The notes under the pieces were generated by a model. It was not told where the DNA came from, searched no databases, and saw only the letters and a program-made list of their open reading frames with translations. A DNA stretch of 64,000 nucleotides from Corynebacterium poyangense (lineage in GTDB: Bacteria; Actinomycetota; Actinomycetes; Mycobacteriales; Mycobacteriaceae): assembly GCF_014522205.1 (NCBI RefSeq), contig NZ_CP046884.1, forward strand, positions 1,302,001 through 1,366,000. Reading direction: 5' to 3'. Numbering within the stretch: position 1 is the first letter of the stretch; every line of letters begins with the position of its first letter. This document shows, piece after piece, positions 1 to 64,000 of the stretch. The position numbers and the translations under genes are program-made.

Positions 1-85
1 TCGACCCGGCGATCGGGACAATATATGAAGCTGCGATTAAAGTGGTGAAGAACTGCTTAATTTTTTCTACACCTCAGGAGTTGCC

Positions 86-1558
86 GTGTCTGATCAACCC
101 TCCACCGGGCCAACCCTTCGACGCAGTCTCCGAGCGCGCCACCTCAATATGATCGCCATCGGCGGCGCCATTGGCACAGGTCTTTTTGTCGCCAGTGGTG
201 CCACCATCTCCGACGCCGGCCCCGGCGGAGCATTAGTGGCCTATGCTCTCGTCGGCATCATGGTGTGGCTAGTGATGCAATCTCTCGGTGAAATGGCCGC
301 ATTCCTTCCGGTAGCCGGTTCCTTCCAAGAATATGGAACCCGTTTCGTCTCCCCGTCCTTCGGCTTTGCGATGGGGTGGAATTATTGGTTTAACTGGGCA
401 ATCACCGTGGCTGCGGAACTCGTCGCCGCTGCTTTAGTGATGAAATACTGGCTCCCTGATGTGCCGTCAATCATCTGGTCAGCGTTGTTTCTAGCTCTTC
501 TCTTTGGACTCAACGCCTTATCTGCGCGGGCCTATGGTGAAGGCGAGTTTTGGTTCGCTGCCATTAAAGTCACCACTGTTGTAGTCTTCCTCGTCATCGG
601 AGTCGCGATGATCCTGGGAATCTTGGGAGGGCATGACGTCGGCGCCCACAACTGGACCACCGGTGACGCCCCCTTCGTCCATGGCGGACTTGGAATCTTG
701 GCCGTATTCTTAGCCGCCGGATACTCTTTCCAAGGAACCGAACTCGTCGGCGTTGCCGCCGGTGAAGCTGAGAACCCGGAGGAAAATATCCCTCGAGCTA
801 TTCGAACAATTTTCTGGCGAATCCTGCTCTTTTATATCGGTGCCATCGCCGTCATCGGATTCCTCATCCCCTACACTGATCCGAACCTGTTGAATTCCTC
901 CGAAGAAAACATCGCTATTTCTCCCTTTACTCTGGTATTTCACCGCGCTGGTATTGCCTTCGCGGCGGCATTGATGAACACCGTCATTTTGACCTCAGTA
1001 CTATCCGCTGGAAACTCCGGGCTTTTTGCCTCAACCCGAATGCTTTTTGCCTTATCGCATCAAGGCCATGCACCGAAATTCTTCGGAAAACTCAACTCTC
1101 GGCATATCCCCATGCGCGCTCTTATTGCGACTACCTGCATCGGGATGGCCGGATTTATCACCAGCTTAGTGGGCGACGGTGCGGCTTATGAGTTCCTGCT
1201 CACCCTTTCTGCCCTCGCTGGTTTCATCACCTGGATGGGGATTTCCTGGTCTCATTATTGCTTCCGCAAAGCATTAGCAGCTCAGCATCATGACCTCAAC
1301 GAACTGCCTTACCGATCTAGATTCTTCCCACTAGGAGCTATCATCGCTTTGCTGTTGTGCTTGGCGGTAGTAGTTGGCCAAGCCTACGAGCCCATGACTA
1401 CCGGCGAAGGACTCTTTAGCGTTCTTGCCCCATACGCTGGGATTCCATGTTTCCTCGCCTTGTGGATCGGACACAAAATCAAAACAAGGTCACCCGCTGT
1501 TGATCCTGCTCATGCAGATCTAAGTCGGGATATGGCAAATCTCCCAGAGAACATCTAA
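86..1558 (+). CDS. lysP: LysP-type amino-acid permease (lysine:H+ symporter family)
   Basis: Cytoplasmic-membrane secondary transporter of the APC superfamily, amino-acid transporter group, most likely importing lysine with protons. The 490 residues match the family length, with about 12 hydrophobic segments. The N-terminal motif RHLNMIAIGGAIGTGLF (residues about 18-34) and the mid-protein FQGTELVGVAAGEAENP signature are those of LysP, and the similarity to E. coli LysP continues nearly to the end (PYRSRFFPLG, YAGIPCFLALWIG). The start is GTG at 86, with AGGAG at 76-80 five bases upstream. The gene is monocistronic and followed by a strong hairpin terminator. Family assignment is firm; exact substrate is inferred from similarity, and other cationic or aromatic amino acids cannot be excluded. 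Confidence 0.85.
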   Translation: MSDQPSTGPTLRRSLRARHLNMIAIGGAIGTGLFVASGATISDAGPGGALVAYALVGIMVWLVMQSLGEMAAFLPVAGSFQEYGTRFVSPSFGFAMGWNYWFNWAITVAAELVAAALVMKYWLPDVPSIIWSALFLALLFGLNALSARAYGEGEFWFAAIKVTTVVVFLVIGVAMILGILGGHDVGAHNWTTGDAPFVHGGLGILAVFLAAGYSFQGTELVGVAAGEAENPEENIPRAIRTIFWRILLFYIGAIAVIGFLIPYTDPNLLNSSEENIAISPFTLVFHRAGIAFAAALMNTVILTSVLSAGNSGLFASTRMLFALSHQGHAPKFFGKLNSRHIPMRALIATTCIGMAGFITSLVGDGAAYEFLLTLSALAGFITWMGISWSHYCFRKALAAQHHDLNELPYRSRFFPLGAIIALLLCLAVVVGQAYEPMTTGEGLFSVLAPYAGIPCFLALWIGHKIKTRSPAVDPAHADLSRDMANLPENI

Positions 1559-1588
1559 ACCGGGTGTCAGAGAGAGGAAAAGACTAAT

Positions 1589-1624
1589 CACTGAAGCCCA
1601 CGACACGGTGGCTTCAGTGCTTTT
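1589..1624 (+). terminator. Rho-independent terminator of the permease gene
   Basis: Perfect 10-bp stem CACTGAAGCC (1589-1598) / GGCTTCAGTG (1610-1619) around an 11-nt loop, followed by CTTTT. It lies 30 bp after the permease stop and before the convergent end of the suf operon. Only the plus-strand side has a T run. Confidence 0.85.
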
Positions 1625-1658
1625 GGGCCGGACCCGGCTGAATATCAATCTCGGCGGA

Positions 1659-2054
1659 TTACACCGAAAACCCGAGGGCGCGCAATTGCTCTCGACCTTC
1701 TTCGGTGATCATATGTGGTCCCCAGGCTGGCACCCACACCCAGTTAATAGTTAAGGAGTTCGCCGCACCATTACCCACCACCGCACTATGGGCTTGGTCT
1801 TCAATAACATCGGTCAGCGGACAAGCGGGGGATGTCAGTGTCATATTAACGACGGCGTCGTTCTCCCCCTCCATCCAGATGTCGTAGACCAACCCTAAAT
1901 CCACCACATTGATACCCAATTCTGGGTCAATGACGTCGCGCAGGTACTCTTCCACGTCATAGGCTTGAGCGACCTGTTCAGCGGATTGCTCTGGTTTTTC
2001 CGGGACCGGACCAAAAGGATTTTCCGTCTGCGGTGCTGAAGGATTGTCCTCCAT
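1659..2054 (-). CDS. sufT: SufT/MIP18-family Fe-S cluster assembly factor (DUF59)
   Basis: Accessory factor for iron-sulfur cluster maturation, last gene of the suf operon. Of 131 residues, the first 30 are a Pro/Glu/Gln-rich, probably disordered extension. The DUF59 core follows with DPELGINVVDLGLVYDI (43-59) and the conserved cysteine loop TSPACPL (74-80, Cys78), and ends in a typical helix. It starts 4 bp after sufU, so translation is probably coupled. The family (PaaD/SufT/MIP18) is clear; the molecular role (cluster carrier or adaptor) is inferred from relatives. Confidence 0.88.
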   Translation of the reverse strand: MEDNPSAPQTENPFGPVPEKPEQSAEQVAQAYDVEEYLRDVIDPELGINVVDLGLVYDIWMEGENDAVVNMTLTSPACPLTDVIEDQAHSAVVGNGAANSLTINWVWVPAWGPHMITEEGREQLRALGFSV

Positions 2055-2058
2055 CTGT

Positions 2059-4531
<2,473 letters not shown>

Positions 4532-4580
4532 TTATTTCACAATTCTTTCTTTAGTTCGATGAGTCAGCAATACCGGCAAG

Positions 4581-5765
4581 TTAAAGAGAAACACCTTCAA
4601 GCTCAGCGGCGATGCGGTTTTCGAAGTCCTCCCGAATGTCATCAACGGCAATCCGGTTAATGACCTCAGAGAAGAAGCCGCGCACGATTAACCGTCGGGC
4701 AATATTTTCGGGAATACCCCGTGCCATGAGGTAGAACAAGTGCTCATCGTCGAAACGTCCGACGGTAGCGGCATGTCCAGCACCAGCGATCTCACCGGTT
4801 TCGATTTCCAGATTTGGCACCGCATCAGCACGAGCACCCTCGGTGAGTACTAAATTGCGGTTGACTTCATAGGTGTCCGTACCCTGCGCATTTGCGCGAA
4901 TTAACACGTCTCCAACCCAGGCATTCCGTGCATCGGGTAACGCAGACTCCGGATCACCTTGGAGGGCACCCTTATACAAAACATTGGACCGACAATTAGG
5001 CACCGAATGATCCACTAACAAACGTTGCTCAAAATACTGTCCATCATCGGCGAAGTAAACACCGGTTAGCTCTGCATCAGCCCCAGGAGCAGTGAATTTA
5101 ACCCTGGGTACTACCCGTACCACTTCCCCGCCGAAAATCCCCACGTTGTGACGCAAGACGGAATCCCGACCGAGGACAGCGACCTGAGAATTAAGGTGCA
5201 AGGCGTCGTTGTCCCAATCGAGATCAGTAATCAAGGTCAGGCGGGCATTGTCCCCGAGGATGATTTCAATATTGTCTGCGTGTGTTCCTGAACCTCGATA
5301 CCGAAGATCAATCACAGCTTCAGCCCCGGAAGCTAGTTCTAATACGCTGATTCCAAAAGAGGTGTTATCTGCTCCCGTGCCTTGGATAGTTACCCGAATG
5401 GGTTCTTTGATGACAGCATCGCGATGAACCAGCAGATAGTCCGCTTTGGGTGCGGTGCTCCAGACCTGAGCGCCAACTCGATCCACAGCTCCTCCGGTGC
5501 GTCCGACGCGCGCATCATCGCGGGCGATGCGTTCCACCGTTACTTGCTGTTCAGCCCCAGCCGGAACTTCCACGCTGAAGTTCTGTTCCACTGGTGAACT
5601 AAATGAGCCATTGTGTAAGCCGCGGAGTCGTCGCAGCGGGATAAAGCGCCAAACTTCATCCCGACCCTTGGGGACATCAAAATCCTCAACATTAAAGGAG
5701 GTAAACAAGTCTCCCTTATTGTTGTGGGGAGTTCCTGATGAAACGGTAGTGGCAGTTTCAGCCAT
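4581..5765 (-). CDS. sufD: SufD, Fe-S cluster scaffold subunit
   Basis: Beta-helix subunit that pairs with SufB and SufC to build Fe-S clusters. The 394 residues are of family length. The C-terminal part (ADAVPNLEIETGEIAGAGHAATVGRFDDEHLFYLMARGI) is the conserved SufB/D core (split here: ADAVPNLEIETGE, then AGHAATVGRFDDEHLFYLMA). It starts 5 bp after sufB in the same operon. The N-terminal half is divergent, as usual for SufD. Confidence 0.95.
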   Translation of the reverse strand: MAETATTVSSGTPHNNKGDLFTSFNVEDFDVPKGRDEVWRFIPLRRLRGLHNGSFSSPVEQNFSVEVPAGAEQQVTVERIARDDARVGRTGGAVDRVGAQVWSTAPKADYLLVHRDAVIKEPIRVTIQGTGADNTSFGISVLELASGAEAVIDLRYRGSGTHADNIEIILGDNARLTLITDLDWDNDALHLNSQVAVLGRDSVLRHNVGIFGGEVVRVVPRVKFTAPGADAELTGVYFADDGQYFEQRLLVDHSVPNCRSNVLYKGALQGDPESALPDARNAWVGDVLIRANAQGTDTYEVNRNLVLTEGARADAVPNLEIETGEIAGAGHAATVGRFDDEHLFYLMARGIPENIARRLIVRGFFSEVINRIAVDDIREDFENRIAAELEGVSL

Positions 5766-5770
5766 TATTT

Positions 5771-7213
5771 TTAACCCACCGATCCTTCCATCTGCAGTTC
5801 AATAAGCCGGTTAAGCTCAAGGGCATATTCCATGGGCAGTTCCTTGGCGATAGGTTCGACGAATCCACGCACGATCATGGCCATCGCTTCGTCCTCAGCA
5901 ATACCGCGACTCATCAAATAGAAAAGCTGTTCTTCAGAAACCTGAGATACCGTTGCTTCATGCCCCAAGGACACATGGTCATTACGAATGTCGTTATAGG
6001 GATAGGTGTCTGAGCGGGAGATATTGTCTACCAGGAGGGCGTCACATTCGACGTTAGCGGTGGAATGATGCGCGTTGGGATTAATCTGCACCAACCCTCG
6101 ATAGGCAGTACGCCCACCTCCGCGTGATACTGACTTCGACACAATATTGGACGACGTATGCGGCGCCATGTGCTGCATTTTAGCTCCGGTGTCCTGGAAC
6201 TGCCCCTCACCAGCGAAAGCTACTGAGAGAACCTCACCTTTCGCGTAGGGGGCGGTGAGCCAGACCGCAGGGTATTTCATCGTGACTTTGGAACCGATAT
6301 TTCCATCAACCCATTCCATCGTCGCCCCAGCCTCACACTTAGTCCGCTTGGTCACCAGGTTATAGACGTTATTAGACCAATTCTGAATAGTGGTATAGCG
6401 ACAACGCCCACCCTTTTTCACAATGATTTCCACCACTGCGGAGTGCAAAGAATCTGACTTATAAATCGGTGCAGTACATCCCTCGACGTAATGCACATAA
6501 GCATCCTCATCCACGATGATCAAGGTGCGCTCAAATTGGCCCATATTCTCAGTGTTAATCCGGAAATAGGCCTGAAGCGGAATATCAACGTGCACTCCGG
6601 GCGGAACGTAAATAAAGGAACCACCCGACCACACTGCGGAATTCAACGCGGCGAATTTATTATCACCAGCAGGGATGACCGTTCCGAAGTACTCCCGAAA
6701 CAGGTCCTCGTGTTCTTTCAGAGCAGTGTCGGTATCAAGGAAAATGACTCCCTTGCTTTCCAAATCCTCCCGGATTTGGTGGTACACAACCTCAGACTCA
6801 TATTGAGCTGCCACTCCGGCTACTAAACGCTGCTTTTCCGCTTCCGGAATACCTAGCTTGTCGTAGGTGTTCTTAATGTCTTCCGGCAGATCATCCCAGG
6901 TTTGGGCTTGCTGTTCAGTAGATCGAACGAAGTATTTGATGTTGTCAAAATCAATACCGGAAAGATCAGCACCCCAGGTCGGCACGGGCTTACGCTCAAA
7001 AATACTTAAGGCCTTGAGCCGCTGATTCAGCATCCATTCTGGCTCATTTTTCTTGGCCGAAATATCGCGTACTACTGCTTCATCCAAACCCCGACGTGCA
7101 GAAGCACCCGCAGCGTCAGAGTCATGCCACCCGTAGCTATAGGCACCGATAGACTCGATGATTTCCTCATCTGTCTTTGGCCCTACGACATCCGGATTCC
7201 GGGTCTGGGTCAT
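5771..7213 (-). CDS. sufB: SufB, Fe-S cluster scaffold subunit
   Basis: Main scaffold subunit of the SufBCD complex. I place the start at ATG 7213 (480 residues), preceded by AGGAG with 5-nt spacing and only 1 bp after the sufR stop. A frame extension to 7243 would run into sufR and lacks a better ribosome site. The protein has the conserved SufB middle region ([30 protein letters not shown]) and the C-terminal block [21 protein letters not shown]. No intein is present, unlike some mycobacterial SufB proteins. Confidence 0.96.
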
Positions 7214-7214
7214 G

Positions 7215-7934
7215 TCAGCTCCTTTCTTTAGGAGTGTGGTCAATGGGTGTCAACGGGATATTGGTGGTACAGATACCATGCCCCTCGGCAATAGAGGCTA
7301 ACGTTTGGATGTGTCGTCCGGTGAGTTCAGCGACAATCTCATGTTCTGCTTCGCAGATTTCCGGAAATTCAGCGGCTACCTGAGAAATCGGGCAATGGTG
7401 CTGACAAATCTGCACCCCACCGGCAGCTTTGTTCAACGTGGCTGCATAGCCGTGCTCGCAAAAAGCGTCGACGACAGCTTGTGCAACTTGTTCGGGATTC
7501 TGACCTGAGAACTTCTCGGGGTCAATATCCGCGATGATGTCAGCAACCCGTTGTCGAGCAAATTCCCGCACCGCGTCAGGTCCACCGGTTTGCGCTAAAG
7601 CCCGAAGTGCCGCGGCAGCAAGCATGTCATAAGAATGGCCAAAGTACTCGCGTCCGCGATCAGTTAACCGAAATTTCTTGGCTGGACGTCCGCGTTGAGG
7701 ACCTCCTGCCGGCGCAGAGCTAGAACGACGTCGCCGTCGGGTCTCTACCGACTCAGCAAGTCCTTCCTCCACCAAAATGTCCAGGTGCCGTCGGACACCT
7801 GCGGCCGCTAAGCCGAGATGCTCGCCCACGTCTGCAACTGTTACTAGGCCCCGATGCAGCAGCGTCAGCATAATTTCCTTGCGCGTCTCACCGTCCACAG
7901 AACGGGTTTCGGTTTTCCGCGGTGAAGAATTCAT
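7215..7934 (-). CDS. sufR: SufR, Fe-S-sensing repressor of the suf operon
   Basis: Winged-helix regulator expected to bind a [4Fe-4S] cluster and repress suf when clusters are abundant. Of 239 residues, the N-terminal wHTH spans about 17-65 ([23 protein letters not shown]) and is followed by an Arg-rich wing (RRRRRSS). The C-terminal half carries Cys159, Cys177, Cys181, Cys194 and Cys222; the C177-X3-C-X12-C set matches the cluster-ligand pattern known in actinobacterial SufR. It is the first gene of the operon and has a full AAGGAGGTG ribosome site (7943-7951). The probable operator lies about 70 bp upstream. Confidence 0.93.
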
Positions 7935-7996
7935 GACAGCTACACCTCCTTAAACGTAGGTCTCCCATTAATGTCACAAACTGAGTTCACATCTTT

Positions 7997-8015
7997 TGAC
8001 AACACTAGTGTGTCA
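7997..8015. promoter_or_regulatory. Probable SufR operator between sufR and mptB
   Basis: Near-palindrome TGACAACACTAGTGTGTCA with a perfect 10-bp centre ACACTAGTGT (8002-8011). Read on the minus strand it is ACACT-N5-TGTCA, one base from the ACACT-N5-TGTGA motif I recall for mycobacterial SufR. It sits in the sufR/mptB divergent gap and overlaps a TTGACA (7996-8001) on the plus strand. Function is inferred. Confidence 0.6.
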
Positions 8016-8079
8016 TAAATATTCCTTTTCGCCCAACACGCTGATAGAGGTGCAGATCATTCGGGTCAACCACACGGCC

Positions 8080-8085
8080 TAAACT
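8080..8085 (+). promoter_or_regulatory. Candidate -10 box for leaderless mptB transcription
   Basis: TAAACT ends 8 nt before the GTG start of mptB, and no Shine-Dalgarno sequence precedes that start. The spacing fits a leaderless transcript, common in actinobacteria. No clear -35 box. Confidence 0.35.
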
Positions 8086-8093
8086 GGGGTACT

Positions 8094-9785
8094 GTGCCAA
8101 GAAGAACGCCACTAGCGCTGCAAAAGCTCAAAGCCACTCTCCCCGCTTTGGGGTTAGCTGGCTCTCGTTCGGCATTTCTCCACCAAGAATCTGCCCAATC
8201 CGAACCACGTGTTTCCCCGGTACGTCCAGCCCGGATAGCTGGTTTTCTCCGGTGGCGCTGGATTGGAACAGTCGGTTCCCTCTTGATCGGGCTAGGTGGC
8301 CTCGGGGCCGGGGCCCTCCCCGTCGTCGACAACCCCTACGCCTTGTTCCCCGGCGGGGCGATGCTAGCTCGGATGCTGCAAACCTCAAGCATGATGGTCT
8401 TTTTAGGGGTTGCACTGTTAGTTTTTGCCTGGGTCGCTATCGCCCCCTATTGCGGAATTTCTTTCCACAGTAAAATCCAGCCCCTTGGCGTTATTCCTCT
8501 TCCCCTCTTCTTCAGCACTTTCCTTGCCTGGACTTTACCGCTCTTTTTTACCGCGCCACTTTTTACCCAAGATATTTATTCCTACTTAGCCAACGGAACC
8601 ATTGTGGTGCAGGGAATGGACCCCTATTCCGCCGGACCAGTTGATCTGCTCGGCACCGACCACCACCTTGCCCGCTCAGTTCCCTTTATTTGGGCCCATT
8701 CGCCTTCCCCCTATGGGCCAGTGGCCCTAGGCCTCGCGGGTCTGATCTCTTTTATCACCCACGATTCCATTGTTTTTGGAGTGTTGTGCCACCGGTTGAT
8801 TTCCATCCTCAGTTTGGTGCTGGCTTCTTGGGCACTACATTCCATTAGTCGCCGTTGCGGAGTATCACCTGTCACCGCGCTGTGGCTTTCTATCCTTAAT
8901 CCCTTAACATTGCTCCACCTCATTGCCGGGATTCACAACGAATCACTCATGCTGGGTTTACTCCTTGCCGGCGTAGAACTGGCATTGAGAGCAATTGATC
9001 GCCACAGCAACGGGTCATCGTTAGTATCTGCACTTTTGCTTCTCGTGGCTGCTGGAGTTCTCATCTCCTGCGCCGGCATGGTGAAAGTCTCCGCCTTTTT
9101 AGGACTCGGCTTTGTCGGTATGTGTTGGGCACGGCACATACGTTCGTCGTTTCAGAGGTTTCGACGCCCCGGTGTCCCAGCAATCCTCTGCGCAGCAGCC
9201 CTCCAAGTAGTCGTGCTCTTAGCCACCGTATCCGCAGTAACGATGATCTCCGGAATCAGCACTGGTTGGATCACCGGCCAAGGCGGCGCAGTAGCTATTC
9301 GAAGCTGGTTATCTGCCACCACCGAGCTAGGCGTGATCGCTGGATGGTTTGGAATGCTTCTTGGTTTAGGGGATCACACGGAATCAATTTTGCTCATCAC
9401 CAGAGCGGTTGGTATTGCCATCGCCGGAGCTTTCGCTGTCCGTATGCTCTTGGCCACCTATCGAGGCAGAATTCATGTCGCAGGTGCCTTAGGGGTTTCC
9501 CTCGTCATCATCGTCTTATTCTTCCCGGTGGTTCACCCCTGGTATGCCCTGTGGGCAATCCTCCCCCTGGCAGCCTGGGCAAACCGAACGTTCTTCCATG
9601 CCGCCGTTACCCTGTATTCCGGCTTCATCAGTTTTGTGGTCCTTCCCCGCGGGCTTGGTCTTCCCCCAATAACCGTCGTCCAAATCTACCTCGGCTTTAT
9701 CCTGTTGAGCCTGGCAGTTTTCTTCTTTGGGCGGTGGTTACTGACTCGGCCCCAAAATGTGGCCTACACTATCCCCCGTGACTAA
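8094..9785 (+). CDS. mptB: Polyprenol-phosphomannose-dependent alpha-(1->6)-mannosyltransferase MptB
   Basis: GT-C-fold membrane enzyme that uses polyprenyl-phosphate mannose on the outer face of the membrane to extend the alpha-1,6-mannan core of lipomannan/lipoarabinomannan. The 563 residues comprise a basic cytoplasmic N-terminus (about 50 residues) and roughly a dozen hydrophobic segments. Segments such as FTQDIYSYLANGTIVVQGMDPYSAGP (acidic first-loop region; quoted in parts: FTQDIYSYLANG, MDPYSAGP) are typical of actinobacterial Mpt proteins. Position next to sufR is conserved with M. tuberculosis (Rv1459c beside Rv1460). Start taken as GTG 8094. Confidence 0.85.
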   Translation: MPRRTPLALQKLKATLPALGLAGSRSAFLHQESAQSEPRVSPVRPARIAGFLRWRWIGTVGSLLIGLGGLGAGALPVVDNPYALFPGGAMLARMLQTSSMMVFLGVALLVFAWVAIAPYCGISFHSKIQPLGVIPLPLFFSTFLAWTLPLFFTAPLFTQDIYSYLANGTIVVQGMDPYSAGPVDLLGTDHHLARSVPFIWAHSPSPYGPVALGLAGLISFITHDSIVFGVLCHRLISILSLVLASWALHSISRRCGVSPVTALWLSILNPLTLLHLIAGIHNESLMLGLLLAGVELALRAIDRHSNGSSLVSALLLLVAAGVLISCAGMVKVSAFLGLGFVGMCWARHIRSSFQRFRRPGVPAILCAAALQVVVLLATVSAVTMISGISTGWITGQGGAVAIRSWLSATTELGVIAGWFGMLLGLGDHTESILLITRAVGIAIAGAFAVRMLLATYRGRIHVAGALGVSLVIIVLFFPVVHPWYALWAILPLAAWANRTFFHAAVTLYSGFISFVVLPRGLGLPPITVVQIYLGFILLSLAVFFFGRWLLTRPQNVAYTIPRD

Positions 9786-10740
9786 TTCTGATTCTGAGCC
9801 TCAATCCTCGGCTCTAGTTCTTCACGATGTCGTGAAGCGCTTTGGCACTAAAGTGGCGGTGTCAGGCCTTAGTTTTCGCGTTGCCCACGGTGAGGTGGTG
9901 GCACTTCTTGGCCCCAACGGTGCTGGAAAGACAACCACCATCGAGATGTGCGAGGGATTCCAGAAACCGACCTCCGGGACGATTTCGGTACTGGGAATAG
10001 ACCCAGCGAAAGAACCGGACACCTTGCGCAGCCGAATCGGCATCATGCTTCAAGGCGGAGGATCCTACTCTGGTATCCAGGTGGCTGAGATGCTGAGGCT
10101 TTCTGCCTCTTATCATGACAATCCCCTCGACCCGGAGTGGCTCATTGATGTTGTTGGGCTCAGAGACCAGGCCAAGACCACTTGGCGTCGCCTCTCTGGC
10201 GGACAGCAGCAACGATTATCCCTAGCTTTAGCCATTATCGGCCGGCCGGAACTAGTGTTTTTAGATGAACCTACCGCCGGAATGGACGCCCAATCCCGGC
10301 TGATGGTATGGCAATTAGTGGATAATCTTCGCCGTGACGGTGTGACCATCATCGTCACCACTCATCTTATGGACGAAGCCGAAGCTCTTGCTGATCGAGT
10401 CATTATCATTGACCAAGGCCACATCGTGGCTGAGGGGACTCCTGCTGAATTGACTACTCAACGCAGTATCGGTGGTTCACAAATCAGCGTTGTCACTGAC
10501 TCTCCACTCGACACCGCGGTCATCGAAGAAGAACTTCACCGCCATGGTTTCCCGTCAGCATCTATTCTCAGTTCTCGTCCACTGACGTACCAAATTCATG
10601 CGCAAGTGTCCCCAGAACTTATCGCGCTGTGCTCTCGGTGCGCGGCGGAGCAAAAAGTTCTGATCCGAGAGCTAAAGGCAGGTCACCGCAGTTTAGAAGA
10701 TGTATTTTTGGAAATTACCGGAAGAGAGATGAGGAAGTAA
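9778..10740 (+). CDS. ABC transporter ATP-binding protein (DrrA/CcmA-like)
   Basis: Nucleotide-binding subunit of an ABC exporter. From the GTG at 9778, which overlaps the mptB stop, it has 320 residues: Walker A GPNGAGKT (45-52), signature LSGGQQQR, Walker B LVFLDEPTAGMD and a switch histidine in TTHLMDEAEALADR. The C-terminal 90 residues form the regulatory extension seen in DrrA-type exporters. An earlier in-frame ATG at 9757 is an alternative start. It is followed 1 bp later by its permease. Conserved next to mptB in mycobacteria (Rv1458c), so a cargo linked to the cell envelope is plausible but unproven. Confidence 0.88.
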   Translation: MTNSDSEPQSSALVLHDVVKRFGTKVAVSGLSFRVAHGEVVALLGPNGAGKTTTIEMCEGFQKPTSGTISVLGIDPAKEPDTLRSRIGIMLQGGGSYSGIQVAEMLRLSASYHDNPLDPEWLIDVVGLRDQAKTTWRRLSGGQQQRLSLALAIIGRPELVFLDEPTAGMDAQSRLMVWQLVDNLRRDGVTIIVTTHLMDEAEALADRVIIIDQGHIVAEGTPAELTTQRSIGGSQISVVTDSPLDTAVIEEELHRHGFPSASILSSRPLTYQIHAQVSPELIALCSRCAAEQKVLIRELKAGHRSLEDVFLEITGREMRK

Positions 10741-10741
10741 T

Positions 10742-11536
10742 ATGTCCGCTGATTCGCAACCGTCCTTCTCCCCTTCCGCATTCCCGCAAGGAACATTCCG
10801 ACCCAACCCGAAACGAGCCAGCATCGGCACGATGTTGCGAGCCCAGGGATGGATTGAAACTAAACTCTTCGTCCGGCACAGTGAACAGCAGATTTTAAGT
10901 CTTGTTATTCCGCTGGGCCTCCTAGTAGTCATGTCTCGGCTGCCAATTATTGGTGATCCCCACCCGCTAGAACAATTAGTGCCCATGATCCTGGCTGTGG
11001 CCGCCACCAGCTCTGGATTTACTGGACCCGCAATCTCCTTAGCTTTTGATCGACGATACGGCGCGCTCAAAAGAACTGGTGCCTCTGGTGTACCGTCCTG
11101 GGTCATCATCGTCGGCAAAATCATTGCTGTCATAGTCATGAGTCTTCTTCAAGTCCTCATCATTTCTGCGGTGGCTTTCTGGCTTAGCTGGCGTCCCAGC
11201 GTGTGGGGACTAGGTCTTAGCTTTCCCATTCTCATCCTCGGAGTGGCAGCTTTTACCGCCATGGGTCTATTAATGGGTGGAACCTTAAGCTCAGAATTAG
11301 TCCTTGGGCTCGCTAATTTAATATGGGTCCTTCTCTTAGGCGCAGCTGGATTTGTCTTAGTCAATCTGGGGTTATCCAACGCCGGCTGGTGGAATATCAT
11401 TCCCTCAGTCGCACTAGCCAGCGGCGTTGACCTTGCTCTTTTAGGACGCCTTCCGATCACCCAGATGATCATCTTGCTGGTATGGGCAATCATCGCTATT
11501 GGCGCTGCTCAGCGCTGGTTTAAATTCAGCAGCTAG
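10742..11536 (+). CDS. ABC transporter permease (ABC-2 type)
   Basis: Membrane subunit for the ATPase just upstream (1-bp gap). The 264 residues have a cytoplasmic N-terminal tail of about 40 residues and then six hydrophobic segments, the ABC-2/DrrB topology. It keeps the RYGALKRTGASGVPSW stretch after the second segment that is characteristic of these permeases. Substrate unknown; homologues sit in the same place in M. tuberculosis (Rv1457c). No terminator is visible after it. Confidence 0.85.
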   Translation: MSADSQPSFSPSAFPQGTFRPNPKRASIGTMLRAQGWIETKLFVRHSEQQILSLVIPLGLLVVMSRLPIIGDPHPLEQLVPMILAVAATSSGFTGPAISLAFDRRYGALKRTGASGVPSWVIIVGKIIAVIVMSLLQVLIISAVAFWLSWRPSVWGLGLSFPILILGVAAFTAMGLLMGGTLSSELVLGLANLIWVLLLGAAGFVLVNLGLSNAGWWNIIPSVALASGVDLALLGRLPITQMIILLVWAIIAIGAAQRWFKFSS

Positions 11537-11662
11537 CATCAATATCTCCCCACCAGCCCACATTTCAGTCGGCAACCACCACAACTGCCGGCTATCGGAG
11601 GGGGTGATCTATCCCATGTGCTCAACACGGGCAGTAATTCCGCGTTCACCATGTGGGGTGAC

Positions 11663-11668
11663 TAGGGT
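11663..11668 (+). promoter_or_regulatory. Leaderless-type -10 box of ctaA
   Basis: TAGGGT ends exactly 7 nt before the GTG at 11676, the spacing expected if transcription starts at the start codon. No ribosome site precedes that GTG. No good -35 is seen. The 139 bp from 11537 to 11675 holds nothing else I can name. Confidence 0.55.
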
Positions 11669-11675
11669 AGAATTC

Positions 11676-12659
11676 GTGATTACTTCCACCCGACCAGATT
11701 CTGTTTCCCCTAAAAAGCGTAGGGCTATACCTACAATTCACACCCAGCGAATTCTTGCTCTAATTTTGCTTATTTGCCAGGCGGGCATCACCTTCACCGG
11801 TGCTATCGTTCGCGTCACTGCTTCTGGTTTGGGCTGCCCCACCTGGCCTGAGTGCCAACCCGGCTCCTTAGTTCCCGTTGCCGGCACCACACCTGCTCTC
11901 CATCAGGCCATAGAGTTTGGCAACCGGTTACTGACCTTTGTTCTGGTGGCTGCCTGCGTTGCCGTACTCATCACCCTCATCAAGGCTAAGCGACGCTTAG
12001 AACTTCTCATCCTAGGCTGGATTTCTATTGGCGGTATCATCCTCCAGGCCGTCATCGGCGGGATCTCCGTGCACCTCCAACTTCGCTGGTGGTCAGTGGC
12101 CATCCACTTCCTACCGTCCATGGCGTTGGTGTGGGTAGCCGCCCTCCTCTTTGTTCGACTCAAACAACCCGATGATGGCATCCCCGAACGCACCTTCCCC
12201 GGCGCAATTCGTGCCCTGGCCTTAATTTCTGCAGTTGCCCTAAGCATCGTCCTCATTACCGGCACGATGGTCACTGGCGCCGGCGTTCATTCCGGTGATG
12301 ACCAGATCGGCATGAGCGGTCGCCTTGCGGTTGACATCGATATGATGGCCCATATCCACGCCTACTGCATGTACACCTATTTATTCCTGACAATCATCAT
12401 GGTGTTTCTGCTGCACCGCTACAAAGCGCCCACCGAATCCAAGATCATAAGCTATTGGCTAATAGGCATGATTGTTCTCCAGGCTGCAATCGGAATCATG
12501 CAGTATAACCTGCAAGTTCCTCGTTGGTCAGTGCCTATTCACGTCCTCATGAGCTCTGTGGTGGTTATTTTCTCTGCATTTCTTTATGCCTCCGGTTATC
12601 GGGTCGCGGGAGGAATCGCTACCCGCACGGGATCACCCGAAGCTGAGCGAATTCACTAG
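11676..12659 (+). CDS. ctaA: Heme A synthase (CtaA/Cox15)
   Basis: Membrane oxidase converting heme O to heme A for the aa3 terminal oxidase. From GTG 11676 it has 327 residues and eight hydrophobic segments. Seen: the paired loop cysteines in GLGCPTWPECQPG, and histidines in ALHQAIEFGNR, WWSVAIHFL, MAHIHAYCM and RWSVPIHVL, arranged as two four-helix halves. The usual E-x-x-H-R motif reads EFGNR, so the first-half heme ligand is replaced by Asn. The frame is open 59 codons further upstream, but that stretch has no membrane or family character and starts inside the permease gene, so I exclude it. Confidence 0.9.
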   Translation: MITSTRPDSVSPKKRRAIPTIHTQRILALILLICQAGITFTGAIVRVTASGLGCPTWPECQPGSLVPVAGTTPALHQAIEFGNRLLTFVLVAACVAVLITLIKAKRRLELLILGWISIGGIILQAVIGGISVHLQLRWWSVAIHFLPSMALVWVAALLFVRLKQPDDGIPERTFPGAIRALALISAVALSIVLITGTMVTGAGVHSGDDQIGMSGRLAVDIDMMAHIHAYCMYTYLFLTIIMVFLLHRYKAPTESKIISYWLIGMIVLQAAIGIMQYNLQVPRWSVPIHVLMSSVVVIFSAFLYASGYRVAGGIATRTGSPEAERIH

Positions 12660-12680
12660 AGTCATGATTAATCTGGAGGC

Positions 12681-13664
12681 ATGAAAGCAATCCAGATCTC
12701 TAAGACCGGAGGACCAGAAGTCCTCACCTTCACTGACAATGTCCCTGCCCCCAGCCCGACTGAGAATAATGTTCTCATTGAAGTCCTCGTGGCGGGGGTT
12801 AATTATATTGACACCTATTTCCGGGAAGGGATTTATCCCACATCTCTTCCGTTTATTCCAGGTAAGGAAGGCGTCGGGCGGGTTGTGGCTGACCCCTCCG
12901 GTTCCATTGCCGAGGGAACTCTAGTTGCCTGGTGTGGCCCATTGGGTTCCTATGCTCAATATGCGTCGGTCCCGAAAGACAAGTTGGTGGCAGTTCCAGA
13001 GGGAACTGATCTTCATGTAGCCGCTTCAATGTTGCTTCAAGGAATCACCGCCCATTACCTATGCTACGGGGTAAAAGACCTTCAGCCAGGAGATTCTTGC
13101 CTCATTACTGCAGGTGCTGGCGGAGTTGGTCTGATCTTGACCCAGATGGCCAAGGCAAAAGGAGCAACGGTTATCTCCCTAGTTTCCACTGACTATAAAG
13201 CGGAGCTCGCGCGCCAAGCCGGAGCCGATGAGGTGATCTTCTATGACGACAAGTTCGCCCAGTCAGTCCGAAAACTCAACGGCGGACAGGGGGTTGACAT
13301 CGTCTATGACGGAGTTGGCAAAGCCACCTTTGATGAATCCTTAGCGTGCATTCGCCCACGGGGAATAATGTGTCTTTTTGGAGCCGCATCCGGGCCAGTT
13401 GAGCCAATTGATCCCCAAATTCTCAACACCCACGGTTCGCTTTTCCTGACTCGCCCCTCCCTTGATGGTTGGACCAGTCAGCCAGACGAGTTTCGGATGA
13501 GAGCTCAAGCAGTAACTCAATTAGTGTCCGACGGTACTGTGAAGATTCGCATCGGCGCGGTTTACCCCCTTGCTGAAGCAGAACAAGCTCACCGGGATTT
13601 GCAGGCTCGCAAAACTACTGGCTCGGTGGTGTTAGAGGTTCCACGCGAGGAAGAGAATTGCTAA
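12681..13664 (+). CDS. qor: NADPH:quinone oxidoreductase, zinc-less MDR family
   Basis: Soluble medium-chain dehydrogenase/reductase that reduces quinones with NADPH. The 327 residues match the QOR family. The N-terminal catalytic part contains [17 protein letters not shown] (typical NxxDxxxR/G of QOR) and the Rossmann part contains [19 protein letters not shown]. There are no zinc-ligand cysteines, as expected. It starts 21 bp after ctaA with an AGGAGG-like site (tctggagg), so it is probably cotranscribed with ctaA. Its stop codon overlaps that of convergent ctaB (CTAA, 13661-13664). Confidence 0.88.
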
Positions 13665-14596
13665 GGAAGCGGGATAGCTGACCAACCCCACAGGTGATAC
13701 AGAGGAGTCAGCCCGAGTACGGCATCAACTGCCAGTGCGAGGAAGATCAGAGCCAAGTAGTTATTGGAGAGAATGAAGAGCTTTAACGGCTTAACTTTCC
13801 CTCCAGCCACTACCCCGCGGTGCAATGTGATGGCCATGATGAGAAACCACAATCCGGCAGCTACTGCAACAATGGTGTAGATCCAGGAGGTCGCGGGGAT
13901 GAGCAGAAAAGTAACGATTACCGTCGCGACTGTGTACCACACAATTTGTTTGGTTACCTCAGCTGGTTTTCGAACAACCGGCAGCATCGGCACGCCGGCG
14001 CGTTCATAGTCTTCGCGGTATTTCATGGCGAGGGCCCAGGTGTGAGGTGGGGTCCAGAAAAAGATGATGAGGAACATTACGACGGCCTGCCACCACTGCG
14101 CTGGGCTGTCGTCGGGCATGTTATCAACAATGACGGCCCATCCGACGAGAACCGGCATGCATCCTGCTGCTCCGCCCCACACAATATTCATGGCGGTGCG
14201 ACGTTTGAGCCACTTGGTGTAGACGAAGATGTAGAACACGATTGTGATCATGACGAAGATGGCTGCAGTCAAGGAATGACACAGCAACCAGAGCCAGAAG
14301 AAGCTAAGGATGGTTAACACCCACGCGAAAATAGCGGCTTGGCCAGTGGTAACGCTCTTTCGTACCAGCGGTCGGGCTCTGGTTCGCCCCATTTGCTGGT
14401 CAATGTCTGAATCAGCCACCATATTGAAGGTATTAGCGGCTGCCGCACCCATCCATCCACCTAAAAGTGTCCCGAGAATGAGTAAAATGTTAGTTTCCCC
14501 ACGTTCAGCCTGAAGCATGGCGGGAATGGTGGCCACCAGAAGAAGCTCAATCACCCTCGGCTTTGTCAACGCGATGTAGGCCTTGATGGTGTCCAA
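13661..14596 (-). CDS. ctaB: Protoheme IX farnesyltransferase (heme O synthase)
   Basis: Membrane prenyltransferase of the UbiA family that adds farnesyl to heme B, giving heme O for CtaA. I choose TTG 14596 (311 residues): GGAGG lies 9 nt upstream (14606-14610), and family similarity begins at [26 protein letters not shown]. The frame is open to 14701, but those 35 extra residues look non-family. Prenyl/Mg motifs are present: [19 protein letters not shown] (NxxxDxxxD) and [15 protein letters not shown]. About nine hydrophobic segments. It converges on qor and diverges from tkt. Confidence 0.93.
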
Positions 14597-14790
14597 GGGG
14601 ATAATCCTCCAACGAAGAATCTGGTGGTCATAGTGCATAGTGGCAAAGAAGATGCGCTCGATAGGTATTTTTACCCGGTTGGGTAGAAAACCCGTGGCCA
14701 CACCATGGTAGTCCGGAATGCCGCCGGGCCGATAACCGAGGCTAAATATTTACCCCCGGCGGTGTTGACGTCGAGTGCCGCTAAAAACAC

Positions 14791-14806
14791 TACAGTAGAG
14801 ACTGTA
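14791..14806. promoter_or_regulatory. Inverted repeat in the ctaB/tkt divergent region
   Basis: Perfect repeat TACAGT-AGAG-ACTGTA. TACAGT itself looks like a -10 box on either strand, and a TTGACG lies upstream at 14764-14769 (21-bp spacing, longer than usual). It may be an operator controlling tkt and/or ctaB. The regulator is unknown; TACA...TGTA ends recall BlaI/CopY-type sites. A RamA-like ACCCCC lies at 14752-14757. Confidence 0.4.
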
Positions 14807-14877
14807 TATCTGCGGCACCGGCTTCCCGTGTCCGCGATCTGTTTTTGCTAAGTCAAGAAGAAGTGAGGTTAAAAGCT

Positions 14878-16971
14878 GTGACATTGGCACCTGATTTAAA
14901 GGCCTTAACTGAACCGCACTACCCGGACAACTGGACTGACCTCGATACTCGAGCAGTAGACACCCTTCGGGTATTAGCCGCTGACGCTGTTCAAAAGTGT
15001 GGGTCAGGGCACCCTGGCACGGCTATGAGCCTCGCCCCCCTGGCTTATACCTTGTATCAGCGCACCATGGTTCACGATCCGTGCGATACTAATTGGGCTG
15101 GTCGTGACCGCTTCATTCTGTCCTGTGGACACTCCTCCCTCACCCAATACCTGCAGCTTTTCTTTGGCGGATTTGGGCTGGAACTCGAAGACATCAAACA
15201 GCTCCGCACCTGGGGCTCTCTTACTCCTGGCCATCCTGAGTATCGCCACACCAAAGGGGTAGAGATCACCACCGGGCCACTAGGCCAAGGATTAGCCTCT
15301 GCTGTGGGTATGGCTATGGCGGCGCGACGTGAGCGCGGCCTCTTTGATCCTGATGCCGCAGCCGGGGAGTCACCGTTTGATCACTATATTTATGTCATCG
15401 CCTCAGATGGCGACGTTCAAGAAGGGGTGACGGCGGAAGCCTCCTCCTTAGCTGGCACCCAAAAGCTGGGTAATCTTATTGTCTTTTGGGATGACAACCG
15501 GATTTCTATTGAGGACAACACCCAAATTGCGTTTACGGAGGACGTTGTCGCGCGATATCAGGCCTACGGTTGGCAGACCTTAGAAGTAGAGGGCGGAAAT
15601 AATGTCGCCGGTATTGAGGCGGCTATTGCTCAGGCTCAGGCAGATACTGAGCGTCCTACCTTTATTCGGCTGCGCACCGTGATTGCTTATCCAGCTCCCA
15701 CCATGATGAACACCGGAGCGTCCCATGGGGCAGCCTTAGGTGAGCAGGAAGTAGCTGCTATCAAAGAAGTCTTAGGCTTTGATCCTGACAAGACTTTTGA
15801 CGTCGCTGATGACGTGCTGGCTCACACCCGTGCACTGCAGAAGCGGGGTTCTCAAGCTCACGCCGAATGGCAACAAAAATACGACGCCTGGGCTGAATCT
15901 CATCCCGAGCAGGCGGCTTTACACCAACGACTGGAAGCTCGTGAACTTCCCGAGAATTTTGCAGACGAGCTCCCCTCGTGGGATCCAGATCCCAAGGGTG
16001 TGGCAACTCGCAAAGCCTCTGAAGCGGTTCTCCAGGTTTTAGCTAAGACCTTGCCGGAGCTGTGGGGCGGTTCTGCGGATCTGGCGGGTTCCAACAATAC
16101 GGTGATCAAAGGAGAAGCCTCCTTTGGTCCAGAAAGTATCTCAACAGATACTTGGTCAGCACATCCTTATGGCCGTAACCTCCATTTCGGTATCCGAGAA
16201 CACGCCATGGGCGCCATTATGAATGGCATTGCTTTACACGGTGGCACCCGCCCTTATGGTGGAACCTTCCTCATTTTCTCCGAATACATGCGCCCAGCCG
16301 TACGGCTAGCTGCACTCCAAGGCACCGACGCCTACTATGTGTGGACTCATGACTCCATTGGTTTAGGCGAAGATGGTCCTACCCATCAACCGGTAGAACA
16401 GCTCACTGCTTTGCGAGCTATTCCTAATCTGTCGATTTTGCGGCCGGCAGACGCTAATGAAACCGCGGCCGCCTGGAAACACGCTTTGCTCTATAAAGAA
16501 GGCCCTAAAGGTCTGGCGCTAACCCGGCAGAATCTTCCAGTGCTCGAAGGCACTAAGGAAAAGGCAGATGACGGTGTTGCTCGCGGCGCCTATGTCCTCG
16601 TTGAAGGCTCACAACCAACCCCAGACGTCATCATTATGGCTACTGGATCTGAGGTCCAACTTGCGGTGGATGCTGCAGCTCAATTGGAAGCTGAAGGAAC
16701 GGCTACTCGTGTAGTGTCCGTCCCCTGCCTAGATTGGTTTGAGGAACAAGACCAGTCATACATCGAGGAGGTTCTTCCGCCTTCGGTCACAGCTCGCGTA
16801 TCTGTGGAAGCAGGATTAGCAACCCCGTGGTATCGCTGGCTAGGTACCCAGGGGCGTGCAGTATCCTTGGAGCACTTTGGTGCTTCGGCTGACTACCAGA
16901 CTCTCTTCGACAAATTCGGGATTACCACTGAAGCAGTTGTTGCTGCAGCACATGAATCCCTTAATGCCTAA
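14878..16971 (+). CDS. tkt: Transketolase
   Basis: Thiamine-diphosphate enzyme moving two-carbon units between pentose-phosphate and glycolytic sugars. I place the start at GTG 14878 (697 residues), with GAGG at 14865-14868, because the protein then begins like C. glutamicum Tkt (MTLAPDLKALT). Seen: the substrate/TPP region GSGHPGTAMSLAP, TPP-binding ASDGDVQEGVTAEA...WDDNRIS, and the pyrimidine-domain stretch IREHAMGAIMNGIALHGG. First gene of tkt-tal, 31 bp before tal. Very close to the corynebacterial enzyme throughout. Confidence 0.97.
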   Translation: MTLAPDLKALTEPHYPDNWTDLDTRAVDTLRVLAADAVQKCGSGHPGTAMSLAPLAYTLYQRTMVHDPCDTNWAGRDRFILSCGHSSLTQYLQLFFGGFGLELEDIKQLRTWGSLTPGHPEYRHTKGVEITTGPLGQGLASAVGMAMAARRERGLFDPDAAAGESPFDHYIYVIASDGDVQEGVTAEASSLAGTQKLGNLIVFWDDNRISIEDNTQIAFTEDVVARYQAYGWQTLEVEGGNNVAGIEAAIAQAQADTERPTFIRLRTVIAYPAPTMMNTGASHGAALGEQEVAAIKEVLGFDPDKTFDVADDVLAHTRALQKRGSQAHAEWQQKYDAWAESHPEQAALHQRLEARELPENFADELPSWDPDPKGVATRKASEAVLQVLAKTLPELWGGSADLAGSNNTVIKGEASFGPESISTDTWSAHPYGRNLHFGIREHAMGAIMNGIALHGGTRPYGGTFLIFSEYMRPAVRLAALQGTDAYYVWTHDSIGLGEDGPTHQPVEQLTALRAIPNLSILRPADANETAAAWKHALLYKEGPKGLALTRQNLPVLEGTKEKADDGVARGAYVLVEGSQPTPDVIIMATGSEVQLAVDAAAQLEAEGTATRVVSVPCLDWFEEQDQSYIEEVLPPSVTARVSVEAGLATPWYRWLGTQGRAVSLEHFGASADYQTLFDKFGITTEAVVAAAHESLNA

Positions 16972-17002
16972 GTGCTAGCCCTCATATCAAAGGAGTAACC
17001 CT

Positions 17003-18085
17003 ATGACCCACGCAATTGGGCAGCTTGCTGACCTTGGAACATCCACCTGGTTGGATGACCTTTCCAGGGAAAGAATCAGCACCGGAAACCTCACTGAGCT
17101 CATCGCCAACAAGGGTATCGTCGGCGTAACCACCAACCCAGCTATTTTTGCTGCTGCGATGAGTGCCGGCACCGCCTATGATGAGCAAATCGCCGAACTA
17201 AAAAAGGCTGCTGCAACCGTCGACGAGGCAGTTTATGCTATGTCTATTGATGATGTTCGTGACGCCTGCGATGCCTTTGCTGAGATTTATCATCAAACTC
17301 ACGGTTTCGACGGTCGGGTCAGCATTGAAGTTGACCCGCGCTTATCAGCAGATCGGGACGCAACCTTAGCGCAAGCTCGGGAGTTATGGAGGAAGGTTGA
17401 CCGTCCCAATGTCATGATTAAGATTCCGGCCACCGAGGGCTCGATGCCTGCTATTGCTGACGCGCTGGCTGAAGGAATCAGCGTCAACGTGACATTGATT
17501 TTCTCGGTGGCTCGTTATCGCGAAGTCCTCAACACCTATAAGGAAGGAATTCGACGAGCAGTAGACAATGGTATTGATCCGGCAACGATCCACTCCGTGG
17601 CATCATTCTTCGTCTCTCGCCTTGATACTGAGGTAGACCGACGCCTAGAAGAAATCGGAACGGAGGAAGCTTTAGCCCTACGCGGCAAAGCTGGGGTAGC
17701 AAATGCTCGTCGCGCCTATGCCGTCTTCCGCCAGGCTTTCACCGAAGGTGAATTACCTCAAGGGGCTAATATTCAACGACCGCTCTGGGCTTCCACGGGT
17801 GTTAAGAACCCCAACTACCCAGCTACCCTTTACGTCACGGAATTGGCTGGACCCGATACGGTGAACACCATGCCTGAGTCCACCATTGACGCAGTGCTGG
17901 AGCTAGATGAATTAAAGGGCGAAACCCTCACTGGTCATGAAGCTGAGGATGAGAAGGTTTTTTCCGATCTCCTCCACGTCGGCGTCGACACCGAAGATGT
18001 TTTTGCAGTTCTCGAGCAAGAGGGTGTGGATAAATTCGTCACCGCATGGTCAGAGTTATTAGAATCAATGGCCAGCCAGCTATAA
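17003..18085 (+). CDS. tal: Transaldolase (TalB/long actinobacterial type)
   Basis: Schiff-base aldolase transferring dihydroxyacetone units in the non-oxidative pentose phosphate pathway. The 360 residues match the actinobacterial class. The catalytic lysine is Lys140 in VMIKIPATEGS; the start region GIVGVTTNPAIFAAAMS and the late ASTGVKNPNYPATLYVTELAG block are diagnostic. AAAGGAG precedes the ATG. Cotranscribed with tkt and closed by a strong terminator. Confidence 0.96.
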   Translation: MTHAIGQLADLGTSTWLDDLSRERISTGNLTELIANKGIVGVTTNPAIFAAAMSAGTAYDEQIAELKKAAATVDEAVYAMSIDDVRDACDAFAEIYHQTHGFDGRVSIEVDPRLSADRDATLAQARELWRKVDRPNVMIKIPATEGSMPAIADALAEGISVNVTLIFSVARYREVLNTYKEGIRRAVDNGIDPATIHSVASFFVSRLDTEVDRRLEEIGTEEALALRGKAGVANARRAYAVFRQAFTEGELPQGANIQRPLWASTGVKNPNYPATLYVTELAGPDTVNTMPESTIDAVLELDELKGETLTGHEAEDEKVFSDLLHVGVDTEDVFAVLEQEGVDKFVTAWSELLESMASQL

Positions 18086-18126
18086 AGCTACGGCGTCCGG
18101 GCTTAGTGAGTCCCGGATAAAACACT

Positions 18127-18172
18127 CGGAGCTGAAGTTTTCCTCGCGAAAATTCCTCAGCTCCGCTTTTTT
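18127..18172 (+). terminator. Terminator after tkt-tal
   Basis: Stem CGGAGCTGA (18127-18135) / TCAGCTCCG (18157-18165), with an inner TTTTC/GAAAA stem in the loop, followed by CTTTTTTT. A second hairpin TCCGGG/CCCGGA lies just before it (18096-18117). It separates tkt-tal from zwf. Confidence 0.9.
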
Positions 18173-18236
18173 AGGTAATCTCAATACACGTCCCGTTGAG
18201 CTAGTAACGAATCCTATATGTTGTGAGGAGCCCTCC

Positions 18237-19781
18237 TTGACAGAGTTGAATGTGGAACCGCAGTGGACTAACCCCCTGCGCGATCCTCAAGATAAACGTC
18301 TCCCGCGCATCGCCGGACCTTCCGGGATGGTGCTTTTTGGTATCACCGGAGACCTCGCTCGGAAAAAACTCCTCCCCGCCTTTTATGACCTAGCTAACCG
18401 AGGGCTGCTTCCCCCCGGCTTCAGTTTGGTCGGTTACGGACGCCGTGACTGGTCTGCCGAGCAATTCCGAGACTACGTTTTCCAAGCAGTCAAAGAGCGC
18501 GCACGCACCCCCTTCCACGACAAAGTCTGGGAACGCTTCGCCGACGGTTTAGTTTTTGTATCCGGCAACTTTGATGATGACGAAGCCTTTGATCGCCTCG
18601 CTGAGAAAGTCGCCGACATCGACCGCACCCGTGGCACCAGTGGAAACTGGGCGTTTTACCTATCCATTCCACCGGGATTTTTCGCCGACGTCTGCCATCA
18701 GTTACAACGCTCAGGACTCTCCCACGCCGATGACAACGCGTGGCGTCGAGTCATTATCGAAAAACCTTTTGGGCATGACCAGAAGACGGCGCAGCACCTC
18801 AACAAGGTGGTGAACTCGGTGTTCCCGGAAGAATCCGTGTACCGAATTGACCACTACCTTGGCAAAGAAACAGTCCAAAATATATTGGCTCTACGCTTCG
18901 CCAACCAGCTTTTTGAGCCCTTGTGGAACGCTCGATTCATTGACCATGTCCAGATCACCATGGCAGAAGACATCGGTCTTGGCGGAAGAGCCGGATACTA
19001 CGACGGTATCGGCGCAGCACGAGATGTCATTCAAAATCATTTGATCCAGTTGCTCGCCTTAATCGCCATGGAAGAACCCGTGAGCTTCTCACCGGCAGAA
19101 TTGCAGGCGGAAAAGGTGAAAATCCTCCGAGCCACCCGCGCCGTCGAACCCTTTGAACTCACGACCGCCAGGGGTCAATATAGCGCCGGCTGGCAAGGTT
19201 CGGAACAGGTCTGCGGCCTCCGCGAAGAAAAAGGTTTTGACCCGGCCTCAACCACCGAGACTTTTGCCGCCTGCACCTTGGAGATTTCTTCTCGTCGGTG
19301 GGCTGGAGTTCCGTTTTACCTTCGCACGGGGAAACGTTTAGGTCGCCGCGTTACTGAAATCGCTGTGGTCTTTAAACGACCTCCTCATCAACCCTTCGGG
19401 CCAGAAGAAACATCCGCTTTAGGTAACAACGCCGTGGTTATCCGAGTCCAACCTGATGAAGGCGTACTCATGCGCTTTGGATCTAAGGTTCCTGGTTCAG
19501 CGATGGAAGTTCGAGACGTAAATATGGACTTTTCCTACGCAGAGGCTTTTACGGAACAATCCCCGGAAGCATATGAGCGACTCATCTTGGATGCTCTCTT
19601 AGATGAATCCAGTCTCTTCCCCACTAACGAGGAAGTTGAATTGAGTTGGGCTATTTTAGATCCGATCCTGCATTATTGGGCTGAGTCTGGAACACCAGAA
19701 GATTATCCCGCTGGTACCTGGGGTCCAGCAACTGCCGACCGCATGTTATCCCGAAGTGGCCGTACATGGCGTCGACCCTAG
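18237..19781 (+). CDS. zwf: Glucose-6-phosphate 1-dehydrogenase
   Basis: First enzyme of the oxidative pentose phosphate pathway, producing NADPH. The 514 residues carry the nucleotide motif GITGDLARKKLLPAF (35-49) and the active-site signature RIDHYLGKE (203-211). The start is TTG 18237 with GAGGAG six bases upstream; no ATG or GTG fits better, so low-efficiency initiation is likely. In corynebacteria the enzyme needs OpcA, encoded immediately downstream. Its own promoter must lie in 18173-18224, where I see no strong boxes. Confidence 0.96.
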   Translation: MTELNVEPQWTNPLRDPQDKRLPRIAGPSGMVLFGITGDLARKKLLPAFYDLANRGLLPPGFSLVGYGRRDWSAEQFRDYVFQAVKERARTPFHDKVWERFADGLVFVSGNFDDDEAFDRLAEKVADIDRTRGTSGNWAFYLSIPPGFFADVCHQLQRSGLSHADDNAWRRVIIEKPFGHDQKTAQHLNKVVNSVFPEESVYRIDHYLGKETVQNILALRFANQLFEPLWNARFIDHVQITMAEDIGLGGRAGYYDGIGAARDVIQNHLIQLLALIAMEEPVSFSPAELQAEKVKILRATRAVEPFELTTARGQYSAGWQGSEQVCGLREEKGFDPASTTETFAACTLEISSRRWAGVPFYLRTGKRLGRRVTEIAVVFKRPPHQPFGPEETSALGNNAVVIRVQPDEGVLMRFGSKVPGSAMEVRDVNMDFSYAEAFTEQSPEAYERLILDALLDESSLFPTNEEVELSWAILDPILHYWAESGTPEDYPAGTWGPATADRMLSRSGRTWRRP

Positions 19782-19805
19782 CCTTCCGGCGGAAAGATGA
19801 GAGAC

Positions 19806-21512
19806 ATGATTATTGACCTTCCCCACACCACCACCCGGAAAATTGCTGAAGCCCTCAATTCCATGCGCGAGCGCTCCGCTCAAACTACTGGGCGGGTCCT
19901 CACCTTGATCGTGGTAGCCGACGCCACTGATGATTTAGAACGTATCCGACGCGCCGTGACTGATGCTTCCCAAGAGCATCCGGCTCGAGTGCTGATTTTA
20001 GTGACCGAACATGACCGCAATGGAAACCAATTAGATGCCGAGCTTCTTATTGGCGGTGACGCTGGAGCGTCAGAAATTATCATCATGCACCTGCGCGGGG
20101 ATATTGCTCATCACCCAGCAGCCGTCGTAACCCCCTTATTATTGCCCGACACCCCCATTGCCGCGTGGTGGCCGGAGCAAGCCCCAACAATTCCTTCTGA
20201 ACATCCCATCGGCAAAATCGCCCAACGGCGAATCACCGATTCACCCAAACACCCCGACAACGCTCCCTCTCCCCTTCCAGCCCGTAGAGCTCATCATCGA
20301 GCCGGAGATACCGACATGATGTGGGCCAGAATCACCGCCTGGCGTGCTCTCGTTGCTTCCGCTTTGGAACTGCCACCCCATGAACCTATTCAACGAGTCC
20401 GAGTTTGCGGTCCAGCTACTCACCCCAGTGTGGATATCGCCGCAGGTTGGCTAGCAACCCGCTTGAATGTGGAAGTCATCAGGGAGCACTCGGAATGCAT
20501 TAAACCCGGATCATTTATGATCACCACCCTCGTGCTAGAACGAGAAAGTGGAGATGTCACGCTCAAGGTGATTGATAAGCACACTATTAAACTGCAGGTG
20601 CCTGGTCGCCCTGATTCCTTAGTGGCGCTATCACGACGTTCAATAGCGGATTGCCTGGCCGAGGAATTACGTCACCTTGCTCCAGACAAGGCTTATACTG
20701 CAGCTCTGGAGGGGCTAGATAAAGTGACCTACGACTGCCCACATTCCGCTCTTCCTCACGGTGAAAACGTCCCTCACAGTGGGCTCAATGTCGAACACGT
20801 CGCTGACCAAGATGATCTCACCCGTCGAGCAGCTCGTCGCCTCACCCAGATTATCCAGGATATTCAATCTTCCCCTACCGGTGGTGCGCACCACGACGGG
20901 ATAGCCCGAATTGTTCTCACCGGCGGGGGAACTGGTATCGGTGTGTTAAAACAATTAGCCTCGTTCGGTGCTGACATTGACCACCATAAAGTAGAAATCT
21001 TCTTCGGTGATGAGCGCAATGTTCCGGTCAGTGACCCAGAGTCCAACGAGGGGCAAGCTCGACGCGCACTGTTGGATCACTGGCAGGTTCCCGAGGATTG
21101 TATCCACGGTTATGGTTTAACCGGCGGGGACATGATGGACGCAGTGACAAACTATCGTCGGATTTTAAAGGAACGTGCTCCTCGAGGATTTGATGTTCAT
21201 CTTTTGGGTATGGGCGAAGAAGGGCATATTAACTCCTTATTCCCCCACTCGGCGGCTTTGCATGAGTCTATCGAGCAGGTGGTCCCTGTTTATGATTCCC
21301 CTAAACCCCCGGCAGAACGAGTTACGTTGACCACTGTCGCACTAGAGAAGGCGGATCGTATTTGGCTGCTTGTGTCCGGATCCGCTAAAGCAGAGGCCGC
21401 TCACCAGGTTATTAATCATGGAGATCCTCAAGAATGGCCGGCAGCCGGGATTAGTGGACGGATCGAAACTACCTTGTATCTCAGTGAAGATGCCTCCGCT
21501 AATAGTTCTTAG
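19806..21512 (+). CDS. opcA-pgl: Fusion protein: OpcA (Zwf assembly factor) + 6-phosphogluconolactonase
   Basis: One open frame of 568 residues joins two pathway neighbours. Residues 1-310 are OpcA, beginning MIIDLPHTTTRKI with GGDAGASEIIIMHL, PLLLPDTPIAAWWP and IAQRRITD, and needed for Zwf assembly or activity. After a linker of about 15 residues (311-325), residues 326-568 are a complete Pgl: LTGGGTGIGVL (about 372), FFGDERNVPVSDPESN (about 397) and HLLGMGEEGHINSLFP (about 465). Pgl hydrolyses the lactone made by Zwf. There is no stop or frameshift between the parts. ATG 19797 is an alternative start, but GGAAAG fits 19806 better. Each half is family length. Confidence 0.93.
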   Translation: MIIDLPHTTTRKIAEALNSMRERSAQTTGRVLTLIVVADATDDLERIRRAVTDASQEHPARVLILVTEHDRNGNQLDAELLIGGDAGASEIIIMHLRGDIAHHPAAVVTPLLLPDTPIAAWWPEQAPTIPSEHPIGKIAQRRITDSPKHPDNAPSPLPARRAHHRAGDTDMMWARITAWRALVASALELPPHEPIQRVRVCGPATHPSVDIAAGWLATRLNVEVIREHSECIKPGSFMITTLVLERESGDVTLKVIDKHTIKLQVPGRPDSLVALSRRSIADCLAEELRHLAPDKAYTAALEGLDKVTYDCPHSALPHGENVPHSGLNVEHVADQDDLTRRAARRLTQIIQDIQSSPTGGAHHDGIARIVLTGGGTGIGVLKQLASFGADIDHHKVEIFFGDERNVPVSDPESNEGQARRALLDHWQVPEDCIHGYGLTGGDMMDAVTNYRRILKERAPRGFDVHLLGMGEEGHINSLFPHSAALHESIEQVVPVYDSPKPPAERVTLTTVALEKADRIWLLVSGSAKAEAAHQVINHGDPQEWPAAGISGRIETTLYLSEDASANSS

Positions 21513-21583
21513 CTGGAGATGCAAACGAGTATCCTGCTAGTGGAAGGAAATCGCCTCTAGCCGGTGTTGAGGAGCCCACTCCT

Positions 21584-22297
21584 ATGTCTCGACGGTTTAT
21601 CAACTCAGTTATTAGCTCAGGCATGATCCTGCTGAGCTTCAGCGGTTTTACTGCCCATGCGTATCAGGTCCATGCAGATACTTCGGCTGACCAATGCGTC
21701 GTTGATACCCAGGCGGATTCGGCTATTTCCGAGTTTTGGAAACACCTGGACACCTGGACTGCAGACGCCCGGATATCTGCGATTGACCAGCAAGATCCTG
21801 GACTGGGAGAGCTCATTCGACAGTGGACGCCCGGACAATCTGCCGAAGAGATTCAAAATCGACTCAACGCCTTAGGCCAAAACGACAATTTTGGTATGTT
21901 ATTGGATCTGCGGGACGGGCAAAACACTAGTTTGAGTGAGTCTGATCCTCAGGCAAGCGCAAAAACCCGCTACACCGAGGACGAAGCGCGAAAAGCTGCA
22001 GATGCTATCGGTGACGATCCGGCAGCAGATGCCGAAGCTAAATTATCGGAGATGGCTGCCCGGGGAACGGCATTGGATAAAACTCGCTTGGAACAGTTTC
22101 AGGCTCACCGAGAGGAATATAACCAGGCGCAGCAGGAATTTCATGACCAGTTGCTGCAGTGCGCCGATGAGTTGAAAAAATCCAGGCCGGTACCGACCTG
22201 GATCTGGGTTGTTGGTGGATTAGCTGTGTTGGCTATCTTAGCCACAGCAGCTCGGGCCTTTGTTAATTCTCGACGCCCCAGCCGCCATTATCGCTAG
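21584..22297 (+). CDS. Unidentified secreted, C-terminally membrane-anchored protein
   Basis: I do not recognise this 237-residue protein. It has a signal peptide (RR, hydrophobic 8-24, likely cut after AHA at 26 or VHA at 31), then an acidic, mostly helical and Gln/Ala/Asp-rich outer region (about 32-200). Cys38 and Cys193 could pair in a disulfide. A transmembrane segment (about 206-227, WIWVVGGLAVLAILATAARAF) is followed by a basic tail, so it should be anchored with its body outside. GAGGAG precedes the ATG, but AGGAG can pair with CTCCT right before the start (21570-21583). It lies downstream of the pentose-phosphate genes and converges on secG. Confidence 0.7.
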   Translation: MSRRFINSVISSGMILLSFSGFTAHAYQVHADTSADQCVVDTQADSAISEFWKHLDTWTADARISAIDQQDPGLGELIRQWTPGQSAEEIQNRLNALGQNDNFGMLLDLRDGQNTSLSESDPQASAKTRYTEDEARKAADAIGDDPAADAEAKLSEMAARGTALDKTRLEQFQAHREEYNQAQQEFHDQLLQCADELKKSRPVPTWIWVVGGLAVLAILATAARAFVNSRRPSRHYR

Positions 22298-22315
22298 TCC
22301 AGCGTCGTTTGCGGC

Positions 22316-22552
22316 CTAGTTTCCGTAGGCCTGCAAGAGATTTAATGCGACGATACAGACTAACCAGATTAATGCGGTTAATACGGTGTAGCGGTTCAGG
22401 TTCTTTTCCACCACGGTGGAACCAGAGAGGTTAGATTGCACTCCACCACCAAATAAGCTGGATAGGCCACCTCCCTTGCCTTTGTGGAGGAGAACGAACA
22501 CCGTCATAATGACAGCCGCTAAGACCAGAATGATTTGCAGCGCCAGAATCAA
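22316..22552 (-). CDS. secG: Preprotein translocase subunit SecG
   Basis: Small inner-membrane subunit of the SecYEG protein channel. The 78 residues have two hydrophobic helices (LALQIILVLAAVIMTVFVLL and TVLTALIWLVCIVALNLL) flanking the conserved loop HKGKGGGLSSLFGG. The start is TTG 22552, preceded by AAAGGA; the sequence begins MILALQII like other corynebacterial SecG proteins. Position after ppc is the same as in C. glutamicum. No terminator is visible in the 18 bp before the convergent gene. Confidence 0.93.
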   Translation of the reverse strand: MILALQIILVLAAVIMTVFVLLHKGKGGGLSSLFGGGVQSNLSGSTVVEKNLNRYTVLTALIWLVCIVALNLLQAYGN

Positions 22553-22641
22553 AAGACGTCCTTTGTCAACATTTACGGTTAGGTACTTGCCAAAGTGTAC
22601 ACCACCTCCGATCAGGACGGTGGCGACACTAGGCGATAATA

Positions 22642-25407
22642 CTAACCGGAGTTGCGAAGAGCAGTGGCTAGCCCGTTCATGGTGAGTTGGATGCCCAAGG
22701 ACACTTTGTCAGTATGATCCCCAGCCCGATAGCGACGCATCATTTCCACTTGAATCACATTTAGTGGCAAAAGATAAGGGAAACGGGAGCGCACTGACCG
22801 GGCCAAAGCCGGGTTATCAGCCAATAACTCTTGGTGCCCGGTGACGTGCAAGAACATCTCTTTGGTTAACTCAAATTCCTCACGCAATTGCTGATGTATG
22901 CGTCGAGCCACCTCACGATCATCAATAAGTTGAGCATAAAGCTCAGCAATATCCATTTCAGCCTTTGCCATGACCTGAGCCATATTCGACAACACCGAGG
23001 TGAAAAATGGCCATACCTTGGAAAGGTGACGAAGTTCTGCCAGACGTTCCTCTGGGTGATCGCTGGATTCAATCCATTCCTTTAACGCAGTTCCCACGCC
23101 GTACCATCCCGGCAACATCACCCGAGATTGAGACCAACTTAAGACCCACGGGATTGCCCGAAGATCGTCAATACTGCGGGTTTGTTTGCGAGAGGAAGGA
23201 CGCGAACCGATGTTTAAGGATCCGATCTCTCGCAGCGGAGTTGACTGCATGAAATACTCAAGAAACCCTGGATCTTGATGCGCTAGAGCAGCATACTTCC
23301 GTTGGCTCAGGGCCGCAATTTCCGTCATGATCTGTTGTGCTCGATCAGCGTTATCTAATTGTTCTACTTCCAACACACTCGCTTCGAGAGTCGCTGATAC
23401 TAGCGCTTCGAGATTGCGTCGAGCAGTTTCTGGCGTACCGTATTTTGCAGACACAATTTCCCCTTGTTCAGTAATCCGTACTGAACCATCAACAGCACCT
23501 GGAGGTTGCGCCAAGATTGCATCATAGGAAGGCCCGCCACCCCGGCCAACGGTACCGCCCCGACCATGAAAAAGCCGAAGACTAATCCCATAGTCCCGGC
23601 AGGCGTGAACAATGGATACTTCTCCCCCGTATAAAGCCCAGTTAGCGGCAAAATATCCGCCATCTTTGTTGGAGTCAGAATACCCCAACATCACCTCCTG
23701 AATATTACCGCGCTGCTGGACATAATTGCGGTAGAGGGGCAACGACCAGAGCTGACGCAGAATCTCCGAACCACCATGAAGATCATCTATGGTCTCAAAC
23801 AGCGGAATAATGTCCACGCCACCGCTGGGGTGATCACCGTGGGCCTGAATGAGGCCAACTTCCTTGAGCAACACCATTGGTTCTAGGACATCACTGACTG
23901 ACTCCGCCATAGAGATGATGCAGTGCGGAATCATTCGACGCCCAAATCGCTGTACTGCCTGAGCTGCTTCCCGGAAAATATCCAGTTCTCGCTGAACGGA
24001 TTCACTAAACCCGAGGTAGCCATGTGGAATCACCGGTCGAGGGGTACGCAGTTCTTGAAGCAAGAGGTCGATTTTCTCTTCTTCCTGAAGGTCTTGATAA
24101 CACGGACAAACCTCGGCCGCGTGGAATAGCTCGGTGAGTACTTCCTCATAGCTATCTGAATTTTGTCGCAAATCCATAGAGTATAGGTGAAACCCGAAAC
24201 TAGCTACGGCAGCTTGTAACTGGGCCAACCTATCCTCAGCGATGATGTCATCATGAGATACCCGCAGGGAGGCATCAATAGTGGTCAGGTCGGCCACAAA
24301 CTCCTCTGGGCTGCGGTATGGTTCGTGGATTTCATGCCACGTCCCCTCTACTAGTTCCGGGCCTAATAAGGTAGCAATTGTCTGTCGCATCCGTCCTCGC
24401 ATGCCGTGGATAGCCCGGCGATAGGGTTCATCAACTCGGCTTGGCACCTCATTGTGTCCTTTGGTTGCCAGCGCAATAAGATCAACCGTAACCTCGCTGA
24501 TCCGATCAGAAATACTTAATTCATGTTCCAGAGCATAAAGTTGGGCCTCATAGTATTTCAACACGGTATGCGCTGCCCGATTAACCGCATAGCGCAAAGT
24601 ATCCGCAGTGACATAAGGATTCCCGTCGTGGTCACCGCCAATCCAAGAGCCGGGACGTAGAACTGCACGCTCAGGCACGTCCTGTCCATAAGAATCCCGC
24701 ACGTACTTCATGACATCCGCATTTAGTGCCGGTATTTCCTGAAGAAGAGACAGCGTGTAATAGCGCAATCCCACTTCAATTTCGTCCTCGATACGCGGCC
24801 GCGCCACCCTAATCAGCGCGGTTTGCCACAAAATAGTCATGCGACGACGAATATCTCTCTCGATGCTCTCGATCTGCGCCGCAATTCTCGGGCTTGGGGA
24901 ACCTGTCATGAGCTCATGACGCTGCACCATCAATTCAGAAATATGTTTTTGAGCGTCAAAAACAGTCCTCCGCCGGGTTTCGGTGGGGTGAGCCGTAAGG
25001 ACCGGGGCTACCTGCGCTCGGCTCAAAACATCCCGCACTTGGTCCGCAGTAATCCCAGCAGCCTTGAACTTCGTCCACGTCGCTTCCAGTGTGGAATCCG
25101 GCGCCACTACGCCTTCATCCAGCTGGGCAATCCTCATCCGTTCATCATGAAGATCCTCAACGAGGTTCGACATCAAGGCGAAGGTGCTAAAAGCGCGGAT
25201 CACTGGGTTGGCGCGTCGCGGATCAATATCCCGAAACATCTCCACCAGGTCGCTCATACTGCGTCGGCCTCGGGCTATATCAAAAGCGAGAGTCCGTGCT
25301 GACTCGACAAGGTTGAAGGTATCTTCACCTTCTTGTTCAGCAATGATTGATCCTAGTACTGATCCGAGGTAACGGATATCTTCCGTCACTTGGTCTGGTT
25401 TAGCCAC
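22642..25407 (-). CDS. ppc: Phosphoenolpyruvate carboxylase
   Basis: Anaplerotic enzyme forming oxaloacetate from PEP and bicarbonate, central for amino-acid production in corynebacteria. The 921 residues contain the catalytic His140 in VLTAHPTETRRR, GGDHDGNPYVTADT, the loop GYSDSNKDGGYF and the glycine-rich FHGRGGTVGRGGGPSY. The C-terminus ends MNGLATALRNSG, the usual -G terminus. The GTG start at 25407 has AAAGG upstream. The tpiA terminator upstream implies its own promoter or read-through. Confidence 0.97.
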   Translation of the reverse strand: MAKPDQVTEDIRYLGSVLGSIIAEQEGEDTFNLVESARTLAFDIARGRRSMSDLVEMFRDIDPRRANPVIRAFSTFALMSNLVEDLHDERMRIAQLDEGVVAPDSTLEATWTKFKAAGITADQVRDVLSRAQVAPVLTAHPTETRRRTVFDAQKHISELMVQRHELMTGSPSPRIAAQIESIERDIRRRMTILWQTALIRVARPRIEDEIEVGLRYYTLSLLQEIPALNADVMKYVRDSYGQDVPERAVLRPGSWIGGDHDGNPYVTADTLRYAVNRAAHTVLKYYEAQLYALEHELSISDRISEVTVDLIALATKGHNEVPSRVDEPYRRAIHGMRGRMRQTIATLLGPELVEGTWHEIHEPYRSPEEFVADLTTIDASLRVSHDDIIAEDRLAQLQAAVASFGFHLYSMDLRQNSDSYEEVLTELFHAAEVCPCYQDLQEEEKIDLLLQELRTPRPVIPHGYLGFSESVQRELDIFREAAQAVQRFGRRMIPHCIISMAESVSDVLEPMVLLKEVGLIQAHGDHPSGGVDIIPLFETIDDLHGGSEILRQLWSLPLYRNYVQQRGNIQEVMLGYSDSNKDGGYFAANWALYGGEVSIVHACRDYGISLRLFHGRGGTVGRGGGPSYDAILAQPPGAVDGSVRITEQGEIVSAKYGTPETARRNLEALVSATLEASVLEVEQLDNADRAQQIMTEIAALSQRKYAALAHQDPGFLEYFMQSTPLREIGSLNIGSRPSSRKQTRSIDDLRAIPWVLSWSQSRVMLPGWYGVGTALKEWIESSDHPEERLAELRHLSKVWPFFTSVLSNMAQVMAKAEMDIAELYAQLIDDREVARRIHQQLREEFELTKEMFLHVTGHQELLADNPALARSVRSRFPYLLPLNVIQVEMMRRYRAGDHTDKVSLGIQLTMNGLATALRNSG

Positions 25408-25451
25408 AGGTCAACTACCTTTCTCACTGGACGGAGTGGCAATATCGGCAT

Positions 25452-25484
25452 AAAAAGCGCCGGTGGGGGCTTCCCCATCCGGCG
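25452..25484 (-). terminator. Terminator after gap-pgk-tpiA
   Basis: On the minus strand CGCCGG-atGGGG...CCCC-CCGGCG folds into a long stem (outer arms 25479-25484 and 25458-25463), followed by CTTTTTA (25452-25457). It lies 22 bp after the tpiA stop and about 45 bp before ppc. Confidence 0.88.
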
Positions 25485-25505
25485 TTCTTTCAGTGTGCTG
25501 GAATT

Positions 25506-26288
25506 TTAGGAGAGCGGCCCAGCGGCGTTCGCGGCTAGCTTAGCGAAGGCTTCCCCATCAAGAGAGGCACCACCAACGAGTCCGCCATCAACATCAGGTT
25601 GTCCGGCAATATCGGCCACCGTCTCGGCTTTGACTGATCCCCCGTAGAGGATTCGGATTCCCGAAGCGACGTCATCATCTGCAATCTCGGCAATCACTGA
25701 CCGAATCGCGTGGCATACTTCCTGCGCATCCTCAGCCGAGGCTACCTTTCCAGTTCCGATAGCCCAGACTGGTTCATAGGCGATAACAGTACGAGAAAGC
25801 TCCTCAGCGCTGAGTCCAGCCAACGAGGCCCGAGTTTGCTCAGTCACGAAGGAGACATGTTCTCCGCGTTCACGAATCTCCAGAGCTTCTCCTACACAAA
25901 CAATAGGGCTTATCCCCTGGTCTAGTGCAGCTTTAGCTTTGGCCGCCACAAGCTCATCGGTCTCGTGGTGATATTCTCGCCGCTCTGAATGTCCGACGAC
26001 CACCCAGGTGCAGCCTAGACGCGCTAGCATATGCGCCGAGACTTCCCCGGTATAGGCGCCCGACTCATGTTGAGACACATCCTGAGCACCATAGGTGATC
26101 TGCAGTTTATCTCCCTCAACTAGGGTCTGGACGGAACGGATATCGGTAAAAGGCACGGTCAGTGCCACATCAACTTTGTCGTAATATTCTTTAGGCAAAG
26201 TAAAGGCCAGCTTCTGGACTGATTTCATTGCCTCGAGATGATCGAGGTTCATCTTCCAATTGCCAGCAATCAAGGGTTTACGCGCCAT
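25506..26288 (-). CDS. tpiA: Triosephosphate isomerase
   Basis: Interconverts dihydroxyacetone phosphate and glyceraldehyde-3-phosphate. The 260 residues carry all catalytic residues: Lys12 in AGNWKMN, His100 in VVGHSERR and Glu172 in [11 protein letters not shown]. The phosphate-binding ILYGGSVK and GGLVGGASL follow. It starts 17 bp after pgk with GGAAAGGAATACT upstream, and closes the gap-pgk-tpiA glycolytic unit. Confidence 0.97.
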
Positions 26289-26305
26289 GTGGAGTATTCC
26301 TTTCC

Positions 26306-27523
26306 TTAAGCCTGAAGAACGGAAACACCGGGGAGTTCCTTGCCCTCAAGGAATTCCAGGGAAGCACCGCCACCAGTCGAGATATGTGAGAAACCATCTT
26401 CATCTAGTCCCAGAGTGCGCACTGACGCAGCTGAGTCCCCACCGCCAACTACGGAGAAACAACCATTGTTCTGGGTGGCATCGATGATCGCTTGAGCTAA
26501 ACCGCGGGTTCCTTCGGCAAAGGCAGGCATTTCAAATACACCCATGGGACCATTCCAGAACACGGTCTTGGAAGTAGCTAGCACCTCAGCGAAAACCTTC
26601 ACGGTTTCTGGTCCCACATCCAAAGACATCCATCCCTCAGGGATACCATCGAGGTCAACCACTTTGTTAGCTGCGTTCGCATCAAACTTTTCCGCGGCAA
26701 TGAGGTCTACGGGCAGCACAATCTTATCCCCGTAGCGTTCCAGAAGATCCTTGCAGGTATCAACCATTTCTTCTTGGAGCAGGGATTGCTGTACGTCATG
26801 GCCTTGTGCTTTGAGGAAGGTGTAGCACATACCGCCACCAATAATCAGGTGATCTGCTTTTCCAGCGAGAGCCTCAATGACACCAAGCTTGTCAGATACC
26901 TTTGACCCACCCAGAGCCACCACGTAGGGCTTTTCGGGGTTGCTTGCCACGTTCTCTAGAGTAGATACTTCTTTATCCACTAGTTTTCCGGCATAGGCGG
27001 GAAGTCGCTTAGCTACGTCGTACACGGAGGTTTGGGCACGGTGAACTACCCCGAAACCATCGGAAACAAACGCTCCTTGATCCGCAGCTAATGCCACCAA
27101 TTGATCGGCAAACTCGCCACGTTCTGCCTCATCTTTAGAGGTTTCTCGCGGATCAAAGCGCACATTCTCCAGCAACAATACGTCGCCATCATTAAGGCCG
27201 TTCGCGCGTTCATGGGCGTCTTCACCAACGACATCGCTGGCCAGAGCAACATACTGTCCTAGTTCTTCACTCAGGGCTTCAGCAACTGGTTTCAGCGAAT
27301 ACTTTGGATTCACTTCTCCCTTGGGCCGTCCCAGGTGCGCCATGACAATCACCTTGGCGCCACCATCAATAAGCGCTTTAAGGGTAGGCAGCGACGCAGT
27401 AATCCGGCCGGGATCCGTGATCTCGCCAGCGTCATTAAGCGGAACATTGAAATCGGAACGAACGAGGATGTGACGAGATTCTACGCCTTCATCCAAAAGA
27501 TCTTGCAGTTTTTTCAGGGCCAT
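26306..27523 (-). CDS. pgk: Phosphoglycerate kinase
   Basis: ATP-forming glycolytic kinase. I place the start at ATG 27523 (405 residues, the corynebacterial length), preceded by GAGGAG with 9-nt spacing; an upstream ATG at 27565 would add 14 non-family residues. Seen: [63 protein letters not shown] and [12 protein letters not shown] 142-bp gap with a small inverted repeat separates it from gap. Confidence 0.97.
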
Positions 27524-27552
27524 AGTATCTGACTCCTCAAATAAAAGTAGAT

Positions 27553-27566
27553 GGTGAACATTCACC
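27553..27566. repeat. Small inverted repeat in the pgk leader
   Basis: GGTGAA-CA-TTCACC, a perfect 6-bp palindromic pair 30 bp before the pgk start. It could be an operator half-structure. The 2-nt loop makes an RNA hairpin poor without opening one pair. Function unknown. Confidence 0.3.
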
Positions 27567-27665
27567 TGGATACAAGGCCGCGGCCCCAGGAATACGGTTG
27601 TCCCGAACCCTAGAACCGCGGCGTATATTCATCTCAACGATGGATCAAGAAATAGTTGTCTCAAT

Positions 27666-28682
<1,017 letters not shown>

Positions 28683-28733
28683 CTATCTCGGGTTCGTTTA
28701 TATCTCGGGGAGCTAATCTCCCTCACGCTTTGA

Positions 28734-28739
28734 AGTGTA
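28734..28739 (-). promoter_or_regulatory. Candidate -10 box of gap
   Basis: TACACT on the minus strand gives a leader of about 55-60 nt carrying the GAGGAG ribosome site. No strong -35 box, which is common in corynebacterial promoters. Confidence 0.45.
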
Positions 28740-28884
28740 CCGACCGCAGTGGACTTGTGCATGAGTTTTTCTCTACATAGTCCCAACCATTCAAACTAAA
28801 ACGGACATGAAACCACAATTTTTATCGTGAATCCCACATTTTCTCCGAAGAAATTCCCCCTATGGGCGTGGATTTTCTAGGAAG

Positions 28885-28906
28885 TTACCCCCGTAAGAGG
28901 GGGTAA
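28885..28906. promoter_or_regulatory. RamA-like inverted repeat upstream of gap
   Basis: TTACCCCC (28885-28892), 6-nt spacer, GGGGGTAA (28899-28906), a perfect 8-bp repeat. RamA in C. glutamicum binds pairs of AC4-5 / G4-6T stretches and controls gapA. There is no T run on either side, so a terminator is unlikely. Confidence 0.45.
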
Positions 28907-28969
28907 TATACCCTCCTTGCCGAGTGGGAGTACACCGGAAAATACTTTCCTCAATCCATCAAGTTGAGA

Positions 28970-28985
28970 TGTGAACCTTGACACA
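28970..28985. promoter_or_regulatory. GlxR/CRP-like site
   Basis: TGTGA-ACCTTG-ACACA matches the TGTGA-N6-TCACA GlxR consensus at all but one of the ten outer bases. It is about 300 bp upstream of gap and 10 bp after whiA. gapA is a known GlxR target in C. glutamicum, but this distance is long. Confidence 0.35.
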
Positions 28986-28994
28986 CTATCCGTC

Positions 28995-29963
28995 TTATTC
29001 TTCAGGAACCGCCGATTGGGTGTCCGGAATCCCCAGTTCTTCCGCCTGACGATCTGCCATAGACAGCAAACGCCGAATGCGACCAGCTACCGCATCCTTG
29101 GTCAACTGCGGCTCAGACAAACGCCCCAGCTCTTCCAAGGAGGCTTCTTGATGCTGAATCCGTAAATGACCTGCCTCAGCTAAATGGTCAGGGACCGCAT
29201 CACCAAGAATTTCTAAGGCGCGACCTACCCGAGCAGCAGCTACTTCAGCCGCCCGTGCTGAGCGTCGAAGGTTCGCATCATCGAAGTTACTTAACCGAGC
29301 TTGCGCCCGGGATTCTCGACGACGCTGCTTTTCTTCCCACTTCATCCGAGTAACATGAGCCCCCATTCGGCTGAGCAACGCCCCGATAGCGTCGGACTCT
29401 TTGATGGTTACCTTCTCCTGACCTCGGCTTTCACGGGTTTTGGCGCTAATTCCCAACCGCCGTGCACATCCCACCAGCGCTAATGCCGCCTCAGTGCACG
29501 GCGCAGCAACCTCCAAATTGCTGCTTCGACCAGGCTCTAACAAAGACCCAGCAGCCAAGAAAGCACCCCGCCACGCGGCCTCAATGTCCATCACCTCTCC
29601 GGCAATCACGCGAGTAGGCAGTCCCACAATCGGGTGACCAGCGCGAGTTACTAACCCCAGTTTCCGGACCACATCCGTAGAGCGATCAGTAACCTGAACT
29701 ACATAGCTCGGTGTTTTTCGCTCTCCAGCGCTAATGGGCAGCCCCTTGACTGTGCACGACACCTCGCATAGCTCTTTGACGTGGCTGACTAGACGCTCAG
29801 CGACCACCGGATTGGAAAATTCAGCATGTAATTCCACACGCTGCTCAACTACCTCCACCTGACCAGCAAAGCGGAACATGGCGGCAGCCTCAGCTATCCT
29901 GGCGGTTTGATGCGGAGGAGTGACCGCCACTAATTCAGCGACGACTTCCGAAGTTAAGGACAC
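28995..29963 (-). CDS. whiA: WhiA, DNA-binding regulator
   Basis: Conserved regulator combining an N-terminal LAGLIDADG-like fold (about 1-200, with GAFLAAGSLLEPGRSSNLEV) and a C-terminal helix-turn-helix (about 225-322, with LEILGDAVPDHLAEAGHLR and LRIQHQEASLEELGRL). It acts with WhiB-type partners in division control in actinobacteria. The 322 residues are of family length. GTG start 29963 has no strong ribosome site. Third gene of the conserved rapZ-yvcK-whiA set, 47 bp after yvcK. Confidence 0.93.
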   Translation of the reverse strand: MSLTSEVVAELVAVTPPHQTARIAEAAAMFRFAGQVEVVEQRVELHAEFSNPVVAERLVSHVKELCEVSCTVKGLPISAGERKTPSYVVQVTDRSTDVVRKLGLVTRAGHPIVGLPTRVIAGEVMDIEAAWRGAFLAAGSLLEPGRSSNLEVAAPCTEAALALVGCARRLGISAKTRESRGQEKVTIKESDAIGALLSRMGAHVTRMKWEEKQRRRESRAQARLSNFDDANLRRSARAAEVAAARVGRALEILGDAVPDHLAEAGHLRIQHQEASLEELGRLSEPQLTKDAVAGRIRRLLSMADRQAEELGIPDTQSAVPEE

Positions 29964-30010
29964 GTTAAAATACCTAAGCTTTCCCGTTAAAGTCAGTTTG
30001 AGCGACTATT

Positions 30011-30991
30011 CTATCGCTGTTCCCATAGGTTTTTTAAGGCGGCGGCCAAGTGAGTGGGATCATGTCGATCCGTGAACCGTCCTCGATCATCTTCTTCTCT
30101 CACCCGTTGATAGCTCACTTCTGCGCCCAAGGTGAGCGCCGCCCGGGCGAGGTGATTGCGCTCGCTCTGGGAAGTCACCACGTCTGAGTCAATGAGGATC
30201 CGATCCACTTTCAGTTGGGGAGCATGCTGAGCCAACATGTGGATATGCCGCTCAGCGGAAAATCCAGATGTTTCTCCGGCTTCTGGAGTGAGGTTTAAGA
30301 TGACCACCTTTAAAGCTTCGCTTTCGGAAACCGCCGAAACAACGGAAGGGATAAGTAAGTGCGGAATCACACTGGAAAACCATGAGCCCGGACCCAAGGT
30401 CACCATATCGGCGTCGTTAATAGCCGCTAACGCTTCCGCGCAGGCGTTAGGCTGTTCCGGGATGACGCGTACCCTTCTTACCTGCCCCACGGTAGACGCG
30501 ACGGCCACTTGACCGCGTACCGTACGCATAATTCGGGGATCTTCATCCAAGCCAGAGACATCTGCTTCAATGTCGAGTGGTTCCGTGCACACCGGGAAAA
30601 CCCGGCCGGCGGATCTGGTTAAGGCAGCTACCGCGTCCAGGGCAGCAAGCTCATCGCCGAGTACCTCATATAGCCCAGCGATAAGGAGGTTACCGACGGC
30701 ATGTCCGGCTAAAGCTCCGTTACCCCCAAAACGATGCTGCAATACTTCCGACCATAGCTGGCCGTGTTCATCGTGGCTGGCTAAAGCTGCTAAAGCCATC
30801 CGCAAATCGCCTGGCGGAATTTGGGATAACTCCCGACGTAGACGCCCTGAGGATCCACCATCATCAGCAACAGTAACGACCGCTGAAATATGGCTGGGTT
30901 GACAAGCTCGGGCGGCACACAGAGTTTGGTAGAGGCCGTGGCCTCCACCAAGGCAGGTAATCCGTGCCGGGGCGGAAACAGAATCAAGCAT
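30011..30991 (-). CDS. yvcK: YvcK/CofD-like protein (gluconeogenesis/cell-wall factor)
   Basis: Cytoplasmic protein of the CofD-like family that binds UDP-sugars in Bacillus and supports cell-wall synthesis on gluconeogenic carbon. The 326 residues start with CLGGGHGLYQTL (13-24), a glycine-rich nucleotide-binding loop, and contain VTVADDGGSSGRLRRE and VTLGPGSWFSSVIPHLL, all YvcK signatures. AGGAATAACC precedes the ATG. It lies between rapZ and whiA, the arrangement conserved from Firmicutes to actinobacteria. Confidence 0.92.
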   Translation of the reverse strand: MLDSVSAPARITCLGGGHGLYQTLCAARACQPSHISAVVTVADDGGSSGRLRRELSQIPPGDLRMALAALASHDEHGQLWSEVLQHRFGGNGALAGHAVGNLLIAGLYEVLGDELAALDAVAALTRSAGRVFPVCTEPLDIEADVSGLDEDPRIMRTVRGQVAVASTVGQVRRVRVIPEQPNACAEALAAINDADMVTLGPGSWFSSVIPHLLIPSVVSAVSESEALKVVILNLTPEAGETSGFSAERHIHMLAQHAPQLKVDRILIDSDVVTSQSERNHLARAALTLGAEVSYQRVREEDDRGRFTDRHDPTHLAAALKNLWEQR

Positions 30992-31015
30992 GGTTATTCC
31001 TGGATGAAACAGAGA

Positions 31016-31921
31016 TCAGTGACGGGCAATATCCCGGTGAACAACGTTGACGTCGAGACCTTCTACGGTGCGAAGTCTTCGACCTACTTCCTCAGCTACA
31101 GCCACTGATCGGTGGTGCCCACCCGTGCAGCCTACAGAGATGGTGATGAAGTTTTTTCCCTCGTGGCGGTATCCCGGTCGCATGGTATTAAACATGGATA
31201 ACAGGTCCCGAATAAATTCTTCCGCACCGTGCTGCCCAAGAACATAATCAGAAACCGCTTGATCTGTTCCACGATAGCGACGCAGCTCCGGCACCCAATA
31301 CGGGTTAGGCAGGAATCGTGCATCAACAGTGATATCACTATCTGGTGGTGCGCCGTGTTTGAAACCGAAGGATTGCACGGTGACATGTTGATGTCCACGT
31401 TGCATAGTGCTGAAGCTTTGCTCGATGGAACGGCGGAGATCATGGACCGATAAATCTGAGGTGTCGATGACAATATCTGCGCATTCTTTTATCTCAGAGA
31501 CGGACAGTCGCTCTCGACGCAATCCCTCGTTGAGGGTATCCCCGGCCTGAAGGGGATGAACTCGGCGCACTGAATCAAAACGTTTGATCAACACGTCGTC
31601 GCGTGCTTCAAGGAACAGAATGGTCGGCCCTAATCCTCGCGCCCGCAATTCATCAAGGGTCTGAAGCATACTGCCAGGAAACATTCGCGCTCTGACGTCG
31701 GTGACAACCGCTACCCGGTCAACTGGGGAATCCTCCCGAGCACACAGTTCCAATAAATCCAAAATGAGTTGCGAAGGAAGATTGTGTGAAACATACCAGC
31801 CGTGGTCTTCCATTACTCGGCCCGCACTACTCAACCCAGCTCCCGACATACCAGTAATAAGCACTGGCGGTTGGCTAAAACGAGTATCCCGATGCGGCTG
31901 ATCCTGCTGGTGCGTCGTCAT
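31016..31921 (-). CDS. rapZ: RapZ/YvcJ-family nucleotide-binding protein with altered Walker A
   Basis: Family member of RapZ (E. coli RNase adaptor for GlmZ sRNA) and YvcJ (Bacillus GTPase). The 301 residues have the P-loop position GMSGAGLSS (24-32), in which the usual lysine is Leu30. TDVRAR and the C-terminal RapZ core ([19 protein letters not shown]) are intact, so a sensing/RNA-related role of the C-terminal domain may persist while NTP hydrolysis is doubtful. A leaderless-type -10 box lies 7 nt before the ATG. Gene order rapZ-yvcK-whiA is conserved. Confidence 0.9.
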
Positions 31922-31928
31922 GGCCTCT

Positions 31929-31934
31929 ATCCTA
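31929..31934 (-). promoter_or_regulatory. Leaderless-type -10 box of rapZ
   Basis: On the minus strand TAGGAT is followed by 7 nt (AGAGGCC) and then the rapZ ATG. AGAGG could also act as a weak ribosome site, so both leadered and leaderless initiation remain possible. Confidence 0.5.
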
Positions 31935-31961
31935 ACCTGAATAAAGGACCTCAGGTTAGGA
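31930..31961. promoter_or_regulatory. Perfect 11-bp inverted repeat between uvrC and rapZ
   Basis: Arms TCCTAACCTGA (31930-31940) and TCAGGTTAGGA (31951-31961) with a 10-nt spacer. It covers the uvrC stop and overlaps the rapZ -10 box. There is no T run after it on the minus strand, so an operator is more likely than a terminator. AGGTTAG/CTAACCT resemble DtxR half-sites but in the opposite order. Confidence 0.55.
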
Positions 31962-34004
31962 ACTTCCAGCCTTATCGTTTGGGTGCAAACTCCCCCAAAT
32001 CTTTTCGGCTAAAACCGGCCCAAATCCTTTAACCGCAGCAATCTCCTCGACACTCGCTTTCTTCAACTGCGCTACTGAACCAAAATGCTTGACTAATTCT
32101 GTTCTGCGCACCGTTCCTAAACCCGGAACTGAGTCAAGTTGAGAATGGCGCATCCGTTTACTGCGTTGCTGGCGATGATAACTAATAGCAAAACGATGAG
32201 CTTCATCACGAAGCTGCTGGAGAAGGTACAGCCCTTGAGATTGTCGAGGCAGAATCACTGGATCCTCCTCCCCCGGTAACCAAATCTCTTCCAGTCTTTT
32301 TGCTAATCCAATCAAGGTCACATCAGTAACCCCTAATTCATCAAACACCTCTTGGGCGGCATTAACTTGGGGTTGTCCGCCATCAACGATGAAAAGCTGC
32401 GGAGCATAAGCAAAACGGCGATGATCCGTAGACATCTCCTGGACCTTTTCATCGCTAAAGGTTGATTCCTCAAATTCCTCTGCCTCAGGAATAGCGCGCT
32501 TATCTCGGTGATAGCGCAAAAACCGTCGCCGCGTCACTTCTGCAATTGAAGCCACGTCATTGGAGTGCCCCTCACCAGCTGCTTCCTTAATTCGATATCG
32601 CCGATAATCCGCCTTTTTCGGGATTCCATCTTCAAAAACAACGAGTGAGGCAACGACATCGGTTCCTTGGATGTGGGAAATATCGGTGCATTCGATCCGT
32701 AGCGGCGCCGTTTCCATATCTAGTGCTTCTTGAATATCGTTAAGCGCTGCGGATCGCGTGGTCAGATCCCCGATTCGGCGTAATTTGTGCTGCTTAAGCG
32801 CATCCTCGGCATTGCGGTGAACAGTATCTGCGAGGGCTCGTTTATCCCCGCGTTGCGGAACCCGCAAATCCACCGCGGAGCCGCGAAGTTCATGGAGCCA
32901 TAACCGAATATTGTCGGCGTCTTTGGGCAGTTCTGGAACCAGTATTTCCTTCGGAATTACTGAAAGATTCGACGCCATCTCGCGCGATTCCTGGTCTACT
33001 CCCCGACGTTCAATCAACTGCTCGTTGTCCTGAGCTTCGAGTCGAGCACGTTCCGCGGCATCACCATAAAACTGAATCAGGAAATCTTGCACGATAGCTG
33101 GCAGTGCGGGATCCTGGGCTTGGTCGCCGACCTTCTCTACCACCCAGCCGCGTTGACCTCGAATTCTCCCCCCTCGCACATGGAAGATCTGTACTGCCGC
33201 TTCTAATTCATCCTCACAGATCCCAATAATGTCTGCATCCGTTCCATCCCCGAGCACCACAGCTTGCTGTTCCATTACTTTATGGACCGCAGCAAGATCA
33301 TCTCGTAGACGTGCTGCTTTCTCGAAGTCCAGGGCGCTGGCAGCGTCATTCATCTGCTTTTCTAACGTCCGAACCAGCTGATCGGTGTGCCCGGACATAA
33401 AGGACACGAAACCCTCGACGATGGCACGGTGTTCTCTCGCCGTGACTTTACCCACGCACGGAGCAGAGCACTTGTCGATATACCCCAATAGGCAAGGCCG
33501 GCCGAGGGAGTTGTGCCGGCGGAAAACACCTTGAGAACAGGTCCGCAGCGGAAACACACGAGTAAGCAGATCGAGGGTTTCTCGAACCGCCCAGACGTGA
33601 GAATAGGGGCCGAAATAACGAACTCCTCGGCGCCGGGGGCCACGATAAAAGAAAGCGCGGGGAAATTCCTCGTTGAGCGAGACGGCAAGACTGGGATAGG
33701 TTTTATCGTCCCGATATTTGACGTTATAGCGAGGATCAAATTTTTTGATCCAGGTGTATTCCAGCTGGAGCGCTTCTACTTCGCTAGCTACGACGGTCCA
33801 CTCCACCTTGCTGGCGTGAAAAACCATTTGGCGGGTGCGCGGATGAAGTTGGGTTACATCCTGAAAATAATTGGATAGCCGAGACCGCAGATTTTTGGCT
33901 TTGCCAACATAGATAACCCGACCTTCCGGGTCACGAAACTTATATACTCCCGGCTGCGTGGGAATGCTTCCGGGAGCCGGTCGGTAAGTAGCGGGATCAG
34001 CCAC
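31956..34004 (-). CDS. uvrC: UvrABC excinuclease subunit C
   Basis: Dual-incision nuclease of nucleotide-excision repair. Of 682 residues, the N-terminal GIY-YIG domain (GVYKF 19-23, [12 protein letters not shown] 31-42) makes the 3' cut. A UVR motif follows ([14 protein letters not shown], about 230), then the RNase-H-like 5' nuclease ([28 protein letters not shown]). A C-terminal helix-hairpin-helix pair ([32 protein letters not shown]) completes it. GTG start 34004, 12 bp after the PH-domain gene. Confidence 0.96.
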
Positions 34005-34016
34005 GGTACTTGGTGA

Positions 34017-34559
34017 TCACTCCTTCGGCAGATATTTTGCCTCAAGGTCACGGAATTCGCGGACAGCTGCCAGTGCCTTTTTCCCGTCAGCAGACTGGAT
34101 AGCCCACAACGGCACGTATTCGAAATCTGGGAGTTCTAACAAAGCCATCCGGCTACCCTCTGGAAACCTCAATCCGTAGATTACTGACCACGGATAAAAA
34201 CGAGTGCCGATAATATTGCGGACTTGAACCCCGTCCTCATTAGCGCGGACCCTTGGACGGCTAAAAGCAAGATAGGCCAGAACCGCCAGGACTACACCGA
34301 CGCCTAAAAACGCCCACTTATCTAGGAAAGTCAGAGCCTCGCCAGTGGTTCCCACATCAACCACCAGGGACATAAACAGGTGGACTGCTAAGACTAGGAC
34401 CACCAGAATCCATGCCAGTTTCTTCAACGCTGGAGACCGGATATCACATTCCCATGGTTTCGTCGTTGTTAGCGCCGCGTCAGCAGCGGTAAAAACCTGG
34501 CGATCAGCATCAGAGATAGTGGGTTTGAGGTGCTGATTCTGGTCAGACATGTCACTCAC
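34017..34559 (-). CDS. PH-domain (bPH_6-like) membrane protein
   Basis: Function unknown. The 180 residues have a cytoplasmic start (about 1-45), two transmembrane helices (LAWILVVLVLAVHLFMSLV about 48-66 and FLGVGVVLAVLAYLAF about 84-99), then a small beta-rich domain (FSRPRVRANEDGVQVRNI, YPWSVIYGLRFPEGSRMALLELPD) of the bacterial PH type. Homologues stand next to ribH in corynebacteria and mycobacteria (Rv1417). GTG 34559 and ATG 34550 are both possible starts. It lies 57 bp after ribH and is probably cotranscribed with it and uvrC. Confidence 0.8.
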   Translation of the reverse strand: MSDMSDQNQHLKPTISDADRQVFTAADAALTTTKPWECDIRSPALKKLAWILVVLVLAVHLFMSLVVDVGTTGEALTFLDKWAFLGVGVVLAVLAYLAFSRPRVRANEDGVQVRNIIGTRFYPWSVIYGLRFPEGSRMALLELPDFEYVPLWAIQSADGKKALAAVREFRDLEAKYLPKE

Positions 34560-34616
34560 GGGTTTCTACTCTCACGTTGGTTGATTCTCTTGGCCGGTTT
34601 TTCCGCCGAGACTAGT

Positions 34617-36352
<1,736 letters not shown>

Positions 36353-36372
<20 letters not shown>

Positions 36373-36997
36373 AGTCTTTTTCTTCACATGAATGATCCAC
36401 CGGGGTCATCCCATGCTGCATCAACCGCTCGACGTACTTACCCAGCACGTCGACCTCGACGTTGACGCTTTCTCCCTCATGCAACTGCCCGTGAGTAGTT
36501 TCCGCCAAGGTCGTGGGAATAAGCGACACCTCAAACCACCCCTCGCCTACGTGTGACACGGTTAGTGAGGTGCCGTTAAGACAAACTGATCCCTGAGCCA
36601 CCACATAGCGTGCCACCGACTCTGGTAAGGCAAAACGTAGAACATCCCAATGAGGCGTAGTGGTCCGTTTAAGCAGTACGGCAGTGGTGTCTACATGCCC
36701 TTGGACAATATGACCACCTAGCCGATCCCCTAGTCTAAGGGCGGGCTCCAGGTTGACTCGATCACCCACGTGCACATAGCCGAGGCTGCTCACATCCAAG
36801 GTCTGCTTCATGCAATCAGCGACAAACCCTTCAGCAGTTTTTTCCGCTACGGTTAAGCACACCCCATTAACCGCAATCGAATCTCCATGCTCTGCCAAAG
36901 CGACAATGTCAGGACAGCTAATGTGAAGCTGAATGGCGTCGCCTAATTCCTTGATATCGCTGATAGTCCCGATATGGCTAATGATCCCAGTAAACAC
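36353..36997 (-). CDS. ribC: Riboflavin synthase, alpha chain
   Basis: Dismutates two lumazine molecules to riboflavin. The 214 residues form two related beta-barrel repeats: the first begins [12 protein letters not shown] with VNGVCLTV, the second begins [15 protein letters not shown] with LNGTSLTV. The MFTGI start is invariant in the family and essential for trimer function, which fixes the start. It begins 10 bp after ribD. Confidence 0.95.
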
Positions 36998-37007
36998 CTA
37001 ACCTCCA

Positions 37008-38009
37008 TTACTTTTTGCGCAACTCCACTAATATATCTTCACCCAAAAGTTGATAGCCGGAACGGTGGAAACAATGGGCTCCTGACAGTGTTGAGGAAAG
37101 CGGCTCAGAAATAGTACTAAGGCCATCACCGAGCACTTTCGGGGCGATATACGCCTGAATAGCATCAACATAGCCCAAGCGAAAAAATGCCGTCGCTAAA
37201 GTTGGTCCGCCTTCGACCAGGAGATCGCGCACACCGGTATCCCATAGCTGGCTCAGGGCGGTAGGAATATCCGGGTACTGTTCAAAACCTAATCGGTGGA
37301 GATGTGGACAATCCTGCGCTGAAAGGCGTCGGTGACCAATAACCACCCGACGCGGCTGATGAGGGTACAGACCCCCGTCTGGGGTTCGCGCCGTCAAAGA
37401 AGGATTGTCCGCACGAGCCGTCCCCGTTCCCACCACAATGGCATCCCGACGGCACCGATCCTGGTGGACATGATGCCTGGCTAATTCCCCGGTAATCCAT
37501 TGACTAGTGCCGTCACAAGCGGCACTAAAACCGTCCAGAGTTTGAGCGAATTTTAGGGTGACGTGAGGACGCCTCAGTTCTTGAGCTAACAGCCACGCGC
37601 GCAAGGTTGGTACTTCGCCAGGCAACTGCTGGACTTTCATTCCTTGTTGGGTCAGCCATGCTGCGCCACCGGCTGCCTCAGACGTAGGATCAGCATGAAC
37701 GTAATACAACTCAGAAATCCCTGCAGCTAATAGGGCGTGACTACACGGCCCAGTGCGGCCATAGTGATTACAGGGTTCGAGAGTTACCACGGCAATACCA
37801 CCTTGAGCCCGATCCCCGGCTTCGGCTAATGCCATGACCTCGGCATGAGGGCCCCCAGGAGGTTGAGTTGCCCCTACCCCAAGGATGTCGCCGGTGGGAC
37901 TAAGAATCACCGCGCCTACTGGTGGATTCGGGCTAGTAGTTCCCACTACCTTGTCGGAGGCCTCAACCGCTGTGTTCAGAGCCGCCCGGACTATGTCCTC
38001 TTTAGCCAT
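37008..38009 (-). CDS. ribD: Bifunctional riboflavin deaminase-reductase
   Basis: Carries out deamination and side-chain reduction of the pyrimidine intermediate. The 333 residues have an N-terminal deaminase with zinc ligands His55 in PHAEVMAL, Cys80 and Cys89 in PCNHYGRTGPC. The C-terminal NADPH-dependent reductase includes VTLKFAQTLDGFSA and VEGGPTLATAFF. Start overlaps rpe by 8 bp. No FMN riboswitch can precede it because the gene is embedded in the operon. Confidence 0.95.
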   Translation of the reverse strand: MAKEDIVRAALNTAVEASDKVVGTTSPNPPVGAVILSPTGDILGVGATQPPGGPHAEVMALAEAGDRAQGGIAVVTLEPCNHYGRTGPCSHALLAAGISELYYVHADPTSEAAGGAAWLTQQGMKVQQLPGEVPTLRAWLLAQELRRPHVTLKFAQTLDGFSAACDGTSQWITGELARHHVHQDRCRRDAIVVGTGTARADNPSLTARTPDGGLYPHQPRRVVIGHRRLSAQDCPHLHRLGFEQYPDIPTALSQLWDTGVRDLLVEGGPTLATAFFRLGYVDAIQAYIAPKVLGDGLSTISEPLSSTLSGAHCFHRSGYQLLGEDILVELRKK

Positions 38010-38676
38010 GCTGCCGAGCGCTGTGGGCTAAGTCCCGCAGCCGAGAAACTTCCGCAGCAGGATATTGAGCACCGAAGATAGCAGAGCCGGCGACAAAGGC
38101 ATCGCAACCAGCAGCCGACGCCTCGGCGATCGTGGAGGCACTGATTCCACCATCAATTTCAATGGTGACATCAAGGTTATTGTCATCAATGACTGCGCGG
38201 AGCGTCCGAACTTTTTCTAATTGATCGGGCATGAAAGATTGCCCACCAAAACCCGGCTCTACGGACATCACCAATACTTCATCAAACTGATCAAGGTTGT
38301 GAAGATAAGGTTCGATGGGAGTCCCAGGACGCAGGGAGAATCCAGCCCTAATTCCCCGACTGCGAATATCCTTGGCCACGCGTTCTGGATCGCTGACTGC
38401 TTCAACGTGGAAGATAATACAATCCGCGCCAGCGTCCACATAGGTGTCAATCCATTGTTCTGGCTTGTCAATCATCAAGTGGACGTCGAGCGTTTTATCG
38501 GTGATCTCATTGACGGTTTTCGTGATCCCCGGCCCAAAAGAAAGATTGGGGACAAAATGTCCATCCATGATGTCAACGTGGATCCAGTCAGCATTAGACA
38601 CGCGCCGGATGTCATCGCCCAATCGACTGAAATCAGCCGCCAAAATGGACGGCGCAATAATGGGTGCAGAACTCAT
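38002..38676 (-). CDS. rpe: Ribulose-phosphate 3-epimerase
   Basis: Interconverts ribulose-5-phosphate and xylulose-5-phosphate. The start at ATG 38676 (224 residues) is chosen because family similarity begins at APIIAPSILAADFSRLGDD; the frame runs 27 codons further into rsmB without family character. Seen: WIHVDIMDGHFVPNLSFGP (metal and catalytic Asp/His), HLMIDKP, VMSVEPGFGGQSF and EIDGGISAST. It shares substrate with RibA in the same operon. It has a leaderless-type promoter of its own. Confidence 0.95.
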   Translation of the reverse strand: MSSAPIIAPSILAADFSRLGDDIRRVSNADWIHVDIMDGHFVPNLSFGPGITKTVNEITDKTLDVHLMIDKPEQWIDTYVDAGADCIIFHVEAVSDPERVAKDIRSRGIRAGFSLRPGTPIEPYLHNLDQFDEVLVMSVEPGFGGQSFMPDQLEKVRTLRAVIDDNNLDVTIEIDGGISASTIAEASAAGCDAFVAGSAIFGAQYPAAEVSRLRDLAHSARQHG

Positions 38677-38684
38677 AGTTTGTA

Positions 38685-38690
38685 AGTGTA
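38685..38690 (-). promoter_or_regulatory. Leaderless-type -10 box of rpe
   Basis: TACACT on the minus strand, 8 nt before the rpe ATG, with no ribosome site in between. It lies in the 20-bp gap after rsmB and could drive rpe-ribDCAH separately. Confidence 0.45.
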
Positions 38691-38696
38691 GCGGGG

Positions 38697-40145
38697 TTAT
38701 TTTTCCCGCCGCAGAAGAGCAAAAAACATGGCGTCGGTGCCGTGGCGATGTGGCCACATCTGCACTGAGAGATGGTCGCCTAGTTGGTGCATTGCTTCCG
38801 GCATGAGGGACTGCGCGTTGTCTTCCCGGAGTTCAGGATGTTCACCTAACAGCCAGTCCACCACGCCCCGAGTTTCTCGAAGATCCGGAGAGCAGGTGGA
38901 ATAGCCGAGTACTCCACCGGGTTTAAGCAACTTCGCCGCGGAATCTACCAGCTGCTTTTGAAGCCTCACTAGGTCCTCAATGTCGGACTCTTGTTTCCTC
39001 CATCGTGCTTCCGGTCGTCGACGAAGCGCCCCCAAGCCGGAACACGGCGCGTCCACCAAAATTCGATCAAAGCCGGGGGTTAAGCCGGGATCGCGACCAT
39101 CTGCGGTATGGACGCTCACCGGCAAATCACGCACAGTCTGACGGATCAGCTGACTACGATGCTCGGAAAGTTCGACGGCGTCTAGGTGTGCTCCGTCAAT
39201 CCGAGCCAAAGCTCCCATCAGTGCTGCTTTACCGCCAGGCCCGGCGCACAGGTCAAGCCAACGCCCTTGATCGCCGCCAGTGACGGGGGCTGCTACCACG
39301 GCTTGGGCTATCAGCTGCGAGCCCTCATCTTGAACCGCGGCCATGCCCTCCCGGACCGGTTCTAGTCGACCTGGATCACCCTGTGGGAGGTAGACCGCAT
39401 AGGGGGAATACTTTCCTACCTCGCCACCCGAAATCATTGCCAACTCTTCAGCGCTAAGCTCACCTGGGCGAGCTACCAAGTGGGTGATCGGGCGTTGTGA
39501 ATCTTCTGCCAAAGCTAGGGAAAGCTCCTGAAGACCAAGAACCCGAGAAAAGGAATCGGCAATCCACCTGGGATGGGAATGCTCAAAAGCGATACCTGCT
39601 ATTTCACCTTCAGGTCGAAGAGTGCTGAGCCACCATGCGGTGTCGTGGCGAGAAATCTCTCGAAGAATGGCGTTAGCAAATCCGCGAACACTAGCTCCAC
39701 CTACTGACCCAGCCATGGTCACGCTGGTATCAACCGCAGCATGGGCGTCTACTCTGGTGTAGAGCAATTGATACGCACCTAGTCGAACAGCATCGAGCAC
39801 CCCAGAATCGATCCGTTCTAAAGGACGGGAGGAACAATGTTCGATAATTCGATCTAAGGTGCCTTCCGCCCGGAGAGTCCCGTAGGTGATTTCCGTGGCA
39901 AAGGCGGCATCACGCTGATTAAGCCGTTGGTCTCGCAACAGCCTCGGCAACACCAAATTGGCATAGGCACCCTCACCATGAACTTTCCGCAGCACCCGGT
40001 AAGCAATTGAGCGTGCGGGATCTACCCCCAGAGAGTTGACGTCTCTTTTCCCTTGTCGCTGGCGAGTTCTTTCTGCCGGACTCCGTCGATCTTTCCTCGT
40101 CGACGCAGACGCATGGCGGGATCGAGATCGAAAACCTCCACTCAC
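38697..40145 (-). CDS. rsmB: 16S rRNA (cytosine-967-C5) methyltransferase
   Basis: SAM-dependent m5C methyltransferase (Fmu/Sun family). From GTG 40145, which overlaps the fmt stop by 4 bp, it has 482 residues: a basic N-terminal stretch (RSRSRHASAS), a NusB-like RNA-binding domain (about 40-180, RSIAYRVLRKVHGEGAYANL) and a Rossmann catalytic domain with LDLCAGPGGKAALMGAL, DAPCSGLGALRRRPEARWR and the second catalytic cysteine in LGYSTCSPD. Confidence 0.93.
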   Translation of the reverse strand: MSGGFRSRSRHASASTRKDRRSPAERTRQRQGKRDVNSLGVDPARSIAYRVLRKVHGEGAYANLVLPRLLRDQRLNQRDAAFATEITYGTLRAEGTLDRIIEHCSSRPLERIDSGVLDAVRLGAYQLLYTRVDAHAAVDTSVTMAGSVGGASVRGFANAILREISRHDTAWWLSTLRPEGEIAGIAFEHSHPRWIADSFSRVLGLQELSLALAEDSQRPITHLVARPGELSAEELAMISGGEVGKYSPYAVYLPQGDPGRLEPVREGMAAVQDEGSQLIAQAVVAAPVTGGDQGRWLDLCAGPGGKAALMGALARIDGAHLDAVELSEHRSQLIRQTVRDLPVSVHTADGRDPGLTPGFDRILVDAPCSGLGALRRRPEARWRKQESDIEDLVRLQKQLVDSAAKLLKPGGVLGYSTCSPDLRETRGVVDWLLGEHPELREDNAQSLMPEAMHQLGDHLSVQMWPHRHGTDAMFFALLRREK

Positions 40146-41107
40146 GAAAACTTCAACTCCTTTGATTCGTGGAGCCCGCGCACCCAATCACGCGCCGGCA
40201 TCTTCTTTTTCCCCTGGGGTTGGACCATCCCCAGCTGCACCGGCTGGGTTCCGGTACCGACAAAAACATGCTTTTTATTCCACCACACCTGCCCCGGATC
40301 CAGAGGAGGAACCCCAGCGGCGTCCAGGGTGTAGTCTGATGACCACGGAATACTCACCGGGGAAATCTTGATCCGCTGTTGCTCGCACATTGTCCACGCC
40401 CCAGGCCCTGGAGTAAATGCTCGAATTTTGCGATCAACTCCAAAAGCTGGGTGGTGCCAATCGATAGCAGCGTCCGCAACCGTCAGCTTTGCGGCATAGC
40501 TAATGTCTCCACGTTGCGGACTTGGCGATAATTCTCCGCTGGAAATCCCGTCCATCGTGGCTACTAGCAATTCCGCACCGGAATGAGCTAAGCGAGTCAA
40601 CAGGTCATCGGCAGTATCTGTGGGGGAAATGCGTTCAGTGACAGTTCCGAAAACCGGCCCAGTGTCAAGGCCTTCCTCGATGCGGAAAGTAGAGGCTCCG
40701 GTGATCTCGTCGCCGGCGGCAATAGCTGCCTGAACCGGAGCGGCCCCGCGCCATGCAGGAAGTAAAGAAAAATGTAAGTTAACCCACCCGTGCGGGCAGA
40801 TGGTGAAAAGGTCGGGGGTAATCAGCTGGCCATAGGCCACAACTGGAATACAGTCTGGGGCCAGAGAGTGGAGAGAGTGACGCAAAGACTTCCCGTCCTC
40901 GGTATCAGGTTTCAGCGAACTCGGAATAAGAATTTCCAGTCCGTGCTGGGAAGCGAACTCTTTGACCGGTGAAGGGTAGAGTTTCCGTCCCCGGCCTCGT
41001 GGCGCATCGGGACGGGTAATGACGCCAACAACCTCATGCTCAGAAGCCATGAGACGTTCCAAAGCTACTACTGCAGGTTCAGGAGTACCAGCAAAAACCA
41101 GCCGCAC
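40142..41107 (-). CDS. fmt: Methionyl-tRNA formyltransferase
   Basis: Formylates initiator Met-tRNA using 10-formyl-tetrahydrofolate. The 321 residues include FAGTPEPAVVALERL near the start, the catalytic region FSLLPAWRGAAPVQAAIAAGD (given as FSLLPAWRGAAPVQAAI) and GVDRKIRAFTPGPGAW in the C-terminal tRNA-binding half. GTG start 41107 with AAAGGA. It lies 38 bp after def, the enzyme that removes the formyl group. Confidence 0.95.
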   Translation of the reverse strand: MRLVFAGTPEPAVVALERLMASEHEVVGVITRPDAPRGRGRKLYPSPVKEFASQHGLEILIPSSLKPDTEDGKSLRHSLHSLAPDCIPVVAYGQLITPDLFTICPHGWVNLHFSLLPAWRGAAPVQAAIAAGDEITGASTFRIEEGLDTGPVFGTVTERISPTDTADDLLTRLAHSGAELLVATMDGISSGELSPSPQRGDISYAAKLTVADAAIDWHHPAFGVDRKIRAFTPGPGAWTMCEQQRIKISPVSIPWSSDYTLDAAGVPPLDPGQVWWNKKHVFVGTGTQPVQLGMVQPQGKKKMPARDWVRGLHESKELKFS

Positions 41108-41145
41108 TTAGGATTCCTTTCCACTCATGCCGATCAAGGGTTTCG

Positions 41146-41652
41146 TTATTGAGCAAACCACGGGGCGACCCGGATTTCTGCCATGGCCCGACGCCGAGCA
41201 GCCGGTTCTAAACGTCGCAGGAATAAAATCCCGTCTAGATGGTCACTTTCATGCTGGATACAGCGTGCCATTAATCCGCTGGCTTCCATGCTGATGGGAT
41301 TACCATCGCGATCTTGACCACTTACCTTCACCTTCTCAAATCGAACGACATCTTCCGTAATGTCGGGGATAGACAAACACCCTTCTGGTCCATCTTGGAT
41401 GTCCTTGCCGATTGGTTCCCACACGGGATTAACGATGTGACCGCGGCTGCCTCCGTCGTCGGAGCAATCAAAAACAAATACTCGTCGGGTGACCCCCACT
41501 TGGTTGGCAGCTAGCCCCACTCCGCCGGCTGCATCCATGGTCTCTAACATGTCATCGATGAGGACACTAAGACCGTGATCAAATTCGGTCACTTCCTCAG
41601 CCCGAGTAGTTAAGACCGGATCACCAAATAATCGAATATCACGAATGGTCAT
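41146..41652 (-). CDS. def: Peptide deformylase
   Basis: Metalloprotease removing N-formyl groups from new proteins. From ATG 41652 it has 168 residues with all three motifs: GVGLAANQVG (44-53), EGCLSIP (90-96, metal ligand Cys92) and QHESDHLDG (133-141, His134, Glu135, His138). The frame is open to 41697 but starts outside family similarity. It is divergent from pdxK and followed by fmt. Confidence 0.95.
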   Translation of the reverse strand: MTIRDIRLFGDPVLTTRAEEVTEFDHGLSVLIDDMLETMDAAGGVGLAANQVGVTRRVFVFDCSDDGGSRGHIVNPVWEPIGKDIQDGPEGCLSIPDITEDVVRFEKVKVSGQDRDGNPISMEASGLMARCIQHESDHLDGILFLRRLEPAARRRAMAEIRVAPWFAQ

Positions 41653-41714
41653 GAGGAAGGTTATTCTCCTTAAACTTTTTCTTGTCGGCGCACTCATGCT
41701 ACCCCCGGGCAGAG

Positions 41715-41720
41715 TAGAGT
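41715..41720 (+). promoter_or_regulatory. Leaderless-type -10 box of pdxK
   Basis: TAGAGT ends exactly 7 nt before the ATG at 41728, with no ribosome site in between. This leaves no room for an untranslated leader or riboswitch. Confidence 0.6.
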
Positions 41721-41727
41721 AACGAGA

Positions 41728-42540
41728 ATGACATTACCAGCACGCGCTTTTGTTATCGCCGGATCCGAAGCAACCGGAGGAGCCGGCTTTCAAGTAGATC
41801 TTAAAACGTTCCAATCCCTCGGCGTCATGGGTATGGGAGCATTAACCTGCATTGTCTCTTTTGATCCGCAGAATCAGTGGGCGCACCGATTCCACCCCAT
41901 TGAGCCCACCGTTATCGCGGAACAAATTGAAGCAGTCTTGGCCTGCCACAGCCAGGAAGTTTTAGATACCGCGAAAGTGGGGATGCTAGGTACCCCGGAC
42001 ACCATTGATACTGTTGCTCAGGCCTTGACCCAGCGGGAATGGAACCACCTAGTTGTTGATCCGGTGCTTATTTGTAAAGGACAAGAACCTGGCGCCGCCT
42101 TAGACACCGATAATGCACTGCGAGAAAAAATCCTTCCCTTGGCAACGGTGATAACACCGAACGTTTTTGAAGCGACGACCCTAGCTGAGATGGATTCCAT
42201 CGACACCATCGAGGACCTAGAAGAAGCAGCCCGCCGTATTGGAGATAAGGGCGTGCCCTATGTGGTTGCGAAGGGGGGCGTGGAACTCCCCGGCGAAGAA
42301 GCTATTGATGTGCTTTGGGATGGACAAAACATTACTCGTTTTAGCCGCCCCAAGGTGGGCAACCAACGAGTCTCTGGGGCCGGATGCACCCTAGCAGCCG
42401 CCATCACCGCGGAGTTAGCAAAAGGTGCCACCGTTGCTGAAGCTGTAGATCAGGCCAAAGACTTCGTCACCCTCGGTATTCAACAGCGCCTAGAGTGCAA
42501 CACACCTTTTGATGTGGTTTGGCAAGGAGCCCGCAACTAG
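41728..42540 (+). CDS. pdxK: Pyridoxine/pyridoxal kinase (ThiD-like PdxK)
   Basis: Ribokinase-fold kinase phosphorylating vitamin B6 vitamers. The 270 residues have GSEATGGAGFQVDLKTFQSLG (shown as GSEATGGAGFQVDLKTF), the VVDPVLICKG and VITPNVFEA stretches and the GAGCTLAAAI catalytic loop. They resemble Bacillus PdxK more than HMP/HMP-P kinases (CKG, NVFEA). A thiamine-pathway ThiD role cannot be ruled out. It is the only plus-strand gene between 22 kb and the window end, and its stop overlaps that of priA (CTAG). Confidence 0.78.
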   Translation: MTLPARAFVIAGSEATGGAGFQVDLKTFQSLGVMGMGALTCIVSFDPQNQWAHRFHPIEPTVIAEQIEAVLACHSQEVLDTAKVGMLGTPDTIDTVAQALTQREWNHLVVDPVLICKGQEPGAALDTDNALREKILPLATVITPNVFEATTLAEMDSIDTIEDLEEAARRIGDKGVPYVVAKGGVELPGEEAIDVLWDGQNITRFSRPKVGNQRVSGAGCTLAAAITAELAKGATVAEAVDQAKDFVTLGIQQRLECNTPFDVVWQGARN

Positions 42541-44564
42541 CCGATATGAAGAGGGTCTACTTGGATCCTCAGTGGGCTATCATCTTTCCGCACTGATCGT
42601 GCGACCCGTGCAGTTCGCAGCGCTTGGCCCAACTCATTCCGCGGGCCAAGCGGGCAGCGAAGAATGATTCTTTGCGGGTCACCATGCACTGACTTGTCCC
42701 ATTCCCCCGGTAAGGTCACTCCTGGCGGCAAGTCCACTGGGCCAAGCACCTCAGCACCCTCAGGAAGTTGCACGGTGTCGATAAAGGCGGAAAGACCAGA
42801 AGGTAGACCATCAATGGCGGCTAAATGCACGGCCGGGGGGAAATGAGCTTCTCGTCGTTGCTGTAATTCCCGTCGTGCAGCTGCGACGCTATCCCAGGAA
42901 AGAAAATCCTGCACCACAATCAGGGAGTTATCAGCAACAACGACAACCTGGCCGCCGTGGGCTGCTGGCTCCACGTGGGATGCAGCCTGGAACCATGTTG
43001 CCAGCGTGTCCTCCGTCGCCCTCAGGCTTTGTCGGCCAAGAAGAGACCACGTATCTAAAAGTACTGCCGCCCCATAACGGCCGTGGTCTTCCACCACGGG
43101 CTCAGCTCCTGGAGTGGACACCACAACGCTGGCGCGATTGCTTACCTCATTCAGGACACGGTTTCCCCCAGACAGCAGAATGGGAACCCCCGGAAAAGCG
43201 AGCCCGAGCTCTTCTACGGTGCGCGACGCCCCCAACACCACCGCTCTCAGGGAAGTAGAGCCACACTCTGCACACCGGTAGTGAGGATCGGGGCGCCCGC
43301 ACCAGCGACAGGTCGGAACGGCGGTTTCATCGGGTTTTACCATCGGTAATTCCAGTGGACCATTGCAATGCCGACAGCGCGCCGGAGTCCGGCAATGTCC
43401 GCAGGCTAATACCGGGATATAGCCTTTTCGTGGAACCTGCACTAGAACTGGGCGATCACGGTCTAAGGCTTGGCGAATGGCCTCAAAAGCTATTTTTGGC
43501 AAACGCGCGTGCCGCGCCCTCGGGTCTCGAGCAAGCTCAAAATCAGAATCCCCCACTGCCCGCATCCACGGCGACTTTTGGCGCACGACTTCTCGAGGAG
43601 CTACTAGATCATGCGCCCACCCCGCTTCTACTAAAAGCTGGGTTTCGGCAGTGCGAGAGTATCCGGCGATAACCAGGGCACACCCTTCTTGGGCACTTCG
43701 AGTACTTAATACTTCACGGGCGTGAGTATAGGGTGCCCGAGGATCGACGAGGCTATCATCACCATCATGGAGGATGACCGCTAATGCCAAATCCTTGACT
43801 GGAGCAAAAGCTGCGGAGCGGGTTCCCACTACTAAACGCCCTTGCCCCATTAGGACGGAGAGGAATCTACGATAGCGAGCTTGTGGACCGAGCGCCGCAT
43901 TCATTACCGTTATCTGCCGAGCAGAAACTAGCTGGCGGAGAGCTGTCTCCATCCGTTCGACATCTCGTTGATCAGGAAGCACCAGCAAAGCTCCGGCACC
44001 ATCACGCACCACTTTCGCCGCAAGAGCAGCAAGGGGAGCTGCCCAGTCTTCTCCCGGAAGCACTTGCCATGCAGCCCGAGCTGGACGTCGAGCAATAACC
44101 GCGTCGACAAAGGATGGGCCGAACTGGTAGCTGGACCACGCCGAAAGATCAGGTTCCGCGCAGTGTCCTAGGTGTTCCCAGGGAGTTGAAAAATCGGAGT
44201 TTTCGGCAGCAGCATGACGTGAAGGTACCGCGGAACGAATAATATCGGAGCGAATACCGCCATAGCGATCTGCCAGGGAGTCCACTAGGCGGGCGGTGCG
44301 TTCAGGATACACCTGAAACGGCGAGATGACGCGTTCAATAAAACGCAACGAGCCCTGGTGCTCCTTATTCTCACACCGCTCCAGCACGATGCCGTCGATA
44401 AGTCGTCCAGAAAAGCGAACTCGGACACGAACCCCTGGCTGAGCATGATCGGAGAGTTTCTCAGGAACCAAATAATCAAAGGGCCGGTCAAGATGTGGCA
44501 CCCCCAATAACGGCAAAACCCGCGCCACCGGCTGATGAGAAGCAGGTACGCGGGATGAAGCCAT
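42537..44564 (-). CDS. priA: PriA-like primosomal protein N', helicase motifs degenerate
   Basis: Replication-restart protein of the actinobacterial kind. The 675 residues keep the N-terminal DNA-binding domain (DYLVPEKLSDHAQPGVRVRV) and the eight-cysteine zinc region (CGHCRTPARCRHC, CRWCGRPDPHYRCAECG). The Walker A site is replaced by LPGEDWAAPL and the DEAH-like motif by HDGDD, so it should not hydrolyse ATP. Mycobacterial and corynebacterial PriA share this loss. It lies 9 bp after metK. Confidence 0.9.
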   Translation of the reverse strand: MASSRVPASHQPVARVLPLLGVPHLDRPFDYLVPEKLSDHAQPGVRVRVRFSGRLIDGIVLERCENKEHQGSLRFIERVISPFQVYPERTARLVDSLADRYGGIRSDIIRSAVPSRHAAAENSDFSTPWEHLGHCAEPDLSAWSSYQFGPSFVDAVIARRPARAAWQVLPGEDWAAPLAALAAKVVRDGAGALLVLPDQRDVERMETALRQLVSARQITVMNAALGPQARYRRFLSVLMGQGRLVVGTRSAAFAPVKDLALAVILHDGDDSLVDPRAPYTHAREVLSTRSAQEGCALVIAGYSRTAETQLLVEAGWAHDLVAPREVVRQKSPWMRAVGDSDFELARDPRARHARLPKIAFEAIRQALDRDRPVLVQVPRKGYIPVLACGHCRTPARCRHCNGPLELPMVKPDETAVPTCRWCGRPDPHYRCAECGSTSLRAVVLGASRTVEELGLAFPGVPILLSGGNRVLNEVSNRASVVVSTPGAEPVVEDHGRYGAAVLLDTWSLLGRQSLRATEDTLATWFQAASHVEPAAHGGQVVVVADNSLIVVQDFLSWDSVAAARRELQQRREAHFPPAVHLAAIDGLPSGLSAFIDTVQLPEGAEVLGPVDLPPGVTLPGEWDKSVHGDPQRIILRCPLGPRNELGQALRTARVARSVRKDDSPLRIQVDPLHIG

Positions 44565-44573
44565 GGGGAAGAA

Positions 44574-45794
44574 TTATACACCGGCGGCGCGACGTAGCTC
44601 TTCTGCTCGATTGATTTCTTCCCACGGTAGGTCTAGGTCAGTTCGACCAAAATGTCCGTAGGCTGCAGTCTGGGCATAGATAGGGCGCTGGAGGTCTAAT
44701 TCTCGAATAATTGCGGCAGGGCGAAGATCAAACACCTTATGCAGAGCGTCTTGGATAGCGGTATCGCTGAGACCGTGGTGCGCGGTGCCGAATGTTTCAA
44801 CATACAGTCCAACCGGGGCTGCTCGACCAATGGCGTAGGCTACCTGTACCTCCGCCTTGTCAGCTAACCCAGCCGCAACAATATTCTTCGCCACCCAACG
44901 CATGGCATACGCTGCTGAACGGTCAACTTTACTGGGGTCTTTACCAGAGAATGCCCCGCCACCATGGCGTGCCATCCCCCCATAGGTGTCAACGATGATT
45001 TTTCGCCCGGTTAAACCTGCATCTCCCATCGGCCCACCAACAATAAAGGATCCAGAGGGGTTCACCAAAACGGTAACGTCGCTGGTATCAAGCTGCTCAT
45101 CGAGGTTGCTGGAAGAAAACACCTCACCAATGACATGTTCTTGCAGTTGCTCCTCTAACCATTGTTGATCCACATCGGGGTCATGTTGAGTAGAGATCAC
45201 CACCGTGTCTACTGCAACCGGGCGGTCGTCGTCGCCATAGGCCAAAGTCACCTGGGTTTTGCCGTCTGGTCGCAGATGCGGGACAATGCCTTGTTTACGA
45301 ACTTCGGTAAGCCGTCGCGCTAAACGATGCGCTAGCGCTATGGGCAGAGGCATAAATTCCGGGGTTTCATTCGTGGCATATCCAAACATCAAGCCTTGAT
45401 CGCCTGCACCGGCTTGGTCGTCGGCGTCGCGCTGTCCTCCGCTGCGCACTTCTTGGGACTTGTCGACACCTTCACCAATTTCTGCTGACTGCTCTCCAAT
45501 AGCCACGTTCACGCCACAGGTCCGGCCATCGAATCCCATATCTGAGGAGTTAAACCCAATTTTCAGAAGGGTGTCCCGAACTAGCTGCGGAATCTCTACG
45601 TATCCGGTGGTCCGCACCTCCCCTACCACGTGAACCTGACCGGTAGTCACTAACGTTTCAACCGCCACCCGAGCTTGAGGATCCTGCTCAAGCATGGCAT
45701 CGAGGATGGTGTCCGAGATCGCATCACAGATCTTATCCGGGTGCCCTTCGGTGACAGATTCACTGGTAAAAAGCCGTAATGCGTCCTTAGCCAC
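44574..45794 (-). CDS. metK: S-adenosylmethionine synthetase
   Basis: Forms SAM from methionine and ATP. The 406 residues contain [16 protein letters not shown] (near residue 13), [35 protein letters not shown] and the P-loop-like [22 protein letters not shown] start 45794 with AGGAAG upstream. A perfect McbR-type operator lies about 55 bp before the start, so repression by McbR (S-adenosylhomocysteine-responsive in C. glutamicum) is likely. Confidence 0.97.
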
Positions 45795-45846
45795 TGATAA
45801 TTCTTCCTTTTCCCATACTCAACAACATGAAATACCCATACCAACA

Positions 45847-45862
45847 TAGACCAAGTTGTCTA
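45847..45862. promoter_or_regulatory. McbR-type operator before metK
   Basis: TAGAC-CAAGTT-GTCTA is an exact TAGAC-N6-GTCTA, the motif known for the methionine/cysteine repressor McbR of C. glutamicum, which regulates metK there. It ends inside the coaBC stop codon and lies in the metK promoter region. Confidence 0.8.
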
Positions 45863-47125
45863 ATTTTGGCAATGACCCAGTCCGTCAATGGCGTCAAGGA
45901 TTTGAATTGCCACGGACAACTTACTGCCCTGAGTGATAGTGCGACGCACCGGCGCTGCTGGATCTTCCCCGCGGAGCAATAACACCCCACTGTTGAGGGG
46001 CTGCCCGAACACCTTGCCTTCGCCAACCTCATTGCACATCAACAAATCGCACCCCTTGCGGGCTAACTTAGCCACAGCTAGTTCCTCAGCGCTATGGTGT
46101 TCATCGCCGGTTTCCGCAGCGAATCCCACAATCACCGCTTCTGGGTTCAGGCTGCCTTGATCCCGCATCTTCACCACATGCCGCAAAATATCTGGGTTCT
46201 CGGTCAATGCCAGGGTGCCCAGAGCGGAATCATCTTTCCCCTTTTTCAATTTCATATCTGCTTCGTAGTGCGGCCGATAATCAGCCACAGCGGCAGCCAT
46301 GATGATGATATCCTGCTGCGGGGCTTGCTCAATAACGGCACTTAGCATGTCGCGGGCGCTGCGTACCGAAGTTATCTTCGCTCCAGCCGGGGTGGGTAAG
46401 CGATCCGTGTTCGCTGCGATGATACTCACCTCAGCACCACGTTGTGCGGCGATTTCCGCTAGCGCGAATCCTTGTTGTCCAGAAGAACGATTTCCCAGGT
46501 ATCGAACTGGATCAAGGTTTTCTTGGGTTCCGCCTGCAGTAATGAGTACCTTTTTCCCAGACCAGGTATGCGGCAAAGTGGATCCGTTAAAAACCTCGCG
46601 ACTCAAAGAAGCTATTTGTTCTGGCTCTAGTAGTCGTCCAGCGCCGCTGTCTTTTCCGGTGAGACGACCGTGTGCCGGCTCAAGGACGACTATGCCCCGG
46701 GAACGGAGTGTCGCAACATTAGCTTGAGTGGCAGGGTTTAACCACATTTCGGTGTGCATGGCTGACGCAACAACGATGGGACAGGTTGCCACTAGGACAG
46801 TCGCACTAAGCAAATCATCCGCTCTGCCGCTTGCTATGCGGGCGATCAGATCCGCCGTTGCTGGTGCAATAACGATGCCATCAGCTTCTTGACCAATTCG
46901 AACATGTGCTACCTCATCGACGGCATCAAAAACCGTGGTGGAAACAGGTTGGCCTGAGAGAGCCTCAAATGTGGCTGCTCCCACGAAGTTGAGCGCCGCT
47001 GAGGTTGGGACAACACGAACCCGGTCCCCGTGTTCGGTGAAGTTGCGTACCAGGTGGCAGGCTTTGTAGGCAGCGATACCGCCTGCTACTCCAACTACGA
47101 TATTGCGCGAAGTATCAGATTCCAT
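45860..47125 (-). CDS. coaBC: Bifunctional CoaBC (PPC decarboxylase / phosphopantothenoylcysteine synthetase)
   Basis: Two consecutive steps of coenzyme A synthesis. The 421 residues comprise an N-terminal flavoprotein decarboxylase (VGVAGGIAAYKACHLVR, APATADLIARIASGRADDLLSA, SAMHTEMW) and a C-terminal synthetase (ITAGGTQENLDPVRYLGNRSSGQQGFALA; quoted in parts: ITAGGTQENLDPVRYLGN, SSGQQG). KKGKDD and the late VIVGFAAET are typical. It starts 26 bp after the rpoZ terminator. Confidence 0.95.
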   Translation of the reverse strand: MESDTSRNIVVGVAGGIAAYKACHLVRNFTEHGDRVRVVPTSAALNFVGAATFEALSGQPVSTTVFDAVDEVAHVRIGQEADGIVIAPATADLIARIASGRADDLLSATVLVATCPIVVASAMHTEMWLNPATQANVATLRSRGIVVLEPAHGRLTGKDSGAGRLLEPEQIASLSREVFNGSTLPHTWSGKKVLITAGGTQENLDPVRYLGNRSSGQQGFALAEIAAQRGAEVSIIAANTDRLPTPAGAKITSVRSARDMLSAVIEQAPQQDIIIMAAAVADYRPHYEADMKLKKGKDDSALGTLALTENPDILRHVVKMRDQGSLNPEAVIVGFAAETGDEHHSAEELAVAKLARKGCDLLMCNEVGEGKVFGQPLNSGVLLLRGEDPAAPVRRTITQGSKLSVAIQILDAIDGLGHCQN

Positions 47126-47151
47126 TAGCTTTTAGCCTTCCTGGCATGAAG

Positions 47152-47186
47152 AAAACCCGCGACCATTCTAATGCACCGGTCGCGGG
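47152..47186 (-). terminator. Terminator after mihF-gmk-rpoZ
   Basis: Perfect 9-bp stem CCCGCGACC/GGTCGCGGG (arms 47178-47186 and 47156-47164 on the minus strand) with a 13-nt loop, followed by TTTTC. It separates rpoZ from coaBC. Confidence 0.9.
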
Positions 47187-47234
47187 GATCCTTCTTTAAC
47201 GTTTCACCGTTTTTACCTTGATTAACCCAAGGAT

Positions 47235-47525
47235 TTAGCGGCCTTCTTCGTGCTCGATCAGACCTGCGTCAATTTCGCGAAGAGCGATGGAAAGCGGTTT
47301 TTCGCCGGCCTCCGGGGTTACCAGCGGACCAACGAATTCAAAAACACCCTCATCAGCATCTTGGTAGTAACTATTGATCTGGCGTGCTCGTTTTGCGGCA
47401 AAGATCACCAAAGCGTACTTCGAGGATACTTTGTCCAAAAGCTCGTCAATCGGAGGAGAAGTAATGCCGATTGGCGGATCAAAAACGGCCTCGTTCCGCG
47501 AAGTATCGTTACTCACCTTGGTCAC
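47235..47525 (-). CDS. rpoZ: RNA polymerase omega subunit
   Basis: Small RNA polymerase subunit aiding assembly of beta-prime. About 96 residues: an actinobacterial N-terminal extension ([19 protein letters not shown]), then the omega core [28 protein letters not shown] (key part: [20 protein letters not shown]) and a C-terminal acidic [14 protein letters not shown] 47525 is preceded by AGGAAAAG; GTG 47531 is another possible start. It lies about 20 bp after gmk. Confidence 0.94.
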
Positions 47526-47545
47526 TGTCACCTTTTCCTGAAGAA

Positions 47546-48127
47546 TTAGCTATTTTCCTTCAGCAGAATATCACTAATAGAGGCGACGGCTTGATTCACG
47601 TCGTCATTGACAACTATTTGATCAAACTCGTCGCGTGCAGCTAGTTCATTACGGGCAGTCGCGAGCCGCCGCTCTATGACTTCTGCTGTTTCTGTGCCAC
47701 GCCCAGTCAGCCGCTGCACCAATTCCTCCCACGAGGGTGGAGCCAGGAAAACAGTGGTGGCCTCGGGCATTAATGATTTAATGGCTCGAGCTCCGACAAC
47801 GTCCACTTCCACCAGAACCGGCCGCCCTTCCTGGAGGGCTTGATTAACTGGGGCTGCTGGGGTTCCAGAACGTTGTAAGCCGCCATGGATATCAGCCCAT
47901 TCCAACATTCCACCATTATCAATTTCATGCTGGAATTGATCTAGGCTAACGAAGAAGTAATCAATGCCTTCTTCCTCATGAGGGCGAGGAGCGCGCGTGG
48001 TCATCGAGACACTGAAATACAGATCCTCGATATTTTGACGCAGCTGGTGAACTACCGTGGATTTCCCTACCGCAGAGGGGCCAACCAATACCACTAGCTG
48101 GCCACGAGATTGCTCACCACTAGTCAT
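47546..48127 (-). CDS. gmk: Guanylate kinase
   Basis: Phosphorylates GMP to GDP. ATG 48127 (193 residues) has GAGG 8 nt upstream and directly follows mihF. Seen: P-loop [10 protein letters not shown], the GMP-binding [22 protein letters not shown] (in short [17 protein letters not shown]) and [20 protein letters not shown]. Conserved mihF-gmk-rpoZ order. Confidence 0.96.
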
Positions 48128-48130
48128 CAA

Positions 48131-48454
48131 TTAATCCTCGCTGAAACCAAAGCGGTCCAGCAGAGCACGACGCTGGCGCTCACCCAAACCACGGAGGCGG
48201 CGGGTCGGGGCAATTTCCAGCTCCTCCATGATCTCCTTAGCTTTGACCTTGCCTACCTTCGGAAGTGCCTCCAAAAGTGCAGACACCTTGGTCTTGCCGA
48301 TGATTTCATCGTCCTGAGCCTGAGCCAGAACTTCCTTGAGGTTGGTGCCACCACGCTTGAGCTTTTCCTTCAGCTCAGCACGGGCCTTACGAGCCTCAGC
48401 AGCTTTAGCTAGGGCTTCCTTGCGCTGCTCATCAGTCAACTTGGGAAGGGCCAC
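48131..48454 (-). CDS. mihF: Actinobacterial integration host factor mIHF
   Basis: Abundant nucleoid-associated DNA-bending protein of actinobacteria, unrelated to E. coli IHF. Start at GTG 48454 (107 residues), preceded by GGAGG with 7-nt spacing; this gives the family start ALPKLTDEQR. Features: a long basic N-terminal helix (AKAAEARKARAELKEKLKRG) and the H2TH-like LPKVGKVKAKEIMEEL followed by APTRRLRGLGERQRRALL. First gene of mihF-gmk-rpoZ. Its promoter is in the 241-bp gap upstream; a TAGGTT box near 48548 is possible. Confidence 0.95.
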   Translation of the reverse strand: MALPKLTDEQRKEALAKAAEARKARAELKEKLKRGGTNLKEVLAQAQDDEIIGKTKVSALLEALPKVGKVKAKEIMEELEIAPTRRLRGLGERQRRALLDRFGFSED

Positions 48455-48624
48455 GGGGATTCCTCCGATTCCTATCGTTTCCAAATTACGATCCGGGTGG
48501 GCGACGTGATGCCATCGAAAGCACCCAAATCTCTCACAAGTGCATCAACCTAGCACACTCCAGCCAACGCCGGATGGAGGTCCAGTCTAACACCGGTGTA
48601 GTTCTCTCTTGCGTGCCCGACACT

Positions 48625-48642
48625 CTGAAGGCAAGCCTTCAG
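48625..48642. repeat. Hairpin between pyrF and mihF
   Basis: CTGAAGGC-AA-GCCTTCAG, a perfect 8-bp inverted repeat about 55 bp after the pyrF stop. No T run follows on either strand. It may act as a weak or factor-assisted terminator of the pyr operon, or protect a 3' end. Confidence 0.35.
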
Positions 48643-48695
48643 TGGTTCCGCCGGATTCCAAGAACAAAATACCAGGGTGGCGGGCCAAATGCACA

Positions 48696-49520
48696 TTAAA
48701 CGCCAGGAAAACTTTCCCTAGCCCGGAAGAAGCTCTCCCTTAAGGCGCTTAGATCTGGTCCACAACGCAAAATACCACGGGAAATGTTGGGAAATGCCAG
48801 CTTTTCGACACCGGCGCAAATCCGAGCAACATCATCGTGATCTGCGCCTTGAGCTCCTACACCAGGCAACAAGACAGGGCCGTTGAGACTACCTAAGCTT
48901 GGTGGTTGAGTCAGCGTTGCTCCCACGACAACCCCTAGGCTCCCAACGAGGTGACCTGCTTCCGCATTGCGTCGAGCCAAGCCATCGACGATATGTTGCG
49001 ACACCGAGCACCCAGAGGCGTCGGACCGTTGTTGGATCTCCTTCGCCTCGGGATTTGATGTTGCCGCCAACACAAATATTCCTGCCCCTGCGGTCTGAGC
49101 GAGCCGAAAAGCCGGTTCAAGGGAGTCCACCCCTAAAAACGGGCTGAGGGTGAGGGCATCACAGGACAAGGGAGCATCCGGTGCCAACCAGGCCTGGGCA
49201 TAGCCTTCCATCGTGGAGCCAATGTCCCCGCGTTTCGCGTCGGCAAGGACCAAAGCACCACCAGCTCTCAGACCACGAATAGTTTCTTCCAACACGTGGT
49301 AGCCCGCTGAGCCAAAACGCTCATAAAAGGCCACCTGGGGTTTAACAAGAACCGCGTGCTCGGCGAAAGCCTCGACACAAATGTCACTGAATCGACGCAA
49401 CCCATCCACAGACACGTCCAAACCCCAGTCAGAAAGAAGCTGTTCATGTGGGTCTATTCCAACGCAGAGTCTGCCTCGTTGTGCTGAAAGATCAAGAAGA
49501 CGTACGCCAAAAGGTGTCAC
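48696..49520 (-). CDS. pyrF: Orotidine 5'-phosphate decarboxylase (type 2)
   Basis: Last step of UMP synthesis. The 274 residues are the longer type-2 form of actinobacteria. The active-site network is [19 protein letters not shown], with [14 protein letters not shown] near the start and [12 protein letters not shown] for phosphate binding. GTG start overlaps carB by 4 bp. Terminal gene of the pyrimidine operon. Confidence 0.95.
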
Positions 49521-52500
49521 TGTTGCTGCCCCACCATGGTGTGCTCTAGTTCTTGCAAAGCTCGAACCCTTAATCCACCGCGCTGCAGCGCTTCAATGCC
49601 TTGGACCGCAGCATTGATCCCTTGCACCGTGGTGACCAAGGGTACTCCGGCACCAACAGCGGCAGCCCGGATCGCATAGCCGTCATTACGGGTCGACGCG
49701 GATCCGGCTGGAGTATTCAGAATAAGGTCAATATCACCCTTCTTGATGAGATCCACAATGGATTCTCCCTGGGCTCCAGAGTGGACTTCCTTTTGCTTCA
49801 ACACGGTTTCGCACTCAATCCCGTTCCGCCGCAGCATCATCGAGGTTCCAGAAGAAGCTAGGATCTTAAACCCTAGTGAGGAAAGGCGCTGAATCGGCAA
49901 CAGCAGAGTCCGCTTATCGCGGTTGGCCACCGAAACAAAGACTGTTCCTCCCGTGGGAAGCTGCCCAAAAGCCGCAGTCTCAGCTTTGGCATAGGCCGCG
50001 CCAAAGTTATCGGCTAGCCCCATCACCTCTCCAGTAGATTTCATTTCAGGGCTTAACAAAGTATCCAACATGGAACCATCGGGTCGACGGAACCTGGTGA
50101 ACGGTAATACAGCTTCTTTCACTGCAATGGGGGCTTCCAGTGGTAAAGAGCCGCCGTCATAATCAGTAGGCAATAACCCTTCGGCCTTAAGCTCAGCAAA
50201 AGTAGCTCCCAACATGATTCGAGCAGCTGCTTTAGCCAAGTGGACGCCGGTGGCCTTGGAGACAAAAGGTACTGTTCGTGACGCCCTGGGATTAGCTTCA
50301 ATGACATATAAGATGTCATCTTTCAGCGCGTATTGCACATTCATGAGCCCTTGCACACCGATACCTCGCGCCAAGGCTTCAGTGGACCGTCGAACCTTTT
50401 CAATGTCTTCTGCACCCAGGGTCATCGGTGGCAAAGCGCACGCCGAGTCACCAGAGTGAATACCCGCTTCTTCAATATGCTCCATCACCCCGGCTAGATA
50501 TACCTCTGACCCATCACACAATGCATCGACATCAATTTCGATTGCTGAATCAAGGAATCTATCTACCAAAACCGGGTGATCGCTTGAGAGTTCAGTGGCA
50601 CGATCAATGTAGTCATTCAACGACTTTTCATCGTAAACAATTTCCATGCCGCGTCCACCCAACACATAAGAGGGGCGCACGAGCACCGGATAACCAATGC
50701 TGCTGGCGACCTCTCGAGCTTCTGGGAAAGACGTTGCCGTCCCGAAATCCGGGGCGGGAAGATCTGCCCGACGCAAAACCTCCCCAAATTCACCGCGGTC
50801 TTCTGCCAGGTTAATTGCCTCCGGAGACGTTCCGACGACAGGAACCCCAGCGTCACGCAATCTTTGCGCCAGACCAAGCGGTGTTTGACCGCCCAACTGG
50901 ACAATGACGCCAGCTACTGTACCGGATTGACACTCTGCGTGATATACCTCCATGACATCTTCGAAGGTCAACGGCTCAAAATAGAGACGATCAGCGGTGT
51001 CATAATCGGTAGAAACAGTCTCCGGGTTGCAATTGACCATGACCGTCTCATACCCCACCCGAGACAACTCCAAAGCCGCATGGACACAGGAATAGTCAAA
51101 CTCAATACCCTGACCAATTCGGTTAGGACCAGAGCCAAGAATAAGAACTTTTTCCTTATCCGGTTGCGGAGCTACCTCAGATTCCGCGGCTGGGTCAAGT
51201 TCATAGGCGGAGTAGTGATAGGGGGTGCGGGCCTCAAACTCAGCCGCACAGGTGTCAACCGTCTTAAATACCGGCCGTATCCCCAATGACCAGCGCAGAC
51301 GTCGAACCCCATCCTCACCGGCAAATTCCGGCCGCAGCGCTGCAATCTGAGCATCAGAAAGCCCATAGTATTTGGCATGACGCAGCAAATCCGCATTCAG
51401 CACCGGAGATTCCTCAAGCACCTTTCGGAACTCCACCAAGCCTTGCAATTCGGAGAGGAACCACGGATCAATGCCGGACGCCTCATGCACCTCAGCGACA
51501 CTAGCGCCTTTACGCAAGGCCAATTCCACGTCATACATTCGTCCCTGGGTGGGGCGCTGCAAGGCGGCAAGAATGTCGCTGACGTCCCGGTCGTCGTCTT
51601 CAACAGTCCAAAAACCAGCGGGTTTTTGCTCCAGGGAGCGCATCACCTTATTGAGGGCAGAGATGTAATTTCGTCCCAGCGACATTGCCTCGCCCACCGA
51701 TTTCATCGTGGTTGTCAAGGTGTCATCGGCACCCACGAATTTCTCAAAGGCAAAGCGTGGGGCCTTGACCACCACGTAGTCCAAGGTGGGTTCAAAAGCC
51801 GCCGGGGTTTCGCCGGTGATGTCATTATCAATTTCGTCAAGCGTATAACCGATGGCAAGTTTGGCGGCAAATTTAGCAATCGGGAAACCCGTAGCTTTAG
51901 AAGCCAAAGCCGAGGAACGCGAAACCCGAGGATTCATCTCAATGGTGATGATCCGTCCATCAACGGGATTGATAGCGAACTGGATATTACATCCACCCGC
52001 TGCCACCCCGACTTCCCTGATGATGGCAATACCCTGGTCACGCATCGTTTGGAATTCACGGTCCGTCAGCGTCATCGACGGCGCCACGGTTACTGAATCT
52101 CCCGTGTGAACCCCAAGAGCATCTACGTTTTCGATGGAGCAGATGACCACCACGTTGTCATCTGCGTCGCGCATAAGCTCTAACTCGAATTCCTTCCACC
52201 CCAGGATGGATTCTTCAATCAACACATTAGCTTCGGGGGAAGCGGCCAGGCCGCCACCAGCAATCCGGTCCAGGTCTTCTTGGGTGAACGCTAAGCCGGA
52301 ACCCAAGCCACCCATCGTGAAGGAGGGGCGAACAACCACCGGTAACCCAAGCTCCGCCACAGTTTCATGAACTTCATCCATGTTGTGACACACCCGGGAT
52401 CGCGCCGAAGAACCGCCAATTTTCGCAACGATATCTTTGAACATTTGGCGATCTTCACCACGCTGAATGGCGTCGATATCAGCACCGATAAGTTCTACCC

Positions 52501-52849
52501 CGTATTTCTCCAGGATGCCTCGCCGATCAAGCTGAATAGCAGCATTAAGAGCTGTCTGCCCACCTAAGGTCGCCAGCACCGCATCCACTGGGTAACCTTG
52601 AGCTTTTTCTCTTTCGAGAATCGCTTCAATATAGTCGGGCTCAATCGGTTCCACGTAGGTGTGATGGGCAAACTCCGGATCAGTCATGATGGTCGCCGGG
52701 TTGGAGTTGACCAGGGTAACTCGTAGACCCTCATCTTTAAGAACTCGGCACGCCTGGGTACCTGAATAGTCAAACTCACACGCTTGACCAATAACGATAG
52801 GCCCAGAACCGATAACCAGGACGTGATTAATATCCGTACGCTTTGGCAT
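49517..52849 (-). CDS. carB: Carbamoyl-phosphate synthase large subunit
   Basis: Makes carbamoyl phosphate for pyrimidines and arginine. The 1110 residues form two homologous ATP-grasp halves ([21 protein letters not shown] short form [17 protein letters not shown] near 12; [17 protein letters not shown] near 575) and a C-terminal MGS-like allosteric domain (about 960-1080, [19 protein letters not shown]). ATG directly abuts the carA stop (TAAATG). Confidence 0.97.
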
Positions 52850-54043
52850 TTAGTTCTTTGCCTCCTGAGATTCCGGCTGAGCCGTGGACATAAGCTCTAC
52901 AAACTGATCGAAAAGTGGGTTAGCATCGTGGGGTCCCGCCGATGATTCGGGGTGATATTGGACAGAAAACGCCCTCCCGTTTTTCAGGGCAACTCCCTCG
53001 ACAACATCGTCATTGAGACAGGTATGAGTAATCACCGCTGGCCCGAACTCAGTGTCGAATTCTTCCCCGCCGGTTCCGGCGAGCGCGAAACCGTGATTTT
53101 GAGCAGTGATATAGATTTTCTTGGTGGTGTGGTCAATAACTGGGACGTTAATGCCTCGATGCCCGAACTTCAGCTTATAGGTATCAAGCCCCAAAGCACG
53201 ACCCAAAATCTGGTTGCCGAAGCAGATTCCGAAGAACGGGATCTGCGAACGAAGCACCTCGCGAACTACCTCAACCATTGTGTCTGCTGTTGCGGGGTCT
53301 CCAGGCCCGTTGGAGACAAAAACTCCATCGGGTTGATATTGCTTAATGTCCGACAACGGTGTGTTGGCCGGAACAACAACGGTACGAATCCCTCGTTCTA
53401 CTAAATAACGTGGGGTGGATGATTTAATGCCCATGTCATAGGCGACGACGGTGAATTTCTGATCCCCTTCGGGTTCGAGAATATAGGGCTGATCAGTTGA
53501 GACTTCAGCGGATAAGTCCGCCCCAGCCATATCCGGTTGCCCGTTCACCTTTGCACGAAGATCGTCGATGGGTGCGTGAGCGTCTTTACCGGAAAAAATT
53601 CCGGCCTTAATGGATCCGAAGTTACGCAAATGACGAACCAGGGTGCGGGTATCTACTCCGCGGATTCCGATGATGCCTTGGTCTTTCATTTCATCTTCCA
53701 AAGACCGGGTGGCCCGCCAGTTGGATACACTGCGAGAAAGATCCCGGATGACGTAACCAGAAACCCAGATTTTCCCCGTATGAGATTCGCTGTCCTCATC
53801 ATTCCACCCGGTGTTTCCGATCTGCGGAGCGGTGGAGACTACGATCTGTCGATGATATGAGGGATCGGTGAGGGTTTCTTGATATCCAGTCATGGCGGTA
53901 GTAAAAACCGCCTCTCCTAAGGTAGTTCCGGTGGCGCCGAAACCGAGGCCACGAAATACTTTGCCATCAGCTAAAACTAGCACTGCTGGCTGATGATCGT
54001 CCGGCGCTGGGATGCCACCGGGATGTGCAGTACTTGACGTCAC
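52850..54043 (-). CDS. carA: Carbamoyl-phosphate synthase small subunit
   Basis: Glutaminase subunit supplying ammonia to CarB. GTG 54043 (397 residues) has AAAGG with 7-nt spacing; TTG 54061 is a less likely start. The N-terminal domain begins AVLVLADGKVFRGLGFG. The C-terminal class I amidotransferase has nucleophile Cys in FFGICFGNQILGRALG and the His/Glu pair in QYHPESSAGPHD. A small AT-rich hairpin (54094-54108) lies in the gap after pyrC. Confidence 0.96.
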   Translation of the reverse strand: MTSSTAHPGGIPAPDDHQPAVLVLADGKVFRGLGFGATGTTLGEAVFTTAMTGYQETLTDPSYHRQIVVSTAPQIGNTGWNDEDSESHTGKIWVSGYVIRDLSRSVSNWRATRSLEDEMKDQGIIGIRGVDTRTLVRHLRNFGSIKAGIFSGKDAHAPIDDLRAKVNGQPDMAGADLSAEVSTDQPYILEPEGDQKFTVVAYDMGIKSSTPRYLVERGIRTVVVPANTPLSDIKQYQPDGVFVSNGPGDPATADTMVEVVREVLRSQIPFFGICFGNQILGRALGLDTYKLKFGHRGINVPVIDHTTKKIYITAQNHGFALAGTGGEEFDTEFGPAVITHTCLNDDVVEGVALKNGRAFSVQYHPESSAGPHDANPLFDQFVELMSTAQPESQEAKN

Positions 54044-54108
54044 AACGTCACCTTTCGACAATTTTCTTAACTGTAATTTCTACGTATTAATATTGCTTTT
54101 CTAAAGCA

Positions 54109-55449
54109 TTAGGCGCGTGGAGCACTAATGGTCCCCTCCTGATAGGTCACCCGACCTCTCAAAATGGTGGCACTCACCTTAGTGTGAAAATCCATTCCTT
54201 CATAAGGGTTATTCACGGCTTTGGATTGAGTGTCCTTCCCATAAGAAGTCCAGGAGCAGTCTGGATCAACCAGGCATAGATTTGCCGGTTCTCCCACAGC
54301 AAGAGGACGACCGTGCCCTGGTAGCCGGGTAATTTCCGCAGGCTTCTCACTCATCACCTTGGCGACCCAGCGCCAATTAGCCAGCCCTGTGCGAACAAAG
54401 TTGTCAGCAATCACCGCCAAGGAAGTTTCCAGCCCCAACATGCCAGGTCGAGCATGATCAAACTCGCAGCATTTTTCCTCAGAACCATGTGGTGCATGAT
54501 CCGTAGCAACACAATCAATAATTCCGTCTAAGAGTGCCTGACGTAGCGCCTGAACGTCACGATCTTCCCGCAAGGGTGGGTTGACTCGATTAACTCCGTC
54601 ATAGGTTTCCAGCCGCTTATCCGTTAATAAGAGGTGATGAGGCGTAACTTCCGCAGTTAAGGGAATATTGTGTTCTTTTGCCCATTCAACTAGCTGGACA
54701 GTCCCTTCCGTCGACGCATGACAAATATGGGTTCGGCTGCCGTAATCACGTGCCAATAAAGCATCGCGAATAACTATTGATTCTTCCGCCGCACGCGGCC
54801 AACCTCGCAATCCTAAACGAGCAGCTACTGCTCCTTCGTGTGCCACGGCTCCCTCGGTAAGACGAGGTTCTTCGCAATGCTGGGCTAATAAGACATCTAA
54901 GCCTTTGGCGTATTCTAAAGCCCGGCGCATAACCAGCGGGTTATCCACACACTTGCCGTCATCAGAGAACATTCTCACTCTGGCGTCACTGCGCGCCATC
55001 ATTCCAAACTCGGTGAGCTCTTTTCCAGCTAATCCTTTAGTAATGGAACCAACGGGGTGGACGTCACAGAGATTAATTCTTTGTCCCTTGGCCCAAATCC
55101 CCTCAGCAATAATGGGTTGGTCCACGGTAGGACTGGTATTAGCCATCGTGAAAACAGCAGTAAAGCCACCTACTGCTGCAGCAGCTGAACCTGTGGCAAT
55201 GGTTTCGGTATCCTCACGCCCTGGCTCACGCAGGTGAACGTGCATATCAACAAGGCCGGGCAGCAACACGTGGCCATCGGCATCAATAATGCGGTCGGCG
55301 GAAACTTCTCCGGCATCAAGCTCGACGATTATCCCGTCTTTAATCAGCACATGTTGACCATCACCTTCGCCGTAGGGGCGAGCATTGCGGATCAATAAGA
55401 TGCCGGGTTCCGACTCAGCCAGCAACCCTGTTTCCGGGTACGTAGTCAT
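54109..55449 (-). CDS. pyrC: Dihydroorotase
   Basis: Zinc amidohydrolase cyclising carbamoyl-aspartate. The 446 residues are the class I (type I) form. Metal ligands are in [15 protein letters not shown] (HxH); later THICHAS and [13 protein letters not shown] hold further ligands and the catalytic Asp. The metal-bridging lysine is replaced, as in class I relatives, by an acidic residue context (SDDGKCV). It starts 21 bp after pyrB. Confidence 0.95.
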
Positions 55450-55470
55450 GAAAATCCTTCCCCTTCTGCG

Positions 55471-56439
55471 CTAAAACCCCGGTGACTGCGCGCCGGCGAT
55501 CAAGGTGAAAAGCACTGCCATACGGACATGAACCCCATTGGAAACCTGCTGCAATACCGCGGTATTCGGCGCATCTGCGACGGAAAAGTTAATTTCCATA
55601 CCACGCAGCATTGGACCAGGGTGCATGACAAAAGAACCAGACTTCATCCGGGCCGCTCGTTCTTGGCTCAATCCATATAAGGTGGCGTATTCCCGCTGGG
55701 AAGGGAAGAAACCACCGTGCATTCTTTCGGCCTGAACTCGCAGCATCATGATGACATCTGCGTCGGAGATTTCAGCATCAAAATCGCTAGTAGTCCGTAC
55801 CGGCCAGGTTTCTACCCCATAGGGCAACAAGGTGGGAGGAGCAACTAGTACCACCTCAGCTCCGAGGGTGCTTAAAAGATCAACATTTGAGCGAACCACC
55901 CGAGAGTGAAGACAATCTCCCACGATGACAATTTTGCGTCCCTGAATATCCCCAAGCTTTTGACGCATAGTGACTGCATCAAGCAAAGCTTGAGTGGGGT
56001 GCTGATGGGAACCATCACCCGCGTTAATAATTGCCGGGCTAGATCCGGGGTGGGGATTGGTGGGGTGGTCAGCATCGTTATCAAGCCATTGGGCTAATAA
56101 TTGCGGCGCTCCGGAATTAGGATGTCGGATAACGATGGCGTCTGCCCCTACGGCAGCCAAGGTAGCACCCGTGTCTTTGAGGGATTCACCTTTCGCTACT
56201 GATGAAGAAGAAGCAGAAATATTAATGACATCTGCGCTCATCCATTTACCGGCGGTTTCGAAGGATGACCGTGTTCGGGTGGAGTTTTCGTAGAATAACG
56301 TAAAGATGGTCCGACCCCGCAGCGTCGGTAGCTTCTTTACCTCACGTTCCTCAATAGCCTCCCGGAACCGATCCGCTTCATCCATCAGAGCAATAATCTC
56401 GTCTCGATTTAGATCCGAGATACTCAACAAATGCTTCAT
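55471..56439 (-). CDS. pyrB: Aspartate carbamoyltransferase catalytic subunit
   Basis: Condenses aspartate and carbamoyl phosphate. The 322 residues carry [13 protein letters not shown] (carbamoyl-phosphate site), [33 protein letters not shown] and [12 protein letters not shown]. No pyrI regulatory subunit gene is present, as usual in actinobacteria. The ATG abuts the pyrR stop (TAAATG). Confidence 0.97.
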
Positions 56440-57009
56440 TTAGGCGTTCTCCCCTGGACTCAGTTCCACAGCATCTCGACCGTCAATGGGTTCCAGATAC
56501 ACTGTGATTTTTTCCGCCTGCGCGGTGGGAAGATTCTTCCCCACATAATCTGCGCGGATAGGTAATTGCCGATGTCCTCGGTCAACTAAAACAGCCAGTT
56601 GGACGCATTCTGGCCGGCCTATATCCCGCAACGCATCCAAGGCAGCCCGAATGGTACGGCCGGAATATAAAACGTCATCGACAAGGACCACAACTCGGCC
56701 CTCAATCCCTCCAGGCGGTATCCGAGTGGGTCGCAACGCACGATGCGGCGTATTGCTCAAATCATCCCGATATAAGGTGATATCTAAAGCCCCCACCGGG
56801 ATAGTAACCCCGGAAAATTCAGTGATTCGCGCCGCTAGACGTTCTGCTAGAGGCACCCCACCCGATGGAATTCCTAAAAGAACGACGGGCTTAGCATCAG
56901 CCTCGTCGAGCGCTGTTTTTTCAATAATCTGGTGCGCGATGCGTGCCACGGTGCGCCCTACATCATCGCTACTCATGAGCTCTGTTGTTGTCGGCGTTCC
57001 TTCACTCAT
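56440..57009 (-). CDS. pyrR: PyrR, pyrimidine regulator / uracil phosphoribosyltransferase
   Basis: UMP-responsive RNA-binding regulator with PRTase activity. The 189 residues contain [18 protein letters not shown] and the PRPP loop [30 protein letters not shown] gives a strong ribosome site. First gene of pyrR-B-C-carA-carB-pyrF. The leader between promoter and ATG is only about 55-60 nt, so control at initiation of translation is more likely than a classical attenuator. Confidence 0.94.
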
Positions 57010-57072
57010 CGTGACCTCCTTCCCCGCCTCTCTGTGCGGTCATTAAAGGATGTCGGTAGTGAACCGCCCCCG

Positions 57073-57078
57073 ATCATA
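57073..57078 (-). promoter_or_regulatory. Candidate -10 box of the pyr operon
   Basis: TATGAT on the minus strand, 64 nt before the pyrR ATG, in the 103-bp gap after nusB. No clear -35. Confidence 0.5.
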
Positions 57079-57112
57079 GCACTTCTATCCCGATCCCCCG
57101 CTGCCGGGTCGC

Positions 57113-57682
57113 TTAGGTCTCCTCGGGTTTCGCCTCATCCACGGATGGCTGTGGTTCATCTGTGCCGGGGTTGAAGGTCTCTACCCTATCTTCACGCGCA
57201 AATTCTGCTCTTAACTCATCAGCGCGACGGGAGATCTCGTCTAATAAGGCATTGATATATGCCGACGCTTTCTGATCAGCATATTGGCTTGCTAGTTCCA
57301 CTCCTTCAACCACGGCTGTGGGTTTAGGAACCTCGGGATTAAATAATAATTCCCACGTCGATACCCGCATGATTGCCCGATCTACTGCGGGAATTCGGTG
57401 CAATTCCCAATCCTCCGCCAGGGCGGCTTCGATGGCATCATCAATCCGATCGATTTCTACCGCCACCCCGGAGACAATGTCGCGGGTGTAATCCGCAATG
57501 GGAGCCACCGGGGCATCGGAACGTCGAGCCAACTCGACTCGATCTTCGACAATTGCTACCGGATCAATATCGCGAGCTTCTGCTTCAAAAAGAATATCAA
57601 CCGCGCGGCGGCGCGCTTTGAAGCGAGCACCGTATATCCGGCCCTTCTTATGAGGTCGCTTCTCCACTGGTGTGCTGCTCAC
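57113..57682 (-). CDS. nusB: Transcription antitermination factor NusB
   Basis: RNA-binding partner of NusE/S10 in rRNA antitermination. The 189 residues have a basic start ([24 protein letters not shown]; key [15 protein letters not shown]), an all-helical core ending [25 protein letters not shown] (key [19 protein letters not shown]), and a long acidic, proline-rich C-terminal tail (about 160-189) that is beyond the normal length and is common in actinobacteria. Starts 5 bp after efp. Confidence 0.94.
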
Positions 57683-57687
57683 CGCTA

Positions 57688-58251
57688 TTAATTAGAAACT
57701 CGGGAGAGGTAGGAACCGTCGCGGGTATCAACTTTCACGACGTTTCCGGTTTCCAAGAACAACGGGACCTGAATTTCAGCCCCAGTTTCCAACGTGGCGG
57801 GCTTGGTGCCACCGGTAGAACGATCCCCCTGAAGGCCAGGATCAGTGTGCTCAATTTTCAGATCCACAGAGGTAGGAAGTTCAGCGAATAAGGCTTCTCC
57901 CTCATGGAAAGAGACCTGGACGCGCATATTTTCCAGCAAGAAACGAGAAGCTTCACCAAACTTGTCAGCGCTTAGTTCTACCTGCTCATAGGTTTTATCG
58001 TCCATGACCACATAGGACGTACCATCGAAATACAAATAGGTCATGTCACGACGATCCACCGTCGCGGTTTCTACCTTGACACCAGCGTTGAAAGTCTTGT
58101 CGGTGACTTTGCCAGACACCACATCTTTTAATTTGGTGCGCACGAAAGCGGGGCCCTTGCCCGGCTTCACATGCTGGAACTCCACAATTTGCTGAAGCTT
58201 ATTATCGATCTTCAGCACCAGGCCGTTTTTAAAATCTGCAGTGGTTGCCAC
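57688..58251 (-). CDS. efp: Elongation factor P
   Basis: Ribosome factor relieving stalls at polyproline. The 187 residues have three beta-barrel domains. The loop that carries the modified residue reads [15 protein letters not shown], with Lys at the tip (PGKGP). The C-terminal block is [25 protein letters not shown] start with GAGGAG. TAGGGT at 58299-58304 (minus strand) may be a -10 box inside the end of pepQ's intergenic gap. Confidence 0.96.
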
Positions 58252-58305
58252 TGAAGTAATCTCCTCAAAAGATCGGGAAACCGGGACAAATATCGGCTTT
58301 ATACC

Positions 58306-59397
58306 CTACACCACGGTGAGCTCTTTAGAGACACCGGTAATAATTTCGGGTTGGCTCCGGGTAATGATTAACGTATCTTCAATGCGCACTCCCCCGCGCC
58401 CAGGAATATAAATACCTGGTTCGATGGTCAACGTCATCCCGGGGGCAAGTTCACCTTTGCCGACCGTGGATGCCGAGGGGCCTTCATGCACTTCCATGCC
58501 TACCCCGTGACCGGTGGAATGAACGAAGTATTCACCATAACCTGCTTGGCTGATGATGTCTCGACACGCTCGATCCACATCAACTAAGGCGGTTCCTGCG
58601 GTAGCGGCCGCAATTCCGGCGAGCTGCGCTTGGAGTACCACCTCATAGATTTCCCGGGAAAAATCCGTAGGTTCACACATGATAAAAGTACGGGTGGCAT
58701 CGGAATTAAAACCATCGGCATAGGCCCCGTAGTCGATAGTCACCAAATCTCCGCGACGTAGTACGCGATCCGTCGCTGTGTGATGTGGCTTGGCTGTATT
58801 GGGGCCAGAAGCAACAATGGTGTCAAAACTGGTTCGCTCCGAACCTGCAAGACGCATCCGGTATTCCAAATCCGCAGCAACTTCACGTTCTGTGCGACCA
58901 ACCGCGAGCTCTCCAGCTGCCAACAGATCCGCCAACGCCGTTGTTGCTAGTTCAGCAATATTTCTTAAACCAGTTAGTTCTATCGGATCTTTAATGAGCC
59001 GGATATTTTCAATCAGCCCGCTGACCGGAACTAATTCCACGTCCTCGGCGCACGCTCGCTGCCAAGCCTCCAGCTGCGCCACAGATACGTAATCAGCTTC
59101 AAAGCCCACCCGCTTCGGTCCGGAAATATCCTGGATTAGGGCCTGAGCGCTGGGACGGGCGATCGTCGCCGCTATATCCGGAACTTCTTCAGCAATTTGC
59201 GTGGTATAACGACCATCGGTTGCTATCCTCACCCGTAAATCTGTGGCCACGGTTAACGCCGCGTTGGACCCTGAAAAACCCGAGAGATATCGGATATGAA
59301 TGAGATTGGTCACCAGCATCTCATCAATTCGCTGGCTTGCTAGCTGCGCGGCTAAGGTGCGACGTCTAGTTTCATACCGTGTATCAGCTAATGGCAT
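58306..59397 (-). CDS. pepQ: Xaa-Pro aminopeptidase/dipeptidase (M24B)
   Basis: Metallopeptidase cleaving Xaa-Pro bonds. ATG 59397 (363 residues) is chosen because the family starts PLADTRYETRRR; a GTG at 59418 overlapping aroQ is an alternative. Dinuclear metal ligands are in VTIDYGAYADGFNSDATRT (Asp, Asp), HSTGHGVGMEVHEGPS (His), MTLTIEPGIY (Glu) and GVRIEDT (Glu). Conserved beside efp and aroQ. Confidence 0.94.
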   Translation of the reverse strand: MPLADTRYETRRRTLAAQLASQRIDEMLVTNLIHIRYLSGFSGSNAALTVATDLRVRIATDGRYTTQIAEEVPDIAATIARPSAQALIQDISGPKRVGFEADYVSVAQLEAWQRACAEDVELVPVSGLIENIRLIKDPIELTGLRNIAELATTALADLLAAGELAVGRTEREVAADLEYRMRLAGSERTSFDTIVASGPNTAKPHHTATDRVLRRGDLVTIDYGAYADGFNSDATRTFIMCEPTDFSREIYEVVLQAQLAGIAAATAGTALVDVDRACRDIISQAGYGEYFVHSTGHGVGMEVHEGPSASTVGKGELAPGMTLTIEPGIYIPGRGGVRIEDTLIITRSQPEIITGVSKELTVV

Positions 59398-59414
59398 AAG
59401 GATCTTTCTCTCGG

Positions 59415-59849
59415 TCACCCGGCAAAATACTCTAAAGCTAAAAGATACCCGCGTGTGCCCAAGCCTGCGATGACTCCGCGAGCAATGGGGGATAAATAGC
59501 TGTGGTGACGAAACTCCTCCCGAGCATGAATATTGGAGATGTGCACCTCGACAAAACCATGCTGCCCGGAATCATTAAGCTCGACGAGGGCATCTCGCAA
59601 CGCCACCGAGGTATGGGTAAAACCACCCGGGTTGATAATCACAGCCCAGTTGTTATCCGCCGCCTGGTGTACCCAGTCAATAAGCTCTGATTCTGCATTT
59701 GACTGTCGACACTCAACATCTAGCCCTAAGGTAGCGGCACGCGTACGGATCTGTGCTTCCACATCAGCGAGGGTTTCTCGTCCGTAAATCTCTGGTTGGC
59801 GTCGACCAAGACGATTCAAGTTGGGACCGTTTAAGACTAAAACCTTCAT
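59415..59849 (-). CDS. aroQ: 3-dehydroquinate dehydratase, type II
   Basis: Third shikimate-pathway step. The 144 residues start [21 protein letters not shown] (key [17 protein letters not shown]), with catalytic Arg and Tyr. [17 protein letters not shown] and [17 protein letters not shown] hold the other active-site residues. GAGGAAT precedes the ATG. It lies 7 bp after aroB. Symbol aroD is also used. Confidence 0.96.
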
Positions 59850-59856
59850 TATTCCT

Positions 59857-60954
59857 CTACTTCGCAGCGGTTGAGTGTTCTTGAGTTAAGCGCTGATAGG
59901 CCGCTTTAAGATCATCATCTGTGGGGCCCTCTAGCCGCGTGAGACGCCCAACCTCTTCAAGCAGAACAAATCGAATCTTTCCCAGTCGGTTCTTCTTATC
60001 CCGCTGCATTCCTGCTTTGAGTTCCTCAAAATGTCCAGCCTCATAGGTCGTAGTTAAACCTACGGACTGGATGATCCGGCGGTGCCGTTGCACCAGTGCT
60101 TCATCAATCAGCCCGACCCGCTTAGCAAGATACGCGGCAAACATCATCCCAACCGCTACCGCACGTCCATGACGCCACTGAAACTGTTCTCTGAGCTCTA
60201 CTGCGTGACCAAAAGTATGCCCATAGTTCAGGATTTCCCTCAATCCTGCTTCTTCAAGATCCTCAGCGACAACCTTGGCTTTAACAGCTACCGAACGCCC
60301 AATGAGCTCAGGAAGAACACCATGAACATCCAGGCAAGCCTCAGCGTTTTCCTCATAGCGCTGAAGAATCACTGGATCGGCAATAAAACCTGTCTTAATA
60401 ATTTCTGCGCTGCCGGCGATAATTTCATCCTCCGGCAAAGTAGCCAAACGATCAGTGTCAATAAACACCGAATCTGGCTCATGAAACGCCCCCACCAGAT
60501 TTTTTCCCGCAGCAGTATTAATTCCCGTTTTACCGCCAACAGCGGCATCCACCATAGCTAATAACGTGGTAGGAACCTGAACAACTTTAATTCCCCGCAT
60601 CCAACATGCAGCAATAAAGCCCGACAGATCAGTAACCGCTCCGCCACCGAGGCCCACAATGACATCTTTGCGACCAAATTCTAAAACCCCGAGTTGGTCC
60701 CAGACTTGTCCAGCGACGTCGAGAGTTTTCCCCGCCTCCGCATCAGGGACCTCGGCACAAAACACCGAAATCCCCTGCTTTTCAATGGTGTCCGCTAATT
60801 CTTGAGCAACAGAAGTCAACGGGCCCTGGTGAACAATGAGAGCCTTTTGGGCGCCGGGTAGCTGAGCTATTCGCTGTGCGATACGGTGATGGAGGTTAGC
60901 CCCAATGGTTACCTCATAGGGATGCGGTCCTGAGACGGGGATGATCTGGCTCAC
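59857..60954 (-). CDS. aroB: 3-dehydroquinate synthase
   Basis: Zinc- and NAD-dependent second step of the shikimate pathway. The 365 residues contain [22 protein letters not shown] (key [13 protein letters not shown]), [20 protein letters not shown] and the zinc ligands in [11 protein letters not shown] and [17 protein letters not shown] start 60954. It lies 47 bp after aroK. Confidence 0.96.
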
Positions 60955-61001
60955 AATATCAGCTTTCTGTAGTGGTATAACGACTCAAAGATAGAGTCCG
61001 C

Positions 61002-61529
61002 CTAGTCTAATGTGTCGAGGTATCCGAGAATATCGGCCACGACTTGTTGCGGACGACGTTGGTCAGTGCGCACCCGGAAACTAGCCACCTCTTGGTAAAA
61101 CGGCCGGCGCTGATCATGGAGTTGTTGGTAATGAGCTACCGGGTCAGCGGCAGCTAAGACCGGTCTATTACGGTCCCCTTCGGTGCGGCGAGCACCTTCG
61201 GCAGCGCTCACATCCACCCACACCACGTTGTGATGTAAGAGCAGTTTCCTAGTCTCCTCATGGAGAACAGCGCCGCCTCCTAGGGCAAGAATCCCTGGTT
61301 GATGAAGAGCGTCAGCAACAACTTCAGCCTCTATCTCTCGGAACTTTTCTTCGCCAAGATCGCTGAAGATATCCCCGCAACTCTTGCCGTATTTTTCTTC
61401 GATTAGTTCATCACTATCAACCACCGGAAGATTTAATGCTCTCCCCAGGCGACGCGCAATGGTAGATTTTCCGGCCCCAGGCAAACCTACCAAGACCAGC
61501 AAAGGTGAAGTACCTGAATGCTCATTCAT
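61002..61529 (-). CDS. aroK: Shikimate kinase
   Basis: Phosphorylates shikimate. The 175 residues carry P-loop GLPGAGKST (15-23), the substrate aspartate in [22 protein letters not shown] for shikimate binding and RRPFYQEVA near the C-terminus. Start overlaps aroC by 8 bp. Confidence 0.95.
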
Positions 61530-62733
61530 CTTTAAACTCCAAGCGATTGTCTACCTGAGCTACATACCCGTCGATATTGCGTCGGATCTCCCTGATACTA
61601 TCCCCCCCGAATTTTTGTAGCACTGCTCGGGCCAGCACTAACGCCACCATCGACTCAGCGACAACAGCAGCCGCCGGCACCGCGCACACATCTGATCTCT
61701 GATGTATTCCGGTAGCCGCAGAACCATCAGACATATCAACAGTTCTCAACGCCCGCGGGACGGTGGAAATCGGTTTCATCGCCGCTCGCACCCGCAACGG
61801 TTCTCCATTGGTCATTCCCCCCTCGAGACCACCCGCACGATTGGAAAGACGCTGGATACTGCTCTGGTGATACACCATCTCATCATGGGCCTCGGATCCT
61901 CGGCGCCGGGCTTCCTCAAAGCCATCACCGATCTCGACGCCCTTGATGGCTTGAATACTCATAACCGCCTGGGCAAGTTGACCATCCAGACGTTGATCAG
62001 CAGAAATATGGCTTCCTAACCCAATCGGAAGACCATGGACAATAACCTCTACTATTCCCCCGAGGGTATCTCCAGCCTTCTTAGCCGCATCGATTTCAGC
62101 AATCATGGATTCCTCAGCGTCTGCGGAAAAAGCTCGTACCGGCGATTGGTCAATCTGCTCGAGGTCTGAGGGTTGTGGGTCTGGCCCCTGGTAGGGGGCG
62201 CTTCGTCCGATGGAAATAACGTGGGACAAGACCTCAACGCCCAAAACCTGGCGCAGGAAGTTCCGGGCGACCGTTCCGACGGCGACTCGCGCTGCGGTTT
62301 CTCGTGCTGAGGAGCGCTCTAAAATGGGGCGGGCTTCCTCATGATCATATTTCATCATTCCGGCAAAATCGGCGTGTCCAGGTCGCGGTCGAGTTAATTT
62401 CGCTCCGCGCCCCGACGACATGGCCTTAGCTACGTCCTCATCATCAAGATCAAGCGGATCGGCAGACATGATGGTGGTCCACTTAGGCCACTCGGTGTTT
62501 CCAATCATGATGGCCACCGGAGACCCTAAAGTTTCGCCATGGCGAATACCCCCAACAAAAGTGACTTCATCGGCTTCAAATTTCATTCGAGCGCCGCGTC
62601 CATAACCCAAGCGACGTCGCGCCAATTGGAAGGCGACATCCTCTCGGGTCACGCTGACCTGCGCTGGAATATTTTCCAAAAGCGCGATGAGAGCTTGGCC
62701 GTGGGATTCTCCTGCGGTGGTCCAACGAAGCAT
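61522..62733 (-). CDS. aroC: Chorismate synthase
   Basis: FMN-dependent last step to chorismate. The 403 residues begin [18 protein letters not shown], typical of actinobacteria. Other motifs are [26 protein letters not shown] and [16 protein letters not shown] full catalytic set appears present. It lies 24 bp after the prepilin-peptidase gene. Confidence 0.96.
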
Positions 62734-62757
62734 GTTTCTTATTCTCTCATTACCTAT

Positions 62758-63195
62758 TCACCAGGTTGTTATAGTACCCCCGATCACTAATCCCAGGATG
62801 GTCCCGGCAATCATGGCAGGACCGTGCGGCTGGGCGCGTCGATGCTGTTTTATCAGCGAAAACACGCTGATAGCGTTGCTAAAAAGCATTGCAAGGATCA
62901 CCCCCAGCACTCCCCCCATACTGGCGATAATCCCCAAACTGAAGGCTAATTTCACATCTCCCCCGCCTAACCCTCCCCGACTCCACACCACGCCGAGGAA
63001 GTACACCCCGGACCATACTAGGCCACCGATTATCCAGTGAGGATGATGGCTGAAAATCACCCCCAAGGTCATGATGGCAGCGGCTGGAACGGTCAGGTGG
63101 TTGGGTAGGCGCTGACATTTCAGATCCCACCAGATAAGTCTCCAGCCCCATAGCAGCACACCCACACCGGCCACAACACCAAGCACGACATTCAT
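62758..63195 (-). CDS. Prepilin-type peptidase, A24 family, short form
   Basis: Integral-membrane aspartyl peptidase of the type IV/Tad prepilin family. The 145 residues contain only the peptidase domain; the N-terminal methylase domain of PilD is missing. Both catalytic aspartates are visible: one in LIWWDLKCQRLPNHL and one in LGGGDVKLAFSLG. About five hydrophobic segments. No pilin gene lies in the window, so its substrate must be elsewhere. The gene sits between aroE and aroC, as in other corynebacteria. Confidence 0.82.
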   Translation of the reverse strand: MNVVLGVVAGVGVLLWGWRLIWWDLKCQRLPNHLTVPAAAIMTLGVIFSHHPHWIIGGLVWSGVYFLGVVWSRGGLGGGDVKLAFSLGIIASMGGVLGVILAMLFSNAISVFSLIKQHRRAQPHGPAMIAGTILGLVIGGTITTW

Positions 63196-63257
63196 CGGCC
63201 TTATCCCCCCCTGTTATGTTCCCCGTTATACCCCTCTTCTTTAGTCCGGAGTTTACC

Positions 63258-64000
63258 CTAAGACAGGGGCTTGTGGACGTAATGTTCCAAGGCTTGACGC
63301 ATGGCCTGCCATGGCGCTTGATGTCCGGTAAACTGCTCAAACTGACCATAAGACTGATAGGCCAACATGATATGGCCCCCTACCGTGCGATAACCATTGG
63401 CTGCAGCCTGAGCAACCAGAGGGGTTGGCCACGGATCATAGATCACATCCACAACAGGAGCATGAGCTAAATCAGCTTCCAGGCCAGCAATGCTCGACGA
63501 AGGAACTGTAGACACCACAACATCGACTTCACCAGCAAGAGTGCGAAGGTCCGCATCATAACCGATGAGTGCAAATTCCGCGCCGCGAGACGTCGCTAGG
63601 GGTTCCAACTCGGCTCGCCGATCACTGCGATTCACCACGGTGATTTTTTCAGCACCGCCCTCAGCCAATGTCCACAGCGCAGGGCGTGCAGTTCCACCAC
63701 CGCCAATTACCAGGCAATGCCCCAGATTGTCATGGTGCTCACCCAGCAACTCAGCCAACACTCCAGCAATGCCATCGCAGTCTGTGTTATCTGCCCGCCA
63801 CCCCTGGCTAGTGCGCACCAGCGTATTGGCTGACCCTATCTCTTGAGCCCGAGCGGTGGCCTCATCGGCTAATTCTAAGGCCGCAAACTTCCCCGGCATG
63901 GTCACTGAAAATCCGACGTAACTGGCATCTGCAGAGTCGACAATCGTGGCCAATTGCTCTGCAGTGCATTCAATGCGGTTATATTCCCAGTCTTCAAGTC
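63258..64000 (-). CDS. aroE: Shikimate dehydrogenase, 5' end beyond the window
   Basis: Reduces 3-dehydroshikimate with NADPH. The frame runs uninterrupted to the window edge (LEDWEYNRIECTAEQLATIV reads on through 64000), so the start lies outside; a TTG at 63953 is internal. Seen: GFSVTMPGKFAAL (substrate lysine), RADNTDCDGI, the Rossmann loop VIGGGGTARPALW and YQSYGQFEQFTG near the C-terminus. First visible gene of the aro cluster. Confidence 0.93.
   Translation of the reverse strand, partial: LEDWEYNRIECTAEQLATIVDSADASYVGFSVTMPGKFAALELADEATARAQEIGSANTLVRTSQGWRADNTDCDGIAGVLAELLGEHHDNLGHCLVIGGGGTARPALWTLAEGGAEKITVVNRSDRRAELEPLATSRGAEFALIGYDADLRTLAGEVDVVVSTVPSSSIAGLEADLAHAPVVDVIYDPWPTPLVAQAAANGYRTVGGHIMLAYQSYGQFEQFTGHQAPWQAMRQALEHYVHKPLS

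Follow-up and report, generated by a model that had tools for sequence, protein, structure and literature searches.

The gene directly 3′ of zwf in the window, by which we mean the whole 64,000-nucleotide stretch of Corynebacterium poyangense DNA analysed here, is a fusion of opcA with pgl, the gene for 6-phosphogluconolactonase (Pgl), and the fusion is confirmed as real. Read directly, the frame (+) holds no stop from either possible start, 19797 or 19806, to its end codon at 21512, and encodes 571 aa from the first ATG (19797) or 568 aa from ATG 19806. The latter is preferred as the start because a sequence resembling a ribosome site lies 9 nt before it (duplex −7.3 kcal/mol versus −5.0 kcal/mol for 19797). 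The initial annotation had described an uninterrupted frame with full OpcA, a short linker and full Pgl, a description borne out by the open frame and the complete domains, and its estimate of the junction at about 20720-20790 was correct. The operon order is tkt-tal-zwf-fusion. We propose that the product is probably a bifunctional protein of ~60 kDa whose OpcA half docks on Zwf, with Pgl tethered nearby, and that it originated through loss of a stop codon and conversion of the intergenic spacer into a linker.

Table. Features of the operon and of the fused gene, in window coordinates
Feature	Position	Strand	Remarks
tkt, transketolase	14845..16971	+	
tal, transaldolase	17003..18085	+	
zwf, glucose-6-phosphate dehydrogenase	18237..19781	+	24 nt from stop to ATG 19806
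opcA-pgl fusion gene	19806..21512	+	single open frame, three Pfam domains; alternative start 19797
OpcA half, residues 1-307	19806..20726	+	PF10128 and PF20171; fold match to 9EMM chain E
Possible internal start: GTG 20724, GGAGG 11 nt upstream	20708..20726	+	in Pgl frame; duplex −9.8 kcal/mol; candidate
Flexible linker core, residues 312-324	20739..20777	+	pLDDT <50; traced to the old intergenic spacer through comparison with relatives
Eroded former pgl ribosome site and start, CAC GGT GAA AAC GTC	20757..20771	+	aligned to C. uropygiale CAA GGA GAA ACG ATG
6-phosphogluconolactonase half, residues 327-568	20784..21509	+	PF01182

Three Pfam domains follow one another along the fusion protein, PF10128 (residues 52-151), PF20171 (167-301) and PF01182 (334-552), all far above cut-off. 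The first two are the N and C domains of OpcA (109.1 versus a gathering score of 27.9 bits, and 133.3 versus 27.7 bits), and the Pgl half passes both models for its family, at 197.8 versus 27 bits for PF01182 and 180.3 versus 124.45 bits for NCBIfam TIGR01198. The OpcA half covers positions 1-307 of 313 in the NCBIfam equivalog model TIGR00534 and misses its cut-off (204.7 versus 256.25 bits). All four unfused Corynebacterium OpcA proteins tested miss it too (194.8-212.8 bits), so the model is not diagnostic in the genus and does not set the fusion protein apart; the N-terminal half is called OpcA on its other features and not as an NCBI equivalog. It matches the solved OpcA fold (PDB 9EMM chain E), at only 19% identity over the aligned residues, and the Pgl half matches a solved mycobacterial Pgl structure. 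The Pgl motifs FFGDERNVP, GMGEEGHINSLFP and DSPKPPAERVTLT are present in the fusion protein, and in alignment with the Pgl of M. tuberculosis and M. smegmatis the Pgl half has the conserved GDER, GH and SPKPP..R motifs, whose residues we take to be catalytic. In the AlphaFold2 model (mean pLDDT 92.3) the sole segment of at least three residues below 50 is the linker, residues 312-324; this model comes from a run with 92 sequences, and a run with 7 sequences (pLDDT 62.4) was set aside.

No OpcA or Pgl besides those of the fusion gene was found in the genome, which is a single contig. A search of that genome with PF10128 matched the fusion gene alone, and the lactonase family PF10282 had no match in it. 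PF01182 matches a second protein (86.8 bits versus 200.4 for the fusion gene), which was considered as a second Pgl and rejected. It passes the nagB cut-off (255.5 versus 236.9) and fails that for pgl (78.2 versus 124.45), and by these NCBI cut-offs is a predicted glucosamine-6-phosphate deaminase. Between the window and C. uropygiale, which has the same fusion in a protein 73% identical to the window's, the two halves show pN of 0.14 and 0.25 and a saturated pS of about 0.8; because synonymous sites are saturated in both halves, pN and pS are given rather than dN/dS. Low pN against saturated pS indicates purifying selection, and both functions therefore seem to be kept. At the other end of the operon, the longest tkt frame begins at 14845 with a TTG and a poor ribosome-site score (−2.0 kcal/mol), and the true start may lie downstream.

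The DNA of the junction suggests how the two genes became one. In the unfused relatives compared, opcA stops a few codons past the end of the match to the window's protein, and a spacer and then pgl follow. The junctions of C. uropygiale and the window align codon by codon with no gaps; that of C. uropygiale reads in sense codons throughout and has AAGGAGAAACGATG in frame at the old pgl start. The window counterpart of this stretch is ACGGTGAAAACGTC, in which the ribosome site is weakened (AAGGAG to ACGGTG) and the ATG has become GTC. This fits the loss of a stop codon with the old spacer turned into a linker. Since C. uropygiale keeps the old pgl start and the window has it eroded, the spacer would have been retained as linker and the start lost afterwards in the window lineage. 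On the best reading of these sequences, the window's fusion goes back to a common ancestor with C. uropygiale, in which opcA and pgl were two genes until the stop of opcA disappeared. The linkers of the two species agree in a run of five residues, HSALP, with third-base changes in three of the codons, and for the 22 linker codons pN is 0.36 against a pS of 0.67 (Fisher p 0.05), which hints, if only marginally, at translation of the linker.

The fusion is sporadic in the genus. The fusion protein found matches in 240 of 242 Corynebacterium genomes, and among the matches listed a single match extended across both halves in 51 of them, free of stops in 5 and interrupted by one or two stops in 46; the remaining matches listed cover one half each. 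With fusions in 5 of 242 genomes among the matches listed (G000, G231, G089, G158 and G014), most relatives must manage without one. The G231 protein is identical to a C. uropygiale record and that of G158 to a record from Corynebacterium sp. HMSC074A01, and the G089 protein is 99.8% identical to C. kutscheri P0002. Long open frames had raised the suspicion of fusion in G184, G167 and G104, whose sequences show that they are not fused. In the 46 interrupted genomes opcA and pgl share a frame, the one or two stops lying between the genes or within the match, and are one or two mutations short of fusion. For a sample of the class, 333 of 394 genomes matched at E 1e-20 or better, and the window and G471 alone lacked a stop among the listed matches spanning both halves, in a search that can miss fused genes with long linkers. 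Among 40 further class loci, 38 contained both halves, unfused in every case; L187 and L197 had no Pgl match in the stretch examined, and L188 was too short for the class tree.

Phylogenetic placement points to several origins. In a Zwf+OpcA+Pgl tree of 113 tips, 110 of them Corynebacterium and with duplicates removed, the five fused tips occupy four positions (4 changes by Fitch parsimony). A quick IQ-TREE of 47 tips likewise has 4 changes, each of them required by starred branches. A single fused clade for the five Corynebacterium fusions is rejected by the AU test on the quick tree (p-AU 1.45e-83), and a single origin would need 20 losses on the 113-tip tree. The fused HMSC074A01 groups with the unfused C. 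gottingense at 100% support, and the junctions of G089 and G014 are shorter, with little or no spacer, as if after a deletion, so that they also indicate separate origins. A class-wide OpcA+Pgl tree, with 118 tips chosen by hand and including 33 of 137 fused database proteins and 6 fused loci, shows 15 label changes; fused groups of at least two sequences fall at about nine places, some on weak branches. P0007, P0008, P0048, P0058, P0077 and P0165 in this tree are single-member clusters that may be artefacts, and P0008, P0048 and P0077 have clearly shortened OpcA matches. Taken by tree position, these data point to the fusion having arisen several times in actinobacteria.

Single proteins covering OpcA and Pgl, a search for which the initial annotation had suggested, occur in several actinobacterial genera. 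With the window protein as query, 49 of the 120 matches listed exceed 440 aa and carry all three domains; a profile built from 11 fused proteins gave 120 listed matches, all with three domains. These lists, which are ranked matches and not a census, include fused proteins from Ornithinimicrobium, Ornithinicoccus, Brachybacterium, Devriesea, Angustibacter and two Streptomyces, and a re-scan confirmed the three-domain architecture for 9 proteins. Among 41 named proteins listed, 32 are called 6-phosphogluconolactonase, 8 OpcA (6 from JGI and 2 from Streptomyces) and 1 hypothetical, and for C. kutscheri P0002 two sources disagree, one giving OpcA and the other 6-phosphogluconolactonase. The predominance of Pgl names is likely due to the NCBI cut-offs: in the five fused proteins tested the Pgl half always passes, and the OpcA half falls below in four (P0001, P0002, P0012 and P0185), the exception being Streptomyces P0163 at 308.4 bits. 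Because databases usually name one half, OpcA-Pgl fusions are easily missed, and the named records, which give one half only and mostly Pgl among those listed, expose a blind spot of annotation. Public databases already contain the architecture, so the sequence class itself is no novelty. The open-licence literature searched yielded no paper describing an OpcA-Pgl fusion, and within that scope the recognition that this fusion is repeated appears to be unreported. The proteins of Brachybacterium, Ornithinimicrobium, Devriesea, Angustibacter, Streptomyces and C. kutscheri resemble the window's in architecture and differ in tree position, which indicates several separate origins.

Repeated fusion of one pair suggests that OpcA and Pgl work near each other. 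In the mechanism we propose, the OpcA half would dock on the oligomer of Zwf (glucose-6-phosphate dehydrogenase, G6PDH) and support or adjust its activity, and the Pgl half would be an ordinary 6-phosphogluconolactonase, tethered by some 13-20 flexible residues and acting near the site where Zwf releases lactone. The fusion protein would remain unprocessed, and the gain from proximity would lie in fixed 1:1 production and co-localisation, with no requirement for channelling.

It is quite possible, if short of probable, that the fusion is instead neutral, the stop between two co-translated neighbours being lost occasionally and the loss tolerated, with no functional gain, as the domains fold independently. 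Such a process would suit the adjacency of opcA and pgl across short gaps (median 57 nt from the opcA stop to the aligned Pgl start), the prevalence among both-half genomes of same-frame pairs with one or two stops (46 of 51, among the matches listed), the rarity of the fusion in the genus, and a linker that varies in length and sequence between lineages, the junction being the least conserved part of the gene. That the fusion recurs across several lineages of actinobacteria, in some of them with numerous fused sequences, argues for function, as does the lean of the linker codons towards protein-level conservation. The pair zwf-opcA serves as a control at the same loci: its gaps are short too (median 31 nt to the aligned OpcA start), and it is fused in 0 of 110 versus 5 of 110 for opcA-pgl. 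This comparison is mildly favourable to a functional fusion, but four events versus none is weak, and neutral stop loss therefore stays a serious rival. More tentatively, the OpcA of actinobacteria could be scaffold as well as assembly factor, with Pgl joining Zwf-OpcA even where it is encoded separately and the repeated fusions making a normally transient metabolon permanent. The findings predict a Zwf-OpcA-Pgl complex in actinobacteria, including the industrial organism C. glutamicum, where NADPH supply matters.

We think it unlikely that the fused frame has a dual output, with internal initiation giving free Pgl besides the fusion. The AAGGAGAAACGATG kept in frame at the old pgl start of C. 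uropygiale and the window's GTG 20724 (GGAGG 11 nt upstream, −9.8 kcal/mol) would permit it, but in the window the old ATG is now GTC and AAGGAG is now ACGGTG, and the GGAGGGG stretch near the candidate GTG also codes for OpcA residues common to relatives and is spaced at a long distance.

Comparison with known systems bears on whether lactone is passed directly between the enzymes. Stover et al. 2011 (PMC3148214) count three independent origins of G6PD-6PGL fusions among eukaryotes and suggest that these may bring a selective benefit, for which channelling is one candidate; OpcA as a term is absent from the main text of that paper. Fusions of this kind are known from animals (H6PD, PDB 8EM2), from Plasmodium and other apicomplexans, and from Giardia and Trichomonas. 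The window's fusion differs in being bacterial and in that Pgl is joined not to the dehydrogenase but to its non-catalytic partner, OpcA; the G6PD catalytic domain is not in the Pgl chain, Zwf being a separate gene with its own stop, and OpcA takes its place. A link like that of G6PDH to Pgl would have been made in bacteria through this partner, several times independently. The initial annotation had suggested lactone channelling, which finds no support. True channelling of 6-phosphogluconolactone from Zwf to Pgl is very unlikely: the tether would bring Pgl close to Zwf if OpcA binds as in 9EMM, but the linker is flexible and variable, few OpcA per tetramer are likely, and for the directly fused Giardia G6PD::6PGL one report describes lactone released to the medium, channelling not observed, and domains more efficient than the separate proteins (PMC8399836). 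In C. glutamicum (PMC2230225) the order tkt-tal-zwf-opcA-pgl and both functions are as in the window, but opcA and devB/pgl are separate genes (cg1779 and cg1780), as the initial annotation had stated. The OpcA of the cyanobacterial OpcA-G6PDH complex (PDB 9EMM) is longer than the window's and redox-regulated via cysteines near its C terminus, and a Pgl domain is not described for it in the available text of the same papers (PMC12892837, PMC13071761).

A sequencing or assembly error concealing a stop or frameshift between two ordinary genes, against which the initial annotation had cautioned, was rejected as most improbable, the source genome being one contig (100% complete by the tool's estimate) and the fused, gap-free frame of C. 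uropygiale being seen both in a RefSeq assembly (L100) and as database protein P0001 (5 differences from L100, 99.1% over 570 residues). The caveat is a missing close copy: no database protein is at least 90% identical to the window's fused protein among the 120 matches listed (best P0001, 73%), yet a Zwf with 2 differences from the window's, P0209, is among those listed for a Zwf+OpcA chimera query. P0209 has 2 member sequences and a contig of 525,244 bases, which is at odds with a genome in one contig; the gene may have another form in a different assembly of the window species, or something else may account for the missing record. As the window's frame is open by direct reading, the missing copy alone does not show a split gene.

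Among the 120 proteins listed for the chimera query, which served as a further control, 2 join Zwf to OpcA, another fusion of the operon's genes, and both are single-member (P0218, 833 aa; P0256, 689 aa); the remaining matches listed carry Zwf domains only, so this is not a census of Zwf-OpcA fusions. The fused frame of C. uropygiale (L002, L100) holds an intact-looking pgl ribosome site and ATG, and that species may therefore make free Pgl together with the fusion. In the window, 71 nt after the fusion gene, a frame at 21584-22297 (+) encodes a 237-aa protein with no Pfam or NCBIfam match and, by eye, an N terminus resembling a signal sequence and a hydrophobic stretch towards the C terminus. 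Its sole relative among the loci compared is in C. uropygiale (L002, L100), at 56% identity, also just after the fusion gene.
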